A DNA stretch of 64,000 nucleotides from Paenibacillus aurantius (lineage in GTDB: Bacteria; Bacillota; Bacilli; Paenibacillales; NBRC-103111). A model generated the notes under the pieces. The model was not told the DNA's origin and did not search any database. It saw only the letters and a list, made by a program, of their open reading frames with translations. The position numbers were made by a program, and so were the translations under genes. Positions 1-64,000 of this stretch are shown here, one piece after another. The stretch lies in NCBI RefSeq assembly GCF_032268605.1, contig NZ_CP130318.1, positions 4,625,501-4,689,500 on the forward strand. The letters are read 5' to 3'. The first letter of the stretch is position 1. Each line of letters begins with the position of its first letter.

Positions 1-2
1 TC

Positions 3-1241
3 CCCAGCCGGACCGCCTGCGCCCATGGAATTGCCGGGCAGAACCCGGTTTTTGCCGGCTGGGACCCGCTCGACGTCTTTGTTAAGGAAGCCGCTAAGCG
101 GGGCATTGCCGTGCATGCCTGGATCAACGGCTATATGGTCGGGATCGACCCGTCCGGAGGCCCCATCCTCCGCATTCATCCGGAATGGGCGGCGGTGCCC
201 CGGGACAGCGTCGGCCGGGACCAGCCTGCTCCCGATCCCGGCACCGGGTACTTCTGGATGGACATCGTAAATCCGGAGCCGCGGGGTTACCTGATCGGCC
301 TCATGAAGGAAATGGTCGGCCGCTACGGGGCAGCAGGCGTGAACCTGGATTACATGCGGTTTCCGTCCGACGGCTTCAGCTATTCCCGGTACGTCCGTTC
401 CGCTTACGCCGAGGAAATCGGGACGGACCCCTATGACCTCGATGCGGACACCGATCCCGCCGGGTGGGAGCATTGGACGGCCTGGCTTCGCCAAGCCGAG
501 AACGAAGGGATGAAGGCGGTCTACCGGGAGCTGAAAGCTCTAGCCCCGCAAACCGTCATCTCGGCCGCTCCGGAGCCGGGACCCGAGGCCGACCGGATCG
601 GCGAATGGGCGGAGGTGGTGGATGTCGTCATCCCCCAAGCCTATTTCGCCGAATCGGATAGGGTCAGGGAATCCGTGAAGGAGCACAAAGGAAAGCTGGC
701 AGAGGGCTGTCTCATTTACAGCGGCCTTTACCCGCTGTACATTCATCTGGATGCCTTCTCGACGGTCACCCAGCTGTTCGCTGCTCGGGACCTGGACCAG
801 GGCGCGAGCCTCTTCTCCTTCGGGCAGGCCGGGCGTCCGCACGTGAAGGCCTTGCGCCAGGGACCTTGGCGGGAGGACGCCGTTTCCCCCGGCCTTCATC
901 CGATCGAAGCCGTGAGCCGCCTCATCGCGGAGCTGGTCCGCGACCTCCGCGAGGTCTACCTTCCGCGCGGAGCCGCTTCGGACCGGACCGGCGGTGCCCT
1001 GCTCGCGGCGATCGAGGCCTTCACGGCGGAGTACGATAGCCTCCGGGAAGCGGCCTCCGGTCCGGTCATGGCCCCTGATGCTCACGACCGGCTTCTCGGC
1101 TGTCTCGGCGGGGTGCACCGCGCCGTCGCTTCCGGCAAGGCGGAAGGCGGCCTTCACCCGGCGGCGGAGCGGCGCCTGCAGGATCAGCTTCGCTATGCGG
1201 AGGACCTGATCTCCTATTCGCGGAAGAAGGGGATTTGGTAA
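3..1241 (+). CDS. GHL10-type family 10 glycosylhydrolase-like protein (5' truncated by window edge)
   Basis: The reading frame is open from the first bases of the window to TAA at 1239-1241, so the true start lies upstream. The visible part has hallmarks of the GHL10 (YngK-like) TIM-barrel family: WDPLDVFVKEA, then KRGIAVHAWIN, then GVNLDYMRFP in the first 120 residues, and a VDVVIPQAYF strand further on. These proteins are predicted glycoside hydrolases, often secreted, but substrate is usually unknown. The in-frame GTG at 111 lies inside the conserved barrel and is not a start. The gene points towards the FAD oxidoreductase-RpiR-NanE group on the other strand, which suggests carbohydrate or amino-sugar use. 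Family assignment is fairly firm; function is inferred. Confidence 0.8.
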   Translation, partial: PSRTACAHGIAGQNPVFAGWDPLDVFVKEAAKRGIAVHAWINGYMVGIDPSGGPILRIHPEWAAVPRDSVGRDQPAPDPGTGYFWMDIVNPEPRGYLIGLMKEMVGRYGAAGVNLDYMRFPSDGFSYSRYVRSAYAEEIGTDPYDLDADTDPAGWEHWTAWLRQAENEGMKAVYRELKALAPQTVISAAPEPGPEADRIGEWAEVVDVVIPQAYFAESDRVRESVKEHKGKLAEGCLIYSGLYPLYIHLDAFSTVTQLFAARDLDQGASLFSFGQAGRPHVKALRQGPWREDAVSPGLHPIEAVSRLIAELVRDLREVYLPRGAASDRTGGALLAAIEAFTAEYDSLREAASGPVMAPDAHDRLLGCLGGVHRAVASGKAEGGLHPAAERRLQDQLRYAEDLISYSRKKGIW

Positions 1242-1306
1242 CGATCCGGCGGGGTCCCTCCTGAAAAGAGACACTCCTGCAAGGACCGGAGGACTTTCAC
1301 CGGCGG

Positions 1307-1400
1307 GCGCCTTATCCGATTTCGTTCTGCTGCTCTTTTATTTTCGTGTGCTTACGGGCTTACGGGGACCACTCCGCCAACAAAGTTACCGGAAGAGCGC
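1307..1400. repeat. Degenerate copy of the GTGCCTTATCC intergenic element
   Basis: GCGCCTTATCC at 1307-1317 and CAACAAAGTTACCGGA at 1376-1391 match the two parts of the compact inverted-repeat element at 36959-37006, with a longer spacer here. It lies just after the glycosylhydrolase-like gene. No coding function is seen. Confidence 0.5.
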
Positions 1401-1417
1401 CCGGACGGGCTGTGGGA

Positions 1418-1660
1418 CGGATAGAGGAACGATGATCCTCTATCCCCGCTCCTGGAACCTCCTCCCGCTAAGGAGAGGAACTCTGCTCCTCTATTGAGGG
1501 GCATGCAGGCTTGAGAAGCGCGTTTGGCGGTGGAATAGGAAACCGTAGTTCCTCTATGCCCGGCGAAGCGCTCTTTTTCCTGGCTATAAGATACTGTAGT
1601 TCCTCTATGCCGAAGAAACGCTCCGTTGCCGGGCAATAGGATACCGGCGTTCCTTTATTC
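1418..1660. repeat. Array of five TAGAGGAAC-type short repeats
   Basis: Five related units lie at about 1420-1444, 1470-1495, 1533-1558, 1583-1608 and 1633-1659, about 50-63 bp apart. Each is a near-palindrome of the form (T)AGAGGAAC-N4-5-(A)TCCTCTAT, and the first is the most symmetrical (TAGAGGAACGATGATCCTCTA). Read on the minus strand they give a repeated peptide (RGTTVSYS), but the spacing, the dyad symmetry and the lack of a ribosome site argue for non-coding DNA. The rest of the gap up to 1826 shows no gene. Confidence 0.7.
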
Positions 1661-1826
1661 GCGGGGTTCCTTTTCCGCTCGGGGAGACGTTCCTTAACGC
1701 ATCTACCCTCGAATTCCGTTGATGGAAGTCAGCTTGTTATAAACCAGGGTGGGCAGCACATGCCTGCCCCAACATGCTCCCGGTAAAATGGAAGACGCAA
1801 CCTTCCGGGGCGCCCCTATACAAGAA

Positions 1827-1852
1827 GCCATGTGCCGGGGCACATGGCTTTT
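1827..1852. terminator. Hairpin with T-run between convergent genes
   Basis: GCCATGTG (1827-1834) pairs with CACATGGC (1841-1848) around a CCGGGG loop and is followed by TTTT. On the minus strand the stem is followed by TTCTTG, so it can end the FAD oxidoreductase transcript as well. Confidence 0.7.
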
Positions 1853-1955
1853 ACTGTAATGATAGGTGGACGGACGGCACAGGCGGAACCTGACCCCTCC
1901 ATGCGATAAGTCTACTTGGAAGATTTCGAGCGATTCGAGAAAGACGGAATACCGT

Positions 1956-3524
1956 TTATTTCTCCTCGGGCCAATGAAGCTCCACTCCATGCCGGACGAG
2001 GAGCTCCTGGTACGCACGGAGGTGGTTCGCCTCTTCCCGGACGTCATGAGGCCGGCAGTCGTTCAAGACCGCATAGGCTGCCAGATAACCCGCGGCTTCC
2101 CCGATGTTCCATTCGGTCGGATGAAGCCGGTAGCAGCCGTTGGTGACCTGGGTGGTCCCGATGTTTTTGCAGGCCGGCAGAAGATTCTTGACGCGGATGG
2201 GCAGCAGCGCCCCAAGCGGGATTTCGTAAGGATAGACCGGGATATAGATCGCCCGCTGGGTAACGGTCGTCGGATGCAGGTCGAGCGCATAGCTGCCCAC
2301 TCCGACGCTGTCCTCGTACCGGAGCGTACCGGCTTCCCCCCGCACCTCCATGCTGACGTCGTTCTCGGTAATCGTGTACACGGCCTTGATCCGCCGGGAT
2401 TCCCGGATATAAGGCGCCTTGGCGAGTCCGTCCTCCGTGCCCAGCACGTCGCCCCTCGGCCGGACCCCGGGATAGCCGCGGCCGCCGTCGGGGCGCGGGG
2501 CCTCCGTTTGCAACCAGTACAGAAGCGACAGGCTCAGCTGCCGGGCTCCATGCAGATGCTTCTCCCTCTCCTCCTCGGACACCCCGTAGATCGGGCCGAC
2601 GTAATAATCATTCTGCGGCCAGTTGACCAGCGTCACCGGTCCCTCGTACAAAGGCTCCGTGTAGATCGAGGGATCCACAATCTGCCGATAGTCCCACAAG
2701 GAGACGACGCCCCGATCGTTCGGAAACATCGTGTATTCCTTCAGCCGGGTGGAATCATGAGGATCGATCGCATTCCAGTTAAGCAGGGGCAGCGTGGAGA
2801 AGGAAGGGATGTAAGCCTTCCAGTAGTCGTACATCTCCGGCCGTTCGATGGTGAAGTCTCCGCCCTCAACATAATCGGCGGCAAAGACATGGGTGATGGA
2901 CTGCATGTCCAAAGGATCCGCCTCCCGGGCGGCATGAAGCTCCCCTGTTTCGCTGGACGCTTCGGCGCCCATGACGAACTCGACTCCCGCCAAGGGAAGC
3001 ACATCCCCGCATTCCGTCGCATCGAGGAAATAGGCGCCCGTCAGCTCCAGCCTCCTGCCCGTGCCCCGCTGCTCGACGGTGACGGACCGTACCGAGTCCC
3101 CTTCCGTCTCCGCCGCAACCGGCTTGTATTCATAAAGCACGGTGATTCTCCCGGAATTGACATAGGGCGCCAGCATGTTCTCCAGCACTTGGAGCGCGAC
3201 GCGCGGCTCATGGGCGAGCCGGCTCACCCAGCCTTTGCCGGGGTTCAGGTGGGGATTGTTCCGGGCTTCTTCCGTAAGCGGATAATGGTCGCGGTAGTAG
3301 GCCCGGACCCTCTCCCGGAATTCCCGGTAGCCGGCCGTGGAGCCGAACGACTCGATCCATCTATGCTCATCGGGCGGCACCCCCTGGCTCGTCAGCTGGC
3401 CTCCCAGCCAGTCGGTCTCTTCGGTCAGGATCACCTTCATGCCGGCCTTCGCGGCCGCCAGCGCCGAGGCGGTGCCTCCCAGCCCCCCGCCGATCACGAT
3501 CACATCCGCCTTCCGTTTCTCCAT
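1956..3524 (-). CDS. FAD-dependent oxidoreductase (FAD_oxidored family)
   Basis: The 522-residue product opens with the dinucleotide-binding motif VIVIGGGLGG (residues 8-17) and has TEETDWLGGQLTSQGVPPDE and a later FLDATECGDVLPLAG segment, features of the FAD_oxidored family. These flavoproteins often sit in polysaccharide-use loci; the substrate here is unknown. The start is taken at ATG 3524, preceded by AGGAGGG at a good distance; a longer reading from a TTG at 3542 would put the ribosome site inside the gene. No signal peptide is visible, so it should be cytoplasmic. It is the last gene of a minus-strand set with the RpiR regulator and DUF4127-NanE. Confidence 0.85.
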   Translation of the reverse strand: MEKRKADVIVIGGGLGGTASALAAAKAGMKVILTEETDWLGGQLTSQGVPPDEHRWIESFGSTAGYREFRERVRAYYRDHYPLTEEARNNPHLNPGKGWVSRLAHEPRVALQVLENMLAPYVNSGRITVLYEYKPVAAETEGDSVRSVTVEQRGTGRRLELTGAYFLDATECGDVLPLAGVEFVMGAEASSETGELHAAREADPLDMQSITHVFAADYVEGGDFTIERPEMYDYWKAYIPSFSTLPLLNWNAIDPHDSTRLKEYTMFPNDRGVVSLWDYRQIVDPSIYTEPLYEGPVTLVNWPQNDYYVGPIYGVSEEEREKHLHGARQLSLSLLYWLQTEAPRPDGGRGYPGVRPRGDVLGTEDGLAKAPYIRESRRIKAVYTITENDVSMEVRGEAGTLRYEDSVGVGSYALDLHPTTVTQRAIYIPVYPYEIPLGALLPIRVKNLLPACKNIGTTQVTNGCYRLHPTEWNIGEAAGYLAAYAVLNDCRPHDVREEANHLRAYQELLVRHGVELHWPEEK

Positions 3525-3558
3525 TCGGTTTCCCTCCTGCAACTGTTTAGTAAGTCTC

Positions 3559-3600
3559 GTGCCTTATCCGTTCAATGGCAAACATGAGTTACCCTCCATA
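3559..3600. repeat. GTGCCTTATCC element between FAD oxidoreductase and rpiR-like gene
   Basis: GTGCCTTATCCG at 3559-3570 is followed by a partial match to the second half of the element (CAAACATGAGTTACC). It separates the FAD oxidoreductase from the RpiR gene, in a gap of about 190 bp. Confidence 0.45.
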
Positions 3601-3713
3601 CGGTTCCTTACGAAATAGTTTCTGACGAATAGTCCCTTACCCATTGTCCATTCCTAATTTTTTCATACGGAAGGAAAATCCGGCCCCGCTCCCTTGCAGA
3701 CGGCTTCCTTCGG

Positions 3714-4550
3714 TTAATAGATTCGTTCAATTACGGCCTTCGCCGTCCGTTCCTTCATTTCCTTCGTCCACTCCGGCCTCTTCTCGGCCAAGCCCTGGCA
3801 GAGCAGGTCCAGCACGAACAGCTGGGCGATTTTGGCGGCCATCGAGCCTCCTTCTAAGGGCGACTCTTTACCCGCCGTCAAGAGAACGACATCCGCCACA
3901 CCGGTAATCGGAGACTTGGCGAAGTTCGTGATGGCGATTACCGACGCTCCGCTCTGCTTCGCCTTGGCAAGCATATCGTTCGTGTCGAGCGTGCTTCCCG
4001 ACACGCTGAAGCCGACAGCCACGTCCCCGGGGCGCATGGACATCGCGGCCATCATCTGCATATGGCTGTCCGCCACCGCTTCGGCGCGCCGCCCGATCCG
4101 CATGAACCGGTTTTTGGCGTCCAACGCGGTAATCCCCGATGCCCCCACCCCAAAAAATTGGACGTGGCCCGCCGCATCGATCAAGTCGACGGCCTTCTGC
4201 AGCCTGTCCTTGTCGAGCAGGCTGAGGCAGGTGTCGAGGGCTTGAACCGCGTGACGGTAAACGCCCCGGGCCGTTTCCTCTTCTCCGTTTCCGGAGTCCG
4301 GCTGATCCGGATTCTGGTACGCCTTGTCCTGGGCGAGCGCGAGCTTGAAGTCCTGATAGCCCTTGAAGCCGATTTTGCGGCAGAACCGCATAATGGTCGT
4401 TTCCCCGACCTCCGCGAATTCGGACAGCTCCGTGACCGAATGGTAGATGAGGTCTACGTTCCGCTCGAGAACGGCGTCGGCCACCTTCTGCTCCGACTTC
4501 GTCAGAGAAGGATAATAGCTATAAATCCGAGCCCTCACGTCCATCCGCAT
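3714..4550 (-). CDS. MurR/RpiR family transcriptional regulator (HTH_6 + SIS)
   Basis: The 278-residue protein has an N-terminal HTH_6 domain (about residues 1-77, with LSEFAEVGETTIMRFCRKIGFKG) and a C-terminal SIS phosphosugar-binding domain (about 125-255, starting near VQFFGVGASG). RpiR/MurR regulators sense phosphorylated sugars such as MurNAc-6-P or ManNAc-6-P. The coding region overlaps the end of the upstream DUF4127-NanE gene by 32 nt, so the two are co-transcribed and the likely effector is an amino-sugar phosphate handled by NanE. The start is ATG 4550 behind AAGGCGGGG; ATG 4544 is possible. The ligand is inferred from context. Confidence 0.88.
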   Translation of the reverse strand: MRMDVRARIYSYYPSLTKSEQKVADAVLERNVDLIYHSVTELSEFAEVGETTIMRFCRKIGFKGYQDFKLALAQDKAYQNPDQPDSGNGEEETARGVYRHAVQALDTCLSLLDKDRLQKAVDLIDAAGHVQFFGVGASGITALDAKNRFMRIGRRAEAVADSHMQMMAAMSMRPGDVAVGFSVSGSTLDTNDMLAKAKQSGASVIAITNFAKSPITGVADVVLLTAGKESPLEGGSMAAKIAQLFVLDLLCQGLAEKRPEWTKEMKERTAKAVIERIY

Positions 4551-6888
4551 TCCCCGCCTTTCGAATTAGCTCCGCATACCGGGCCGTCACCACCTGGGGC
4601 CGCGTAATCGCCGAGCCGACGACAACCGCGTAGGCGCCTTCGGCCATAGCCTGGACCGCCTCCTCGGGAGAGAAGATCCGCCCTTCGGCCAGTACCGGAA
4701 GGGTAAGTCGATCCGCCGCCCGCCGGATCAGGGCGAAATCGGGCTCCTCCTGCTGAGGAGAATACGGCGTATAGCCGGACAGCGTGGTCGACACGCAGTC
4801 CACTCCCAGGGAGGCGGCGTATTCCGCTTCCTCCAGGGTGGAGATGTCGGCCATCATCCGGATGCCCCGGCTCTTCATGTAAGCCGTCAGCCCTTCCAGC
4901 GTCTCCCCGCACGGCCGGGGCCGGCGGGTGGCGTCGAAGGCGATCATGTCGGCTCCGGCCTCGGCCAGCTCGTCGACCTCCCGGCTCGTCGGCGTAATAT
5001 AGACCTCGCATCCGTCGTAGTCCCTCTTGATGATGCCGATCACCGGCAGCCCGGTTGCCGCCTTGATGGCTCGGATGTCCTCCGGCCCGTTGGCCCGGAT
5101 GGCGGCCGCTCCTCCCTGCTTGGCGGCCTTGGCCATTTGGGCCATCGTAGAGGCTCCGTGCAGAGGCTCGTCAGCCAGCGCCTGGCAGGACACAATCAGC
5201 CGGCCCCGGAGCTGTTCGAACAGCGAGTCTCTTTCGGCGGGCGTCACGCTGATTTGCCCGGCCCTGTCAGCCCCGTATGCCCTGTCTGTCCCGCCGGCTT
5301 GCCTGGCCCCGTCTGCCCGGCCAGCCCGGCCGGCATCCGTCCGATCTTCTTGCTTCAGCGGCTGCCCAATCGGAACCGCCCGGACCGTCAGTCCGACCTC
5401 GAACATCCGGCTCCACGGCATCCAGCAGTCTTCGATTTCGATCCGGAACCGCTGGTCGGCCAAGTGCTCCTCCGCAAACTGCTCCAGCTCCCGGCGGACG
5501 ATCCGGGAGATTTCTCCTCGGCTGCCGTCGATGGAGAAATAGGTGTGCCCCAGCTCCTTGACGGCTCCATTGCTTACCCGGCGGCGGACGGAGGAGCAGT
5601 AGCCGGCATCCTCCACATGGCGCAGAGCCAGAAAATCGCGGTGAGCGCCGGTATCGCCGTACACCAAATAGAGCATACCTTGGGCGATGCAGGTGCCGAG
5701 GGTGTTCGAGCTCGTGTTCCAGCCGGCATATCCAGCCAGCCGGAACAGCATGTCCTTCTGGCGGAGCAGCTTCACCAGCTGCAGATCCGAGCCGTTCGCA
5801 TAGGCAATATCGGCAACGATGCACGGCTTGCCGAAGCGGCGCATGGCCATATCCGCGTATTCGACCAGCTCCACGAGATTGCGGAAGGCATCGTAGCCCG
5901 GATTAGGCTCATGCTGCACCACGGCTTCCCTCATGACATCCCCCGGCGTGTTGCAGAGAATGACGGCATCCGCTTCTCCGAGCGAGGAGGCCAGCATTCC
6001 CCCGGCCGCAAGAATTTGATACTTCAGGCTTTCATAGAACGGGCGGTCTTCATAGAGCGGGGTAAGGAACGGGCCTTGGACCCCCGCGAATTTCGGATAA
6101 AGAAGCGGCGTCCGGTTATGCATCCGGTTCACCATGCGCGACAAAAGCGTGCAGCCGACCTCGTCGGCTCCCGGGTACATGTACACCTTCTGCTCCACAT
6201 CCAGTTCCCTGATGCGCTGGCGGACCTCCTGCTGATCGAGGGCGGTCCAGCCGTAAGGAGCGGAATCGTCTTGGGGAACGATGAGGAAATCGATCGTTCC
6301 GTCGGCCGCATAGTCGAGCGCCAGGCGGTTCACTTCCCGATTGACCGCGCGGCGGTCCAAGTAATCATCCAGCACGCCGGGACCGGGCAGCCGCTGGTCG
6401 TGGCCGGCCAGCTCCGTCAGCTCCTCGCCGGAAGCGAGGCCGAGCTCTTTCTTGTGACGGAGGAAGCCGGTCCGGAAAATCTCCCGTCCCCAGTCACCAT
6501 AATAATCCGGCTCCTCGTCGTTCGAGGAGTACTGCGGGCAGCGCATGATCAGCTGGAACGCGTACAGGATTAAACGCGGGTTCTCTTCCTTCACCCGGCG
6601 GAGTCCTTCGAGCCTTGCGGCCGCTTCCTCTACCGTGTCGTGGTGAAGACGGGAAGGAATAATTCCCCCGTACAGAAGGGTATCCAGGGCGACAATGGCA
6701 CCGTCCGCCTCCTTCGCTTCCTCCAGAAACCAATCCCACAAACCATTGGTGTCGCCGGGCTGTTTTTTACGGCCCATCAGCTCCATACCGGGGCGAACCA
6801 GATGAAGGTCCGTGCGTGCGGCAAGCAGCGGGGGAAAGTCATAATTGCAGGGCCGCTCGTCGAGCGGAATGTAGATAATTTTCGGCAT
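4519..6888 (-). CDS. DUF4127 domain fused to N-acetylmannosamine-6-phosphate 2-epimerase (NanE)
   Basis: The 789-residue protein has three parts. Residues 1 to about 510 match DUF4127 proteins (PLDERPCNYDFP, YGGIIPSR, a PQDDSAPYG segment and ending near EIEDCWMPWSRMFEV). Residues about 515-548 are a low-complexity linker rich in R, A, D and G. Residues about 555-789 are a full NanE TIM barrel with LIVSCQALADEPLHG, the catalytic lysine in IIKRDY and LAEGR near the end. NanE converts ManNAc-6-P to GlcNAc-6-P. The DUF4127 role is unknown. NanE is usually a separate protein of about 230 residues, so the fusion is unusual. The RpiR gene overlaps its 3' end. Confidence 0.9.
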   Translation of the reverse strand: MPKIIYIPLDERPCNYDFPPLLAARTDLHLVRPGMELMGRKKQPGDTNGLWDWFLEEAKEADGAIVALDTLLYGGIIPSRLHHDTVEEAAARLEGLRRVKEENPRLILYAFQLIMRCPQYSSNDEEPDYYGDWGREIFRTGFLRHKKELGLASGEELTELAGHDQRLPGPGVLDDYLDRRAVNREVNRLALDYAADGTIDFLIVPQDDSAPYGWTALDQQEVRQRIRELDVEQKVYMYPGADEVGCTLLSRMVNRMHNRTPLLYPKFAGVQGPFLTPLYEDRPFYESLKYQILAAGGMLASSLGEADAVILCNTPGDVMREAVVQHEPNPGYDAFRNLVELVEYADMAMRRFGKPCIVADIAYANGSDLQLVKLLRQKDMLFRLAGYAGWNTSSNTLGTCIAQGMLYLVYGDTGAHRDFLALRHVEDAGYCSSVRRRVSNGAVKELGHTYFSIDGSRGEISRIVRRELEQFAEEHLADQRFRIEIEDCWMPWSRMFEVGLTVRAVPIGQPLKQEDRTDAGRAGRADGARQAGGTDRAYGADRAGQISVTPAERDSLFEQLRGRLIVSCQALADEPLHGASTMAQMAKAAKQGGAAAIRANGPEDIRAIKAATGLPVIGIIKRDYDGCEVYITPTSREVDELAEAGADMIAFDATRRPRPCGETLEGLTAYMKSRGIRMMADISTLEEAEYAASLGVDCVSTTLSGYTPYSPQQEEPDFALIRRAADRLTLPVLAEGRIFSPEEAVQAMAEGAYAVVVGSAITRPQVVTARYAELIRKAGNADGREGSDL

Positions 6889-7260
6889 GCGGGATATCCG
6901 GGAGCAGGCGGCAGGGTTCCGCCTCTCATCAGCCTCGTAAGGCTCCGGCCTCCTTCTATTAGAATGGGGAAATAGGCAATCTCTTTACCGCCATTCTAGC
7001 ACGGAAAGGAATGATTCTCCACAAATAAATATATGGGCGGAATTTTTCTCCGAACAGTGGTCAAGAAGCCGCTCCCCTCTTAACGCTTAACAAAAGGGTT
7101 CGGGCTATCGCCCCCTCCCCCTCCAAATGGGCTTGTAACCCAATCACATATCCCCCGTTCTCGTGAATATATTTGATAACAAGCTATCCGACTTTCCTCC
7201 GGCCCGGCGGACGGGTCCGGTGTCCCTTAGCGTCAGCGCCATTCTTCAGGAGGTGTAGCC
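6889..7260. other. Divergent intergenic region
   Basis: This 372-bp gap separates the divergent nanE operon and yhbH. Apart from the candidate -10 at 6993-6998 and the AGGAGGTG ribosome site at about 7249-7256 I see no gene. An AT-rich stretch at 7160-7190 could hold a sporulation promoter for yhbH, but I found no clear sigma-E match. Confidence 0.4.
6993..6998 (-). promoter_or_regulatory. Candidate extended -10 for the DUF4127-nanE operon
   Basis: On the minus strand the sequence reads TGCTAGAAT, an extended -10, about 105 nt upstream of the ATG at 6888. No good -35 is present at normal spacing, so this is a tentative call. Confidence 0.35.
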
Positions 7261-8403
7261 ATGACGAAACCCGTATTTATCGTATCCCGCGAGGACTGGT
7301 CCCTGCACCGTAAAGGTTACCAGGACCAAACCCGCCATCAGGAAAAAGTGCGCGAAGCGATCAAACAGAATCTTCCTGATCTCGTCACCGACGAAAGCAT
7401 CATCCTCTCCAACGGACGGCAGATTATCAAAATTCCGATCCGCTCCCTCGACGAATACCGGTTCCGCTATAACTACAGCAAGTCGAAGCACGTCGGCCAG
7501 GGAGACGGAGACTCCCAGGTAGGCGACGTGCTGGGCAGCGAGCCGGCCAAAGGTCCCGGCAAAGGCGAAGGCGCGGGCAGCCAGCCCGGAGAGGATTACC
7601 TGGACACGGAAGTAAGCGTGGAAGAGCTTCAGGCGATGCTCTTCGATGAGCTGGAGCTTCCGAATCTCCAGGAGAAGGACAAGAAGCAGCTGCACACCTC
7701 CGAGGTGGTGTTCACAGACATCCGCAAGAAGGGAATCATGTCGAACATCGACAAGAAGCGGACGATTCTCGAGAACCTGAAACGCAACGCCAACGCAGGC
7801 CAGCCGGGGATTCACGGCATTTCCCCCGACGATCTGCGCTTCAAGACGTGGGAGGAGATCCACAAGCCCCATTCCAATGCGGTGATCATCGCGATGATGG
7901 ATACGTCCGGCTCCATGGGAAGCTTCGAGAAATACATCGCACGCTCGTTCTTCTTCTGGATGACCCGCTTCCTCCGCACGAAGTACGAGAACGTCGAGAT
8001 CGTTTTCATCGCGCATCATACGGAAGCGAAGGAAGTGACGGAAGAGGAATTCTTTAACAAAGGGGAAAGCGGCGGAACGATCTGCTCCTCGGCTTACCAG
8101 AAGGCGATCGATATCATCGACTCCCGGTACTCCCCTGCCATGTACAACATCTACCCGTTTCATTTCTCGGACGGAGACAACCTCACTTCCGACAACGAGC
8201 GCTGCGTCAAGCTGATCGGGCAGCTGATGGAGCGCACGAACATGTTCGGCTACGGGGAGGTCAACCAGTACAACCGGAGCAGCACGCTCATGTCGGCGTT
8301 CAAGCATATCAAGAACCCCAAATTCCAGTACTGCATCATCCGGGAAAAAGGGGAAGTGTATGACGCCTTGAAGGCCTTTTTCTATAAACCGGAGGCGGGG
8401 TGA
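7261..8403 (+). CDS. yhbH: YhbH/YeaH sporulation protein (DUF444, VWA domain)
   Basis: The 380-residue product is a typical YhbH: an N-terminal [22 protein letters not shown] segment, a charged glycine-rich stretch (about 80-120) and a von Willebrand A-like domain with the metal site motif DTSGSMGS (D214, S216, S218). In Bacillus the protein is made in the mother cell; in many bacteria it works with SpoVR/YcgB and the kinase PrkA. Here spoVR follows directly, but no prkA is in the window. AGGAGGTG lies just upstream of ATG 7261, which fixes the start. Confidence 0.93.
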
Positions 8404-8407
8404 GCCT

Positions 8408-9844
8408 ATGCAGTCCCATGAAATCAAAGAGCTGGAGCGGGCCATCGAGGAAATAACGGAGATCGCCCAAGGCTTCGGGCTGGACTATTACGAGATGCGC
8501 TACGAAATCTGCCCCTCGGACATCATCTACACCTTCGGCGCCTACGGAATGCCCACCCGCTTCAGCCACTGGAGTTTTGGAAAAACCTTCCATAAGATGA
8601 AGACCCAGTACGATTTTGGTCTGAGCAAAATTTATGAGCTCGTCATCAACTCGAACCCGTGCTACGCGTTTCTTCTGGACGGCAATTCGCTTATCCAGAA
8701 CAAGCTGATTGTCGCGCATGTCCTCGCCCACTGCGATTTCTTCAAGAACAACATGCGCTTCTCCAATACGAACCGCAACATGGTGGAGAGCATGTCGGCA
8801 ACCGCCGAGCGCATCCGCCAATATGAAATCGAGCACGGCACGGAGAAGGTCGAGCAGTTTCTCGATGCCGTGCTCGCCATTCAGGAGCATGTCGACCCCG
8901 GCCTCATCCGGCCGTACCGCCGCGGCGAACGCACGACTCCCGACAGGATAAAGAGCCGGGAGGCGGCCGCCGAGTCCGGCAGCGAGCCGCAGACCGGCTA
9001 CGAGGACCTGTGGTCCCTCGAACGCGATACCCACTCCAAGCCCGAGCCGATCACCGTGCGTAAATTTCCCTCCCAGCCGGAGAAGGACCTGCTGTGGTTT
9101 CTCGAAATGCATTCCCCCGAGCTGGAGGACTGGCAGCGGGACATTCTGACCATGATGCGCGACGAGATGCTGTATTTCTGGCCGCAGATGGAGACCAAGA
9201 TCATGAACGAGGGCTGGGCCTCGTACTGGCACATCCGCATTATGCGCGAGCTCGACCTGACGCCGGAGGAAACGGTGGAGTTCTCCAAGCTGAATTCCTC
9301 GGTCGTCCAGCCGTCCAAGAGCAGCCTCAATCCCTATTACCTCGGCTTGAAAATCTTCGAGGACATCGAGAAGCGTTGGGATAAGCCCACTCAAGAGGAG
9401 CAGGAGCGGTTCGGCCGCAGGCCCGGCCAGGGCCGCGAGAAGATGTTCGAGGTCCGCGAATTCGACTCGGATACCTCGTTCATCCGCAGCTACCTGACGA
9501 AGGAGCTGGTAGAGGACCTCGATCTGTATATTTTCGAGAAGAAGGGCACCGACTGGAAGATCACCGACAAAACCTGGATGAACATCCGCGACCAGCTGGT
9601 GTACTCCCGCGTCAACGGGGGCTTCCCTTACCTGGTGGTAGACAACGGGGACTACAAGCGGCTCGGAGAGCTGTACCTGAAGCATTCCTTCGAGGGGATG
9701 GAGCTTGACCTGAAATACCTGGAGCGCACCCTCCCCTCGGTTCAGAAGCTCTGGGGCAAGCCGGTTCACCTGGAAACGATCGTCGAGGATAAGAAAGTGG
9801 TATTCACATACGACGGGAAGAAGCACCACCGCCAGTTTATTTAG
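8408..9844 (+). CDS. spoVR: SpoVR family protein (stage V sporulation protein R)
   Basis: The 478-residue protein is full length for SpoVR and carries family segments such as [36 protein letters not shown] and [10 protein letters not shown] (only short parts quoted from a conserved whole). SpoVR is involved in spore cortex formation in Bacillus; its biochemical activity is not known. It starts 4 nt after the yhbH stop codon, with GGAGG in the end of yhbH as ribosome site, so the two are one operon. A 14-bp tandem duplication spans its stop codon. Confidence 0.93.
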
Positions 9845-9866
9845 GGTCAAACATTTAGGGTCAAAC
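9839..9866 (+). repeat. 14-bp perfect tandem duplication across the spoVR stop codon
   Basis: ATTTAGGGTCAAAC occurs twice in a row at 9839-9852 and 9853-9866; the TAG of the first copy is the spoVR stop. It looks like a recent slippage or repair event. Confidence 0.9.
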
Positions 9867-9905
9867 GCCGGGTCGCGGACCGCTCCGCCTGCCCGGTGTT
9901 TTTTT
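9867..9905 (+). terminator. Rho-independent terminator after spoVR
   Basis: CCGGG pairs with CCCGG and the inner CGGA with TCCG, followed by a run of seven T. It ends the yhbH-spoVR operon. Confidence 0.85.
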
Positions 9906-9955
9906 GTGCCCTCCCCGTCGCTCTTCTCTAGTAAACTTCCACGAATACCGGAGTC

Positions 9956-9981
9956 ACCCTTCCATTCCGTTACATAGAATA
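9956..9981 (+). promoter_or_regulatory. Candidate sigma-K-type promoter
   Basis: AC at 9956-9957 (within TCACC) is followed after 15 nt by CATAGAATA (9973-9981), which fits the sigma-K -10 consensus CATANNNTA exactly. It lies 31 nt before the TTG start of the next gene. The spacing is a base or two shorter than usual. Confidence 0.45.
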
Positions 9982-10011
9982 GAGCGACAACAAGAAAAGG
10001 AGTTGGTAGAT

Positions 10012-10452
10012 TTGGCTATCGTTTTATCGACAGGCACTATTAACAAAACCCGTTCCACGGTAAATGCACACATTGAGCTTCTTAACCTGAGCAATTTCTT
10101 TAGAAGGGTGCGGGTGCAAGTTATCAACTGGGATAGCAGGACAAGTCTTCTCGACCAGACCGTCAACGTATCTCCCAATACTAACTTTGCGATCACAACA
10201 AGTGTTCGCGATGTCTCCTTCCACTACGAAATCCGGGTAACGGTTCCCACGACCCGCAACCTGATCGTCAACACTTTTGCCGTAGACAGCGGTACCTTTA
10301 CCGTCGAGAACAACACGGTTCTTCAGCATCAGCTGGTTCGAATCTTCCCGCCTTTTGCGATTTTCAAGAAAGCCCAAACCAAAAGCCGGGTCAAAGTAAG
10401 CAAAAAGCCGCTCACAACTAAAGCGCTCATCCGCAAATCTGTAAAAAAATAA
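10012..10452 (+). CDS. Hypothetical beta-rich protein, possible late-sporulation product
   Basis: I do not recognise the family. The start is TTG 10012, placed 8 nt after AAGGAG; a longer reading from 9904 has no ribosome site. The 146-residue product begins AIVLSTGTINKTRSTVNAHI, is rich in beta-prone V, T, N and I to about residue 115, has no cysteine, signal peptide or membrane segment, and ends in a basic tail (KKAQTKSRVKVSKKPLTTKALIRKSVKK spans its last part). A sigma-K-like promoter upstream and the position after yhbH-spoVR suggest a mother-cell spore surface or coat protein. This is inference from context only. Confidence 0.7.
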   Translation: MAIVLSTGTINKTRSTVNAHIELLNLSNFFRRVRVQVINWDSRTSLLDQTVNVSPNTNFAITTSVRDVSFHYEIRVTVPTTRNLIVNTFAVDSGTFTVENNTVLQHQLVRIFPPFAIFKKAQTKSRVKVSKKPLTTKALIRKSVKK

Positions 10453-10517
10453 CAGAGAAAACCTCAAGATTGACGGGCCTCCCAGGACTTAAGATCTATA
10501 ATTTTTCCCGATAAATA

Positions 10518-10526
10518 TGGTATAAT
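10518..10526 (+). promoter_or_regulatory. Extended -10 promoter of the abrB-like gene
   Basis: TG-G-TATAAT (10518-10526) is a perfect extended -10, 28 nt upstream of the GTG start. The -35 region is weak (ATAATT at 17 bp). Confidence 0.7.
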
Positions 10527-10554
10527 ATGTTAAAAAACTTCTTGGGGGATCTCT

Positions 10555-10965
10555 GTGAAAAGTCTTGGCATAGTGAGAAAATTGGACCGGCTGGGCCGCA
10601 TCGTTATTCCGAAAGAATTGCTGGAGATTCATGATATCCGCATCCGGGATCCTTTGGAAATTTTCACGGATGACAAGCGGATCGCCCTGCGGAAGTACCG
10701 GTCGACGGACTGCATCTTCTGTGAAAATTATGACAACAACATCTATTTCAAATCGTATTTCATTTGCGCCTCCTGCCTTAAGCAGATCCGGCCCTCCGAG
10801 GCGCCCGGAAAACCCGTCTCCTCCCGCCCGTCGTCCAAGCCTACCGCGCTGGACCGATTCCGGGAAGCGAAGGAGAAATATCCCGACGCCTCCCAGAAGC
10901 AGCTTGCCGAAATCCTTGGCATTACCCAAGGCCGGGTGAGCCAGCTGAATAAAGAACTGAAGTAA
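10555..10965 (+). CDS. AbrB/SpoVT-type transcriptional regulator with Cys4 cluster and C-terminal HTH
   Basis: The 136-residue protein starts with an AbrB swapped-hairpin domain (KSLGIVRKLDRLGRIVIPKE, residues 2-21, extending to about 50). It is followed by C53-x2-C56 and C71-x2-C74, a likely zinc ribbon, a proline/serine linker (about 80-97) and a helix-turn-helix-like tail (QKQLAEILGITQGRVSQLNK). AbrB-type proteins are transition-state regulators that bind DNA as tetramers. Canonical AbrB has about 95 residues and lacks the extra HTH. The start is GTG 10555 behind GGGGGATC. Targets are unknown. Confidence 0.88.
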   Translation: MKSLGIVRKLDRLGRIVIPKELLEIHDIRIRDPLEIFTDDKRIALRKYRSTDCIFCENYDNNIYFKSYFICASCLKQIRPSEAPGKPVSSRPSSKPTALDRFREAKEKYPDASQKQLAEILGITQGRVSQLNKELK

Positions 10966-10985
10966 AATAAGCATAACCGGCCTAG

Positions 10986-11013
10986 CAGCCCGACCTCTGG
11001 TTCGGGCTGTTTT
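10986..11013 (+). terminator. Terminator after the abrB-like gene
   Basis: AGCCCGA (10987-10993) pairs with TTCGGGCT (11001-11008), followed by GTTTT. Confidence 0.8.
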
Positions 11014-11057
11014 GCATCGGTGGGGAATACAGGGAAGCTTCCCAAACCCTTTTATAG

Positions 11058-11063
11058 TATAAT
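11058..11063 (+). promoter_or_regulatory. Candidate -10 upstream of the B12-binding gene
   Basis: TATAAT at 11058-11063 lies 65 nt before the ATG. No convincing -35 is seen at standard spacing. Confidence 0.4.
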
Positions 11064-11128
11064 ATGGTAGACGGCAACGAAGAGGACGCTTCCGGATTAT
11101 CTACACCCTACACCGAGGAGGGATTCGA

Positions 11129-12205
11129 ATGAAGTCCATCACCCGGCAGGCCGGCATGCTCCTGATGTCCCAAGCCGAGGAGCTTGCGGAGGAAGTGACC
11201 GCCCGGCAATATTCCCGGCAGCCTGATCTGACGGCCCGCTTCGGAGCCTCCGGACGGATAAGAACCAGGCAGGACTCCGTTTATAACCTGCAGTATTTGG
11301 CCGAAAGCGTCCTGGTCGACAGCCCCTCCTTGTTCGTCCATTATATCGCCTGGCTCAAAACGCTTCTGGACGGGTACCAGGTTTCCGTGGAGGAGCTGCG
11401 GGTTAACCTCCAATGCATGGAGGAGGTCATTCAGGCCCACGTGAAGGAACCCGAACGCGGGACCCTGCTGGATTACTTGCGGCTGGGACGCCAGCAGTTG
11501 ACAGCGGCGGAGACTCCCTCCTCCTTTCTTAAGGAGGACCAGCCCCTCGCGGAGGAGACCAAGCTTTACCTACAAGCCCTGCTTAACGGGGACCGCCGGT
11601 CCGCAAGTCAGCTGATCACCCGGTTGGTCGAGGACAAGGTCCCGCTGAGAGACTTGTATTTGTATATTTTCCAGACCACCCAGCATGAGATCGGCCGCCT
11701 GTGGCAAACCAACCGCATCCAAGTAGCCCAAGAGCATTTCTGTACGGCCGCCACCCAGATGATCATGTCTCAGCTGTATCCTTATTTGTTCACAAGCCCC
11801 CGCAAAAGCTATACACTCGTCTCCGCCTGCGTCGGCAAGGAAATGCATGAGGTCGGCCTGCGGGTGCTCACGGACCTGTTCGAGCTGGAGGGCTGGGATA
11901 CTTACTACCTGGGCGCGAACGTGCCTGCTCGAAGTGTGATTCATTCGCTTATCCACCATAAGGCGGACGTGATCGCCATCTCCGCCACCATGACGTACCA
12001 CGTCCATCTCGTGGAAGAGCTCATTTCCCAAATCCGGGGAAACCCCGAATGTGCGGGAGTCCGAATTATCGTTGGCGGCCTGCCCTTCAATATCGATTCC
12101 AAGCTGTGGAAGAGGGTGGGAGCCGACGGGTGGGCCTCGGATGCCGAAGAAGCCGTCCGGGTAGCGGAAGGCCTGCTTCAAGGCCAGACGGCCCAAACGG
12201 AATAA
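11129..12205 (+). CDS. Cobalamin (B12)-binding domain protein
   Basis: The C-terminal part of this 358-residue protein (about 225-345) is a B12-binding Rossmann fold with EMHEVG (H240 is the axial-ligand histidine of the D/E-x-H-x-x-G motif), the following YYLGANVP and a GGLPF loop. Residues about 140-220 form the helical B12_2-type cap. The N-terminal 120 residues are helical and have no recognised enzyme or HTH domain, so the protein is more likely a sensor than a methyltransferase. It is followed after a 27-nt gap by a hybrid kinase and probably shares its transcript. Light or cobalamin sensing is plausible for stand-alone modules of this kind but unproven here. Confidence 0.85.
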   Translation: MKSITRQAGMLLMSQAEELAEEVTARQYSRQPDLTARFGASGRIRTRQDSVYNLQYLAESVLVDSPSLFVHYIAWLKTLLDGYQVSVEELRVNLQCMEEVIQAHVKEPERGTLLDYLRLGRQQLTAAETPSSFLKEDQPLAEETKLYLQALLNGDRRSASQLITRLVEDKVPLRDLYLYIFQTTQHEIGRLWQTNRIQVAQEHFCTAATQMIMSQLYPYLFTSPRKSYTLVSACVGKEMHEVGLRVLTDLFELEGWDTYYLGANVPARSVIHSLIHHKADVIAISATMTYHVHLVEELISQIRGNPECAGVRIIVGGLPFNIDSKLWKRVGADGWASDAEEAVRVAEGLLQGQTAQTE

Positions 12206-12232
12206 TGCGACCGACTAAAGGAGCTAATGAAC

Positions 12233-13924
12233 ATGGAGTCTCATGCCGAGTGGCATTCGGAAATAGCCAAGCTGAGGGAAACCGTCCGTCAGCTGTCCGA
12301 CCGGGTCATCCGGTTTCAGGAACAGGAGGACCGGCTGCTTTCGGAGCTATCGGAAATGAACAACGAATTGATTACCGTTCAGAGAATGCTCGCCAAAACC
12401 AATCTGGATCTTAAGAAATCCCAGAAGAAAGCGGTGGAAGCGGAGCTTGCCAAGGGATCGTTCCTCTCGATGATGAGCCACGAGGTCCGTTCCCCTATGA
12501 ACGGCATCCTGGGGATGACCGAGCTGCTCATGCATGCGGAGCTCCATGCCGAGCATCGCAAGAAAGTGATGCTGATCGAGGAATCCGCCAAGCTTCTGCT
12601 GACGATCGTTAACGATATTCTCGATATCACCAAGATCGAAACCGGTGAAGTGAAGCTGAACGAGGAGCCCTTCGATCTTCGCAAGCTGCTTCATCATATG
12701 GTGGAGCTGATGAAGCCGAACGCCGCTTCCCGGACCATCCTTCTTCCCGTCTGGGACAGCCGGATTCACCCGATTCTGATCGGCGATGCGGTGCGCATCC
12801 GTCAGATTCTGCTCAATGTGATCATCCACTCCACCCGCCTGTCCGGCAGCGGGACCCTTACGGTCCGGGCTCTGCTGGAGCGGGCTGAGAAAGGCAAACA
12901 GGCCATCCGCATCGAGGTGTCGGAGCCCGCAGGAGAACGCCGTCCCCTCCCGGCGCCCTCTGGGCAAGAAGGAAGCCATCTCGGGGTGCGCATTGCTTCC
13001 CGGCTCCTGCAGCTGATGGGCGGTTCCCTGAACGTGCATGGAGAGGACGGGAAAGGCCCTCTGGTGTCCTTTCAGCTGACCCTACCCGAAGCCCGGGCCG
13101 AGGGAAGCCGGACCGGCCTCTACGGGGAGGGTCCGGAAGAAGCATCCCCCTTCGCGCTCCGGCTGACCGAGTGGTTCGACGAGGAGACGCGGTCCCTTCC
13201 CATTCTTCTTGCGGTGGACAATGCCATCAACCGGCAGGTCGTTCATATGCAGCTGACCCGGATGGGCTTCTCCCAGGTTGACGTCGTCCAAGACGGGGAG
13301 TCCGCCGTCCAGCGATATGCCCGCCGGACCTATTCGCTTATCGTAATGGACCACCTTCTCCCGACGGCGCACGGCCTGGAGCCCGCCAAACTCATCCGGG
13401 AGGAAAGCGCACGCCGGAAGCAGCCGCCCGCTCCGATGGTGTGCATCAGCGCCAACCCCGGCCCCGATTTCACCGCCCACTACCGGGAAAGCGGCTTTGA
13501 CGATTGCATGGCGCTGCCGATTACGCTGGAGCAGCTGGAAGCGATGCTCCTGCGCTGGCTTCCGGCGGAAGGGCCGGCACCTTCCCGTGTGCTTAGCCTG
13601 CCGATTATCCAGGACCTGAAGAAGCTCGACGAATCCGGCGTTCTTCTCCGCAGCCTTCTCAACCAGTTCAAGCAGATGGCTCCCGGGCTTATGGACCGGA
13701 TGAAGCATTCGGTCCGGGACAAGGATGCGGCCGAGCTGCAGAAAACGGCCTACATGCTGAAATCGAGTGCGCTTGGCTTGGGACTCGTCAGCTTGTCGGC
13801 CACCTTCTCCCAGCTCGAAAGCATGGGGGTAGCCGGAGTGGTTACGCCCGAAGCCGAAGCGCTGCTGGCCGGCCTCTGGGAGGATTACGAGGCCGCATGC
13901 CGGGCGCTTGAGCAGTACTTGTAA
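12233..13924 (+). CDS. Degenerate hybrid histidine kinase-response regulator-HPt protein
   Basis: The order is a coiled coil (about 5-65), HisKA with the normal phospho-acceptor (H83 in SMMSHEVRSPMNG), an ATPase region, a receiver and an HPt domain, 563 residues in all. Several key residues are missing. The N-box asparagine is His (H199 in LNVIIHSTRLS). The G1 box DxGxG is absent and the ATP lid is very short. The receiver keeps an aspartate (D373) but its conserved lysine is Leu (L428 in ALPIT). The HPt histidine is Tyr (Y507 in AYMLKSSALGLG). It may work as a scaffold or pseudokinase. The start is placed at ATG 12233, 9 nt from AAAGGAG; ATG 12227 is an alternative. Confidence 0.88.
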   Translation: MESHAEWHSEIAKLRETVRQLSDRVIRFQEQEDRLLSELSEMNNELITVQRMLAKTNLDLKKSQKKAVEAELAKGSFLSMMSHEVRSPMNGILGMTELLMHAELHAEHRKKVMLIEESAKLLLTIVNDILDITKIETGEVKLNEEPFDLRKLLHHMVELMKPNAASRTILLPVWDSRIHPILIGDAVRIRQILLNVIIHSTRLSGSGTLTVRALLERAEKGKQAIRIEVSEPAGERRPLPAPSGQEGSHLGVRIASRLLQLMGGSLNVHGEDGKGPLVSFQLTLPEARAEGSRTGLYGEGPEEASPFALRLTEWFDEETRSLPILLAVDNAINRQVVHMQLTRMGFSQVDVVQDGESAVQRYARRTYSLIVMDHLLPTAHGLEPAKLIREESARRKQPPAPMVCISANPGPDFTAHYRESGFDDCMALPITLEQLEAMLLRWLPAEGPAPSRVLSLPIIQDLKKLDESGVLLRSLLNQFKQMAPGLMDRMKHSVRDKDAAELQKTAYMLKSSALGLGLVSLSATFSQLESMGVAGVVTPEAEALLAGLWEDYEAACRALEQYL

Positions 13925-13940
13925 CTTAAGTTCAAACCGC

Positions 13941-13980
13941 AAAGGCCTGTCCGGCATTTCTTCGACCGGACAGGCCTTTT
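13941..13980. terminator. Bidirectional terminator between convergent signalling genes
   Basis: AAAGGCCTGTCCGG (13941-13954) pairs with CCGGACAGGCCTTTT (13966-13980). The long perfect stem has T-runs on both strands and serves the hybrid kinase and the CheB-CheR gene. Confidence 0.92.
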
Positions 13981-13984
13981 GGCG

Positions 13985-16900
13985 TTACTTGAGAATGGAT
14001 TGGAACAGTTCCGAACCCGGCTGGGCCAAGGAGCGGTGCCCGCCTTCGATGTGCAGGGGAAGCAGGATGTCGATGGTCGTTCCCTTGTTGACCTCACTCT
14101 GAAAACGCATCTGGCCTTGATGATTCTCTATGATCTGGTGGCAGATCATGAGGCCGAGGCCGGTGCCTTTCTGCTTCGTGGTATAGAACGGCTCGCCGAT
14201 CCGGTCCAGCTGCTCCTTCGGAATGCCGCAGCCTTTGTCGACGATGCGGATCATGACCTTGCCGTAAACCGCATTGCGGATCTGAATGAAGATTTGGCCC
14301 CCGTACGGCGTCGCCTCGATCGCGTTCTTCAGCAGATTGACGAACATCTGCTTGATCTGGTTCTCGACACAGTTCATGTGCACGCTTTCGAGTTCACACT
14401 CCACCACGAATTCTATATTTTTGAGGATAGCCTGGGAGCTGAGCAGCATCACGACGTTCTGGAGAATAACCCGGAGGTCCTTCGTCGCGAATTCGAAAAT
14501 TTGGGTTTTGGCGAGCAGGAGCAGCTCGTTGATGATCAGTTCCATGGAATCCACCTCAGCGGAAAGAATCTCCATGTATTTCTCCTGATCGCCTTGCTTC
14601 GTGTTTAGAAGCTTGAGAAAGCCCTTGACCGAGGTCAGCGGGTTGCGGATTTCGTGAGCGATTCCCGAGGCCAGCTGGCCGGCCACGGAGAGCATTTCGG
14701 ATTTTCTCAGCAGCCCCTCCGTATGCTTCTTCTTCGTGATGTCCTCCGCTACCTTAAGGTAATGCACCACTTCTTTCTTTTCGTTGATGACGGGAAGAAC
14801 GGTGGCCGATTCCCAGTAAATTCTTCCGTCCTTGTGCCGGCCCTGCAGCTCTCCCTTCCACTTGCTGCCCGAGCCCACCTTCTCCCAAAGGATGTCATAG
14901 ACCTCCGTCCCCCCCTCCCCGCGCTCCAGCGCCCGGGCCTCCGTTCCGATGACTTCCTCCCGGGAATAGCCGGTAATATCCGTGAAGGCGGGGTTGACGT
15001 ATTCGATCTTCATCTGCTTGTCCGTAATCATGACCACGGACGGGCTCTGCTCGATGGCGAGCGAAAGCTTGCTCAGCTGGCTGTTGATCGACTTCAGCTC
15101 GGTAATGTTGACGAGGGTCATGATGATGCCTTTGATGTAGTGATCCACGGTACGGTAAGGAGAAATTTTGAGCAGGTACCAGTTCTTCTGGTTGCTCTGC
15201 ACCTCCCGCTCAATGGGAACGAGCGTGCGCAACACTTCCTCGATATCGGGCACCATGCGATCGTAAACCAGATTATGCGAGATATGCATGATCGGGCGTC
15301 CTACGTCGACCTCCATCAGGTTGATGACATCCATGACGTTCGGGGTAAACCGCCGCACACTCAGATCGATATCCAGGAAGATGGTTCCGATGTTGGAGGC
15401 ACTCAGGAAATTGTTCATATCGCTGTTGACTTCGATCAGCTCGTGAATCTTGGACTGGAACTCCGAGTTGACGGTCACGAGCTCCTCGTTAACCGAGCTC
15501 AGTTCCTCGTTCGTGCTCTGCAGCTCCTCGTTCGACGCGATCAGCTCTTCGTTCGTGGCCTGGAGCTCTTCGTTGGACGTCTCCAGCTGCTCGATCACCG
15601 TCTGCAGCGTTTCCTGCGTCGTAACCAGCTCCTGCTCCAGATCCAGAATGAACTGCTTCTCCTTCAGGTCGAGATCGGGAGGGGGGGAGGAGGCAGGTGC
15701 CAGCTTCTCCAGCTCCCTGTCCGGCAGAAAGGCGATCAGGATGTACTTGTCGTTCGTCTTTTCCGTCCGGAACAGTTTGACCTTCAACAAGATGCGCCGA
15801 GAAGCCCCGTTCTGCTCCATGACGATGTTCTTGTAGATGACCTCCGACTTCTCCTTGCGGGCTTTGTGAACGGCCGTGCTGAGCGCAACGGATAGGCTTT
15901 GGGGAACCATCTTGAACAGGTTGTGGGAAAATTTCCCGCGCGGCACGTTCAGGAAGGCATTCACATCCCCGGTCGTGTGCACGACATCGTGATTGTCGTC
16001 GATAATGATACAGGGAGGAACGAACTCCTCGATCAACGATTGGGATAGATCGTCCAGCTTGCGGAACAGCTTCGAATCCTCCATAATCTGCGAGCCCTGC
16101 AGCGTCTGCCCCGGAAGGGTGACCGGTTCGCTGATCTCCACCATGTTGAGCGGCCTGCGCTGGATGACGTTCCGCTTCGAGAAAATGTTCCACTTGTTGT
16201 GTAGCGGAGCGTAAAGCTTCCCGAGTTCTCCGATCGTTTCACTTGCTCCAAGAAACAGAAAGCCGCCGGTAGCGAGTGAAAAATGAAACAGCGAAAGCAC
16301 CTTCTTCTGCAGAATGGGCTGAAAATAGATCAGCACATTCCGGCAGGTGACCAGATCGATCGAGAGAAACGGAGGATCCTTCACGAGATTATGATGCGCG
16401 AACACAATCATTTTGCGGAGTTCCTTGGAGACCTGATAGCGGTCCCCTACCTTGACAAAATATTTCTCCAGCCGATCCGGCGTCACATCGGCCGCGATGC
16501 CGGCGGGATACATGCCAAGGCTTGCCAAATCGAGCGCATCCTTGTCCAGGTCGGTGGCAAAAATTTTGATCGCCGGCTTCCGGCCGATCGATTCCATGTA
16601 TTCCCTGAGCAGAATGGCGATGGAATAGGTTTCCTCTCCGGTCGAGCAGCCGGCCACCCATATGCGGATCTCCTGGTTCTCCTTGTGAAAGATCCGGGGC
16701 ATCACCTCTTCCTTCAAAACCTCGAAAGCCTCTTTGTCGCGGAAAAACCGGGTCACGTTAATCAGCATCTCCTTCCACAGTACGGATGCTTCCGAAACAT
16801 CGCCAAGCAGCATCTGGTAGTAATCGTGTAGGTCGCCGATGTGATGAATGGCCATCCTCCGTTCAATTCGACGAAGAATACTATTCTGTTTATATTGGGT

Positions 16901-17602
16901 GAAGTCAATATGGAATTTCTGATGCAAAAGCCGGAATATCTTCTGAATGGTTTCTTCGCTCGTCTGCGCTCTCGTGACCAGCTGGTTCGGTCCGGCCGAC
17001 TGGCAGTAGTTCATGAACCGGACCAGCTCGCCGCCCATCTGCTGAGGGGGGAGGATGCAGTCCACGAGCCCCGTGGAAATGGCGCAGTTCGGCATCCCGT
17101 CGAATTGGGCCGAGCCCGCTTCCTGAACAAGAATCAGGCCACCCGCATCTTTGATCGCCTTGATGCCCCGCGACCCGTCGCTTCCGGTGCCGGACAGAAC
17201 GATGGAAACCGAATGTTCCCCGGAGTTTTTGGCAAGCGACCGGAAAAAGACATCGATGGGAAACACCAGAGGACTTCCCGGCGTTATCGATTCGAGGTGA
17301 AGAGCGTCATTCTCTATCGTCATGAGCTTGCCGGGAGGAAGGACATACACGTGGTCCGCCTTGACTTTGTTTCCTTCGGCGGCCTGCACAACCGGCATGG
17401 ACGTAACCTTGGACAATATATCCGCCATCAGGCTGCGGTAATCGGGGGACAGGTGCGGGACAACGACATAGGAAGCTCCGCTATCCGGGTCAAGGTGCGT
17501 AAAAAAAGAATGGAGAGCTTCCATTCCGCCAGCCGAGGCACCAATTCCTACCACGTATAACGGTTTGCGGTGTTCCGTGGAGCCATTCGTGCTGTTATTC
17601 AT
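13985..17602 (-). CDS. CheB-CheR-PAS-histidine kinase fusion protein
   Basis: The 1205-residue protein combines a CheB methylesterase domain (about 14-200; GIGASAGG with the catalytic serine and SGTGSDG), a CheR methyltransferase (about 215-480; [24 protein letters not shown]), a linker with PAS-like segments, a long heptad coiled coil of repeated S/T-NEEL units (about 655-710), two PAS domains, HisKA ([15 protein letters not shown]) and HATPase with intact N (LLKNAIEA), G1 (DKGCGIP) and G2 (GTGLGL) boxes. Such CheB/CheR-PAS sensors are known in many bacteria and are thought to couple chemoreceptor-type methylation to a kinase. No chemoreceptor or response regulator is next to it. The start ATG 17602 follows GGGGAGATG. 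Confidence 0.93.
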
Positions 17603-17890
17603 TCTATCATCTCCCCATCACTTTGATTAGGCATCCTCTGGTGGGGAACGATGACGCCTAAGCCCCTCTGTTTTTAATGTGGCTGCAGGGTCCGTCTTCT
17701 CTTGCTGCAGTCCGGCCTTTCGCTGCTTCTTCCAAGGCAGTTCAGCCGAATTTGTCTATCCATATAAGATCAGTATACACGAACCCAACAGCTTCTTCCA
17801 TAAAAAGTAAACTTTTGGTCAAGAAAACCGCCATATCCGGCATGGCAAAAGCCCGGATAACCGAAGCGTCAGCCGGGCCGTACCTCACCT

Positions 17891-18142
17891 TTATACGATA
17901 ACGGCGGAATAAGCCGTTTTCCGGGCTGCAAGGGACTGCTTCATGGTCAGGACGCGCACCCGCCGCTGCTGCTCGGGCTCCTCCTGCTCAAAGAACGAAT
18001 CATCCGTTCCAAGCTCCAGCAAGGTCTCGCGGGCGGCCTGAACCGCCTCCTGCTCCTTCTCGAGAACATAATAAGCAATCTGGTAGCAATAGCCTTCGAA
18101 CTTTCTCAGGACCGCTGCTTTGTTCTGAAGCCGCGGGCTCAT
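17891..18142 (-). CDS. Small sigma-70 region 2-like protein
   Basis: The 83-residue product begins at ATG 18142 behind AAAGGAGGG. The part KFEGYCYQIAYYVLEKEQEAVQ and the next helix resemble region 2 of ECF sigma factors, but there is no region 4 and the length is less than half that of a sigma factor. It lies 36 nt after the anti-sigma candidate and is probably the third gene of the sigma/anti-sigma operon. It could compete for RNA polymerase or be a decaying sigma gene; the strong ribosome site and intact frame favour a real gene. The similarity is weak. Confidence 0.65.
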   Translation of the reverse strand: MSPRLQNKAAVLRKFEGYCYQIAYYVLEKEQEAVQAARETLLELGTDDSFFEQEEPEQQRRVRVLTMKQSLAARKTAYSAVIV

Positions 18143-18178
18143 GACACACCCTCCTTTGCATTATGGGGAATGGGGAGA

Positions 18179-18994
18179 TTACCGGACCGAACGGGCGACT
18201 TCCACCGCCTCCTCTTCCGTAAGCGGCCCCGACACCTGCAGGACCGCGTAAGCGGACGGCCACTGAACCGTAACATAGCCGTCTCCTGGAAGAAGAGTGC
18301 CCGGGCTCCCGTTGATCTCGATCTCCCGCGCTTGTGCCTTGCCTCCGAAGGAATACACGCCTTCCGGCTGCCCGGAAGCCGACCGGGTATAGAGGAATAG
18401 AACGGCCCGGTCCCCGTTTCGATAGAGCAGAAGCGCCTGCTTAAGCCCTTCTTCTCCGTCCGGGGTTAGCTGCGCTGTATCCGGTGCGAAGCCTTCGGGG
18501 AGCCGGGCGGGTGCCGGCAGCTTCCACCGTTCGACGGCTTCCGGGACGCTCATCTCTACGGGCCGCGCCGGCACGACGGACCGCTGAACCGCCGGCTGGC
18601 CCGCTCCGGAGGATGTTGCTTCGCCCTCCCCCTGCGCAGGGGGAGCAGCCGTCTTGGCACGGGCGGTTTCGCGGTCCCCGTCCCGGCCGTACCAGAGGTG
18701 AACGGCCCCGTCTTGGACCTTCCGGCCCACATGGAACCAGAAGGTTTCGGCGGCAGCCGGACCGAGCGCGAAAGATCCTGCCGCCGCCCCGATCAGGAGG
18801 GCCGCCAGACTCGCGGCCGCAAGAGCTTGGGAGAAGACGGGGCGGAGACGGCTTCCCCGCCTTTCCCTGGCCAGCCTCTCCTGCATCCGCCCCCAGGCTT
18901 CCTCCCCATCCGGGACCGCAAGCCCGTGGTGAATCCTTCTGACAGCCAGGGACACCTGCCCGCCAGCCGTTCTTTCCCGGCCCGGTCCGTTCAC
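18179..18994 (-). CDS. Membrane-anchored anti-sigma factor candidate (DUF4367-like)
   Basis: The 271-residue protein has a cytoplasmic N-terminus of about 50 residues, one membrane helix (about 54-76, LAAASLAALLIGAAAGSFAL), an Ala/Pro/Gly-rich extracytoplasmic linker and a C-terminal domain (about 145-271) resembling DUF4367 (LPEGFAPD, GYVTVQWPSAYAVLQVSGPL). GTG 18994 overlaps the sigma stop by 4 nt (GTGA), so the genes are translationally coupled. Its place and topology indicate an anti-sigma factor that holds the ECF factor at the membrane. No zinc-binding HxxxCxxC motif is present. Confidence 0.75.
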   Translation of the reverse strand: MNGPGRERTAGGQVSLAVRRIHHGLAVPDGEEAWGRMQERLARERRGSRLRPVFSQALAAASLAALLIGAAAGSFALGPAAAETFWFHVGRKVQDGAVHLWYGRDGDRETARAKTAAPPAQGEGEATSSGAGQPAVQRSVVPARPVEMSVPEAVERWKLPAPARLPEGFAPDTAQLTPDGEEGLKQALLLYRNGDRAVLFLYTRSASGQPEGVYSFGGKAQAREIEINGSPGTLLPGDGYVTVQWPSAYAVLQVSGPLTEEEAVEVARSVR

Positions 18995-19572
18995 CGGTCA
19001 TCCCCCCATTTACGTATAAAGTGACCCGCCAGCTTCTTGCGCGCTCTGGCCAGCCTTTGGGTAAGCACCTGCTCGGTAATCCCGAGCTCCGCCGATATTT
19101 CAGAGTAGGACAATTCCGCTATGTAATGGAGAAAGAGAACCACCCGGTAGTCCGGCTTCAGCTCTTGGATCGTGGCGTGAAGAATTTCGTTGCGCTGCAT
19201 GCGTTCCACCATATCCTCCACCTTCTCCACTGGCAGGGAATAGAACGCCTCTTCCTTATCGATAACGTCGTCCAGGCCGGACATCTGACGATATTTTTTC
19301 AGCTTTCTCAAAAAATCATAAGCCCCGTTGCGCGCCAGCTTCTTCAGCCAGGCCCCCATTCGGGAATCGGAGCGTGTCTTAGGGCCGCTTCGGACCGCTT
19401 TCATGAAGGTTTCCTGGATGCAGTCCTCGGTTAAGGCATGATCGTTCAGAAGAAAATAAATGTCCCGGTACACCCATTGCCGGTAGGCAAGGAATAGCCT
19501 GCGCTGCGCTTCATGATTCAGGGAATGGATATTTACGCGAAACAGCTCGAATTCCTGATCGGACAACATCAT
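18991..19572 (-). CDS. ECF-type RNA polymerase sigma factor
   Basis: The product of about 193 residues has sigma region 2 (LTEDCIQETFMKAVRSGPK) and region 4 with the helix-turn-helix ELSYSEISAELGITEQVLTQR. Alternative sigma factors of this type answer to cell-surface stress and are held by a membrane anti-sigma factor, which is the next gene here. The start is set at ATG 19572, next to GGAGG; ATG 19569 is nearly as likely and a TTG at 19599 is possible. I found no clear autoregulated promoter upstream. Confidence 0.88.
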   Translation of the reverse strand: MMLSDQEFELFRVNIHSLNHEAQRRLFLAYRQWVYRDIYFLLNDHALTEDCIQETFMKAVRSGPKTRSDSRMGAWLKKLARNGAYDFLRKLKKYRQMSGLDDVIDKEEAFYSLPVEKVEDMVERMQRNEILHATIQELKPDYRVVLFLHYIAELSYSEISAELGITEQVLTQRLARARKKLAGHFIRKWGDDR

Positions 19573-19737
19573 CCCTCCAGCTCCCGGCCCATACTTCAAG
19601 TCCCTTCTAAGTTAACCATAGGTCAAACGAACGATCAACAATAATTTCCAGCAAAACCACGCGTTGGGAGGAAGGCAGCAGCAGGACGGCAGGGCCAGAG
19701 ACGTCCTGGCCGGGATGTAATCCCTATCACAAAGCAC

Positions 19738-19763
19738 AAGGCTGCCGGAGCTTCCCGGCAGCC
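19738..19763 (-). terminator. Hairpin after the bactofilin gene
   Basis: On the minus strand AGGCTGCCGG pairs with TCCGGCAGCCT and is followed by a loose T-rich tail (TTGTGCTTTG). It would end the yhbD-bactofilin operon. Confidence 0.55.
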
Positions 19764-19829
19764 TATCGCTTGCATGAAGCGCATCCTTTCTCCGCCTGGT
19801 CCAGCCGGGAGCCGGAAATCGGAAGCCCT

Positions 19830-20627
19830 TTAGGTCTCGGTGCTTGAGCCGACGGAGGCCGACGGATCCACGGTAAGCGACTCGGTATACTCCACCCGCT
19901 CCACCTCGCAGTGGGGACCGATCACGACACGGTTTCCCCGGATGAGCCGGGCCCTTGTATATTCCACGTTCACGAGCGTTCCCTCGATCAGGTCGGCATT
20001 CATCATATTCGGCCTCAGGTCCCTGCCGCGGAACAGGCCGGCGATAGAGTGCAGAAGATCGGTGAAGATGGAAAGGACCGCGGCCTTGCGGACCGTAATC
20101 TCTTCCCCTCCAATTTCTTTGGCGTAGCTCGTTCCGTACATGTCCACCTGAACCCGGTTGGCGTTAAGCAGACCGCCGACCGATAGGCCCCCGGTCACCT
20201 TGACCTCTTCCGCTTCGAGATCCTTTCCCGCCTGGATGTCTCCCTTCACCTGAATCCGGACGGCCTTCAAGGCCTCCCTGGTCTTCAGGCTGCCGCTAAT
20301 CTCGATCTCGGAAGCACGGATGGTGTCGTCGGCTTTAAAGGAGCCGGATACCGACAGCTCCCCGCTTTCCACCGCTCCCTCGACAGCGCAGCTTCCGCTG
20401 ATTTTGATTCGCTCAGCCGAAACATTTCCCCGCGCGTGCCCGGAACCGGATACTTTAAAAAGCCGGGCGCTGACGTTACCGGTAATTTTCCCGGAGCCCG
20501 AAATGCGCACCTCATCGAAATGACCTCCCCCCGCCGACCCGCTTCCCGATATGATCAGGTCCCCGTTCGGGGCCGTCCCCGCCGCTTTGTTAATCATGGC
20601 TTCCGTGCCCTCCTTGTTTCGGTCCAT
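19830..20627 (-). CDS. Bactofilin-type polymer-forming cytoskeletal protein (YhbE/YhbF-like)
   Basis: The 265-residue protein is made of short beta repeats of the form ISGSG-x-I-x-G-N-V (for example RISGSGKITGNV, VSGSGHARGNV, KISGSCAVEGAV), the right-handed beta-helix pattern of bactofilins. A less regular segment near residues 175-210 (FTDLLHSIAGLFRGRDLRP) interrupts the helix. Bacillus has two such proteins, BacE and BacF (YhbE, YhbF), encoded after yhbD and linked to flagellar motility; here one gene follows yhbD by 3 nt. ATG 20627 has GGAGGAGG before it. The protein is cytoplasmic or membrane-associated, with no signal peptide. Confidence 0.85.
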   Translation of the reverse strand: MDRNKEGTEAMINKAAGTAPNGDLIISGSGSAGGGHFDEVRISGSGKITGNVSARLFKVSGSGHARGNVSAERIKISGSCAVEGAVESGELSVSGSFKADDTIRASEIEISGSLKTREALKAVRIQVKGDIQAGKDLEAEEVKVTGGLSVGGLLNANRVQVDMYGTSYAKEIGGEEITVRKAAVLSIFTDLLHSIAGLFRGRDLRPNMMNADLIEGTLVNVEYTRARLIRGNRVVIGPHCEVERVEYTESLTVDPSASVGSSTET

Positions 20628-20630
20628 GCC

Positions 20631-21251
20631 TTATTCCTCCTCCAGCTCCGCTTTCAAGAGACGGGCGATTTCCTCCAGGTCATAGACCTGCTTCACCTTG
20701 GCGTCGGTAAGAAAGGGGCTGTCTTTCGGCACAACGGCAGCCATACCCGCTCCATCCCTGACGCAATAGTACAACCGGTAAGAGGTATCCCCGAGCTGCG
20801 GGATCCATCCTTCCATACCCTCCAGCAGCTCTTCCAGCCTACCGTCGGCCAATTCGTGCTCCTCCCGAAGACGGCCCGCCACATAAGCAAGCACCGCCTC
20901 CATAAACGTCAGTTCCAGCTTATTCAGCCGCCTGGCGAGCCTCACGAGCAGATCGGGATCCCATAATCCTTTTTCCTGCAGGCGGGAAAGGGCGAAGCTC
21001 TTGTTCGTGAGCTCAGGGGAAAGCAGCTCGGCCAATTCCTCGAGGGAGTGACTGTCCTTCAGCTCCAGAATGCCCCTTACCCGGGTTAAGATTTTGTCGC
21101 GGTGAAAGAACGTTTCCTGCCCCGTGAAGCTGGACTGCTTGATAAACCAGGATTCGGGGATCAGATTCTGCCGCTTCCAGCGGTAGAGCTGGCCGTAGGA
21201 AATGCCGGTCAGCTGCAGCAGCTCTTTTTTGGATATCAACTCCTGCTCCAT
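20631..21251 (-). CDS. yhbD: YhbD family HTH protein
   Basis: The 206-residue protein begins ELISKKELLQLTGISYGQLY followed by RWKRQNLIPE, a MerR-like winged HTH typical of YhbD (DUF4004), and continues with a helical effector part. It starts at ATG 21251 behind AGGAGGG; longer readings upstream run through the promoter and are not real. In Bacillus yhbD heads the operon with the bactofilins, and the same order is kept here. Two copies of a TAACATTGTT motif lie in its promoter, so autoregulation is likely. The DNA target role is inferred. Confidence 0.87.
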   Translation of the reverse strand: MEQELISKKELLQLTGISYGQLYRWKRQNLIPESWFIKQSSFTGQETFFHRDKILTRVRGILELKDSHSLEELAELLSPELTNKSFALSRLQEKGLWDPDLLVRLARRLNKLELTFMEAVLAYVAGRLREEHELADGRLEELLEGMEGWIPQLGDTSYRLYYCVRDGAGMAAVVPKDSPFLTDAKVKQVYDLEEIARLLKAELEEE

Positions 21252-21277
21252 AGCGGGTGCCCTCCTGATGTATAGCG

Positions 21278-21334
21278 TAACATTGTTCCGTCTTCCGTTA
21301 GATGAATCGTAACATAACATTGTTTCGTTGTAAA
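21278..21334 (-). promoter_or_regulatory. yhbD promoter with paired operator motif
   Basis: On the minus strand TTTACA (21329-21334) and TACGAT (21306-21311) are spaced by 17 nt. TAACATTGTTYCG occurs on the plus strand at 21278-21290 and 21315-21327, 37 bp apart; AACATTGTT is itself a near-palindrome. One copy lies between -35 and -10, the other downstream of the start site. Confidence 0.65.
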
Positions 21335-21435
21335 GAGAGCCATGGCGGAGAAGAAGCGGCCCTTGGTTCCGTCCTTGTCTTCGCGGCAACGTATAGCCGG
21401 CGGGGGCCATCCGCCCGATGCTGGCATTCCACCGC

Positions 21436-22248
21436 TTAACCCGCCCCAGCGGCCGCGCTAACCTGGTATCGGACCTCCGCCTTGTTGCGGAGGAGGAGCG
21501 TGGAAGACAAGAGGTCCCCGTTCTGAGGGTCAAGTGTCAGCCTCCAGATTTCATTCTCCCGGTACCAGCGGCCCTTCTCTTCATAAAACCGGTGGTTTCT
21601 TTCCTCGATCCGGTAACGGAAGGCAAGCGGCCGGTCCGTGCGGATCGTTCCCTCGAGAAACTCCTCACTCAGCCAAAGCCGGTATTGGAAGGTAAGCTCG
21701 GTCGGATTGTGCAGCCTTAGATCCACATAGTTATAAGCCACGCTGGTCCCGCTGCCGAATGGGATCACCCTCCGGTCGTCCGGGAAGAGGTCGAAGCTGT
21801 GATGGTGGCGTTCGCGGATTTCGAGCGGGGTGTGCAGCGCGAGCCAGAACAGCAGGTTCGCCATCTGGCACAGCCCGCCCCCGGTTCCTGTCGTTACCCG
21901 GCCGTTGGCAAGCTGAAGGCCTTCGATATATCCTTTGGCTGCCGTCGGCTGTCCCGTCAGCCTCCAGAACGAGAAGGTTTCTCCCGGAGCGATCTGAATC
22001 CCGTCCAGGGTCTCAAGACAGATCTGCAGGTTCGTGATTTTGTTCTCCTGCAGCTGAGGATGCGTTCCGGCGAGCACCCTTCTCAGCACGGATTTGTGCT
22101 TGTGGGCCACATGAGGGAGGGAAACCGGAGACCGCTCCAGGGCAAAACGAAGGCGGGGGTCCAGATTCTGTAGATGCCTCTTCAGGCGCAGCTGCCGGAC
22201 ACGCCACTTGTACAGAAAGGGAAAATGACGAAGAAGAAGCTTCTTCAT
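21436..22248 (-). CDS. VanW family protein
   Basis: The 270-residue product has the VanW signature: NKITNLQICLETLDGIQIAP, GETFSFWRLTGQPTAAKGY, GTGGGLCQMANLLFWLAL and RHHHSFDLFPD. VanW proteins occur in some vancomycin-resistance clusters and widely in Firmicutes; their role in the cell envelope is not established. No vanHAX genes are adjacent, although a VanX-like dipeptidase lies 5 kb away. The start is ATG 22248, 10 nt after AAGGGTGGG; a GTG at 22263 is too close to that site. Confidence 0.9.
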   Translation of the reverse strand: MKKLLLRHFPFLYKWRVRQLRLKRHLQNLDPRLRFALERSPVSLPHVAHKHKSVLRRVLAGTHPQLQENKITNLQICLETLDGIQIAPGETFSFWRLTGQPTAAKGYIEGLQLANGRVTTGTGGGLCQMANLLFWLALHTPLEIRERHHHSFDLFPDDRRVIPFGSGTSVAYNYVDLRLHNPTELTFQYRLWLSEEFLEGTIRTDRPLAFRYRIEERNHRFYEEKGRWYRENEIWRLTLDPQNGDLLSSTLLLRNKAEVRYQVSAAAGAG

Positions 22249-22414
22249 AGGAACAGGTCCCACCCTTTAAAGCGTTTTCTCTTAGTGTACAAGGGCCCGG
22301 CGGCGGGAGCAACCCCGGCATGTTCAAGATAGGGAGTAACCGGAACGGGAGGACGCCGCGAAGCAGGAGAAGAAGGATAATCGGAATGCCTGCTCACTGC
22401 AAAAAGGCTCCGCC

Positions 22415-22552
22415 TGGGGCGAAGCTTGGAGCGAAGCCTGATGCGGGGCCTTGGCGAAGCCTGATGCAGAGCCTCTTGCGGTGCCTGGGCGAAGCCTGAT
22501 GCAGAGCCTCTTGCGGTGCCTGGGGCGGTGCCAGTGGAGAGCCTGGTGCGGG
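22415..22552. repeat. GC-rich 35-bp tandem repeat
   Basis: Two perfect 35-bp units lie at 22453-22487 and 22488-22522 (each begins GGCGAAGCCTGATGCAGAGC), flanked by diverged partial units on both sides. The array sits in the 403-bp gap between the end of helD and the start of the VanW gene. Apart from this array I see no gene in the gap. Confidence 0.85.
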
Positions 22553-22651
22553 CCCGGTTAGTCATTGGGAGGCATGGCGCCTGATCCGATGTCTTCGCGG
22601 GCGGGATCCGTCGCTGCCCTTCCCCCATTGTCGTGGACAGGACTGGCCGCC

Positions 22652-24826
22652 TTAGCCCGGCTGCTCGGTGCTGACGAACTCCGGATCCTCCGTTTCGAGC
22701 AGCGGCGAGGGGTTCCCGGTGTACAGCACCCACAGCTCATGCAGGGCGCGGGTGCAGGCCACATAGAGCAGCTTGGCGTCCGGCGCGGTGGCGGAGTAGT
22801 GCGTTTCGTCCGCATCGAGGACGAGCACGGCGTCGAATTCGAGTCCCTTGGCCAGGTAAGCCGGGACGATGGACATCCCTCCGCCGTACCGGCTCTGTCC
22901 CGCCACGATGCGGTTCGCCGCGATGCCCTCCCGGTCGAGCAGCTTCTCCAGCCCGGCGCACTCCTTCTCCGTCCGGCCGATGAGGGCCACCGTCTGGTAT
23001 CCGCTCCCGGTCAGCCTGCGGACCGCTCCGAGAATCGTCTCCTCCCTGTCCCCCTTCGGGGTGCCGATGACCCGGACAGGGCTGCCGCTGCGAAAGACGG
23101 GAACGGCGAGCAAGCTGCCCGCCACTCCGCGGCTGAGCACGACGTTCGCGAAATGGATAATTTCCATCGTCGAACGGTAGCTCCGCTCGAGCTGGAAATA
23201 AGCCGCGTGTCCCTCCCCGAACAGACGGCTGAATTCCTCCCAGGCGGAGATGCCCTGATAAGCGTGAATCCCCTGGGACAGATCGCCGAGAATGGTGAAG
23301 GAATGATTCTTCGTGAACCGGTCGAGAAGCGCTACCTGGAAGGGGGAGAAATCCTGCGCCTCGTCGAGCACCGTATGGTCAAACAGCCGGTCCCCGGTGA
23401 TGCCGTAGAACGCCGCGTGGAGATGCACAAGAGGCGCCAAGTCCTCCGGCTGAACCTTCTTCCGGCGGAAGAGTTTGCGGGATTCCTCCGCCAGGCCGGC
23501 GATGCCCGGCCACCCTCCGGCGGACAGGTCCTGCGGTACACCGGCCAGGAAGAAGGGCGATTCCTGCTGAAACAGCTCCTTGTAGAAGGTAAACGGCGTG
23601 TACTCCGGCCAGCCGGCGAGATACGTGCGCAGCTTCTGCGACGCCTTCTTCTTCAGCTCCTTGCGCTCGTGGGGAAGCCGTTTGTCCACCTCCATCTCGA
23701 GCCAGCGCTTGATGCGGGCCACCACCCGCTCCCTGCGCTTCAACAGCGGGTAGTGCTTGTTCTCGACATGGTACCATTCGTGCACCTTCCGCGCCGGGAG
23801 GACCAGACCCTCCCACGGGGCAAAGCCGGCTTCCGGTACGCAGCCCTGCTCATAGACCGCGAGACAGCGGTCCAGCCACAGCCGGAAGGCGTCCGAGCCT
23901 TTGATCCGGCCCGGCGCCCGGTCGTCCATTGCCGGACGGTCGGGCCCGAGGCCGAACCACTGCTCCAGGCGGCCCGCGGGCTCCTCAAGCTGAACCTCAT
24001 GCCCGAGCAGGTCCAGCGCCCATTCGCCGAAGGTGCTCTGCTGGATGTTCCCGACCCCGAGCTCGGGCAGCACTTGAGAGATATAATCGAGGAACATGGC
24101 ATTCGGGGCAAAAATGATCATCCGTTCCGCGCGCACGTTCTCCCGGTACTGGTACAGAAGATACGCCAGCCGGTGCAGGGCGACGGTCGTCTTCCCGCTG
24201 CCCGCTACCCCCTGGATGATGAGAGCCGTATTCCGCGCCGAGCGGATGATCCGGTCCTGCTCCGCCTGGATGGTCGACACGATGTCGCGCAGCTTGTTGT
24301 CCTTGTTCTCCCCAAGCCGGTAGACGAGAAATTCGTCTCCCGCCGAGGCCGTGTCGGTTTCCCGGTCGTACGTATCCACCACCCGCTGCAGGATCCGCTC
24401 GCGGATCACGAGATTCCGCTTCAAATAAACAAGCCCTTCGATGAGCCCCTCGGGGGATTCGTACGCTGCGGCATCCCGGCCGCCGGAGAAGGAGTAGAAC
24501 AGGCTCGCCACCGGAGCACGCCAGTCGATCACCATCAGCTTGCCGGTCTTCTCCTCTTCCACCCCGACTTTGCCGATGTAGAGCGCTGCCGGTTCTCCTT
24601 GCCCCGTTTCATGAAAATCCAGCCGGCCGAAGTAAGGCTCGGCCTGGGCCCTCCCCAGGCTCCGGCGGGAGGATTCCCGCACGCTTTCGAGCGCCTGCTC
24701 GGTCAAGTCGGTCCCATGATACACGGGAACCTTCCGCAGCCTTTCCAGCTGGCGGTCGATTTCTTTTTTGGCGGCTTCGAGCCTCTGCTGTTCTTCTTGA
24801 TAGGCACTTTGAGTCTTTTCGTCCAA
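22652..24826 (-). CDS. helD: HelD, RNA polymerase-recycling helicase-like ATPase
   Basis: The 724-residue protein matches HelD: an N-terminal antiparallel coiled coil that enters the secondary channel (about 1-70), FGRLDF, YIGKVG and VIDWRAPVASLFY segments, Walker A (GVAGSGKTT, about 205-213), a central insertion that inserts into the main channel, Walker B-type LDEAQDFSPFQ and C-terminal UvrD-like motifs (ERSYRST, GLEFDAV, YVACTRALHELWV). HelD uses ATP to remove stalled RNA polymerase from nucleic acid. The start is TTG 24826, 9 nt from GGAGG. It is a single-gene unit on the minus strand. Confidence 0.93.
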   Translation of the reverse strand: MDEKTQSAYQEEQQRLEAAKKEIDRQLERLRKVPVYHGTDLTEQALESVRESSRRSLGRAQAEPYFGRLDFHETGQGEPAALYIGKVGVEEEKTGKLMVIDWRAPVASLFYSFSGGRDAAAYESPEGLIEGLVYLKRNLVIRERILQRVVDTYDRETDTASAGDEFLVYRLGENKDNKLRDIVSTIQAEQDRIIRSARNTALIIQGVAGSGKTTVALHRLAYLLYQYRENVRAERMIIFAPNAMFLDYISQVLPELGVGNIQQSTFGEWALDLLGHEVQLEEPAGRLEQWFGLGPDRPAMDDRAPGRIKGSDAFRLWLDRCLAVYEQGCVPEAGFAPWEGLVLPARKVHEWYHVENKHYPLLKRRERVVARIKRWLEMEVDKRLPHERKELKKKASQKLRTYLAGWPEYTPFTFYKELFQQESPFFLAGVPQDLSAGGWPGIAGLAEESRKLFRRKKVQPEDLAPLVHLHAAFYGITGDRLFDHTVLDEAQDFSPFQVALLDRFTKNHSFTILGDLSQGIHAYQGISAWEEFSRLFGEGHAAYFQLERSYRSTMEIIHFANVVLSRGVAGSLLAVPVFRSGSPVRVIGTPKGDREETILGAVRRLTGSGYQTVALIGRTEKECAGLEKLLDREGIAANRIVAGQSRYGGGMSIVPAYLAKGLEFDAVLVLDADETHYSATAPDAKLLYVACTRALHELWVLYTGNPSPLLETEDPEFVSTEQPG

Positions 24827-25017
24827 GATCAGTTACCTCCATATGACCTGCATCTTAAGAAAGAGCAGATGTAATTCCTCTGAAGTCAAGGAATCTAATC
24901 ATACCGAATCCCCGGCCAAAAGAAAAGTCCGATTTCCCAAAAGCAAAAACCGACCGTCAAAGAAAGACCCGGGCCCCCTTCTGGTTTATACTGGAAGTAA
25001 AAAGGGAGGGATCCTGG

Positions 25018-25374
25018 ATGAAAGAACGGTTCCGCCGCGATCTGCTGCGGTACATGAGCGCCCACCGGCATCCGGTGAACCGCGCCCTTCATTACGCCGC
25101 GTTTTTGCTCGCTTTCCTCGCCTGGGGAACCGTCTGGGTGGACCTCACTTGGACCGTGGTCCTCGCGCTTGCCCATTATGTCCTGTCATGGATCGGCCAT
25201 TACGGATTCGAGCGCAACCGCCCCGCCTCCTTCCGTTCCCCCTGGATCGGCTTCTATGCGGGCTTCTCCTGGTTCTTCCTGAGGACGATCGAGCTTGCGA
25301 CCGGGCGGCGCCTCCTGGACCGATTGACGGCTGGCTCTCCTCCGAAAGCCGAGCCCGGTCCCCCGGCGGACTGA
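25018..25374 (+). CDS. Mpo1-like (DUF962) small membrane protein
   Basis: The 118-residue product has histidines and motifs of the Mpo1/YGL010w family: HRHPVNRALHYAAFLLAFLAW at residues 16-36, then SWIGHYGFERNRPASF and two or three membrane helices. Yeast Mpo1 is an iron-dependent dioxygenase in 2-hydroxy fatty acid degradation; bacterial homologues are uncharacterised. ATG 25018 follows AAGGGAGGG. A TATACT box at 24987-24992 may be its -10. It is monocistronic. Confidence 0.82.
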   Translation: MKERFRRDLLRYMSAHRHPVNRALHYAAFLLAFLAWGTVWVDLTWTVVLALAHYVLSWIGHYGFERNRPASFRSPWIGFYAGFSWFFLRTIELATGRRLLDRLTAGSPPKAEPGPPAD

Positions 25375-25425
25375 TGCCGGAGCGGGATGGCTGCGGCCAG
25401 CTATCCGGAGCGAGGGCCGGCCGCT

Positions 25426-25470
25426 AAAAAAGCTGCCTGCCGGTGTTGGTTACCCGGAAGGCAGCTTTTG
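25426..25470. terminator. Bidirectional terminator
   Basis: AAAAAAGCTGCCT pairs with AGGCAGCTTTT around a long loop with an inner stem. It ends the Mpo1-like gene and the convergent MATE gene. Confidence 0.85.
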
Positions 25471-25499
25471 CTAGCTATGGCTTATTCGTCTTGCCGGGC

Positions 25500-26897
25500 T
25501 CAACCGGCTTCCTTGACGGTTACCTGACTCCAGTCCGTCCGGTAGAACCGGATAAGGACCGTTACCCCATAGGCCGTCAGGAAGGTGTACAAGGAAATCC
25601 AGGCGCCTACGCTGTCGAGCCCCCATACAAAGGTAAGCAGGTAAGCGAGCGGCACGAAGACGAGCCAGCTGAGCAGGAAGGAGGCTTTGACGAGGAAGGA
25701 CGTTTCCCCGAGGCCGCGCATGCCGCCCGCGAAGAAGTTGAACAGCCCGTCGAACAGCTGAAGGAAGGCGGAGATGCGGATCAGCTTCTCCGCCAGCTCG
25801 CTCACCGCCGGATCGGCCGTGTAGATGCCCGCGATCTGGGCGGCGAATACGAACTCCACCGCGCCCAGGACGAGCAGGAAGAGCGAGCCGAGCACGGCCG
25901 TGTCGGTCTGGTAGCGCTTCGCGAGGAGCGGATTGCCGCGGCCGACTTCCCGGCCTACGAGAATTGTCGCGGTGGCGCTAAACGCAAAGGCCGGCATGAA
26001 GCCCAGGCTCATGACGTTCAGCGCCACTTCATTCGCCGCCAGCGCCTCGTCGCCAAGCCGTGTCACGAACATCGTGAACACGAACATGGCGAGGCTCATC
26101 GCGAACTCCTGCACGCCTAGCTTGCCGCTCTCCGCGAGGATCAGCCGGGACTCCGCCCGGTCGATCACGGCGCGGATGCGCGTCGCGAACCGCTTGTGCA
26201 GGCGGACGAAGAACACATACGCGCTGCCGAGCAGCCCCACGGCTTCCCCAATCCATATCCCCCAGGCGGCGCCCGGGAGTCCAAGCTCCGGAAAGCCCCA
26301 ATGGCCGTAGGTCAGCCCGTACGTGAAGAACACCATGAGGATGTTCGAGGCGATGGACAGGATCATCGGGGTTTTCGTATCGCCGACTCCGCGGAAGAAG
26401 CCGTGAAAGATAAAGCTGAGCGTGGCGAAGGCCATCGCATAGAAGCGGATCTCGAGATAATCCGTACCGGTTTCGACAAGCTCCGGCGATCCGCCCATCA
26501 GCCTTAGGATGGAGGCGGGGGCGAGCCATCCGATCAGATGAAGGAGGACGCCCAGCCCCAGGCACATGTACAAGGCGAGATAGGTGCGGGCGACCCCCTT
26601 TTTCATATCCCCGGCTCCGTAATTTTGCGCGACCAGGTAATTCACCGTCAGTCCGAAGCCGGAGCAGAGCGCCCAGGCATTGTACATAATAATATTCGAT
26701 ACGCCTACCGCTGCGATCACAAGTGCTCCCATGTGCCCGACCAGAATAAGATTGATCGTACCCGTCAAGGTAATCGTAGCGAAGGAAATGATGGAAGGCA
26801 GCGCAAGCCGCAGGATGAGTCCCCAATGTCTAGTCAACTCTTCATCCCCTGTTGTCTGATATCGCTTCATTCTAACGTGCCGGGACAAGGAAAGCAA
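25500..26897 (-). CDS. MATE family efflux transporter
   Basis: The protein of about 465 residues has twelve predicted membrane helices in two MatE halves (first half about 20-230, second about 250-455), with SIISFATITLTGTINLILVG and GAWISLYTFLTAYGVTVLI as examples. MATE proteins export cationic drugs or metabolites with sodium or protons. The start is uncertain: TTG 26897 lies 4 nt after GGAGG, while ATG 26870 has no ribosome site. It is transcribed alone, facing the Mpo1-like gene. Confidence 0.9.
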   Translation of the reverse strand: MLSLSRHVRMKRYQTTGDEELTRHWGLILRLALPSIISFATITLTGTINLILVGHMGALVIAAVGVSNIIMYNAWALCSGFGLTVNYLVAQNYGAGDMKKGVARTYLALYMCLGLGVLLHLIGWLAPASILRLMGGSPELVETGTDYLEIRFYAMAFATLSFIFHGFFRGVGDTKTPMILSIASNILMVFFTYGLTYGHWGFPELGLPGAAWGIWIGEAVGLLGSAYVFFVRLHKRFATRIRAVIDRAESRLILAESGKLGVQEFAMSLAMFVFTMFVTRLGDEALAANEVALNVMSLGFMPAFAFSATATILVGREVGRGNPLLAKRYQTDTAVLGSLFLLVLGAVEFVFAAQIAGIYTADPAVSELAEKLIRISAFLQLFDGLFNFFAGGMRGLGETSFLVKASFLLSWLVFVPLAYLLTFVWGLDSVGAWISLYTFLTAYGVTVLIRFYRTDWSQVTVKEAG

Positions 26898-26990
26898 AGG
26901 GCCTCCGGCTTACTTCCGCCCGACCCGTTTGGTATACTGAAAGGAAAACCCGGGGAGCCTTTTTCCCTCCATTAAGAAAGGAAGACCTCC

Positions 26991-27458
26991 ATGGAAGAAT
27001 CGTTAAGCGGCCTGAAGCTCGTCCCCCACCATCTCTTGGCTGAACGGCTGGAGACCATACGGGAGCTCGAGGCAGACGCGCTCGAAAGCTATGAAGTCAT
27101 GAAGGATAAGGTAACCGGCGAGCATTACCTGGTTTACCGGTATATTCACCGGGACATCGCACAAGGTGGAGAAGAGGAGAAATATCATCATCTCATGCCG
27201 GTGGACAGTGACGAGGTGCTGGGCCTTCTCTTCGGCGAGCAGTCCTACCGCTATCCGGAGCAGTGGACGAAGCCCTATTTGCGCAACGGCGGGCAGGGGG
27301 ACTCTTACGTCTGGTTCGATCCGGCCAACGTGGAATCTTATAACGAGTATGAGCAGCTCGGCCATGAGGTGATGAAGAAGCTGGCGGAGTTCAAAAAATC
27401 GGGCCAACTGGACGAGGAATCGGTCCGCAAGCTGATGAATGATCTGGATAAGCTGTAG
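26991..27458 (+). CDS. Conserved hypothetical protein upstream of VanX-like dipeptidase
   Basis: The 155-residue protein is acidic, with no signal peptide or membrane segment, and has a well-folded look (LVYRYIHRDIAQGGEEEKYH, YLRNGGQGDSYVWFDPANVE). I do not recognise a functional family. ATG 26991 follows AAAGGAAG, and a GGTATACT box near 26931 may be the -10. The stop codon is followed immediately by the ATG of the dipeptidase, so the two are one operon, and a role linked to peptidoglycan turnover is possible but unsupported otherwise. Confidence 0.8.
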   Translation: MEESLSGLKLVPHHLLAERLETIRELEADALESYEVMKDKVTGEHYLVYRYIHRDIAQGGEEEKYHHLMPVDSDEVLGLLFGEQSYRYPEQWTKPYLRNGGQGDSYVWFDPANVESYNEYEQLGHEVMKKLAEFKKSGQLDEESVRKLMNDLDKL

Positions 27459-28163
27459 ATGACCGCCTATCCGCCCATTCCCCCTGCCGCTCCTCCTGCT
27501 GTGAATTACCGGACACTCCCTCTAACCGAGAATGGGGAGCCCCTGCTTTCGCTAACCGGTCTCTCCCCTAGGGTGGAGGTGCACCCCTTCTACCGGGAGA
27601 TGGGAATTCCCGGGGCGCTCCCGGACTGCTGGCTCCGGGAGGGAGCCGCCGCCCGGCTTCTTGCCGCGGCCGCCGCCCTCCCGGCGGGCTTCCGGTTCGT
27701 CGTACTGGACGGCTTCCGCCCTTACGAGGTCCAGTTGGAGCTGTACCGGCGTTTCCGGGAGGAGATTGCCGCGTCGAACCGCTTCGCGACCGAAGAGGAA
27801 GTGGAGAAGGAAACCGCCCGGTTCGTGGCCTACCCAACGCCTGATGTGGAGACCCCGCCGCCGCATATGACGGGCGGAGCGGTGGATCTAACCGTGGCGG
27901 ATGAAGCCGGTTGGCTGGACATGGGGACCCCCTTCGATGACCTGACCGACCGGGCCGCGTCCGACTCGTTCGAGCTTCTGCCCCAGCCGACCATGCAGGA
28001 GCAGCGCATCCGGCACAACCGGCGGATGCTGTACCACGCCATGACGTCCGCCGGCTTCGCGCCTTATGGTAACGAATGGTGGCATTTCGATTACGGCAAC
28101 CAGCGCTGGGCCATGATGACCGGCGGCAACGCCTTCTACAAAGGCAAAAGAGCCTTCCCTTGA
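27459..28163 (+). CDS. D-alanyl-D-alanine dipeptidase (VanX/Ddp, M15D)
   Basis: The 234-residue protein carries the zinc-binding and catalytic residues of VanX enzymes: H136-x6-D143 (HMTGGAVDL), E206-W-W-H209 (EWWHFDYG), and the arginine in LDGFRPYE. It hydrolyses D-Ala-D-Ala; in bacteria without vancomycin-resistance genes it usually recycles wall dipeptide. It has no signal peptide and should be cytoplasmic. ATG 27459 directly abuts the preceding stop codon. No vanA or vanH gene is nearby, so a resistance role is unlikely. Confidence 0.9.
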   Translation: MTAYPPIPPAAPPAVNYRTLPLTENGEPLLSLTGLSPRVEVHPFYREMGIPGALPDCWLREGAAARLLAAAAALPAGFRFVVLDGFRPYEVQLELYRRFREEIAASNRFATEEEVEKETARFVAYPTPDVETPPPHMTGGAVDLTVADEAGWLDMGTPFDDLTDRAASDSFELLPQPTMQEQRIRHNRRMLYHAMTSAGFAPYGNEWWHFDYGNQRWAMMTGGNAFYKGKRAFP

Positions 28164-28183
28164 AGCTTGGGGAAGGCTCTTTT
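28146..28183. terminator. Bidirectional terminator overlapping the dipeptidase stop
   Basis: AAAAGAGCCTTCCC pairs with GGGAAGGCTCTTTT; the TGA stop (28161-28163) lies in the loop. Confidence 0.9.
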
Positions 28184-28213
28184 GACGCTGTCGGCCCTAA
28201 ACGCCGGTCTCTT

Positions 28214-29362
28214 TTATACGAAATTCCGGGTTGTGTTGTTCCGTCCGAACCGGTAAACCGCCACCAGGAAGAACACGAGAGCGAAGGCGGCGAGCACCGA
28301 CAGGTTAAACCAGAGACCGGACAGGCTCTCGCCCTCCTGAAGGCTCGTAATCGTCTGCAGCACCCAGCTTTGCGGCATGAAATCCGAAAGGCGGCGGATC
28401 GTGTCCGGCATGATGCTGATCGGGAAGAAGCAGCCGGACAATAAGCAGGTCGGCGTGACGATCAGGCTCTGCATGACTCCGACCGAGGCGGAGCTTTTGG
28501 CGAAGGTTACAATGACGAGGGAAAGGCTGACGGCGACAAGGCCGAACAAGACCAGAAGTCCTACCATTTCCGCCATCGGGATGCCGGCGTCCATATGGAA
28601 CACGAATTTCATCAGGAGCAGGGCGACGGAAATCTGCAGCAGCATGATAAACAGGTTAACGATAATGTTGGAAGCGACGTATACCCGGGCACTCACCGGG
28701 GAGGACAGGATGCGGAAGTACGTCCGGTTCTCCCGGTTCTTCAGCATGATGTCGGACAGGCTGATCGCCGACATCATCATGAACATGATCAGGAAGCCGA
28801 TCGACTGGTAAGACATGCCCTTCACCACCGAGGTGTCATTGACGGACTGGGCCGTCAGCTTAAAGTCTCCGTTCCGGTACTGGTCATAGAGAAGCTGAAA
28901 CTTGGCTTGATCCGGTCCCGCCAGCTTGCCCATAGCCGCCACATTCTCCAGGTAACCGTTCAGCATCGCTTTCACATACGTTGTCACCTGGGCACCCTTT
29001 ACGGATTGGATGGTAAGGCTTCCGGGGTTTCCCTTCCGCAGGCTGTCCGAATAGCCCTCACCGATCAATAGGCCGACGTCCAGCTTGCCGGCGGCAAGCT
29101 GGGAACGAAGGTCTTCCCCGTTCAGCTCCACCAGCGTGACGTTGCCCATCCCCTTAACAAAGCCGATCGTCTCCTTCGCCAAAGCCTGGGTTCCATCGGC
29201 GTTCACCACCCCGATCCGCAGAGGCGTAGTTCCCATATTGCCATACAGGAGGCTCGACAGCAGAATGCCGATCATGGGCAAGCCGAAGTACAGAAACAGG
29301 CTGGAGCGTTTGCGGAAGGTCATCCGCAGGGTCGTTCTGACAAGCAACCAAAGATTTGACAT
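28214..29362 (-). CDS. ABC-2 type exporter permease (second of pair)
   Basis: The 382-residue protein has one N-terminal membrane helix (about 20-42), a large extracytoplasmic domain (about 45-180) and five further helices, the layout of ABC2_membrane_3/YhgE-type permeases (SSPVSARVYVASNIIVNLFI, TPTCLLSGCFFPISIMPD). With the paired permease and the ATPase upstream it should form one exporter, perhaps for a peptide, lipid or drug. It starts 1 nt after the preceding gene stops (29364). The locus follows an RR-HK pair, as in the Bacillus yvfRSTU arrangement. Confidence 0.88.
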   Translation of the reverse strand: MSNLWLLVRTTLRMTFRKRSSLFLYFGLPMIGILLSSLLYGNMGTTPLRIGVVNADGTQALAKETIGFVKGMGNVTLVELNGEDLRSQLAAGKLDVGLLIGEGYSDSLRKGNPGSLTIQSVKGAQVTTYVKAMLNGYLENVAAMGKLAGPDQAKFQLLYDQYRNGDFKLTAQSVNDTSVVKGMSYQSIGFLIMFMMMSAISLSDIMLKNRENRTYFRILSSPVSARVYVASNIIVNLFIMLLQISVALLLMKFVFHMDAGIPMAEMVGLLVLFGLVAVSLSLVIVTFAKSSASVGVMQSLIVTPTCLLSGCFFPISIMPDTIRRLSDFMPQSWVLQTITSLQEGESLSGLWFNLSVLAAFALVFFLVAVYRFGRNNTTRNFV

Positions 29363-29363
29363 A

Positions 29364-30500
29364 TTACAGCCCCTCCTTGCGGCGCATGATGAAAACCGAG
29401 ACGATAAGCAGGGCGGCCGTCACGGCGAGGTTCAACCCGATGACCGGCCAGGCGGCGGAAACGGTCCCTCCATAGATGACTTCGGTCAGGGCACGGTTGG
29501 CCCATCGAATGGGGGATAGCTTGACGATAAAGCTCATGACCCCTGTCCCGTCGTCCTCCCCAAGCGGAAAGTAAGCTCCGCCGAAGAAGGCGGCCAGCTG
29601 GACAAACATATTAATGACTCCTCTTGAAGCGCTGCCCTTTAGCATATAACTAAGGGATAACCCCAAGCTCATAGCGAGGATGACCAAGGAGACCAGGACC
29701 AGAAAGACGATCCCGAGGTGGTCCCCCCAGTAGGCGCCGAAGGCGAGCATGCTGAAGAAAACCAGAACCGATACGCACAGCACGTTCACCACGAGACTGC
29801 CAAGCAGCTTTCCGCCAATGATTTGCCCTTTGCTTACCGGTGCCGCCACCAGCCGGGGAGCCGTGCCGCGCACCATCTCACTGCGGATGAGCCCTCCCGC
29901 CGATATGGCCGCCCACATGGCCACCATGATTGACATGGCCAAAGCGTAGTAATCCAGCGAACCCGGCTTGCGGTCGGCGGTAAGCGAGGTTTCTTCGATG
30001 TAGTCCTTGGCATGGCCGGCGCCCGCGGAGGCAAACACCGCCTCCACCTGGGACGGATCGACCGCCGCCACGGCGGCCGCGGCCTTATATTTGTCCGTGA
30101 AAGCCGTCAGCATGCCCTGAACTACGCTGCTCTCCAAGGTGCTCCGGCTGCTGCCGTGCAGGGAGATGCCGCTGGTATTTACCTCCACATAGTCGGCATA
30201 ACGATTGTTCTCCACCTCTTCCTTGCCGTCAATTCCTTCCTTCCAGGAATCGACCTCGATTCCCATCTCCATTATCTGCTTCGTGAAGGAACCGAAGGCA
30301 TCGGCCAGCGGCCCTTTCGCCGTCTCATTCTTCACCAGAATCTTGATCTCTCCCAGGCTCGACTGGCTGTTGAAGGCATTGCTGAGCGCCGTCCCGAGGA
30401 TGAGCATAAGGACGACCGGAAAGAGCAGCATGAACAGCAGGGTGCGGCGGTCGCGGAAATCCTGCTTGAATTCTTTTAGGGCTATCCACAGCGTGGTCAT
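29364..30500 (-). CDS. ABC-2 type exporter permease (first of pair)
   Basis: The 378-residue protein has the same plan as its partner: an N-terminal helix (VVLMLILGTALSNAFN region), an extracytoplasmic part of about 150 residues and a C-terminal membrane bundle with VRGTAPRLVAAPVSKGQIIG. The two permeases are only distantly alike and probably form a heterodimer. The ATPase gene ends 20 nt upstream. The transported substrate is unknown. Confidence 0.88.
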   Translation of the reverse strand: MTTLWIALKEFKQDFRDRRTLLFMLLFPVVLMLILGTALSNAFNSQSSLGEIKILVKNETAKGPLADAFGSFTKQIMEMGIEVDSWKEGIDGKEEVENNRYADYVEVNTSGISLHGSSRSTLESSVVQGMLTAFTDKYKAAAAVAAVDPSQVEAVFASAGAGHAKDYIEETSLTADRKPGSLDYYALAMSIMVAMWAAISAGGLIRSEMVRGTAPRLVAAPVSKGQIIGGKLLGSLVVNVLCVSVLVFFSMLAFGAYWGDHLGIVFLVLVSLVILAMSLGLSLSYMLKGSASRGVINMFVQLAAFFGGAYFPLGEDDGTGVMSFIVKLSPIRWANRALTEVIYGGTVSAAWPVIGLNLAVTAALLIVSVFIMRRKEGL

Positions 30501-30520
30501 GTTGGCTTCTCCCTCCTTTT

Positions 30521-31456
30521 CTAATCCCTCAGGGTGCGTCCGGTCAGCGTCAGGAAGACCGTTTCCAGATTCGGCTCCAGCTCCTCGACAGCCCGGATCT
30601 CGTTGCCTTCCTCCATCAAGAGCCTGAGAATGCGGTTCAGGTTATCTACTGAAGCGTCGCTCTGGATACGAAGCAGGTTCTCTTCGGTTACAACGGAACG
30701 GACGCCGGGAATCGCCTTCCACGCCCTGGATTCCCCTTGGACGAGAGCCCTCAGCTCGATCCGGATGTCCTTGACGTCCGTAATCGTCGCTTTAAGCTGC
30801 TCCTTCGTTCCTTCCGCAATCACCTTGCCGTGATCCATGATGGCGATTCGGGTGCAGATTTCTTCGACTTCCTCCATATAGTGGCTCGTGTAAATGATGG
30901 TGCAGCCCATCTCGTTCAGCTTCCGGACGGAAGCGAGAATATAATTCCGGGACTGGGGATCGATGCCGACCGTCGGTTCGTCCATGATGATCAGCTTCGG
31001 CTTGTGGGCGATGGCGCAGGCGATATTCAGGCGCCGCTTCATGCCCCCGGAGAAGGTTTTGGGATAATGCTTGGCCTTGTCACTCAGACCGACGAACTCC
31101 AGAGCCTCCTCGGTTTTGGCGCGCAGCTCGCTTCCTCTCAGCCCATACAGGCCGGCAAAGAAGCTCACATTCTCGTAAGCGCTCATGTCTTCGTAGATGG
31201 CGAGGTCCTGGGGAACGATGCCCAGGTTCCGCTTGGCGAAGCTCCGGTTCTTGCTGATGTCCTTCTCGAGAATGCGGATTTCCCCTTTCGTCGGCAGCAG
31301 CAGCGAGGCGATCATATGAATCGTGGTGCTCTTGCCCGCTCCGTTCGAGCCTAGCAGACCGAAGATTTCTCCTTCCCTCACCGTCAGCGACAATTTATCC
31401 ACGGCTGCAAAATCACCGAATTTCTTAGTCAACTCTTTCACCTGCAGTACATTCAT
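30521..31456 (-). CDS. ABC exporter ATP-binding protein
   Basis: The 311-residue protein has Walker A ([10 protein letters not shown]), a Q-loop ([10 protein letters not shown]), the signature [13 protein letters not shown], Walker B ([13 protein letters not shown]) and the H-loop (SHYMEEVE), followed by a C-terminal domain of about 85 residues typical of DrrA-type exporters. The start is ATG 31456 behind GGAGGG; the longer reading to 31570 crosses the hairpin at 31494-31540. It is the first gene of the ATPase-permease-permease unit. Confidence 0.93.
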
Positions 31457-31493
31457 GGCCTTCCCTCCGTGTTTCCTTTGATATGCCTTTATT

Positions 31494-31540
31494 CTAAAAG
31501 AAAAGGATGCCCTTATGTCAGTGCATAAGTTCATCCTTTT
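31494..31540 (-). terminator. Long hairpin between RR-HK and the ABC exporter unit
   Basis: On the minus strand AAAAGGATG pairs with CATCCTTTT and an inner CTTATG pairs with CATAAG, followed by CTTTTAG. It can terminate the RR-HK transcript. CTGACA and TAGAAT with a 19-nt spacer overlap it and may be the exporter promoter, so the dyad could also be a regulator site. Confidence 0.65.
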
Positions 31541-31603
31541 GGCATGAGAAATCTCCTGTATGAGTATCACGGCCGGACAGGTGCCGCCATGAAATTTATC
31601 CCA

Positions 31604-32749
31604 TCACTCGGGCTGCTCCTCCGGAACCGAGCGAGGCAGAAGCGTTGTCACCCGGAAGCCCCGGGTTCCGTCGCAGACAACCGTCCCATTAAGAGCCGCC
31701 GCTCTTTCCTCCATGCCGATTAAGCCGAGTCCCTTCGCCCATTTCGCCGCCCCCTGGCCATTGTCGGCCACAACGGCCTGGATGAACCGGTTCAGCACCC
31801 GTACCTCTACATGGACCGCCGAGGCTTGGGCATATTTGCCGCAGTTGGTGAGGGCCTCCAGGACATTCTCATGGATGACTTTCCACTGCCGCGGAGAGAT
31901 GATTTCCATCTCTCCTTCATGCACGAGCGTAACCTGGAGGCCGGTCCGGGCCCCGAAGGCTTCCGCCGCCGCCTTCAGCCGGACCAGCCCGAGCTGCTCG
32001 GCCGGCGGCTTCGTATTCTTCAGCGTCACCCGGATCTCCTCGATCCCTTCCTTCGAGATGTCGATGGCGTTCTGCAGCAGGCGCCCGGCCGTCTCCGGAT
32101 CCGAGACCAGCAGCCGCTTGGCCGCCTCCAGCTGAATGAGAGCCCCTGTCATCGAATGGCCGATTCCGTCATGAATGGCCTGGGACAGCCGGTTGCGCTC
32201 CTCCAGCTTGCTCATGTATTCCGAAACCCGCAAATACTCCCGGTTGTCCGCGAGCCCCTTGGCCAGACGCTCCCGCTCCGAGCGCAGCTCCTCGATACGG
32301 ACGGCGTGGCCTTCGGCCTTCTCCTGCCAATACCGGACGAAGGCGAAGTGGAAGAAGCCGAACAGCGCGACGAAGGTGTATTGGACAAGCAGGTCACCTC
32401 TTATAAAAAGCACCGGAAGAAGCACGGCCGGGAGGACCAGCCGGCGCCTGCTCTCGGAGAAGGAGGTTAACTCGATGGCGTTAAAGGGAAGCAGGAGCAG
32501 AAAAAAGGGATAAGCATAGGCTGAGCAGACCGCCAGCCCGGCGCACAGAAGGAGGAGAACTCCCTGCCGAATCCGGTCGTAAGGAAGCACCAGGACGAGC
32601 AGATTGAAAAAAAGGTAGGCGAGGACATACAGAATGACCCAGGGAGAGCGTTCCCCCGGCGATTCGAAATACGTGGCCGCTATGACATACAGGAGGACGA
32701 GGGCTTTGCTGCCCACCATCCATAATTCCAGGGAAGATCCTTTTCTCAT
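31604..32749 (-). CDS. Sensor histidine kinase (HisKA_3, NarX/LiaS class)
   Basis: The 381-residue protein has about five N-terminal membrane helices (residues 10-140), a short coiled coil, HisKA_3 with the phospho-acceptor in SQAIHDGIGHSMTGALIQLE and a HATPase ending in GLGLIGMEERAAALNG. There is almost no extracellular domain, as in kinases that sense within the membrane. The ATG overlaps the response-regulator stop by 1 nt. The pair most likely controls the exporter downstream. Confidence 0.9.
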   Translation of the reverse strand: MRKGSSLELWMVGSKALVLLYVIAATYFESPGERSPWVILYVLAYLFFNLLVLVLPYDRIRQGVLLLLCAGLAVCSAYAYPFFLLLLPFNAIELTSFSESRRRLVLPAVLLPVLFIRGDLLVQYTFVALFGFFHFAFVRYWQEKAEGHAVRIEELRSERERLAKGLADNREYLRVSEYMSKLEERNRLSQAIHDGIGHSMTGALIQLEAAKRLLVSDPETAGRLLQNAIDISKEGIEEIRVTLKNTKPPAEQLGLVRLKAAAEAFGARTGLQVTLVHEGEMEIISPRQWKVIHENVLEALTNCGKYAQASAVHVEVRVLNRFIQAVVADNGQGAAKWAKGLGLIGMEERAAALNGTVVCDGTRGFRVTTLLPRSVPEEQPE

Positions 32750-33495
32750 CAGCGGGCCTTGCCTGTTAAATAGAAGATGGCGATCTGGGTCCGGTGCTCG
32801 AGCCCCGTCTTGTTCAGGATGGAAGTGATGTAGTTGGCCGTCGTTCCCTCGGCGATGAAGAGCTCCTTCGAGATTTCCTTATTGGAAAGCCCCTTTGCAA
32901 TCCGCGACATGACCTCCAGCTCCCTCTCCGTGAAGGGGCTGCGGTCAAAGGGACAGGCATCCGGGGCAGGAGCGTCGCCCTGCGTTCCTCCCGGCTCCAC
33001 ACGAGGCGGCTCCACGCTTCCCGTACCAGCCTTCCGCTCTTCCGGCCCGTTCTCCTTGCCGGTTCCCGCCGGCTTCCACGCTTCCATGTTCGTCTTCAGC
33101 TTATCGAGCACGCTGTCCTGAAGGACATTGTTTCCGTTATAAACACTCTTGATCGCGTCGCGGATGCGCTCCGGGTCGTTGTTCTTCAGCAGGTAGCCCT
33201 TCGCCCCGCTTCGGATGGCGTCGAGGATGTATTCGTCGTCGTCGAACGTCGTCAGGATGAGCGGGCGCGTCCCGGTTTCGCTGGAAAGGATCCGGGACGC
33301 CTCCACCCCGTTCATTCTCGGCATGCGGACATCCAGGAGAGCCACGTCGACCTCTTGCCGCCGGCAGAACTCCACCGCCTCCAAGCCGTCCTCCACGGTC
33401 CCGACCACCTCGAAATCTCCAAACGTGGTCAAAATAATCTTCATCCCTTCCCGGATGAAGGAATTGTCATCGGCGATCAGCACTCTGATCTTCAT
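32749..33495 (-). CDS. NarL/LuxR-type response regulator
   Basis: The 248-residue protein has a receiver (LIADDNSFIREGMK, phospho-Asp in VDVALLDVRMPRMNG, conserved K in GYLLKNNDPE) and a C-terminal LuxR HTH (FTERELEVMSRIAKGLSNKE). Between them is a Pro/Gly/Glu-rich linker of about 40 residues (about 145-185), longer than the usual one of about 15-20. It forms an operon with the kinase that follows and probably activates the ABC exporter genes. Confidence 0.92.
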   Translation of the reverse strand: MKIRVLIADDNSFIREGMKIILTTFGDFEVVGTVEDGLEAVEFCRRQEVDVALLDVRMPRMNGVEASRILSSETGTRPLILTTFDDDEYILDAIRSGAKGYLLKNNDPERIRDAIKSVYNGNNVLQDSVLDKLKTNMEAWKPAGTGKENGPEERKAGTGSVEPPRVEPGGTQGDAPAPDACPFDRSPFTERELEVMSRIAKGLSNKEISKELFIAEGTTANYITSILNKTGLEHRTQIAIFYLTGKAR

Positions 33496-33599
33496 TCACT
33501 CGCACTCCCCTTGCCAAAAATCTGGTAACCGTTAGGCCGATCTTCACCTATTTGCTGTATTCCACTTTAATGCGGGGCGGAGATTCTGACAAGGAGAAA

Positions 33600-33608
33600 T
33601 GCTATAAT
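33600..33608 (+). promoter_or_regulatory. Extended -10 of the DUF2536 gene
   Basis: TG-C-TATAAT at 33600-33608, 33 nt before the ATG; no clear -35. Confidence 0.6.
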
Positions 33609-33641
33609 CAACCTAGATCCGAAAGGCAAAGGAGCATCGGC

Positions 33642-33857
33642 ATGGATTTTCTATTGGACAAGCTGGAAAGCAAAGTTGAATTCTTTGAAGCGTATGACCT
33701 TAAGTCGCTGGAGAAGCAAATTGAGGAGCAGATCGACAAAAACAAAGCCCTGCTGCTCGACGTACGATCCGTTCAGCATCAGGTGACGTTCGATCCTAAC
33801 CGGAACCGGCTGCTTTACACCGCCGTGGTTCATTTTCAGGCGAAAAGCTCCTTGTAG
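33642..33857 (+). CDS. DUF2536 family small protein (YrzA-like)
   Basis: The 71-residue product (MDFLLDKLESKVEFFEAYDL at its start, then a helix with EKQIEEQIDKNKALLLDV and ending TAVVHFQAK) matches the DUF2536 family of small Bacillales proteins of unknown function. ATG 33642 follows AAAGGAGC. A longer in-frame reading to 33552 crosses the promoter. A bidirectional terminator follows. Confidence 0.85.
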   Translation: MDFLLDKLESKVEFFEAYDLKSLEKQIEEQIDKNKALLLDVRSVQHQVTFDPNRNRLLYTAVVHFQAKSSL

Positions 33858-33913
33858 ACGCCATGTCGGCCGGTCTCCGCGTCGGAATAGCGGGCCGCCC
33901 TATGGTCATAAGG

Positions 33914-33955
33914 AAAAACAGCCCCCGGGACTCGAACGTCCCGTGGGGCTGTTTT
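33914..33955. terminator. Bidirectional terminator
   Basis: AAAAACAGCCCC and GGGGCTGTTTTT form the outer stem and GGGAC/GTCCC an inner stem. It ends the DUF2536 gene and the convergent sensor kinase gene. Confidence 0.9.
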
Positions 33956-34009
33956 TCGTGTTTAGGCAGCACGCCACTCCCAGCTTCTTTAGGAAATCGC
34001 ATATAGGGC

Positions 34010-35473
34010 TCACTTCACCCCCGTCGTTCGAACCCAGAAACGGAGACAAGCTCCCCCTTCAGGGCGGCTCCCGGCGCGGATGCCTCCTCCGTGCTTCTCG
34101 GCAATCAGCTTGGCCGTATACAGCCCAAGCCCCGTCTGCCCCTTGTCTCCGGTATAGAACTTATCGAAGAGATGGGGCAGATCCTGGTCCCGGAAGCCGG
34201 GGCCATTGTCGCACAGCTCGATCTCGAGGGTCCCGGTCTGCCGGCGGACCCGCAGGTCAAGCCGGGCGTCAGCGGATGGCACGTACCGGATGGCGTTCGC
34301 CATCAGGTTGTCGAGCACCTGGCTGATCCGCTCCACATCCAGATCCACTTGCGGCCCCTCCTCCGAGGCCTCATCTTCGAAGGTAAAGGTACAACCGATC
34401 CCGCGGGAGCGGCATAGGAAGCGGAGCTCCCGTTCCTTATCTGCAAGAAACTCGGCCAGAGTAACCTTCTCGACCCGGAGCGGAAAGTAGTCGATATCCT
34501 TCTCGGATGCGATCTCCACGTCCTGGATCAGCCGGTTGACGCGGCGGATGTTGTCCTCGAGCACGCGCAGATGGCCCGCCGCCTTCTCCCGGGTAAGTTC
34601 CGGCATATCGGCGAGCAGCTCGACATTGCCTTGGATAATCGTCATCGGCGTCCGGAAATCGTGGGCGATGGCGTCCATCATATCCCGGCGCTCCTGCTCC
34701 AGTCTCCATTCCCGGAGCAAGGAGCTTTTGAGGGCGCTACGCATGTTCTCGAACGATTCCGTCAGCAGCCCCAGCTCATTGTCCACCTTATACGTGACCG
34801 TAAAATCCAGATCCTGGTCCCGGATCCGCTTCGACGCTTCGATCAGCTCCTGAACGGGTCTCGCGAGCCGCCTGCCGAATCGTCCCGCAAACAGATAAGT
34901 GAAGAGGGTGATGAAGAGAAAGGGCGAGACGAGGAAGAGAAGCGCCAGCGCCGCTTTTGCCCAGAGGACGCTTCCGCCGCTAGCCGTCGCCTCCAGCTTG
35001 TATTGAAGCAGGATCGCCCCCTTCCATTCCCCGCCGGCGGAAGAAAGGGGCATTACTTCCCTAAACCTTCCTCCGAATCCGAACGAAGGGTCGGCCGCAG
35101 CCGTCCGGTTCAGCTGTTCCAGCAGGGCTGCCTGGCCGGGGATGGCCCGCTCCGCCAGCGTTCCGTAGATCGGCCGGCCGGTGGTGTCCGTCACTTGGTA
35201 TTGAATGCCCTCGGACGGGATTCGTTTCTCGAGCTCCGGCCGGCTCGCGGGATCCAGAATCCGGTCGTGCTGCGAGCGGACATAGTCCTTGATGGCAGGA
35301 AGCTGGTTCTCGTAAGCGTTGGCCGGCTGGAACCAGCTGCTCCGGGTGAGCCACCAGAAGCCCGAAACCATGGCGGCAGCCGAACACACGGCACTGAGCA
35401 GGAGGATCCAGACAAAGGTAAGGATCAGCTGCCTTTTGAGAGGCTGGCGTTCGATCAGTCCGATTTGACCCAT
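34010..35473 (-). CDS. HAMP-containing sensor histidine kinase (two membrane helices)
   Basis: The 487-residue kinase has a membrane helix near residues 15-40, an extracytoplasmic sensor domain (about 42-165), a second helix (about 172-195), a HAMP domain (RRLARPVQELIEASKRI), HisKA (DAIAHDFRTPMTIIQGN) and HATPase (NLMANAIRY, DNGPGF, GQTGLGLYTAK). The start is ATG 35473, 10 nt after GGGGAG, and overlaps the response-regulator gene by 19 nt. It is the last gene of an ATPase-permease-permease-RR-HK unit. Confidence 0.92.
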   Translation of the reverse strand: MGQIGLIERQPLKRQLILTFVWILLLSAVCSAAAMVSGFWWLTRSSWFQPANAYENQLPAIKDYVRSQHDRILDPASRPELEKRIPSEGIQYQVTDTTGRPIYGTLAERAIPGQAALLEQLNRTAAADPSFGFGGRFREVMPLSSAGGEWKGAILLQYKLEATASGGSVLWAKAALALLFLVSPFLFITLFTYLFAGRFGRRLARPVQELIEASKRIRDQDLDFTVTYKVDNELGLLTESFENMRSALKSSLLREWRLEQERRDMMDAIAHDFRTPMTIIQGNVELLADMPELTREKAAGHLRVLEDNIRRVNRLIQDVEIASEKDIDYFPLRVEKVTLAEFLADKERELRFLCRSRGIGCTFTFEDEASEEGPQVDLDVERISQVLDNLMANAIRYVPSADARLDLRVRRQTGTLEIELCDNGPGFRDQDLPHLFDKFYTGDKGQTGLGLYTAKLIAEKHGGGIRAGSRPEGGACLRFWVRTTGVK

Positions 35474-36147
35474 TTGTATCCGACTCCCCATATGGTCTGG
35501 ATGTAGCTGCCTTCCGGATCCGCTGCGGCGAGCTTGGCCCGGATTTTCTTAATATGCTCCGTTACGGTGCTCGAGTCTCCTGCTGCTTCGAGCCCCCAGA
35601 TCCGGTCGTAGATCTGCTCCTTCGAGAACACCTGCCCCGGGTGCAGAGCAAGCAGCTTCACAATCTCGAATTCCTTGGCCGCCAGGGGAACCTCGGCCTG
35701 GTTCACTTGAACCTCCCGCCCCTTCAGATCGATGCGAAGCAGGCCGTACCGGAGCAGGGAACGCTCCGGAGCGCCCTCCTGCCTTCTCCGGCTGCCCCGC
35801 AGATGCGCCGCCACCCGGGCCTTCAGCTCACGCAGACTGAACGGCTTCGTGATATAATCGTCTCCCCCGATGGCCAAGCCTTGAATGCGGTCGGCCTCCG
35901 CCTGCCGTGCGCTGACGAACAGGATGGGGCAGCTCACCTCGTCCCGAATCATCTGGCAGAGCTCGAAGCCGTCCAGTCCCGGCATCATCACATCCAGAAT
36001 GATCAAGTCGGGCTTGCGGGGGAGCAGGGTTAACGCTTCTCTGCCGCCGGAGGCGGTCAGCACCTCATAGCCTTCCGCCGTCAAGGCCTGCTCCATTAAG
36101 GACACAATGTCCGCTTCGTCATCGGCAATTAATACTTTTTCCTGCAT
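35455..36147 (-). CDS. OmpR/PhoB-type response regulator
   Basis: The 230-residue protein has a receiver (LIADDEADIVSLMEQAL, phospho-Asp in LIILDVMMPGLDG, K in DDYITKPFSL) and a winged-helix output domain ending IQTIWGVGYKWVKSD. ATG 36147 is 6 nt from AGGAGA; a GTG at 36153 would be too close. It lies 22 nt after the second permease gene, so regulator and transporter are co-transcribed, as in lantibiotic or bacitracin immunity loci. Confidence 0.93.
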   Translation of the reverse strand: MQEKVLIADDEADIVSLMEQALTAEGYEVLTASGGREALTLLPRKPDLIILDVMMPGLDGFELCQMIRDEVSCPILFVSARQAEADRIQGLAIGGDDYITKPFSLRELKARVAAHLRGSRRRQEGAPERSLLRYGLLRIDLKGREVQVNQAEVPLAAKEFEIVKLLALHPGQVFSKEQIYDRIWGLEAAGDSSTVTEHIKKIRAKLAAADPEGSYIQTIWGVGYKWVKSD

Positions 36148-36169
36148 GGTCACTCTCCTGATGCGGGCA

Positions 36170-36940
36170 TTAGTTCACCCAATTTCTTCGTTTCCATCCC
36201 ACCATTGTAACGGCAAAGCAGAGCCCCATACAAATGAGAACGGGAAGCAGCCGGACGGCCGGGCCGCTTTCCTCCATCCAATCGAACACGGAGCCGATGC
36301 CGTACAGCAGGAAGCTTAAGGCATCTGTGGCGTACAAGGAGCCGACCGCCACGCCGATCCATCCGAGGTAGCAGAGCACAGGATTCGGCAGCAGGAAGCA
36401 GAGCAGCGCCATTACGCTGAGCTGGGCGAGCAGGATGAGCAGAAACAAGCCGTATGCCTTCAGGCAGTAGAGGAACGCTCCGGTTGGATCGTACGTCTGC
36501 TCAGGATTTCGGAATACCTGCCAATCCACGCTCGGCTTGAACGCATAGCCTGCGGATTGCCCAATCACGAAGGTCACGATCAGGAAAAGGGTGAGAAGGA
36601 TGGACAAATTCAGCCATTTGGCCGCAAACAGCTTACCGAACGAAATCGGCCGGATCAGCACAAGCCTCAGCTGCCCGCTGTGGGCCTCTCCGTTAAAGCT
36701 GTCAATGATGAGCATAGGCCCGATAATCAGCGACAGAAAGAAGGAGACCTCCTTCAGCAGGAACAAAGGAAAGTTTTGGGCAGTCAGCGGTACTCCGCTC
36801 ACGCTGTCGAACGCCCCCATCTGCTGCATCTTGAGAAACAAGCTGTCCAGGCCCACGATGGCGGCAAATATTAGCAGACTGATCATCGTTTTGCGCCGCT
36901 TCCAGATGCGCTGCCAGTCATTAAGCATAAGAGTTATCAT
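36170..36940 (-). CDS. ABC-2 permease (lantibiotic/bacitracin-immunity type), second
   Basis: The 256-residue protein has about six membrane helices and the segment SFNGEAHSGQLRLVLIRPIS followed by FGKLFAAKWLNL, typical of BcrB or LanE/G-like ABC-2 permeases. It starts at ATG 36940 behind GGAGGAGG. A 48-bp repeat element separates it from the first permease gene. It should dimerise with that protein and use the ATPase upstream. The substrate is unknown; a peptide antibiotic is a reasonable guess from the gene order. Confidence 0.85.
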   Translation of the reverse strand: MITLMLNDWQRIWKRRKTMISLLIFAAIVGLDSLFLKMQQMGAFDSVSGVPLTAQNFPLFLLKEVSFFLSLIIGPMLIIDSFNGEAHSGQLRLVLIRPISFGKLFAAKWLNLSILLTLFLIVTFVIGQSAGYAFKPSVDWQVFRNPEQTYDPTGAFLYCLKAYGLFLLILLAQLSVMALLCFLLPNPVLCYLGWIGVAVGSLYATDALSFLLYGIGSVFDWMEESGPAVRLLPVLICMGLCFAVTMVGWKRRNWVN

Positions 36941-36958
36941 GGTCGTCCTCCTCCATTT

Positions 36959-37006
36959 GTGCCTTATCCAAGGCTTTCTCGTCAACAAAGTTACCGGATA
37001 AGGCAC
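36959..37006. repeat. GTGCCTTATCC inverted-repeat element inside the exporter operon
   Basis: GTGCCTTATCC (36959-36969) and GGATAAGGCAC (36996-37006) are perfect 11-bp inverted repeats around a 26-bp centre that contains CAACAAAGTTACC. The right arm touches the stop codon of the first permease. It resembles a REP/MITE-type element and is the most complete copy in the window. Confidence 0.75.
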
Positions 37007-37848
37007 TAAGCCCAACGGTCCGGTTTCGTAAAAAGCAGGCACGCGCCCGCAAAGAAAACGGCCACGCTCCCGGCCAGAATGCCGGTCATCCACAGGCCAA
37101 GCTCCATACTGGGCAGCGCCTTCGCGTCCCCCAGCATCACCGCGATGCCGCTGTACTGGATTTCGGTGAGCGACAGAAACTTAAGCTTCCCGGGCAGACC
37201 CCAGGCAAGCACGCGGTTCGCCAGCTCGAAGAGGACCGGATAAGCCAGGGAGGTTAACAGGTACCCCATGCCGAGGCCGATGGCGGCGGTCGAGGTGCGG
37301 GAGACGACGGCCGCGGCCAGAAACACGGAGGACGTGCCGAGAATGGTAGCGAAGGCCAGGCCGTAATAGCCGAGTGTATACCGGAGCATGTCACCGCTTG
37401 CCACCGCTTGATCATGATAGAACAGAATCTGCTCCGAAGAAGACGGGAAGGCGAGCCTTCCGACGACGGCTGCCGCAAGGAGATAAACGAGGAAGAACAG
37501 CGCCGTCATCAGGACAAAGGCCAGCCATTTGGCGGCAAACAGCTGCGTTCGGCTGTAAGCCCGCAGCATCACCATCCGAAGCTGCCCTGACCGGTATTCC
37601 TCGGTGAACGAAAGGGTCAGCAAAACCAGCGCCCATACATTGAACACCAGGATCAGCTGCTCGACCATGGCCATCACCGGGAAGTTCTCCGCCGTCGTGT
37701 ACTCCGGACTGCCGGGTGCCACTACTGCATTATGCCCCAGGTAATATTTGGCCGTACCGGCAAGAATGACGGGAATGCCGATCAGGAAGAGCCAGGACGT
37801 TTTCCTCTTCCACAGCCTTTCCCATTCACTGCTTAGAAGCCTCATCAT
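37006..37848 (-). CDS. ABC-2 permease (lantibiotic/bacitracin-immunity type), first
   Basis: The 280-residue protein has about six membrane helices with the family segment FTEEYRSGQLRMVMLRAYSR followed by TQLFAAKWLAF, parallel to the second permease. ATG 37848 overlaps the ATPase stop codon (ATGA), which indicates translational coupling, and the longer frame to 37929 lies inside the ATPase gene. A repeat element abuts its stop codon. Confidence 0.87.
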   Translation of the reverse strand: MMRLLSSEWERLWKRKTSWLFLIGIPVILAGTAKYYLGHNAVVAPGSPEYTTAENFPVMAMVEQLILVFNVWALVLLTLSFTEEYRSGQLRMVMLRAYSRTQLFAAKWLAFVLMTALFFLVYLLAAAVVGRLAFPSSSEQILFYHDQAVASGDMLRYTLGYYGLAFATILGTSSVFLAAAVVSRTSTAAIGLGMGYLLTSLAYPVLFELANRVLAWGLPGKLKFLSLTEIQYSGIAVMLGDAKALPSMELGLWMTGILAGSVAVFFAGACLLFTKPDRWA

Positions 37849-38573
37849 GATGTCATCATCTCCACGAAGTAATCCTCCAGGCTCCGTTCGCCTGCCGCAC
37901 GCTGCCACTCCTCCCGGCTTCCCTGCCAAAGGAGACGTCCTTCCCGGATCATGACGAAGCGGGTGCAGACGCGCTGAAGCTCGTCCAGCAAGTGGCTCGA
38001 CACGAAGAAGGTGATGCCGTGTTTCTCGTTCAGCTCGGAGATAAGCCGGCGAAGCTCGCGGATGCCCATCGGATCGAGCCCGTTCGCCGGTTCGTCCAGC
38101 AGGATCAGCCTGGGGTTCCCGAGAAGAGCCTGCGCGATCCCCAGGCGCTGCTTCATGCCGAGCGAGTAGGTCCTGACCTTGTCCCCGCCCCGCCCGTCCA
38201 GGCCTACGATACCGAGCACTTCTTCCACACGGGCGGCCCGCTTGTCCTTCGGCAGGTCGGCATGCAGCTTGGCCAGGTTGAGCAGATTGTCCCTCCCCGA
38301 CATATAGGGGAAGAAGATCGGGGATTCGACAATCGCTCCCGCTCCGTTCATCGCCTGGATCCGGTCCCGCCGGATATCGAAGCCGTTCAGGCGGATCGTC
38401 CCGTTATCCGGCCGGATCAGCCCCGTCATCATGCGGATAAGGGTCGTTTTGCCGGCGCCGTTCGGCCCTATGAACCCGCAAACGTCACCTTCCCCAACCG
38501 TAAAGGATATATCGTTCACCAGCGTTCTCCGCCCGGCTTTTTTGCTAATGTGGTTTACTTCCAGTATGTTCAT
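37845..38573 (-). CDS. ABC transporter ATP-binding protein (BcrA/LanF type)
   Basis: The 242-residue protein has Walker A (GPNGAGKTTLIRMM), signature (TYSLGMKQRLGIAQALL), Walker B (LILLDEPANGLDP) and H-loop (SSHLLDELQ), with the AIVESPIFFPYMSGRDNL segment of bacitracin or lantibiotic exporter ATPases. It is the first gene of a five-gene unit with two permeases, a response regulator and a kinase. A minus-strand promoter in 38574-38660 is expected, but I cannot define one clearly. Confidence 0.92.
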   Translation of the reverse strand: MNILEVNHISKKAGRRTLVNDISFTVGEGDVCGFIGPNGAGKTTLIRMMTGLIRPDNGTIRLNGFDIRRDRIQAMNGAGAIVESPIFFPYMSGRDNLLNLAKLHADLPKDKRAARVEEVLGIVGLDGRGGDKVRTYSLGMKQRLGIAQALLGNPRLILLDEPANGLDPMGIRELRRLISELNEKHGITFFVSSHLLDELQRVCTRFVMIREGRLLWQGSREEWQRAAGERSLEDYFVEMMTS

Positions 38574-38662
38574 GTCTTATCCCTCCTGTCCTTTATGGTA
38601 GAGGGCATTTCTAAACAATTTATAACCTCCAAAAATATTTTTTAAGAGCTGCCCCCGGAAAC

Positions 38663-38704
38663 CCAAAAAAAACAGGCGCCTGTCCGAAGACAGAAAGCCT
38701 GTTC
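38663..38704 (-). terminator. Terminator after the TipA-like regulator
   Basis: On the minus strand AACAGGC pairs with GCCTGTT and an inner CTGTC-TTCG-GACAG hairpin sits in the loop; a run of eight T follows. Confidence 0.85.
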
Positions 38705-38722
38705 TTGGCGGGCTGCCCTTTT

Positions 38723-39487
38723 CTAGGGCCGGATTCCCGTAAAAATATGAACCGCATCGCGGAGAAACTCCGCCGTCCCCGGCTGGTCCCGGTCGTAGTA
38801 GGTCTTGAACCGCTCGTCGTCCACATACATCTGGGCAACGCCGGCATGGGCTTCCTTCGTGTATTCGGGCCAGTAGAAGGTCAGCCACTTCTTGTGAAGG
38901 GCCGCGGCCTTCTGGGCCTTCTCACCGGCCGGGTCGCCGGCGGCTACCGCTTCCGCCAGCGTCTCTCTCAGCTCCTCCGTGAGCCGGTTTAGCTCGGCAT
39001 TCTCCTCTTGCGTCATGTTCTTCACCTTCTCGTTGGAGCGGTTGACCTTGTCGTCCCCGTACTTTTCCCGGATTTCGCTGCCGTACGCTTTCTCGTTGTC
39101 GTCAATCAGCTTCTGCTTGAAGCCCTCGAATTTTTCCTTGTCGCTCATGACCGTTCTTCCTTCCTTCTGCGCTAGAGTCTTGTCAACATTGGCGATGAGT
39201 TGATCCAGCTGCTTTCTTCTGTCGAGGAGCTGCTCACGGTGTTCCCTTAACGCTGCGGCCGCATCGAACGACGGGGCGTTCACAATCTCCTGGATTTGGT
39301 CCAAGGGAAAGCCCAGCTCCCGGTAAAACAGAATCTGCTGCAGCTTATCCACCTCGGCCCCTCCATAGATCCGGTACCCGGACGAATTCATTCTCGCCGG
39401 CTTGAGAATGCCGATCTCGTCGTAGTACCGGAGCGTTCTCGTGCTTACCCCTGCCAGCCGCCCCAGCTTCTGTACGGTATATTCCAT
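38723..39487 (-). CDS. MerR family regulator with TipAS ligand domain
   Basis: The 254-residue protein has an N-terminal MerR HTH (YTVQKLGRLAGVSTRTLRYY, residues 3-22, to about 70), a dimerisation coiled coil (about 75-115) and a C-terminal TipAS domain (about 130-250, with YWPEYTKEAHAGVAQMYVDD). TipA and Mta proteins bind thiopeptides or other hydrophobic drugs and activate exporter genes. It lies upstream of, and in the same direction as, the exporter operon but has its own terminator. The promoter has a MerR-type 19-bp spacer with a perfect palindrome. Confidence 0.92.
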   Translation of the reverse strand: MEYTVQKLGRLAGVSTRTLRYYDEIGILKPARMNSSGYRIYGGAEVDKLQQILFYRELGFPLDQIQEIVNAPSFDAAAALREHREQLLDRRKQLDQLIANVDKTLAQKEGRTVMSDKEKFEGFKQKLIDDNEKAYGSEIREKYGDDKVNRSNEKVKNMTQEENAELNRLTEELRETLAEAVAAGDPAGEKAQKAAALHKKWLTFYWPEYTKEAHAGVAQMYVDDERFKTYYDRDQPGTAEFLRDAVHIFTGIRP

Positions 39488-39511
39488 GTGATTTCCCTCC
39501 CGACATCTATT

Positions 39512-39542
39512 ACGCTACACCTTTACGCTGCGTAAAGGTCAA
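39512..39542 (-). promoter_or_regulatory. MerR-type promoter with 19-bp spacer and palindromic operator
   Basis: On the minus strand TTGACC (39537-39542) and TAGCGT (39512-39517) are 19 nt apart. ACCTTTACGC and GCGTAAAGGT form a perfect 21-bp palindrome at 39519-39539, inside the spacer. This is the standard site for MerR autoregulation by DNA untwisting. Confidence 0.85.
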
Positions 39543-39677
39543 TCCCTATTTTCGTAAAATCCATTTTAGCACAGGGAGGGTTAAAGACCGGAATGGTAAG
39601 CCACACTAGAAAATGGGTAAAAAATAGCAGCCCTTCTACGGGCAATCGGTCGTAACCACAAGAGGAGGCAGGAAATC

Positions 39678-39878
39678 ATGAGCGAACCGAGCAGCCGCAA
39701 GCCGAAAGCGAGCGCCCCTATTTCGAAAATGTCCTCCAAGGACTTGAACACCCCTACCGAAGGGATTCTATACGGTGGAAACGGAACCTCCGGAGACGAG
39801 GCCCTCGTCAACCAGGAGGACGTGAAGACCCGGATGGACCAAGCGGGCGAGGAATTGGACAAGTCGGAAACCGAATAA
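39678..39878 (+). CDS. Small acidic hypothetical protein
   Basis: The 66-residue, polar and acidic product (SEPSSRKPKASAPISKMSSK at the start, GEELDKSETE at the end) has no cysteine, membrane helix or signal peptide and is probably disordered. ATG 39678 follows AGAGGAGG, a good ribosome site, and a terminator follows the stop codon. I do not recognise a family; small hydrophilic proteins of this type occur in spore formers, but a spore role is a guess. Confidence 0.7.
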   Translation: MSEPSSRKPKASAPISKMSSKDLNTPTEGILYGGNGTSGDEALVNQEDVKTRMDQAGEELDKSETE

Positions 39879-39900
39879 CGCCCGGCCCCACGGGCAAAAC

Positions 39901-39940
39901 AAAAACCGGCTTCCGGGCAGCTGCCCAGGGCCGGTTTTTT
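39901..39940. terminator. Bidirectional terminator
   Basis: AAAAACCGGC pairs with GCCGGTTTTTT, with an inner GGGCAGCTGCCC palindrome. It separates two convergent small genes. Confidence 0.9.
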
Positions 39941-39944
39941 GGGT

Positions 39945-40226
39945 TCACCGATTCGAAGGGGAGCTCGGAGGCTCGGCTTCCGGCATCCGGGTGGTATCCT
40001 GATCGGCGGGGTGGGCGGGGCGCCGCTCCTTCCACAACGCCCCGCCGAGCACAACCCCGAACCCCGCTAACGCGAGCAAGCCGCCGTCCAGCTCCCGTAT
40101 ATTCCCGAAGCCGATCAGCCCCAGGCCGAAGAGCATGGTCTTGATGCTGGAAAGCCTAAAGCCTCTCGCTATCCCGTAAGTGATGGCTCCCGTGACGGGC
40201 ACCAGAAGAAACAGTATTCCAATCAT
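39945..40226 (-). CDS. Small hypothetical membrane protein
   Basis: The 93-residue protein has two hydrophobic helices (about 2-20 and 47-63; IGILFLLVPVTGAITYGIA) and a polar proline-rich tail (about 66-93). ATG 40226 follows AGAGGGAG. The family is not recognised, and no neighbour points to a function. Confidence 0.65.
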   Translation of the reverse strand: MIGILFLLVPVTGAITYGIARGFRLSSIKTMLFGLGLIGFGNIRELDGGLLALAGFGVVLGGALWKERRPAHPADQDTTRMPEAEPPSSPSNR

Positions 40227-40393
40227 TCGATTTCTCCCTCTTATTGATTTAGGGCAGCCCGGCTGCCGTCTGTCGAGTCCAACTGACCGCCTCCCAGCCC
40301 AAGCCCCAGCTTTTCCGGCTGGAGCAATTGACGTATAATGGGAAGCAGCAAGTTTACAATAACAAGCTACTTATGATGAAGGAGGAGGCCGGC

Positions 40394-41017
40394 ATGCCGG
40401 ACGATCAGCCTTATCCCGTTACCGTGGTTCCGTACCGAAACGAATGGCCCCGCGAATACGAAAAAGAGAGAGTCCGGCTCATCAACCTGCCTCTCCCTCA
40501 TCTCGTTACGATCGAGCACGGGGGAAGCACCTCCATCCCCGGACTCGCCGCCAAGCCGATTATTGATCTGTTTGCCGCCCTTCTGCCGTTCGGAGAGGAA
40601 GCCCTCTACCGGGATCTCCTCGCCTCCCTCGGCTACCGTCCGGTCTCCACGGGAATGGCCAACCGGCATTTGTTCCGGAGGACGAGCCAAGGGGCGCCCT
40701 CCCATCACCTCCACCTGCTGCCCTTCGAGGGGTTCTACGAGCGAAACGAGCTGCTTTTCCGCGATTTCCTGCTGGCCCATCCCGAATGGGTCCCGGAGTA
40801 CGCGGAGGTAAAGCGCAGGCTCGCCGCCGAGTTCCCGGATGACCCGGAAGCCTACACCCTTGCCAAAACCGCCTTTATCCAGGAGGTCGTTGACCGGGCG
40901 CGGACGGAGCGCGGCCTGCGGATCTCCAAGGTCTGGGAACCGGCCAAGCCAAGCGGCGCTTCTCCCGATTCAGACTCCCCCTCCTCCTCTTCGGACAGCG
41001 AGGAGCCAACCGGATGA
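40394..41017 (+). CDS. GrpB family protein (nucleotidyltransferase-like)
   Basis: The 207-residue protein matches the GrpB family: VVPYRNEWPREYEKE, VTIEHGGSTSIPGLAAKPIID and HHLHLLPFEG. The fold is nucleotidyltransferase-like and the reaction is unknown in most members; some homologues are part of coenzyme A or antibiotic enzymes. The start is ATG 40394, placed by GGAGGAGG; earlier ATGs at 40373 would overlap that site. The C-terminus has a serine-rich, probably disordered tail (about 185-207). Confidence 0.88.
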   Translation: MPDDQPYPVTVVPYRNEWPREYEKERVRLINLPLPHLVTIEHGGSTSIPGLAAKPIIDLFAALLPFGEEALYRDLLASLGYRPVSTGMANRHLFRRTSQGAPSHHLHLLPFEGFYERNELLFRDFLLAHPEWVPEYAEVKRRLAAEFPDDPEAYTLAKTAFIQEVVDRARTERGLRISKVWEPAKPSGASPDSDSPSSSSDSEEPTG

Positions 41018-41027
41018 AGCGGGCTTC

Positions 41028-41861
41028 TTATCCGATATGGTCGAGAAGGAACTGAAGCTTCTCCCCCGGCTTCGCCGGATCTCCGCTGTGCCTCAGCACA
41101 TAAGGGATGCCGTATTCCTCATACCTTTTCTGGAGCACGTACCCGTGCATCGGATGATGAATGACTTCTCCTACCGGGGCATCGGCGGGAATCATCGTTC
41201 CGGTTAAGGGGAACACATAATCCATGAAAGCGGGCGGGGCGTTCTCCGACATGTACGTAATGGCCGATGCCTCCTCCGCCAGCTTAAGGATGTCCGGACG
41301 GCTGAGGTCTTCAACCGAAGGAATCCCGTAGTAAAGAGGCAGGTTAGGCTGAATATGCGGCCCTTCGTAGATTCCTTCATAGAAGCGCTGGTCCTTGGAC
41401 ACCTGGGTGCCGTTGCCCAGAAATGCCGACACCTGCGACGACATCCGCTCCACCGGATCCGGGCTGTCCGGATTGGCCAGATTGCCCCGAAGCGCGTTCC
41501 ACAGCGCGATATGCCCGCCGGCGGAAGTACCGGCCGATGCGACCCGGTCGGGATCCAATCCCCATTCGTCCGCCATGTAACGGACGAACTGAATGGCCCG
41601 GGTCCCGTCGTTCATCGGCGCCGGGTACGGCTCCTGCGAGATGAAGCGGTAGTGGCAGGTGATTACGGAGATGCCCGCCTCCAGCGCTCCGCTCATGTAG
41701 TCATGGGAGAGAATCTCCGACTTGTCTCCGCCCAAATACCCGCCCCCGTGAAAATAGATCAGGACAGGCGTACGCTCCCCTCCCCGGTCCGCCAAATAAG
41801 CGTCCAGCACGTTGCGTTCATAAGGCCCGTAGGCCACATCCTTCCATTCCTTGATGCTCAT
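41028..41861 (-). CDS. Alpha/beta hydrolase (HSL/BD-FAE-like esterase)
   Basis: The 277-residue protein has the oxyanion motif YFHGGGYLGGDKSE and the nucleophile elbow AGTSAGGHIALW (S113), followed by a plausible His near the C-terminus (VLRHSGDPAKPGE). No signal peptide is visible. These are carboxylesterases or lipases of the hormone-sensitive-lipase or BD-FAE type; the substrate cannot be told. It converges on the GrpB gene with 10 nt between the stops. Confidence 0.87.
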   Translation of the reverse strand: MSIKEWKDVAYGPYERNVLDAYLADRGGERTPVLIYFHGGGYLGGDKSEILSHDYMSGALEAGISVITCHYRFISQEPYPAPMNDGTRAIQFVRYMADEWGLDPDRVASAGTSAGGHIALWNALRGNLANPDSPDPVERMSSQVSAFLGNGTQVSKDQRFYEGIYEGPHIQPNLPLYYGIPSVEDLSRPDILKLAEEASAITYMSENAPPAFMDYVFPLTGTMIPADAPVGEVIHHPMHGYVLQKRYEEYGIPYVLRHSGDPAKPGEKLQFLLDHIG

Positions 41862-42036
41862 GCCGTGTCTTCCTTTCCAAGTCTCTTCTTTGCTTTCCTG
41901 CTGTGTAGCAGAAAAGCCAGACCGCCATCCCCCAGTATACCTTGTCTGACTCCCGGCTTAAAGGAAAAATTGAACAATCCTGGTGATCTGTCCCTGCCCG
42001 TCAGAGCCTGCAGCCCTTCTCCGGAAAATTCCAGTG

Positions 42037-42065
42037 TTGACAAGAAAGGAAGCCGCTGTTATGCT
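42037..42065 (+). promoter_or_regulatory. Strong sigma-A promoter upstream of the monooxygenase leader
   Basis: TTGACA (42037-42042) and TATGCT (42060-42065) with a 17-nt spacer, the best -35/-10 pair I found in the window. A dyad-like TAGTAAT / ATTACATACTA follows at 42073-42100. Confidence 0.85.
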
Positions 42066-42071
42066 AAATAC

Positions 42072-42149
42072 ATAGTAATCGCATCGGAATTACATACTAT
42101 CTACCGGTCAACCGGAGACCTCGCCTGACGGCGCTGTGTCTCCTTTTTT
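42072..42149 (+). ncRNA. Possible attenuated leader or small RNA upstream of the FMN monooxygenase
   Basis: A transcript from the promoter at 42037-42065 would meet a Rho-independent terminator after about 75-80 nt: GGAGAC (42114-42119) pairs with GTCTCC (42138-42143), followed by six T. The gene starts 89 nt further on. This may be an attenuator or a separate small RNA. I compared it by eye with the SAM riboswitch and T-box consensus and found no match. The whole gap 41862-42237 holds no other gene. Confidence 0.5.
42114..42149 (+). terminator. Terminator within the leader of the monooxygenase gene
   Basis: A GGAGAC/GTCTCC stem with inner GCC/GGC pairs, then TTTTTT. Confidence 0.75.
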
Positions 42150-42237
42150 GTTTGCCCGGCCGGTGCATACGAGACCCCCCCTTCCGATTCCGATCCGCTG
42201 CTTCTTCTTCCCCATTACTTGAAAAGAGGTGCAACCA

Positions 42238-43575
42238 ATGAGCAGTTCGAGAAAGCTACACCTGAACGCCTTCCTGATGAACACGGGCCACCACGAGGCC
42301 TCCTGGCGCCATCCGGAAACGGAGCCGCAGCGTACGACGGACATCCGTTACTACCAGCAGCTCGCCCGCATCGCCGAGGATGCCAAGCTGGACTCGCTGT
42401 TTCTCGCGGACGGCTACGTGCTGATGGGCAATGTGAAATACCGGGCCTCCGCGGGACTCGAGCCGTTCACCATGCTGTCGGCTCTCGCCTCCGTAACGGA
42501 ACGGATCGGGCTCATCGCCACGGTGTCCACGACGTATAACGAGCCGTTTCACGTCGCGCGCATGTTCGCCTCCCTGGACCATATCAGCGGCGGCAGAGCC
42601 GGGTGGAACATCGTCACGTCCTCCGGAGACGCCACCGCCCAGAACTTCAGCCTGGAGGCCCACCCTGAACACAGCTCGCGCTACCGCCGGGCGAGAGAGT
42701 TCCTTGACGTCACCACCAGCCTCTGGGACAGCTGGGCGGACGACGCCCTCGTGATCGACCGGCAGGCGGGCATTTTCGCGGATACGGAGAAGGTCCGGCC
42801 GATCCACTTCAAAGGAGACACCTTCTCCGTCAAGGGCCCGCTTAACATCCCGAGGCCGCCGCAGGGGTACCCGGTTCTCGTTCAAGCCGGCTCCTCCGAG
42901 AACGGCAAGGATTTTGCCGCCCGGGTCGCCGAGGCCATCTTTACCGCCCAGCAGACGATCGAAGACGCCCAGGCGTTCTACGCGGATGTGAAGGCCCGGA
43001 TGCTGCAGTACGGGCGGTCGCCGGAGCAGCTCAAGGTGCTGCCGGGGCTGAGTCCAGTCATTGCCGATTCCGAGTGGGAAGCCCAGGAAAAGGAGGCCGA
43101 GCTGCACCGGCTCACCATCCCGGAATACGGCTTGACCCGCCTGTCCGAGCTGCTGAAGGTGGACCTGTTCGAGTACCCGCTGGACGGTCCGCTGCCGTAC
43201 GACAAGATCCCCACCGTCGACTCCATCAACGGGAACAAAAGCCGGTTCCAGCTCGTCGTGGACATGGCCTCCCGGGAGAACCTGACCATCCGCGAAGTGA
43301 TTCTCCGCACAGCCGGCGGAAGAGGCCACCTGACCTTCGCGGGAACGGCCGGGCAGGCCGCCGACCTGATCGAGGAATGGTTCACGAACGGAGCGGCCGA
43401 CGGCTTCAACATCATGCCTCCCCATCTGCCGGGAAGCCTGATCGACTTCGTTCAGAAGGTCGTGCCCGAGCTTCAGCGCCGCGGCCTGTTCCGGACGGAA
43501 TACGAAGGCCGGACCCTGCGGGACCACCTAGGCTTGAGCCGGCCGGCGAACGGCTATTGGTCCGCCTCCGGCTGA
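42238..43575 (+). CDS. NtaA/DmoA/SnaA family FMN-dependent monooxygenase
   Basis: The 445-residue protein is a bacterial luciferase-like flavin monooxygenase: LHLNAFLMNTGHHEASWRHP, LFLADGYVLMG, DHISGGRAGWNIVTSSGDAT and FNIMPPHLPGSL. Members of this group oxidise nitrilotriacetate, dibenzothiophene sulfone or other organosulfur compounds with reduced FMN from a partner reductase. No reductase or ABC importer is adjacent. ATG 42238 follows AAAAGAGGT; a GTG at 42229 lies within that site. A strong promoter and a leader terminator precede it, suggesting control by attenuation. Confidence 0.9.
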   Translation: MSSSRKLHLNAFLMNTGHHEASWRHPETEPQRTTDIRYYQQLARIAEDAKLDSLFLADGYVLMGNVKYRASAGLEPFTMLSALASVTERIGLIATVSTTYNEPFHVARMFASLDHISGGRAGWNIVTSSGDATAQNFSLEAHPEHSSRYRRAREFLDVTTSLWDSWADDALVIDRQAGIFADTEKVRPIHFKGDTFSVKGPLNIPRPPQGYPVLVQAGSSENGKDFAARVAEAIFTAQQTIEDAQAFYADVKARMLQYGRSPEQLKVLPGLSPVIADSEWEAQEKEAELHRLTIPEYGLTRLSELLKVDLFEYPLDGPLPYDKIPTVDSINGNKSRFQLVVDMASRENLTIREVILRTAGGRGHLTFAGTAGQAADLIEEWFTNGAADGFNIMPPHLPGSLIDFVQKVVPELQRRGLFRTEYEGRTLRDHLGLSRPANGYWSASG

Positions 43576-43614
43576 CCGCGAAAGGAGCGAGAGGCTTGCC
43601 TTCGCGCGTGTTAC

Positions 43615-43654
43615 AACTCCAGCCCTCTCTACCGGAGGGGGCTGGAGTTTTTTG
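43615..43654 (+). terminator. Terminator after the FMN monooxygenase
   Basis: AACTCCAGCCC pairs with GGGCTGGAGTT, followed by T residues. Confidence 0.9.
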
Positions 43655-43728
43655 TGGTGATGGCAAGCCGAAAAAGCCTCTCCGCCGCTGAATAATGGAG
43701 AAGGAGGCTCTGCTTGAAAGCTTTTTTA

Positions 43729-43836
43729 TTACACAAAACAGCTGACATTGAAACGGTTTCCATCCGGGTCGTAGAAATGAAACAGGGACATTCCACGAGC
43801 TGTAAAGCCTCCGATTTCCCTTACCTCCCCCCTGAA
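43729..43836 (-). pseudogene. C-terminal remnant of a VOC (glyoxalase/bleomycin-resistance) family gene
   Basis: On the minus strand a 35-codon frame ends in the classic last strand of VOC proteins, FHFYDPDGNRFNVSCFV, and then TAA. An in-frame TAG (43837-43839) lies just upstream and no start or metal-binding N-terminal half is present. I read this as the tail of a deleted VOC gene. The remainder of the 43576-43967 gap holds only the terminator and the upstream region of the kinase gene. Confidence 0.75.
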
Positions 43837-43967
43837 CTAGCTGCCCTGACCTGACGCCGTTTCCTAACCTTCCCAGCTAACTGACAGATTTCGATATTAT
43901 TTTTACGGAGAGCATCGTACAATGGAAGAACAAGTAAGTTTATCAGGACTCGGCCGGGAGTGTTTTT

Positions 43968-45596
43968 GTGGACATAAAAGTGATAAGAACCGTACTGATT
44001 CCCTTTATTTGCGTCTTCGTGAGCTTCGCTTCCTTAATTCTGGATAAGAGCCCGAGGCTGTGGCTGCTCTCCGCCTCCGTGGTTCTTTTGTCAACGGCTG
44101 TCATTTATCACAAGCGGATTCCTTATGCTTTCTGCTTCCAGCTGCTGTTTCTCGCTCTTTTTCATTGGGCCTCGAAGCTAAACTGGTCGGAGTCCCTCTA
44201 TTTTCTTCTCATTATCCTCAACATGCAGAAGAAGCCGACCTTCCTGAAGGTGATTCCGTATGCCCTCGGGTTTGCTCTGCTGTATACTTTTATCCGTCTC
44301 TCCTACGTTCCACTGACGAAGTACAATCTCCTCGTCTCCTTCTATGACATTCTGTCCTTCGTGATCATCGTGCTGTTCGTCCAGTACGTCTTCAATACCG
44401 AATGGCAGAAGAGGCAGCTTCAGAAAAGAAACCAGTTTCTCACCAATCACGACCCTCTCACCCGGCTCTACAATTACGACGGCTTCGTGCATTCCGTCAA
44501 CCAGCTCATCCGCAAAAAGAATTCCCCGTTTATCCTTCTTCTGCTGGACTTTCAGGATTTCCGCAGCGTCAATCACGTCAGCATCAGCAGCGGGAACGAG
44601 CTTTTGATGAATACGGCGCTCCTGCTGCAGACTTATTTTCCGAACGCGGTGTCCATCTCCCGCTATGCCGGCGACCGGTTCGCGCTCGTCCTGCCGGAGA
44701 AGGAGAACACAGCCGTCTGGATCCGCGAGCTGCTGGATTCCAAAACGCTCGGCTACGAGGTCACGTACAGCCTAACCCATTACCCCCGGGAGGCGTCGTC
44801 TCCCCAGTCAATGATTTCCCTTGCGGAGGACCGCCTGTTCCAGGAGAAAAGGAAGCTGTGGCTGAAGCGGGAGGAAGACCGGTTCCGGACGGAGAAGCTG
44901 AAGATTGTGGGTGAGCTCGCAGCGGGAATGGCCCACGAAATCCGCAATCCCCTCACGACGATGAAGGGCTTCATTCAGCTTGCCAAAAGCCAGAATTATA
45001 ACATCCAGCCCTGGTTCGACATCATCATGAACGAAATTCGCCGGATGAGCGAGCTGACGGCGGAATTTCTGCAGTTCTCGAAGCCCCATATCAGCAACAT
45101 GAAACCGGAGGCGGTGAACGGCTGCCTGGAACGGGCGTGGTTCCTGACGGAATCGCAGGCTGTTTCCAAGGGGCACCTTATTCATCTTGCCAACGTCGAC
45201 GATACCGTCCTCGTGCACATGGACCGGGACAAAATCATCCAGGTGCTGCTCAACCTGATCCGCAACGCCCTTGAGGCCATGGACGAGCCCGGTCATATTT
45301 ATATGGAGGCACGGGCCGAAGGTAGCGACATTGTAATTGCCATCGAGGATACGGGAAGCGGCATACCGGACAGTGAGCTCGGCGACATCTTTACCCCGTT
45401 CTATACGACCAAGGAAAATGGAACCGGCCTCGGCCTCTCCGTCTGTTACAAAATTATCCAGGATCACGGAGGCTCCTTGACCGTGCGCAGCAAGCTGGGA
45501 GAAGGCTCGGTCTTCATCATCCGGCTTCCGCTGGTTACGCTGCAGGAAATCCCCGGCGAATCTCCGGCTGTCGCGCTTCCCGTTGACGAGGAATAG
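43968..45596 (+). CDS. Membrane sensor kinase with degenerate GGDEF domain
   Basis: The 542-residue protein has about five membrane helices (residues 5-140), a GGDEF-like domain (about 155-305), then HisKA ([20 protein letters not shown]) and HATPase with intact N (NLIRNALEAM), G1 (DTGSGIP) and G2 (GTGLGLSV) boxes. The GGDEF motif itself reads AGDRF (RYAGDRFALV), so diguanylate cyclase activity is unlikely and it may only bind GTP or c-di-GMP. The kinase half resembles KinB/KinD-type sporulation kinases. The start is GTG 43968 after GGGAG. No response regulator is adjacent, so it is an orphan kinase. Confidence 0.88.
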   Translation: MDIKVIRTVLIPFICVFVSFASLILDKSPRLWLLSASVVLLSTAVIYHKRIPYAFCFQLLFLALFHWASKLNWSESLYFLLIILNMQKKPTFLKVIPYALGFALLYTFIRLSYVPLTKYNLLVSFYDILSFVIIVLFVQYVFNTEWQKRQLQKRNQFLTNHDPLTRLYNYDGFVHSVNQLIRKKNSPFILLLLDFQDFRSVNHVSISSGNELLMNTALLLQTYFPNAVSISRYAGDRFALVLPEKENTAVWIRELLDSKTLGYEVTYSLTHYPREASSPQSMISLAEDRLFQEKRKLWLKREEDRFRTEKLKIVGELAAGMAHEIRNPLTTMKGFIQLAKSQNYNIQPWFDIIMNEIRRMSELTAEFLQFSKPHISNMKPEAVNGCLERAWFLTESQAVSKGHLIHLANVDDTVLVHMDRDKIIQVLLNLIRNALEAMDEPGHIYMEARAEGSDIVIAIEDTGSGIPDSELGDIFTPFYTTKENGTGLGLSVCYKIIQDHGGSLTVRSKLGEGSVFIIRLPLVTLQEIPGESPAVALPVDEE

Positions 45597-45650
45597 CCAC
45601 AAGTCCGTCCTACCTGGTACCCATCTGGTATCTATTCCTTCGTCCTGCCT

Positions 45651-45679
45651 TTCTCAAGCGGCGGGGGGTATGCTATACT
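45651..45679 (+). promoter_or_regulatory. Promoter and possible operator of the GntR-SBP gene
   Basis: TTCTCA (45651-45656) and TG-C-TATACT (TATACT at 45674-45679) with a 17-nt spacer. Upstream a direct repeat of CTGGTA (45614-45630) may be an operator. Confidence 0.55.
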
Positions 45680-45723
45680 TATCCCAGCAAAATCCCTTTT
45701 GGTCTTAAACAAGGAGAAACCAG

Positions 45724-47127
45724 ATGAGCCATAAACCTGATCGGATCACCTTTCAAACGCGCTTTACGGAAATGGTCGCCGAGCTGCGCCGGGAAATTGT
45801 AACCGGTATCCGCCCCAAAGGAGACTATCTTCCTTCTGAGCTGACTTTAGCCGACCAATACAAGCTGAGCAAGAAGTCCGTACGCAAGGCTTTGGATATT
45901 CTCGTCGAGGAAGGCTTGATCACCAAGGTTCCCCGGGTGGGCAACCGGATCACCCCTCCCGATTCCCGCCAGACCGTTTCGCTTAAGCTGGGCTTGTACC
46001 CTTCTCTCGAGGGAGAAACGAGAATCTCCGAGCTGCTGGACCGGTTCCGGGCCGCCTACCCCTATATTCAGGTCGAAACGGTAGCGCTTCCTTATACCCA
46101 TTATCCCCATTCGGTGAAGGGCTACCTGGATAACCAGTGGCTGGATGTGATCTCCCTCAACAATTGGAATTTCCTTGAGACGATGGAGAATGATGCCCTC
46201 GACTACTTTGAGCCCCAGGAGCCCAGACCGGGCCATTACCCGTTTCTTCCCCCGGTTTTTACCGAGGGAGGCCGGATGTACGCCCAGCCCTTTATTTTCT
46301 CTCCCGTCATCCTATGCTATAACAAAAGCCTGCTCCGCCAGCTGGGGATCGCAGAGCCGGACAGCAGCTGGTCGTGGGACGACCTGAGGGCCTCCTCCTC
46401 CCGCATACGCCACGAGACGGAGCGGTTCGGCTTCTACGCCCACATTTCCTCCACCAACCGCTTTCCGATCGTCCTTCTGCAGGAGGAGTTCCGGTTCTCC
46501 TCTCCAGGCTCCGGATCCCCCTACGAGGATCCCCGTCTATGGGAAAGCCTGCGGGGCTTCCGCGACCTGATTTACAGCCAGGGGCTGTTCCCTTCGTTCC
46601 TGTCCGAGACGAACGCGGATGCGGAGAAGCTCTTCGCCCGGGAGAAGGCCGCCATGATCATGACGACCTACTACGGCTTGAAGTATTTGCGCGACCTGCC
46701 CTTTGCCTATGACCTCGCCCCTCTTCCCTATAACAAGAATGCGAAGACGCTGCTTCTGGTAACAGGGCTCGCGGTCAGCCGGCAGTCGGCTCATAAGGAC
46801 GCGGCCCGTCTGCTCGTGGACTTCCTGACCTCGGAGGAATCCCAGCTGGACATTAGGAAGCATACAATGACCTTGCCGGCGCACAAGGCTTCGGCGGAAT
46901 GGACGGGACCGGAGGAATTCGAACGGCCTTCCCGCTTTCACCTGTACCGGGAGATCATCCCCACCTTCAGCCGGTTCGAGGACTTGAATCTCCCCGTAAC
47001 CGAGCTGAGCCGCCTCCGCAACGAGCTGAACCTGTTCTGGTCCGGCCTGGAGGAGCCCGAGCCGGTCATGCAGCGCTTGAAGGAGCAGTACGACCGGAAG
47101 GTGGGGCAGGCGGCGGGATTGTCCTAG
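45724..47127 (+). CDS. GntR regulator fused to an extracellular-type solute-binding domain
   Basis: The 467-residue protein has a GntR winged HTH at the N-terminus (about 10-80, LPSELTLADQYKLSKKSVRK) and a type-1 periplasmic-binding fold in the rest (about 90-460; LKLGLYPSLEGETRISELLD, SPVILCYNKSLLRQLGI, EKAAMIMTTYYGLKYL). There is no signal peptide, so the sugar-binding domain works as a cytoplasmic effector domain. Fusions of this kind are known from Paenibacillus and relatives, usually beside a sugar ABC importer; none is adjacent here. ATG 45724 follows AAGGAGA. Confidence 0.9.
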   Translation: MSHKPDRITFQTRFTEMVAELRREIVTGIRPKGDYLPSELTLADQYKLSKKSVRKALDILVEEGLITKVPRVGNRITPPDSRQTVSLKLGLYPSLEGETRISELLDRFRAAYPYIQVETVALPYTHYPHSVKGYLDNQWLDVISLNNWNFLETMENDALDYFEPQEPRPGHYPFLPPVFTEGGRMYAQPFIFSPVILCYNKSLLRQLGIAEPDSSWSWDDLRASSSRIRHETERFGFYAHISSTNRFPIVLLQEEFRFSSPGSGSPYEDPRLWESLRGFRDLIYSQGLFPSFLSETNADAEKLFAREKAAMIMTTYYGLKYLRDLPFAYDLAPLPYNKNAKTLLLVTGLAVSRQSAHKDAARLLVDFLTSEESQLDIRKHTMTLPAHKASAEWTGPEEFERPSRFHLYREIIPTFSRFEDLNLPVTELSRLRNELNLFWSGLEEPEPVMQRLKEQYDRKVGQAAGLS

Positions 47128-47534
47128 CCCCTAGCCTCCCGGATCGGCTTCATCCGGCCTCAGCGCCGATGAAGCCCGTGCCTTATCCGTGAGTGAAGTA
47201 CAATTGCCTCGGCGCCACATGATTTGCATTTAAGGTCATGATCACGGTCCACTCCGCTGCGTCTCCCTTTTGACGGATTCCCCCACGCTTGTCTGCAAAC
47301 CCCGGTACTCCCTCCCTCTTCTACATGCAGGCGGACTGCCTCCACCTTTAGGGATTCCGGATAATGCTTAAAGGTTTGTCCTTGGATTGCCATAAAAAAT
47401 GCACCCCTATGTATTCATCGGTTTCCCCGTGGGGGTTCCAATGTCCATTTAAAAGGGGTGCGCTCTATCGCGGGAGACAGCGGTTTTTTTTCGGTTCGGA
47501 AAACAGAAGGCTATGTTCTCCTCCCTATTCCTTC
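47128..47534. other. Intergenic region with repeat element and IS remnant
   Basis: The 407-bp gap contains a GTGCCTTATCC element (47178-47188) and the decayed left part of an insertion sequence (47160-47462). I see no intact gene. Confidence 0.7.
47160..47462 (-). mobile_element. Truncated IS3-type insertion sequence: left end plus orfA remnant
   Basis: On the minus strand a frame from ATG 47393 begins QTFKHYPESLKVEAVRLHVE, the first helix of an IS3-type orfA transposase; after GG the similarity is lost, as after a frameshift, and no orfB or right end follows. Upstream, GCACCCC (47401-47407) and GGGGTGC (47454-47460) are inverted repeats around TTCCAATGTCCATT, resembling an IS terminus. It is a relic and not mobile by itself. 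Confidence 0.7.
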
Positions 47535-49475
47535 CTACAAGGCCTGCCGGATCACCTTCCCGTAATACCGCAGAGACAGGAAGCCGAAGACGGAATACAA
47601 GGCCGTGTAGAGAGCCATTACGACAAGCATCGGCGTCCACATTTCCGCGCCGAACAGAAACCAACCGGATTGAACGGCGAAGTAGCTGTGAAGCAGGCCG
47701 ACGGCCAGAGGAATGCCGAACTGGTACAGCTGCTTGATGGCAATGCCTTTAGTCATATCGCCTGATGTGTAGCCAAGCTTTCGCAAAATCGTGTAGCTCG
47801 GGGCTTCGCTCTCGCTCTCTTCCATCTGCTTGAAATAAAGGATGCAGCCGGAGGTGACCAGAAAGGCGAGCCCGAGAAAACCGACAATGAAGAGGATGAG
47901 CCCGGTCTGGTTCCTCTGGGAGAGGACAATTTCCAGCCGGGATTCGGCGGTCTCTCCCTTCTTGAAGGAGGTGGCTTGGAAGAAGCGATTGGCCTCATCA
48001 AGCTTGGCGTCATCCAAAATATCCAGTCCGATGGACAAGTCCACCTTCCGGTCGGAGCTCTTCAGCTTGGCGAACAGCGTCTCGTCAATGATGGCGGTTG
48101 GAAGCCCTCCGCCGATGAAGGTATAGGGAATGTAGAAATTTCGCTCCAGACCGGTGTATCTTAATGGAATCGAGGAGGTCCCGTCCTTCACTTGGGCGGT
48201 GCCCGACTTGTGAAAGGTCATAAATTTCTGCATAAGGTCGTTGTAGCCGCTCAATTTAAGCTCATCCGGAGCAAGGTCCGGTCCCTTCACGGACCGGTCG
48301 CTGATGACCGATAGAATCATGGTTTCCGATGTCCCGTCGGTTCGGGGCATGTTGAGATCGAGAATGGACCGAAGGTCCCATTCCGTCGTCATCACCTCGA
48401 TTCTTCTCTCTTCATAAGCGATGCCGGCTGCCTTCAAGGTGTTCTTGAACGTCTCCGCTGATTCCGGCGAGGTAAATGAAAAGTGCGCCGGCGACTGCTG
48501 CATGCCGATTTTCTCGGCGGAATAGTACGTAATGTAGCTTAGACAGAGCAGACCGATAGCCAGTGCCGACACGGTGGTAATGATCGTCAGGAGAAGCGAG
48601 TTCGATTTCATGCGGAACATGATGGAGCAGAGCGACAGCACTTCGTTAAGGGTCAGGTACCCTTTTTTCCTCTTCCGCAGAAAATTGGTCAGAAAGCTGA
48701 CCGACGTCTTGTAGAACAGATAGGTGCCCAATATGACGGAACCGAGTATGGCCAGCATGGCCATAAACAGGGTGTTGATCGTCGTAAAGCCGCCGTCGAA
48801 TAGGCGGTCCGACAGGGAGTAGCCGAAGATGATCAAAACAAGACCGGCCGGTCCTAGGCCCATCTCCAGCCGGGACAGCCTTCTTGCCCTGTCCTCCGTG
48901 GAAGAAACGACACGGAACAAGGAAAGAATCGTCTGCCGCCTTATGAATACGTAGTTCGTCAGAAGCATCAACAGAAAGATTCCGCTGAAGACGGCGGCCG
49001 TTTGGTATAGGGCCGGAACAGAGAAGTGCAGGGCGGCGACGCCCTCGATTCCCGAAATGCGGAACAGAAGCAGGAGCACCAGCTTGGAGACGGCGAAGCC
49101 GAGTCCGATCCCGGCTAGAAGCGAGCTGAAATAGAGGAGAAAGCTCTCCAGGCCGATCATTCGGAAAATGTCGCTCTTGGTCATGCCGATGAGCTGAAAC
49201 AGTCCGATTTCCTTGCTTCGCCTTTTGATAAACAACCGGTTAGCGTACAGCAGGAAAATACTTACAATCACCACCAGAAGCACGGATCCCGTACGGATCG
49301 CAGCCGTCCCTTTCACAGAGCCCTCGGTAATATCCAGAGCCGGGTCATACTGAAGCGTGACGAAGGCGAAATATAAGGCGGCACTGAAGACAAGCGCGAA
49401 AACGTACAAAGAATAACTGGAGAAATTCTTCTTCAGGCTCCGGAGGATGAATTCAGTTCGGTTCAACTGTAACAC
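47535..49475 (-). CDS. BceB-type ABC permease (FtsX-like, antimicrobial peptide detoxification)
   Basis: The 646-residue protein has ten predicted membrane helices with two FtsX-like regions and a large extracytoplasmic domain between helices 7 and 8 (about 310-510), the hallmark of BceB/VraG permeases. It contains [20 protein letters not shown], the usual FtsX signature. BceB works with BceA to release lantibiotics or bacitracin from lipid II-cycle targets and also acts as the sensor for BceS. The GTG start at 49475 overlaps the end of the ATPase gene by 23 nt; TTG 49466 is an alternative. Confidence 0.92.
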
Positions 49476-50217
49476 CGCCTAACACGCCCTGGGTTTTCAT
49501 GATATCCTGAAAAAATTGCTGCCGGGTCTGATCTCCTTTGTTCAGCTGCGTATACACCAGCCCGTCCTTAATGAAGACAACCCGCCCGCTGTAGGAAGCC
49601 GCAACGGGGTCGTGGGTCACCATGACGATGGTGGCGCGGCGGTCCCGGTTCAGTAGGCTCAGCTTGTGAAGCAAATCGGAGGCGGACTTGGAATCGAGGG
49701 CTCCCGTAGGCTCGTCGGCGAAGATCAGACTCGGTTCATGAATGAAGGCGCGCGCCGCGGACGTCCGCTGCTTCTGTCCGCCTGATATTTCGTTCGGGTA
49801 TTTGTCCTGTACCGCCAGAATACCGAGCTCCTCCGCTATTTCCTCGAATTTCATAAGAGCCTGCTTTCTAGGCAAACGCGTGAGAGAGAGCGGCAGGAGC
49901 ACGTTCTCCTTTACGGTCAGCGTGTCGAGCAGATGATATTCCTGAAAAAGGAAGCCGAGGTGCCTCTTGCGGAATTCTGCGAGCTGCTTCTCCTTCATGG
50001 CCGTCATTTCGGTTCCTTGTATCGTAATGGTTCCCAGGCTGGCCTTATCAATGGAGGAAAGGACATTAAGCAGCGTGGTTTTGCCCGATCCGGACGCCCC
50101 CATAATGCTCACGAACTCTCCTTCGTCCATGCGCAGGTCGATCCCCTTCAGAACCTCCTGCTTGTTGAACTTGGTGCCGAAGCTTTTATGAATCTTAACG
50201 GCTTCGAGAATAGGCAT
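49453..50217 (-). CDS. BceA-type ABC transporter ATP-binding protein
   Basis: The 254-residue protein has Walker A ([20 protein letters not shown]), [20 protein letters not shown], signature [16 protein letters not shown] and Walker [15 protein letters not shown], all typical of MacB/BceA-type ATPases. It is the first gene of the transporter pair. ATG 50217 follows AAGGAGTCG. A TATAAT box with a poor -35 and a BceR-type palindrome lie upstream, so it is probably activated by the response regulator encoded upstream. Confidence 0.94.
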
Positions 50218-50249
50218 GGTTGTCGACTCCTTTGGCTTGATATAACTCC

Positions 50250-50255
50250 ATTATA
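50250..50255 (-). promoter_or_regulatory. -10 box of the bceA-type gene
   Basis: TATAAT on the minus strand, 33 nt upstream of the ATG. The -35 position has GGAGAT, far from consensus, as expected for a promoter needing an activator. Confidence 0.7.
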
Positions 50256-50303
50256 GAGGGAGAGCGGGGCCATCTCCTTCGATCGGCCTAACAAATAAGA
50301 AAA

Positions 50304-50327
50304 GCATGTGACATTGTTGTCACATGC
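50304..50327 (-). promoter_or_regulatory. BceR-type operator palindrome
   Basis: GCATGTGACA (50304-50313) and TGTCACATGC (50318-50327) form a perfect dyad with a 4-nt centre and contain TGACA-N4-TGTCA, which fits the known BceR-like consensus TNACA-N4-TGTNA. It lies about 50 bp upstream of the -10 and overlaps the kinase stop codon. On the minus strand the dyad is followed by TTTTCTT, so it may also act as a terminator. Confidence 0.75.
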
Positions 50328-51324
50328 CGGTGATTTCGCTGTAAGCATTGCGGCGGGCAAAAAGCAGCGTGAAGGTGGACCCTTCCCCCCGCCGGGACGC
50401 GGCCTGAAGGGTGATCCCGAGAGGCTCGGCCGCTTGGCGGGACAAATACAAGCCCATTCCCGTGGCCGCGGTCCCGTCGTGCCGGGAGGTCGAGGTGAAG
50501 CCCTTGTCGAAGATACGCGTAAGGTCCCTCGGGTCGATTCCCCTTCCGTGATCCGTTATTTGTATTACCGGGTGCTCATCCCTCCAGCAGCTTCGGATGA
50601 CAATGTCCGAGGCTTCGCTGTATTTGACCGCGTTCGTCAGCAGCTGGCGGAGGATGAAGGAGAGCCATTTGGCGTCGCTCCATACCTCGGTTACCTCCAG
50701 CCGCAGGTCGAAGCCGATTCCCTTCGCCATGCACCATGCCTGCAGGGTCCGGATCTCGTGATGGAGAATCGTTTCCAGGTCGACCTTCTCGATATACAGA
50801 TCGTTCTCGATAAACGTGATCCGCTTCTGGTGCAGCTGCTGGTCGAGCAGCAAATGGATGCGCAGCCATTCATAGGTCAGCTGGCTTTTTAAGGGTCCGG
50901 ATTCCATACGTCCGATCATGAGATGCATAGCCGTCAGCGGGGTTTTGACCTCGTGAATCCAGGAAAGCAGCTCGTCCTTCTCCCGTTCCACGGCCGTAAG
51001 GTGGCGGGAAGCCAGCTGTCTTAGGCGGTCAGCCTGATCGGTGATCGTCCCGGCCGCAAGTTCTTCAAAGGGACTGGACGGCTTTGCGATTGTGGCAGTA
51101 TCCCAATTGTTTTCCCGATCTGCCAAGCTTCGATAGAATCGGGTCTCCTTGGGATAGCGGAGCAGGAGAAAGCCAGCGAAGAAGAGAAGGGAGAGGAATA
51201 CGAAGTAGCCCGCGGAAGCAAGAGAGACGGCTGGGTCCAGATAAGCCAGGAAAAGAAACAGAAGCTGAACGGACAGAACTAACGCGATCCAACTGAGCCT
51301 TTCCCGTACGAATCGTTTAATCAT
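50320..51324 (-). CDS. BceS-type intramembrane-sensing histidine kinase
   Basis: The 334-residue kinase has two membrane helices (about 12-30 and 36-55) joined by only a few residues, a DHp domain with the phospho-acceptor in LLSWIHEVKTPLTAMHLMI and HATPase motifs (QLLTNAVKYSEAS, DHGRGIDP, GMGLYLSRQA). Such kinases have no sensor domain and get their signal from the BceAB transporter. The ATG overlaps the response-regulator gene by 8 nt. Downstream lies the promoter of the transporter genes. Confidence 0.92.
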   Translation of the reverse strand: MIKRFVRERLSWIALVLSVQLLFLFLAYLDPAVSLASAGYFVFLSLLFFAGFLLLRYPKETRFYRSLADRENNWDTATIAKPSSPFEELAAGTITDQADRLRQLASRHLTAVEREKDELLSWIHEVKTPLTAMHLMIGRMESGPLKSQLTYEWLRIHLLLDQQLHQKRITFIENDLYIEKVDLETILHHEIRTLQAWCMAKGIGFDLRLEVTEVWSDAKWLSFILRQLLTNAVKYSEASDIVIRSCWRDEHPVIQITDHGRGIDPRDLTRIFDKGFTSTSRHDGTAATGMGLYLSRQAAEPLGITLQAASRRGEGSTFTLLFARRNAYSEITGM

Positions 51325-52024
51325 ACAAGGTCTCCTGGTCTACCGCCCGATAGCCCTGACCGATTTTGGTTTCAATAAAAGACTCCAGTCCCAGCTCTTC
51401 CAGCCGTTTGCGCAGCCGGTTTACGTTCACGGTCAACGTATTGTCGCTGATGAACCGCTTATCCTCCCACAGGCTGTGAATGAGGTGATCGCGCGAAACG
51501 ATCCGGTTCTTCTGCTCCAGGAGGAGCTTCAGGATGAAGATTTCATTGCGGGTCAGCTCAATGGATCCCCGATCGTTGGTAACGGTGTTTTTTTCGTAGT
51601 CGACGGCGGCCCCGCACCAGGTTTTGAGTTGAACGGGTTCGGTATTGTAGTTATAGACACGGCGCAGGGTCGCTTGGATCTTTGCAACCAGCACCTCAAA
51701 ATGGAACGGCTTCTGGATGTAATCGTCCGCTCCGAGCTGCATGGACATCACAATGTCGGTCGGATGATCGCGGGAGGATAGGAAAAGGATCGGAACATTC
51801 GACACCGACCGGATCATCCGGCACCAATGGAAGCCGTCAAACTTCGGAAGCTGGATGTCGATGATGACAAGATCCGGCTGGACCGCTGAGAATTCCTGGA
51901 GGACCGTACGGAAATCTTTAATGCCATGCACTTCGTACTCCCAATGAGAGAGACGTTTTTGGATTTCGGCGAACAAAGTCGCATCGTCTTCAATAAGCAG
52001 CAATTGGAACAAAGAAATCACCAC
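51317..52024 (-). CDS. BceR-type OmpR family response regulator
   Basis: The 235-residue protein has a receiver (LLLIEDDATLFAEIQKRL, phospho-Asp in LVIIDIQLPKFDG, K in DDYIQKPFHF) and a winged-helix domain (TRNEIFILKLLLEQKNRIVS, DNTLTVNVNRLRKRLEELGL). In Bce systems it activates bceAB through a TNACA-N4-TGTNA site, one of which is at 50304-50327. The likely start is GTG 52024 after AGGTGTG; a TTG inside is possible. It begins the four-gene Bce-type module. Confidence 0.93.
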   Translation of the reverse strand: MVISLFQLLLIEDDATLFAEIQKRLSHWEYEVHGIKDFRTVLQEFSAVQPDLVIIDIQLPKFDGFHWCRMIRSVSNVPILFLSSRDHPTDIVMSMQLGADDYIQKPFHFEVLVAKIQATLRRVYNYNTEPVQLKTWCGAAVDYEKNTVTNDRGSIELTRNEIFILKLLLEQKNRIVSRDHLIHSLWEDKRFISDNTLTVNVNRLRKRLEELGLESFIETKIGQGYRAVDQETLYD

Positions 52025-52402
52025 ACCTGTTTTCGGTTGAAGGACCGCTACTTCCTCCCTGCCCGGGTCCTTTTATCTTGCAAGGCAGGTCCACTAAAGT
52101 GTAACATCCGCGTTTTCGAAAGGGAAATCCTCTTCACGGGAACGGGTAATGGAACGGTCCCTTTCGCTTCGCCTTTTCATCCTGGAACAAAGGAAACCCG
52201 ACGGCTCCGAAGAGCCCCGGGCTTCTGTGTGGGAAGCAGGGGAAGCATCCGCGCCGGCGGTTCCGCCGGTACGACCCCATGGGGTTATTCCAATGTCCAT
52301 TATAAGGGATGCACCCTAAATTCCGTCTGGCTGGCTTTTTACCGGTTTGCCGCTCTCGGCCGCGGGTTTGACTTCCTTGCCCCCGGATTTCACCGGTAAC
52401 GC
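52025..52402. other. Gap upstream of the Bce module
   Basis: The 378-bp gap holds the solo IS end (52277-52317) and presumably the promoter of the response regulator (a TACACT box on the minus strand near 52100). No gene is seen. Confidence 0.5.
52277..52317 (-). mobile_element. Solo IS-end remnant matching the left IS remnant
   Basis: CCCCATGGGGTTATTCCAAT continuing to GGATGCACC resembles 47428-47462: both share TTCCAATGTCCATT, a CCCCRTGGGG motif and a GGGRTGCRC end. It has the same orientation as the remnant at 47160-47462 and lies on the other side of the Bce module. Confidence 0.55.
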
Positions 52403-52708
52403 TTAAGAAAGACACTCTTCCTCCACCAGGCGGATCAGCTCCTTCATCTTCTCCAGGGAAGGAACCAGCGACAGGAAATAGTAGCGCTGGGTGCCCTGCC
52501 GCTCCAAGGCCACCAGGCCGGTCTCCCTCATGATCTTGAGATGATGGGAGATCGCCGGACGGGACAGGCGGGAATGCTCCGCGATTTCGTTCACGCTGAG
52601 CCGCTCCTTCTCCGCCAGAAGCAGGATAATGTCCTGCCGGGCCGGGTCGCTCAGCGCCTGGAACAGAGGAATGCAGGAGCGGAACGTCTCCATGGCCCTT
52701 TGGCCCAT
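52403..52708 (-). CDS. ArsR family winged-helix repressor
   Basis: The 101-residue protein has the ArsR fold: FQALSDPARQDIILLLAEKE, then VNEIAEHSRLSRPAISHHLK (recognition helix) and the wing ERQGTQRYYFLS. It lacks the CxC metal site of ArsR/SmtB, so it probably does not sense metals. ATG 52708 follows AAGGAGG. It lies 29 nt after the SDR gene and is co-transcribed with it; it is likely to repress the unit through the 40-bp dyad at 53541-53580. Confidence 0.9.
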   Translation of the reverse strand: MGQRAMETFRSCIPLFQALSDPARQDIILLLAEKERLSVNEIAEHSRLSRPAISHHLKIMRETGLVALERQGTQRYYFLSLVPSLEKMKELIRLVEEECLS

Positions 52709-52737
52709 AGCGGTCGCCTCCTTTCCTTAACGCGGAG

Positions 52738-53517
52738 CTACCGGCTTTCTCCTTGGATCCGGCGGACGAAGGCCGTGACGACGCGTCTCGGCAGGAACCG
52801 GGACGCGTTCACCATCAGGACATTCTTGAAGCCGGGAACGACGATCCGTTTGCCCTTCAGGAGCCCCCGGTAGCCGGCCCGGGAGACGGTGCCGACATCC
52901 ATGACTCCCATCTTGAACAGCCGGGAGGATTCCAGCTTCGCTCGCTTCTCGAACCCCGTAGCCGTCGCTCCCGGACAAAGAGCGGTGACGGTCACGCCGG
53001 TTCCCTGAAGCTCATGGGCCAGCGCTTCGCTGAAGGACAGCACGTAAGCTTTCGTGGCATAGTAAACGGCCATGAGAGGGCCCGGCTGAAAAGCCGCGAG
53101 AGACGCGACGTTAAGAATGCGTCCCTTCCCCCGCGAAACCATCCCGCGGACGGCCAGCTTCGTCAGATGAGTCAAGGCCGAGACATTTAAGTCGATCATA
53201 TTCAGCTCGTCGGTCAGGTCCGTCTCGGCGAAGGGGCCGTACAGCCCGTATCCCGCGTTATTGACGAGAATGTCGATGGTCAAGCCGCGGGCTTCCACCG
53301 CACTCCACAAAGCCTCGACGTTCTCCCGGCCCGACACATTTTGCGGCAGCACCGTAACCGAGATTCCGTGCCGCTTCTCCAGCTCGCGCTTGATCTCTTC
53401 CAGCTTGTCTGCGCTTCTTGCCGCCAGGACCAGGTCGTACCCATCCTTCGCAAAAAGGCCCGCCAGCTCCAGTCCTATCCCCCCGGACGCCCCGGTAACC
53501 AGGACGGTTTCGTTCAT
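52738..53517 (-). CDS. Short-chain dehydrogenase/reductase (SDR)
   Basis: The 259-residue protein has the SDR features in order: TGASGGIG near residue 10, NNAG at about 86, a catalytic serine in ILNVASLAAF, and YYATK, followed by PGATATGFEKRA. It uses NAD(P)H; the substrate is unknown. The start is ATG 53517, 10 nt after GAGGAG; GTG 53526 is too close to that site. It is the first gene of an operon with an ArsR repressor. Confidence 0.9.
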   Translation of the reverse strand: MNETVLVTGASGGIGLELAGLFAKDGYDLVLAARSADKLEEIKRELEKRHGISVTVLPQNVSGRENVEALWSAVEARGLTIDILVNNAGYGLYGPFAETDLTDELNMIDLNVSALTHLTKLAVRGMVSRGKGRILNVASLAAFQPGPLMAVYYATKAYVLSFSEALAHELQGTGVTVTALCPGATATGFEKRAKLESSRLFKMGVMDVGTVSRAGYRGLLKGKRIVVPGFKNVLMVNASRFLPRRVVTAFVRRIQGESR

Positions 53518-53540
53518 GCTGCCCACACTCCTCTATGTCA

Positions 53541-53580
53541 ATAGGTTTAAAGGTTCAAACGTTTAAGTATTTAAACCTAT
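53541..53580 (-). promoter_or_regulatory. 40-bp dyad operator upstream of the SDR-arsR operon
   Basis: ATAGGTTTAAA (53541-53551) and TTTAAACCTAT (53570-53580) are perfect 11-bp inverted repeats, and a second imperfect dyad (TTCAAACGTTTAAG) sits between them. It lies 24 nt upstream of the ATG, right for an ArsR-family repressor site. Confidence 0.75.
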
Positions 53581-53899
53581 CATAGCGAAGCCGACGTCAA
53601 AAAACCAGGCCTATTTCCTGGAACGCCGTCAATCCCTGGTCCTTCCAGTGCCTCAGCCGGTACTTTGGTTGGCAAGCAAACCTCCGATGGCGCCTGATCC
53701 TCCCTAAGGAAGCAGAACATTCGACACCAGGCGCGTCCCCACCCGGCGTTTCCCAACCGAAAAGGGAGATGTCCTCCGCTGCCATTCCGAACCAGGGCAT
53801 GCCAAAAGGCCGTCTCATCGGCTCGTACCGTTGCTTTCGCACCATACGAACGAATCAGACGGCCGCTTATGGCCATAGAAGCGGGTCCTCTTCCGCCGG
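53581..53899. other. Gap between the MFS gene and the SDR operator
   Basis: The region contains the terminator at 53805-53864. An 82-codon minus-strand frame (53597-53845) exists but lacks a ribosome site and overlaps the terminator, so I do not call a gene. Confidence 0.5.
53805..53864 (-). terminator. Terminator after the MFS transporter gene
   Basis: On the minus strand GGCCGTCT pairs with AGACGGCC, with an inner TCGTA/TACGA stem, followed by TTTT. Confidence 0.75.
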
Positions 53900-55180
53900 C
53901 TATACCGGCTCCCCCAGCCCTTTGACCGGACGCGTTCCCGCCGCCATCCGTCTTTCCTGCACGGTATAGTAGGCCGTCAGCAGCAGAGACAGCCCGCCGA
54001 AGACGAGGACCATCCGCTTGAACCCGATGGTATCGAGCAGAAACCCGGTGCCGAGCAGCACCACCTGGAACAGGACCCGGTCGAACATCGCCCGGAACGA
54101 GAAGAATCGGCCATGGTACTCCTTCGGGATTCCCGTCTGAAAGATGGTTGCGACCACCGGGAAGAACCCGCCTGCACAAAGCCCGAACAAGCCGAAGGAA
54201 ACCATCGACATAATCCGGTGATCCCCGTAGAAGAGAGAGGACTGGGCGACGGCGATCAGAAGGGAGAAAGCGAGCAGCCTGCGGAGCATGACACCCTTGC
54301 TGAAGAAACGCTTAACTAGCAGGGCCCCCAGGATAAAGCTGGTCCCCTCCACCGTATACAGCAGGCCTTTGATCTGCACGTTGTTCTGCAGCTCGCTGAT
54401 GTTGATAACCATCAGGTTAAAGCCCCCGATGAACAAGGTGGGCACGATCGTCAGCAGGAGAGCCGACTTCACGACAGGCATCGTCTTTAACAGCGGCAAG
54501 ATCTCGGCGAAGCCGCCCGTTCTGCGCTTACCTTCCCCGGCCGTCCGGCCGTTTGCCGGCTCCTCGAGCTTATCACCTGCCTTTTCACCGGAAAGGATCC
54601 CGGTCCCGGAAACCGAAGCCGATTCCTGTACGCTTAGGAACCAGGTGGCGATCTGAAGCAGAACGTAGGCCACCAGGGAAGCCATGTACAGCGTATACAG
54701 GCTCATCACGGCAAGCATCGCCCCTCCGAGAGCCGTGCCGAGAATCCGCGAAACGGTGCCGACGTTCATGTGGACGCCGTTCATGGCCAGAAGCTCTTCC
54801 TCCTTCACGACCATCGGCACCAGTGCCTGCAGGGCCGGAAAATAGAAGGCCGCCGAGATTTGCAGAACAACCGCAAAGACCACCATCCAGCCTACGGAGG
54901 AATAGTGAAGCGCCAGAAACATGAACGCCACGCTCAGCATCCGGCCGAATCCGGCATAGAGGAGCACCGTTTTTTTTCGGCTCGCATCAATCACTCTTCC
55001 CGCCAGAGGCCCGACCAGCACCCCCGCCAGCAGCCCGGCAAACAAAATAAGGGACTTCATAAAATCCGACGGCACATACCGCTGCATAAATTCCAAATTG
55101 GCGATGATGGACATCCATAACCCGAGGCCAGCCACCATTTCGCCCGACCATATAATCCATACGTTGCGGTTTCTCCACAT
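53900..55180 (-). CDS. Major facilitator superfamily transporter (MFS_1/MFS_3-like)
   Basis: The 426-residue protein has twelve predicted membrane helices, a cytoplasmic loop in the middle with a charged insert (about 198-225), LVGPLAGRVIDASRKKTVLL between helices 2 and 3 (a variant of motif A), and PKEYHGRFFSFRAMFDRVLF in the second half. It resembles macrolide or drug efflux MFS proteins. ATG 55180 follows GGAAGG and lies 3 nt after the ypsA stop codon, so both are one operon. The substrate is unknown. Confidence 0.88.
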   Translation of the reverse strand: MWRNRNVWIIWSGEMVAGLGLWMSIIANLEFMQRYVPSDFMKSLILFAGLLAGVLVGPLAGRVIDASRKKTVLLYAGFGRMLSVAFMFLALHYSSVGWMVVFAVVLQISAAFYFPALQALVPMVVKEEELLAMNGVHMNVGTVSRILGTALGGAMLAVMSLYTLYMASLVAYVLLQIATWFLSVQESASVSGTGILSGEKAGDKLEEPANGRTAGEGKRRTGGFAEILPLLKTMPVVKSALLLTIVPTLFIGGFNLMVINISELQNNVQIKGLLYTVEGTSFILGALLVKRFFSKGVMLRRLLAFSLLIAVAQSSLFYGDHRIMSMVSFGLFGLCAGGFFPVVATIFQTGIPKEYHGRFFSFRAMFDRVLFQVVLLGTGFLLDTIGFKRMVLVFGGLSLLLTAYYTVQERRMAAGTRPVKGLGEPV

Positions 55181-55183
55181 AAG

Positions 55184-55747
55184 CTAACCTTCCTGTCCGT
55201 CGAAATCGGGGAGCTGCTCCTCCGCCGTACTCTGCAAGTCCTCCGCCGTGATCGTAAGAATCGGGTATTCATAATGCTCGGCATGCGACCGGGCGAGCTC
55301 CTTCAGGAAGCGCGGGGACCCTTCCATGTCTTCGTCATACACAAGCAGAAGCCCGTCGGAGTTCCGGAGGAGAAATTTATTCGTTTCCTTGAACTGCCAC
55401 GGCCCTTCGTATTTCTTATGGGAAACGCTGTTCACGTAATCAGCCTTTCTCAACACTTCCTGGTAGCACTCCTTTTTGTCATCCTTCCATCTTTCCTCCT
55501 GCTCCAGGAAAGGCGTAATGACGGCGAGCCGGAGCTGAGGATGGTCCTCCTTAAGCTCAAGAGCCGCCTCCGCCGCCCACAGCTCCACTCCCCACTGCCC
55601 GCTTACGATCACCCATTCCAAGCCTTCGTCGAGCAGGGCTTCGATGCGCTTGCGCAGAGCTTTTTTGATAATGGGGATGCCTTCGTGCTTGAGCGAATAA
55701 ATGCCGAGCTCCGCCGCCTTATACCCGGTTACCAGTACCGTTTTCAA
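55184..55747 (-). CDS. ypsA: YpsA (DUF1273, SLOG family)
   Basis: The 187-residue protein matches YpsA: VLVTGYKAAELGIYSLKHEG, WVIVSGQWGVELWAAEAALE, ITPFLEQEERWKDDKK and GLLLVYDEDMEGSPR. The SLOG fold suggests binding of a nucleotide-like ligand; in Bacillus overproduction of YpsA affects cell division. The start is TTG 55747 with AGGAGGG 7 nt upstream; a frame to 55798 has no site. It shares a transcript with the MFS gene. Confidence 0.9.
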   Translation of the reverse strand: MKTVLVTGYKAAELGIYSLKHEGIPIIKKALRKRIEALLDEGLEWVIVSGQWGVELWAAEAALELKEDHPQLRLAVITPFLEQEERWKDDKKECYQEVLRKADYVNSVSHKKYEGPWQFKETNKFLLRNSDGLLLVYDEDMEGSPRFLKELARSHAEHYEYPILTITAEDLQSTAEEQLPDFDGQEG

Positions 55748-55837
55748 GTCCGTCCCTCCTGTCTCTTTACAGGGTAGCACAGCGGCGGCGTTTTGCAAGA
55801 GCAGGTTTGGGTATAAAAAATGGCCGACCGGACCGAT

Positions 55838-55866
55838 TTGTCCGCCCCGCTTCCTTCCGTTATAAT
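55838..55866 (+). promoter_or_regulatory. Promoter of the 55900-56223 gene
   Basis: TTGTCC (55838-55843) and TATAAT (55861-55866) with a 17-nt spacer. Confidence 0.7.
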
Positions 55867-55899
55867 GGGCAGCGAGAGATGGATAGAGGAGTTGGACCC

Positions 55900-56223
55900 A
55901 TGAACCCCAAAGAAAGAGAAGAAGCCATTATCCGCAGCTACCGGCAGGACGAGGAAATGATGATCCTGGTCTTCGCCCAATGGTGCGTCAACCACGGCCT
56001 GGACCCGGAGGAGCTCTACCTCCGCGCCTACCCGGACCAGGGAGCGAATCCCGCCCTGCAGCATGCCCTTTCCCTGACCGTTCCCAAGGAAGAGGCCGGC
56101 GTGCTCGAAGATGACACGGTGCTCAGCGTCATCGGCCTGTTCGGCAACGAGGACCTGGCCTTCGTCGTCACCGAGGAGATCGACCGGAGACGGGCACGCC
56201 GAGCGTCCTCCAACAATCGTTAG
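55900..56223 (+). CDS. Small hypothetical protein (107 aa)
   Basis: The product (NPKEREEAIIRSYRQDEEMM near the start, EEIDRRRARRASSNNR at the end) is charged and helical, with a WCVNHGLDPEELYLRAYPDQ segment and no membrane helix or signal. ATG 55900 follows GAGGAG and there is a clear sigma-A promoter and a terminator, so it is its own transcription unit. I do not recognise the family. Confidence 0.8.
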   Translation: MNPKEREEAIIRSYRQDEEMMILVFAQWCVNHGLDPEELYLRAYPDQGANPALQHALSLTVPKEEAGVLEDDTVLSVIGLFGNEDLAFVVTEEIDRRRARRASSNNR

Positions 56224-56239
56224 AGCCCTTTCCCATTAA

Positions 56240-56274
56240 AACGAAGCCGACCCTCCATTGGGTACGGCTTCGTT
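56240..56274. terminator. Bidirectional terminator
   Basis: AACGAAGCCG pairs with CGGCTTCGTT, with an inner ACCC/GGGT pair. Confidence 0.8.
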
Positions 56275-56306
56275 GTCGTTTGGCGGCAGGAACCGAATCC
56301 GGGTGG

Positions 56307-57524
56307 TTAAGCCAGAATGTCCCTCCGAGTGAATAAAACATACCCGAGCAGATACATCCCCGCTGACCAGGCCAGAAGGATGAGCAGGCTTTCGGGAAGA
56401 GTCGTCGAAACGCCGAAGCTCTGGTATACCTCTCCGGACCAGACCCGGCCGAGGTTAAAATGAGTGGTCGCCAGTCCCTTCAGGAAGCCCATCCCCCGGG
56501 CTGTGCCCTGGATGGCCAGTCCCATGACGACAACGCTCATGGCCAGTCCGGTACTGACGGCTGCCGACCGGACGAGCACCGAGGCGAAGAAGCCGAGTCC
56601 GGTCATCACGACTGTCGCCAGAACGGTGAGCAGCAGGCTGACCAGGAAGTAGGTGCCGGCGGACACGATATGGGCATCGCTTGGGTCAACCACCGTTACC
56701 TCCGTCATACGGCCTTCCATCATCTCCTGGGCCTTGTAATAGCTGACCCCTACCGCTTCGGGATTGTCCGCTCCGTCTGCGCCAAACAAGACGTACGAGA
56801 ACCCCGCAATGACGGCGAGCAGGATTGTCACGACAACGACGGACGCCGTTATCGAGGTGAGGAATTTGCCCAGGTAAATCCTCCCTCTGGAAACGGGCCG
56901 GATCAGAAGCAGCTTCACGGTCCCGGCGGTCATTTCCCCGGAAATGATATCGGATACGAGCAGTACGCAGAGCATGGGGATGAACAGGAGCGGGCCGATC
57001 TCCATGAAATCCTTCATGGCTCTCCACATCGTCATCCCTTCCCCGAATCGCTTATCGTTAACCGCTACCCGGTTGTCGAGGAGGTACTCAGCCTTCATGA
57101 GCTCAATCTCCAGGCTTCCGCGGGAATTCTTATGCTCGGGCGGCAGGGAAGCAAGGGATTCTTTTAACCCGGCGACCCGGCTTTTCGCTTTCTCCTCATC
57201 GAAAGGCGCAGGCACGCCAGAATGCTGCTCGAGCTCCTCCAGCTCCTTCTTCATGGATTGAACGGACTCTTCCATCGCTTGACGTTCTGCTCCCGCCAGC
57301 TTCTTATCATCGGCCAATGCCCGCTCCGTGTCTTGAATCCATCGTTCCAGCTGCTGCCTCTGGTAATCCGGGCTGTTATAGAGGCTGAGCTGTTTCGCGT
57401 GCTTGTATTCCACCGCCAGGAAGAAGGCGGCTATACCGAGCCCAAGCAGAAGCACGACAAGAAATCTCTTTCTTCTGAGAAGCTTGATCCATTCGTTGCG
57501 GATCACATCCAGGCATTCGCTCAT
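56307..57524 (-). CDS. ABC-2 exporter permease with coiled-coil extracytoplasmic domain
   Basis: The 405-residue protein has one membrane helix (about 20-38), an extracytoplasmic region of about 130 residues with a strong coiled coil (QLERWIQDTERALADDKKLA and AMEESVQSMKKELEELEQ), then five helices with VKLLLIRPVSRGRIYLGKFL, typical of ABC2_membrane_5/6-type permeases. The gene overlaps the ATPase stop by 4 nt. Substrate unknown; there is no regulator beside it, unlike the other exporters here. Confidence 0.87.
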   Translation of the reverse strand: MSECLDVIRNEWIKLLRRKRFLVVLLLGLGIAAFFLAVEYKHAKQLSLYNSPDYQRQQLERWIQDTERALADDKKLAGAERQAMEESVQSMKKELEELEQHSGVPAPFDEEKAKSRVAGLKESLASLPPEHKNSRGSLEIELMKAEYLLDNRVAVNDKRFGEGMTMWRAMKDFMEIGPLLFIPMLCVLLVSDIISGEMTAGTVKLLLIRPVSRGRIYLGKFLTSITASVVVVTILLAVIAGFSYVLFGADGADNPEAVGVSYYKAQEMMEGRMTEVTVVDPSDAHIVSAGTYFLVSLLLTVLATVVMTGLGFFASVLVRSAAVSTGLAMSVVVMGLAIQGTARGMGFLKGLATTHFNLGRVWSGEVYQSFGVSTTLPESLLILLAWSAGMYLLGYVLFTRRDILA

Positions 57525-58441
57525 CCTTGGTTCCCTCCGGTAATTTCCAGAAACTTGTCCTCGAGGGACGTATTCTGCTCTTCCAGCCGGTGAATCGTGA
57601 TGCCCCCGTTCAGCAGGGTCTTAAGCAGCGGATTCATCGATTCCGCGGGCGGCACCAGAGAAATCACGGCAGGGCTCACAAACCGGGCCCGCACCTCGAT
57701 CCCTTCCGCATCCAGGCAGGCCAACGCTTTCTCGGCCGAATCCACGTGGATCAGCAGGCGCCGCCCCTGCGACGGGTCGCCGAGTTCTCCAACCGCGGAG
57801 GTGAGCACCCAGCGCCCGTTCTGAATGACGCCGACCCGGTCGCACACCTGCTCGATCTCGCCCAGCAGGTGGGACGAGAGGAGGATGGCCGTTCCCTCGG
57901 AAGCCAGCGTCCGGAGCAGCTGGCGGAACTCCCTCATGCCGGCCGGATCCAGCCCGTTCGTCGGTTCGTCCAGGATGAGCAGGGAAGGCCTGTGAAGAAG
58001 GGCTTGGGCAAGCCCCAGCCGCTGACGCATCCCTAGTGAATAGCGCTTGACCTTCTCCTGCAGGCGCTCCTCCAGGCCGACCAGTCGGGCCACCTCGCGG
58101 ATGCGTTCGTCGGCTCCCTCCAAGCGGGACAGCCGGGCAAACTGCCTCAGGTTCTCTTCTCCGCTCAAGTAGCCGTAGAGCTCCGGGTTCTCGACGATGG
58201 CGCCCACACCGCGCATCGCCTCGCGACGGGCTTTGCGGACATCATGCCCGCAGACGGCAATGCTTCCCGACGTCGGTTCGATCAGGCCGACCAGCATGCG
58301 GATCGTCGTCGTCTTCCCCGCCCCGTTCGGACCCAGCAGACCGAATATTTCTCCCTTTCCTATTTCAAAGGAAATCCCCTCCACCAGCGTTTTTCCGCCA
58401 ATGGTTTTGCTGATTCCACGGACTGACAGCACGGCATTCAT
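57521..58441 (-). CDS. ABC transporter ATP-binding protein
   Basis: The 306-residue protein has Walker A (GPNGAGKTTTIRMLVGL), signature (RYSLGMRQRLGLAQALLH), Walker B (LLILDEPTNGLDP) and H-loop (LSSHLLGEIEQ), plus a C-terminal domain of about 85 residues. It works with the permease that follows, to which it is coupled by a 4-nt overlap. It is the BcrA/CcmA-like type of exporter ATPase. Confidence 0.93.
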   Translation of the reverse strand: MNAVLSVRGISKTIGGKTLVEGISFEIGKGEIFGLLGPNGAGKTTTIRMLVGLIEPTSGSIAVCGHDVRKARREAMRGVGAIVENPELYGYLSGEENLRQFARLSRLEGADERIREVARLVGLEERLQEKVKRYSLGMRQRLGLAQALLHRPSLLILDEPTNGLDPAGMREFRQLLRTLASEGTAILLSSHLLGEIEQVCDRVGVIQNGRWVLTSAVGELGDPSQGRRLLIHVDSAEKALACLDAEGIEVRARFVSPAVISLVPPAESMNPLLKTLLNGGITIHRLEEQNTSLEDKFLEITGGNQG

Positions 58442-58886
58442 AATAGCTACCTCCTGGCTATGGACTGGAACCTGTTAACAGGCGTTAGGATGGACGCTAA
58501 GAACAACTTCAACTTCCTGTCTATCCCTAAACGATCGCCGCCCCCGATAAGTTGCCTTTCTTCTATTCTTTTTCAATAGACGGGCCTTGGAGGCGGATCC
58601 CCTGCACCTGTTTACGAGAAAAAGAGAAGCAAGGACGGAGAAGGAAAGGATGAGAACCTAAAAAGGGCACTCCCTGCAAGGAAAAAAGGGAGCCTGGGAG
58701 GTCTCCGGGGGAGCGAGGTCCGAATTCGTAGGACAATAAAAAATAGGGCCTTTCGGCCCTATGTCGATATGTCTTGATGATGCCTTATCCGCCAGGAAAT
58801 CGCAGCTTCATGCGGTCATGAACTAAACGACGGTCCGTTTGCAGGCAAACAGCCGAGGCCGGCCGCATCTGCTGGCAGGGCCGCGT
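58442..58886. other. Gap between gtrA-like gene and the ABC exporter
   Basis: The 445-bp region contains the gtrA terminator (58744-58763) and a GTGCCTTATCC-like element (58781-58792). A purine-rich tract lies at about 58610-58710. I see no gene; the promoter of the exporter must lie on the minus strand near 58450-58550. Confidence 0.6.
58744..58763 (-). terminator. GNRA-looped terminator after the gtrA-like gene
   Basis: On the minus strand ATAGGGCC-GAAA-GGCCCTAT is followed by TTTTTTATTG, a perfect 8-bp stem with a GAAA loop. Confidence 0.88.
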
Positions 58887-59300
58887 TTACCCGCCCCTCT
58901 TGCCCTCCGCACGGAAAACCCAGAGCTTGCTGCCCGCAAAGTTCACGAGCGTCGTGAAGATGGTCACGATGACCTTCGCGGCGATCGGGTGAAGCCCTAG
59001 GCCGGATTTGAACGCGTACAGCAGAAGAAGGGAAAGCCCAAGGGTGACGGCGTTCAGCAGCAGGAAGCGGACCGCCTGGGCCCCTCTCGCCCCCTGCCGC
59101 TCCCGGAACGTCCAGCTGCGGTTGAGCAGGAAGCTGTTCACGATGCCCGCACCGTAGGACACGCACTGGGACGCCAAATAGGGAACGCCCAGCCCGACCA
59201 AGAGGGAGAAGACCACGAAATCGATGGCCGTATTCAACAGACCCACAAGGTTGAACTTGATGAACTGGCCGTAGCGGGCGAGCAGGGCTTTAGCGGACAT
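58887..59300 (-). CDS. GtrA family membrane protein
   Basis: The 137-residue protein has four predicted membrane helices and the GtrA signature KFNLVGLLNTAIDFVVFSLL and NSFLLNRSWTFRERQGA. GtrA proteins are proposed flippases of undecaprenyl-phosphate-linked sugars. The ATG overlaps the end of the GT2 gene by 11 nt, so the two are translationally coupled. With the GT2 and GT-C enzymes it makes a three-part sugar-transfer system for the cell envelope. Confidence 0.92.
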   Translation of the reverse strand: MSAKALLARYGQFIKFNLVGLLNTAIDFVVFSLLVGLGVPYLASQCVSYGAGIVNSFLLNRSWTFRERQGARGAQAVRFLLLNAVTLGLSLLLLYAFKSGLGLHPIAAKVIVTIFTTLVNFAGSKLWVFRAEGKRGG

Positions 59301-60273
59301 ATTGCTTCTCTCCCGGCTCGGCGGCTCCCTCCGCCTGGAAGCCCTTCGTCTCCTTCACGATGTACAGCGGACGCCCTTTGGACTCGTCGTAGATCCGGCC
59401 GATGTACTCTCCGATGATGCCGAGCAGGATGAGCATGATGCCGTTGAAGAACAGGTTGGTGGCGAGAAGCGAGGACCATCCCGGAACGACGTATGCCTCT
59501 GTGAAAAGCTTCTCGTACAATACAACCAGCAGGTAGAGGAAGCTCGCCGCCGACATGGCAAACCCAATGTAGGTGGCCAGCTTAAGCGGCTTGTACGAGA
59601 AGGAGGTGATGCCGTCGAGGGCGAACCGGATCATCTTCTTCAGCGGATACTTCGTCTCTCCCGCCCACCGCTCGTCCCTAACGTACTCCACCGAGGTCTG
59701 CTTGAAGCCGACCCAGGAGACGAGGCCGCGGACGAAGCGGTTTTTCTCCTTGAGGTTCCGGAGCACTTCGCACACCTTCCGGTCGATCAGACGGAAATCC
59801 CCCGTATCCACGGGGATCTCCACATTTGTCATGCTTCGCAGCAAACGGTAGAACATCAGAGCGGTCACTTTTTTGAACAGGGTTTCCCCCTTGCGCTTCA
59901 ACCGCTTGCCGTACACGACGTCGTAGCCCTGCCGCCATTTGTCGATCATCGCCAGAATCACCTGGGGCGGATCCTGCAGATCGGCATCAATGACGACGAC
60001 CGCGTCTCCGGACGCATAATCCATGCCGGCGCTGATCGCAATCTGATGCCCGAAATTGCGCGAGAAGTTGACGAGCCGCACGTTTCCGTCCCGCCGGCAC
60101 AGGCCTTCCACGATCTCGACCGTCCGGTCCCGGCTCCCGTCGTTGACGAAGACGAGCTCGTACGTCTCCGGCTGGCTGTCCATCACTTCCTTCAGCCTCC
60201 GGTAGGTCTCCTCGATGACCGCTTCTTCGTTGTACATCGGAACTACTATGGAATACTTGCTGTGCTCGTGCAT
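59290..60273 (-). CDS. GT2 polyprenyl-phosphate glycosyltransferase (GtrB/CsbB/YkcC-like)
   Basis: The 327-residue protein has a GT2 catalytic domain (SIVVPMYNEEAVIEETYRR, VFVNDGSRDRT, VVIDADLQDPPQV with the DxD-type motif, DTGDFRLIDRKV) and two C-terminal membrane helices. Such enzymes move a sugar from a nucleotide donor to undecaprenyl phosphate on the inner face of the membrane. ATG 60273 follows AAGGAGG. The GtrA gene overlaps its end and the GT-C gene lies 54 nt upstream. Confidence 0.93.
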   Translation of the reverse strand: MHEHSKYSIVVPMYNEEAVIEETYRRLKEVMDSQPETYELVFVNDGSRDRTVEIVEGLCRRDGNVRLVNFSRNFGHQIAISAGMDYASGDAVVVIDADLQDPPQVILAMIDKWRQGYDVVYGKRLKRKGETLFKKVTALMFYRLLRSMTNVEIPVDTGDFRLIDRKVCEVLRNLKEKNRFVRGLVSWVGFKQTSVEYVRDERWAGETKYPLKKMIRFALDGITSFSYKPLKLATYIGFAMSAASFLYLLVVLYEKLFTEAYVVPGWSSLLATNLFFNGIMLILLGIIGEYIGRIYDESKGRPLYIVKETKGFQAEGAAEPGEKQYVR

Positions 60274-60308
60274 ATTATCCTCCTTGATGAATCTAGTGCC
60301 AACCCTCA

Positions 60309-60320
60309 CAGATAAGGCAC
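60309..60320. repeat. GTGCCTTATC element between GT-C and GT2 genes
   Basis: AGATAAGGCAC lies on the plus strand in the 54-bp gap, near GTGCC at 60296-60300, a short inverted pair. It is read as another copy of the dispersed element. Confidence 0.45.
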
Positions 60321-60327
60321 CGGGGGC

Positions 60328-63300
60328 TTAGCTGTTGAAATACCAGGTCGGGAACCAGCGCAGGAACTGTTCTACATAAGACTTGCTGACCACCGCACCG
60401 GACAGAACCGGATAGAACATGATGAACAATAGGAGACACACGGCCGAATACGCATAAACGGCCTTGCGCCACGCGGGCCTGGCTTCCACGAGAAGCTTGC
60501 TCGCATAGACAATGCTCAAGATGAGAAACGGGACCATTGCAAAATAATGATAAATAAACGTGAGCCGCGTGACCAGCATCCACGGAACATACTGCGAGAA
60601 GAACGCCACGATGACCACGAGCATTCCCCGGTGCCTCTGCCTGCGGGCCAGCACCAGCGTGGCGAGAAACGCGAGCAGGCCTACCCACCAGACCGCCGGG
60701 TTCCCCATGGATACGATGCTCGACACCTGATCGGGCGGAAGCTGCGACTGGCCGGTGTAATACCAGATCGGCCTCACCAGGAACGGCCACTCGTACCAAG
60801 GGGAGCCGAACGAATGGGTGGCCTTCAGCTTGCTGTGGTAATTGTACATGTCCTTTTGGTATTGGACAAGCTGCTCGACCGTATGCTTCTCGCCGGGCAC
60901 GCTCATGATCGGAACGAAGGACAGGCTGTAGATGACGGCCGGAATAACGACGAAGAAGAGCGTACACCAGGCGACCGTCTGGGCCGTGTATTTCACGAAC
61001 ACGCGTCGTACCTTAACCAGATAGGCGGTCAGCTCCGGACCAGGCTTGCCCTTCTCCAGTGCGAGCATCTGCCCCGCCGCGGCATACTGCCGGTACCTTT
61101 CGTACAGGGACAGGAAGAAGAGAAGCGCCAGCCCCGCCCCGCCGTACAGCACAATCCACTTGCTCGCCGCCCCGATTCCGAAGAAGAGCCCGGACAGGAA
61201 CAGAGGAACGAGCGTTTTCTTGAGCGGAACCTGATAGAAGCTCAGGCTGTAGTAGCGGTACATGAAATAATACATCAGCATGATGAAAAAGACCCCGTAC
61301 ACATCGATGGTCGCGATGCGCGTCTGGGCAAAATGCATGAAATCCACCGCCATCAGGAAAGCGGCGAACAGCGCATACTCGGACTTTCCGAACAGCCTCA
61401 AGGCAAAAACGTAAAGAATCGGAATCATGCCGATGCCGAACAGCGTGCCGACGATTCTCCAGCCGAACGGAGTCATGCCGAACAGCTTGATCCCGATCAG
61501 GATCAGCTCTTTGCCGAGCGGCGGGTGCGTGTTCTCGTAAGGCTTCATGAGATGAAGATGCTCATAGGCGGTCCGGGCATGGTAAATCTCATCGAAATAC
61601 GTGCCGTCCAGATAGGTCGGCTTGTATTTGGCCTTATCCTGCTCGTCGAACAGATTCGCCACCGTTCCCCTGACGGGGTCCGCCGCCTCCACCGCCGCTA
61701 CCTTGAGCGGAAGAGGCTCCGCATTATCCTTCTCGAACAGCGCCATCTCGTCGAGGGTGAAGCCCGGCGAGTCCACGGTCACCTTCACATACCGGGCCTT
61801 CACGTTAACCGGCTGGACGTTCCACAGGAATACCTTCACGTAGGTGTTGTCCACGATAAGCGGGTTCGTCCAGGCGGTCGGCGTGTCGCCGAACTCCAGC
61901 TTGAACTTGCCCTCCCCGATCTCGCTGAACGTGTTGATCCGCTCGATCGTCCGGCTCTCCCCCAGATCCACATAGAAGCTGTCGCCGGTTCGCGCCGGCT
62001 GCCAGAACGTCTGCGGGGCGCTGAACGAGCCCAGGTTGTACAAGGCGATCACGGCATAGATGGCGGTGACGGCGCCCATGCCGATCCAATCGCGACGGGT
62101 GAATTTCCTCCCCTTGGCTGCCGATTCGGTGCTGTGCAGAAGGCCCGAAGCCTCCGCCTCCGCCGGAACGGCCGTGAGAGGAGTCACCGGCTCCACCGGC
62201 TGGATACGGCCCCGCACGAACAGATCGACTCCCACCTGGATAAGCCAGCCGAGCAGGACCAGATTGACGAGTGACGTGATGAGCATGATCCCGTCAAAGG
62301 CCGGGACATTCGTGATCCCCTTCAGGCTGAAGGCCAGCACATAACCGATGTTAATAAAAGCCGTCAGGCTGAAGCCGAGGAAGAGCCACAAGAGCCTGCG
62401 GTCCCGGGCGTAGACATAAGCTACCAGAACCAGCGCCACGGCGGGATATAGGTAACGCTCGTGCATTTTGGCCGCGAGGAGGAAGACCACCGCAATTAAG
62501 ATAAGAGCCGTGTACAGCACCTTGGCCGGCGAATCCTCCTTCCGGCGGAAGAACAAGTATGCGGATAGGCCGACAGCCGCCACAATGAACAGGTTCCCCC
62601 AAACCGAATAAGGAAGGAACAGCAGCTTCTCGGTGGTAGGCTTCCAGTTGGCCCCCACAAGCGAATACAGGTTGAACGCGTTCAAGGTGGCATAAGGATA
62701 GGATTTCAGAGTCGTTTTATACAGGTCAACCACCCAAAGCAGACTTCCCTGGTTCAAGGAAAAAGGCACAAGGGGAATCACCAATCCGGCCAAGCCCCAC
62801 AAGGCCCCTACGCCGAACCGCTTCCAGCTTCCGGCCCGGATGAACGCATACAGCAGGGCAGGAGTAAAGATAAGCGCCTGCGGCTTGATAAGCACGGTCA
62901 AGGCGAACAGAACACACGCCCATTCGATCCGGCCGCGCACCACCTGAAGCAGTGTGGCGAGGAGAAGAAGGGTAAAGAAGGAATCCACCTGCCCCCATGC
63001 CGCCGAATCGGCTATAACGGCCGGGTTGAACGCATACAGCAGGGACAAGCCGAGCGCCGCTCGGTCCCCGAATCTCGGCTGAGCCAGGCGGTATACTAGC
63101 CATGCCGCCGCCAAATCGGCTAGAATCGCGGGAAGCTTAAGCAGCACCAGGAAGGCCTTCGAGGAAGCCTCGAGGTGCATCCATCCGGCGAGCTTGCCGA
63201 TGGCATAGAGCACATAAATGTAGCCGGGCGGGTAGTCCGCCCAGATGCCGTCGTAGAACCGCATCAGGCCGGCTTCCGCCGCGTGCTTCGCCCAGGCGGT

Positions 63301-64000
63301 GAACGTATTGACGTCCGTCGGGTGCCCGACGATGTGCTGGCCTATGTAGAGGCGGAGAAGAAGACCAAGCCCCAGCACACTTGCCATGGCCGCGGGACCG
63401 TACCGGGATTCCCCTCTTGCCTGCAGAGGGGAGCGGATCAGGCTCTGGTAAACCACTACGAAGAGAGCCCCGAAAAGAACCGTGAACAGCATCACCTTCA
63501 TCGGAGACACCGGATCCCCCGAGGTGGCCGGATCCCCGGCGGGTGCCGCCTGCTGGGGAAGAAAGGAGATGGCCTTCACGCCTGCCGGCACCTGGCTTAC
63601 CTCTTCGAACGCAATGTCATCGAAGTAGGCGGTGCCCTTGGTCAGGCTGCCGTAGCCCCCGAGGCGGACGGCCACCTTGAGCTCGTTCTGCTCGGGTCCC
63701 GTCCGTCCGTATAGCTCGACGTACTGCCATTCCCCTTTCGTGTCCTTGTAATCGGCGGACGTCTCCAGCGGGCCCATGACCGACAGGTTCGCCCCCTTGG
63801 AGGACGGGTCGGCCTGCTCGGCCCTGATGAAGCCTGACAGCCGGTAGGTTGTATTCGGCTTCACGGCCACCGTCTGGACAAGCTTCGCGTCGTTCGGCTG
63901 CTTGTTCTCGATTTTGACGGCGCCGGACCCTGTATGGGCTTGGCTTGTCTCTATGGAGAATTGGGTCGCTTCCGAGCCCGGCGTCCATACATCCTGCTGC
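60328..64000 (-). CDS. Multidomain GT-C glycosyltransferase with carbohydrate-binding and PMT-like parts (5' truncated)
   Basis: The frame is open to the right edge, so the N-terminus is missing; 1224 codons are seen. In order: a CBM4_9-like beta-sandwich (QTVAVKPNTTYRLSGFIRAE to AYFDDIAFEEV), a membrane helix, a GT39/GT87-like GT-C region of about 450 residues (PTDVNTFTAWAKHAAEAGLM, DYPPGYIYVLYAIGKL), a discoidin-like domain (FYVDLGESRTIERINTFSEI), and a C-terminal PMT-like GT-C region (YFDEIYHARTAYEHLHLMKP, ENTHPPLGKELILIG). Such proteins move sugars from polyprenyl phosphate to extracytoplasmic acceptors. Two GT-C cores in one chain are uncommon. GT2 and GtrA genes follow. Confidence 0.88.
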   Translation of the reverse strand, partial: QQDVWTPGSEATQFSIETSQAHTGSGAVKIENKQPNDAKLVQTVAVKPNTTYRLSGFIRAEQADPSSKGANLSVMGPLETSADYKDTKGEWQYVELYGRTGPEQNELKVAVRLGGYGSLTKGTAYFDDIAFEEVSQVPAGVKAISFLPQQAAPAGDPATSGDPVSPMKVMLFTVLFGALFVVVYQSLIRSPLQARGESRYGPAAMASVLGLGLLLRLYIGQHIVGHPTDVNTFTAWAKHAAEAGLMRFYDGIWADYPPGYIYVLYAIGKLAGWMHLEASSKAFLVLLKLPAILADLAAAWLVYRLAQPRFGDRAALGLSLLYAFNPAVIADSAAWGQVDSFFTLLLLATLLQVVRGRIEWACVLFALTVLIKPQALIFTPALLYAFIRAGSWKRFGVGALWGLAGLVIPLVPFSLNQGSLLWVVDLYKTTLKSYPYATLNAFNLYSLVGANWKPTTEKLLFLPYSVWGNLFIVAAVGLSAYLFFRRKEDSPAKVLYTALILIAVVFLLAAKMHERYLYPAVALVLVAYVYARDRRLLWLFLGFSLTAFINIGYVLAFSLKGITNVPAFDGIMLITSLVNLVLLGWLIQVGVDLFVRGRIQPVEPVTPLTAVPAEAEASGLLHSTESAAKGRKFTRRDWIGMGAVTAIYAVIALYNLGSFSAPQTFWQPARTGDSFYVDLGESRTIERINTFSEIGEGKFKLEFGDTPTAWTNPLIVDNTYVKVFLWNVQPVNVKARYVKVTVDSPGFTLDEMALFEKDNAEPLPLKVAAVEAADPVRGTVANLFDEQDKAKYKPTYLDGTYFDEIYHARTAYEHLHLMKPYENTHPPLGKELILIGIKLFGMTPFGWRIVGTLFGIGMIPILYVFALRLFGKSEYALFAAFLMAVDFMHFAQTRIATIDVYGVFFIMLMYYFMYRYYSLSFYQVPLKKTLVPLFLSGLFFGIGAASKWIVLYGGAGLALLFFLSLYERYRQYAAAGQMLALEKGKPGPELTAYLVKVRRVFVKYTAQTVAWCTLFFVVIPAVIYSLSFVPIMSVPGEKHTVEQLVQYQKDMYNYHSKLKATHSFGSPWYEWPFLVRPIWYYTGQSQLPPDQVSSIVSMGNPAVWWVGLLAFLATLVLARRQRHRGMLVVIVAFFSQYVPWMLVTRLTFIYHYFAMVPFLILSIVYASKLLVEARPAWRKAVYAYSAVCLLLFIMFYPVLSGAVVSKSYVEQFLRWFPTWYFNS

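Follow-up and report, generated by a model that had tools for sequence, protein, structure and literature searches.

Does a hybrid histidine kinase in which most of the phospho-relay residues have been replaced still serve its cell, or is it a gene on its way out? We explore this question for a gene of Paenibacillus aurantius that lies in a stretch of 64,000 nucleotides, here called the window, examining in turn its own sequence, the sensor gene that precedes it, its relatives in the order and the selection acting on it. An initial annotation had read the gene as the product of selection for a non-catalytic scaffold or dominant modulator and not as a decaying gene; it did not mention a light-sensor gene in the same operon or an intact second module in the genome.

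The kinase frame (12227/12233-13924) is open from end to end. Residues are counted from the ATG at 12227, but the start at 12233, giving a product of 563 amino acids, is preferred, since GGAG at 12220-12223 is better spaced for it; the kinase frame of a sister strain also starts at the codon matching 12233. The domain order HisKA-HATPase-receiver-HPt is present, with HisKA, HATPase_c and Response_reg above the Pfam cut-off and Hpt below it (Table 1). HATPase_c reaches only 29.5 bits (1.1e-6), compared with 1.9e-31 in a paralogue from the same genome. Beyond the kinase gene, the fold of 13928-13985 has an energy of -30.8 kcal/mol (z -5.7 against shuffles), although its hairpin is absent from the pattern-scan list. 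The gene convergent with the module (13985-17602, minus strand) encodes a CheB-CheR-PAS-PAS-HisKA-HATPase fusion of 1205 amino acids with canonical Pfam scores. No convincing promoter was found for the sensor-kinase module, and single-sequence structure models of its two proteins were poor (mean pLDDT 38.5 and 45.8).

Table 1. Coordinates of the sensor-kinase module in the window, of its domains and of the second module in the same genome.
Feature	Position	Strand	Basis or remark
Photocobilin-like light-sensor gene, 358 aa, module gene 1	11129-12205	+	Pfam B12-binding 1.2e-22, B12-binding_2 2.7e-15
N-terminal globin/phycobiliprotein-like (putative bilin-binding) region, residues 11-117	11159-11479	+	Pfam Phycobilisome E 0.001, below cut-off
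Four-helix B12 cap domain, residues 147-216, G189xxW192, E202-H203 (Wx9EH)	11567-11776	+	Pfam B12-binding_2; motif read; conserved columns
B12-binding Rossmann domain, residues 229-343, E238-x-H240, G262xxxP266	11813-12157	+	Pfam B12-binding; motifs read
Degenerate hybrid histidine kinase, module gene 2, 27 nt after sensor gene	12233-13924	+	Intact frame, Pfam, alignments
N-terminal coiled-coil-like segment, residues 3-74	12233-12448	+	Nothing else precedes HisKA; sensor domain absent
HisKA dimerisation/phospho-acceptor domain, residues 75-140, His85 kept (12479-12481)	12449-12646	+	Pfam HisKA 1.1e-15
Degenerate HATPase, residues 186-286: His201, Glu233/Ala235, His251, ATP lid cut	12782-13084	+	Pfam HATPase_c 1.1e-6
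Degenerate receiver, residues 326-441: Val330, Asp375 kept, Lys to Leu430	13202-13549	+	Pfam Response_reg 9.9e-13
Degenerate HPt, residues 477-545, acceptor His to Tyr509 (13751-13753)	13655-13861	+	Pfam Hpt 21.3 bits, cut-off 24.6
Terminator-like hairpin at the end of the module, flanked by two convergent genes	13940-13981		Fold of 13928-13985
Second module	G000:C1, sensor 1512363-1513400, kinase ~1513448-1515529		Canonical kinase

Other genes of the window also carry joined domains. A small protein (10555-10965, plus strand) has an AbrB/MazE-like N-terminus, four Cys in two pairs in the middle and a sigma-region-4-like C-terminus; a single frame at 4519-6888 (minus strand) holds DUF4127 together with a full NanE (N-acetylmannosamine-6-phosphate epimerase) domain; the product of 43968-45596 (plus strand) has GGDEF followed by HisKA and HATPase_c, an unusual order; and 45724-47127 (plus strand) fuses an extracellular solute-binding-protein domain to a GntR-type DNA-binding domain.

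The best solved relatives of the sensor are the photocobilin entries 8j2x/8j2w (2.9e-32) and 8j2y (2.8e-26), ahead of CarH, and there is a weak alignment between its residues 52-106 and the C-terminal portion of 8j2x. Photocobilins, or photoglobins (SasPcob, 8j2w/8j2x; AbDPcob, 8j2y), share its B12 cap and Rossmann domains, the Wx9EH motif and the axial His, and have a globin/phycobiliprotein-like region, whose putative counterpart in the window sensor is N-terminal and weakly recognised. Among photocobilins the B12 domain is reported at the N-terminal end in some forms and at the C-terminal end in others, and regulation is reported to work by contact between proteins (PMC10979010). In the window sensor the B12 domain is C-terminal, chromophore binding is putative and the output is a separate hybrid kinase gene; the characterised photocobilins either stand alone or carry a fused diguanylate cyclase.

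At the level of motifs, the CarH-type light signature consists of GxxW, EH, GxxH and GxxxP (PMC11796333). The window sensor has GxxW, EH and GxxxP; GxxH is not literal (K237-E-M-H240, with Gly at 236), but the Gly and His columns at this site are conserved in the sensor family. The CXQD motif, named for photoglobins in PMC10151467, was not found in sensor residues 1-130, where the sole Cys, Cys96, is followed by M-E-E. In an alignment with 93 other proteins of at least 340 amino acids, out of 104 loci with a sensor match, the sensor keeps 80 of the 83 family-invariant columns and its three deviations are conservative. It is a candidate for binding AdoCbl and biliverdin and for responding to light. 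Heme oxygenase (PF01126) was not found in the window genome, in a search whose control detected PF01126 in 3 of 14 known genomes, so the supply of biliverdin is unexplained.

This pairing of sensor and kinase is not peculiar to the window. Across 392 genomes of the order, a search that scored three candidates per genome, so that weaker extra copies could be missed, gave 110 kinase matches in 108 genomes at E<=1e-65: the window kinase, that of its sister strain, and 108 others that include second copies from the same two genomes. The locus L078, from the same genome as L153 (G306), was left out of the site-table, conserved-column, region-identity, dN/dS-pair and locus counts. At 96 of 109 loci, at least 85% of a photocobilin lies in one frame just upstream of the kinase, making sensor-kinase the standard order; a looser count of any upstream sensor match gave 104 of 110. 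Of the 13 loci that fail the strict count, six have no match (L107, L126, L137, L143, L145, L149), two have the sensor split over two frames at 69-96% coverage (L057, L116), two reach 75% coverage (L089, L093) and three reach 11-27% (L055, L071, L085). Side by side with canonical-site kinases, the genomes G245, G228 and G135 (L066, L093, L089) have photocobilin matches with internal stops, the reverse of the state seen in the window. Our literature searches turned up no description of photocobilin-like sensors paired with hybrid kinases; a 2022 photoglobin paper (10.1016/j.csbj.2021.12.022) may have one.

The window genome and its sister are exceptional in carrying the module twice. Photocobilins at E<=1e-40, with at most five candidates scored per genome, occur in 99 of the 392 genomes, 97 with one copy and these two with two copies; within the taxonomic family, kinases at E<=1e-65 occur in 11 of 104 genomes, again with two copies only in this pair. 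The paralogous kinase (G000:C1:1513793) is 38% identical to the window kinase, is canonical at its catalytic sites and carries about 105 more residues ahead of HisKA, in which no Pfam family exceeds the cut-off; in such long-form kinases (e.g. L056, G000:C1:1506500-1522500, 6949-9030) these residues may form an additional input domain. The sister genome has its second sensor split over two frames. Kinase and sensor trees, made quickly and without bootstrap, do not join the two modules in the way a recent duplication would: the second copy falls among long-form kinases from other genera, and the window kinase sits on its own stem of about 2.1 changes per site, with 0.30 for the stem of its sensor. 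The kinases of G034 and G100 also have a long stem (1.52) with canonical sites, which means that a long stem alone is no proof of lost catalysis.

What, then, has the window kinase lost? Every replacement listed in the initial annotation is found in the alignment: the HisKA His (His85) is kept, the N-box Asn is His201, the G1 box is missing (Asp to Glu233, Gly to Ala235, second Gly deleted), the receiver Lys is Leu430 and the HPt His is Tyr509, in a frame with no stop or frameshift in either strain. The losses go further than that list. The F box has also gone, as has most of the ATP lid, leaving 19 residues between the G1 and G2 sites where the 108 others have 31-34; the first G2 Gly is His251; and one acidic residue (Glu/Asp) of the receiver is Val330, the other being kept. 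Thus the N, G1, F and G2 boxes of the ATP site all depart from the canonical pattern, the receiver set of acidic pair, Asp and Lys is incomplete (Val330, Leu430), and the HPt lacks its His. The product is predicted not to bind ATP and, judged by its sequence, should be unable to work as a normal kinase or relay.

Among the other 108 kinases, the HisKA His, N-box Asn, G1 Asp and Gly, first G2 Gly, receiver phospho-Asp and HPt His are each kept in 108, and the receiver Lys in 107. These canonical kinases (G007, G025 and 106 others including the paralogue) have the domain order of the window kinase and in most cases likewise an upstream sensor; they keep all catalytic sites except in L126. The window's set of losses occurs in 2 of the 110 kinases, the window and its sister, and in none of the other 108. 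Of the 92 columns with at least 95% conservation in the family, each of these two proteins departs from the family residue at 30, and no other member does so at more than 9; on this ground chance was rejected. The sister strain, G062, is the only other genome of the species compared, and it carries every one of the changes, which excludes base-calling or sequencing error. Its assembly has broken frames in neighbouring genes, probably sequencing faults; the kinase and sensor genes are not among them.

The alignment of orthologues proposed in the initial annotation finds the changes conserved in the sister strain, and the set in none of the 108 other kinases. Canonical orthologues, which the initial annotation had named as evidence against its reading, are indeed the rule, as all 108 keep most sites; this confines the change to one lineage and does not in itself show a lack of function. 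Separately, the kinase of L126 (G272, 2984-4693) is a second, independent case of partial erosion, with receiver Asp to Val, Lys to Asn and second G2 Gly to Ala; it has no upstream photocobilin gene and is 88% identical to L106, which keeps the receiver Asp and Lys.

The window kinase still keeps the receiver phospho-acceptor Asp375, Ser408, the second G2 Gly, the HPt Lys, His85 and Glu86. Three of these (His85, Glu86 and Asp375) could serve a phosphate sink or phosphatase, either with an active kinase phosphorylating His85 in trans within a mixed dimer, or with dephosphorylation of a partner's receiver by the HisKA helices; RetS is reported both to siphon phosphate from GacS and to dephosphorylate it (PMC12189002). 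We nevertheless consider this quite unlikely for the window kinase, as its receiver has lost the Lys and an acidic residue, and a His conserved over so short a time proves little. Moreover, the Thr of HxE/DxxT, a phosphatase motif, is Ser in the window kinase, as it is in 5 of the 108 others.

Whether the altered product is maintained can be read from the two strains, since they share all losses and the differences between them therefore arose afterwards. Over 564 codons, dS is 0.102, dN 0.022 and dN/dS 0.218 (bootstrap 0.12-0.37), a comparison of two genomes of one species that counts 28 nonsynonymous differences and 40 synonymous ones. For this pair of genomes, dN/dS is 0.096 in the sensor gene and 0.055 in the paralogous kinase, a quarter of the value for the window kinase, and across the family's 38 other close pairs it ranges from 0.041 to 0.297 with a median of 0.129, placing the window pair second highest of 39. 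Purifying selection on the window kinase after the loss is clear, but at its weakest end. The dN/dS test that the initial annotation had proposed accordingly gave a value not near 1, and its view that the gene is not decaying stands as regards decay in one strain only: with all changes shared by the sister and a ratio of 0.22, strain-specific decay was rejected. Nor does the gene look like a pseudogene, given open frames in both strains and the same ratio.

A slower decay is harder to set aside. The second module may have made the window kinase dispensable, so that catalysis was lost and the gene is drifting with a frame not yet broken; the restriction of the losses to genomes with a second module, the very long stem and a dN/dS four times that of the paralogue all favour this. 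The eroded kinase of L126, with no neighbouring photocobilin, an open frame and a dN/dS of 0.124 to its relative, illustrates that an open frame and a low ratio can coexist with eroding sites. We still regard slow decay of the window kinase as unlikely: its post-loss ratio has an upper bound of 0.37, far from 1, neither strain has a stop or frameshift, the sensor gene of the same operon is fully conserved, and at least six catalytic features were lost before the strains split and then held unchanged.

Conservation is uneven along the protein. The median identity to the family stays close to that of three canonical baselines in the coiled coil (0.48 vs 0.46-0.54) and HisKA (0.49 vs 0.55-0.61), and falls well below them in HATPase (0.30 vs 0.44-0.48) and receiver (0.36 vs 0.48-0.51). 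Between the two strains, the N-terminal coiled coil and HisKA (139 codons) hold 1 of the 28 nonsynonymous differences and the rest of the kinase 27, with none in codons 2-66; this depletion has a Fisher p of 0.004 by sites but is not significant by the nonsynonymous:synonymous ratio (p 0.13), which is lower still in 4 of the 38 other family pairs. The HATPase and HPt parts have a dN/dS of about 0.24, and the receiver and HPt frames are kept, as would be expected if the sensor and pseudokinase had turned, with no kinase partner, to an unrelated protein contacted through the altered receiver/HPt end. Such a new function is highly improbable in our view: the receiver and HPt are less conserved than the N-terminal part, and there is no conserved neighbouring candidate target. 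Indeed, no conserved neighbour was seen by eye across nine genomic contexts, and hence no output regulator can be named.

We conclude that the window kinase is probably, if with appreciable doubt, a pseudo-histidine-kinase that selection has kept as the partner of the B12 light sensor and that acts by protein contact. A role as scaffold or dominant modulator, as first proposed from the gene alone, is plausible. The ancestor would have been an active hybrid kinase of the kind that regularly accompanies photocobilin-like sensors in Paenibacillus and its relatives. Redundancy from the second module, with its canonical kinase, may have let the window kinase lose catalysis quickly: the HPt acceptor, ATP binding through the N, G1, F and G2 boxes, and receiver switching, the last by replacement of the Lys and of an acidic residue. 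Conservation meanwhile persisted in the sensor and, within the kinase, in the coiled coil at its N-terminus and the HisKA dimer domain, and selection then held the product. Light would alter the state of the sensor, which would bind or release the coiled coil/HisKA part; since the kinase itself lacks a sensor domain, this part alone can receive the signal. The target of the pseudokinase may in turn be an active kinase or a regulator, reached by protein contact, for example in a mixed dimer with the intact paralogue. With catalysis gone and the dimerising, signal-receiving part kept, contact is the plainest way for it to work.

There are published precedents for such a mode of action. RetS of Pseudomonas aeruginosa is a hybrid kinase that modulates another, GacS, by heterodimerisation (PMC12189002), and RetS chains also figure among the best matches of the window kinase to solved structures (1.6e-31). 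Unlike RetS, the window kinase would take its input from a separate B12 light sensor, has lost far more catalytic motifs and has a partner that is putative. DivL of Caulobacter lacks the HisKA His, whereas the window kinase keeps this His and has lost the ATP site, receiver and HPt. PMC12189002 presents DivL as a catalytically inactive kinase that switches another kinase, CckA. With its motif loss and its retention by selection, the window kinase resembles modulators of the RetS/DivL kind, and may like them control a partner. A further parallel is a ChrS pseudokinase of Corynebacterium glutamicum, in which the ATPase domain is lost and a paralogous kinase is still present, as in the window genome; it differs in being a laboratory-evolved frameshift (PMC9491836). 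The ChrS pseudokinase gave a stronger effect than deletion, in dependence on the paralogous kinase HrrS, and two-hybrid tests of truncated ChrS gave no significant evidence for heterodimers (PMC9491836).

The intact paralogue is the natural candidate partner for the window kinase, though no sequence feature marks it out: co-adaptation was not seen, the paralogue ranking 90th of 108 in the coiled coil and 25th in HisKA by identity to the window protein. A more specific form of the contact reading, which we put forward tentatively as possible but not likely, is a light-gated pseudokinase, in which the B12 sensor of the window sets the output of the other module through mixed dimers, so that two light sensors would feed one relay.

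To our knowledge, few worked cases of pseudo-histidine-kinases are known. The loss described here is recent and complete, taking the ATP site, receiver switch and HPt together, and can be dated to one lineage. With an intact paralogue and an intact sensor, the likely input, in the same genome, the role of a kinase free of catalysis would be testable with light as the switch. More broadly, the module suggests that hybrid kinases are widely paired with photocobilin-like sensors, in the Paenibacillus-type arrangement described here.
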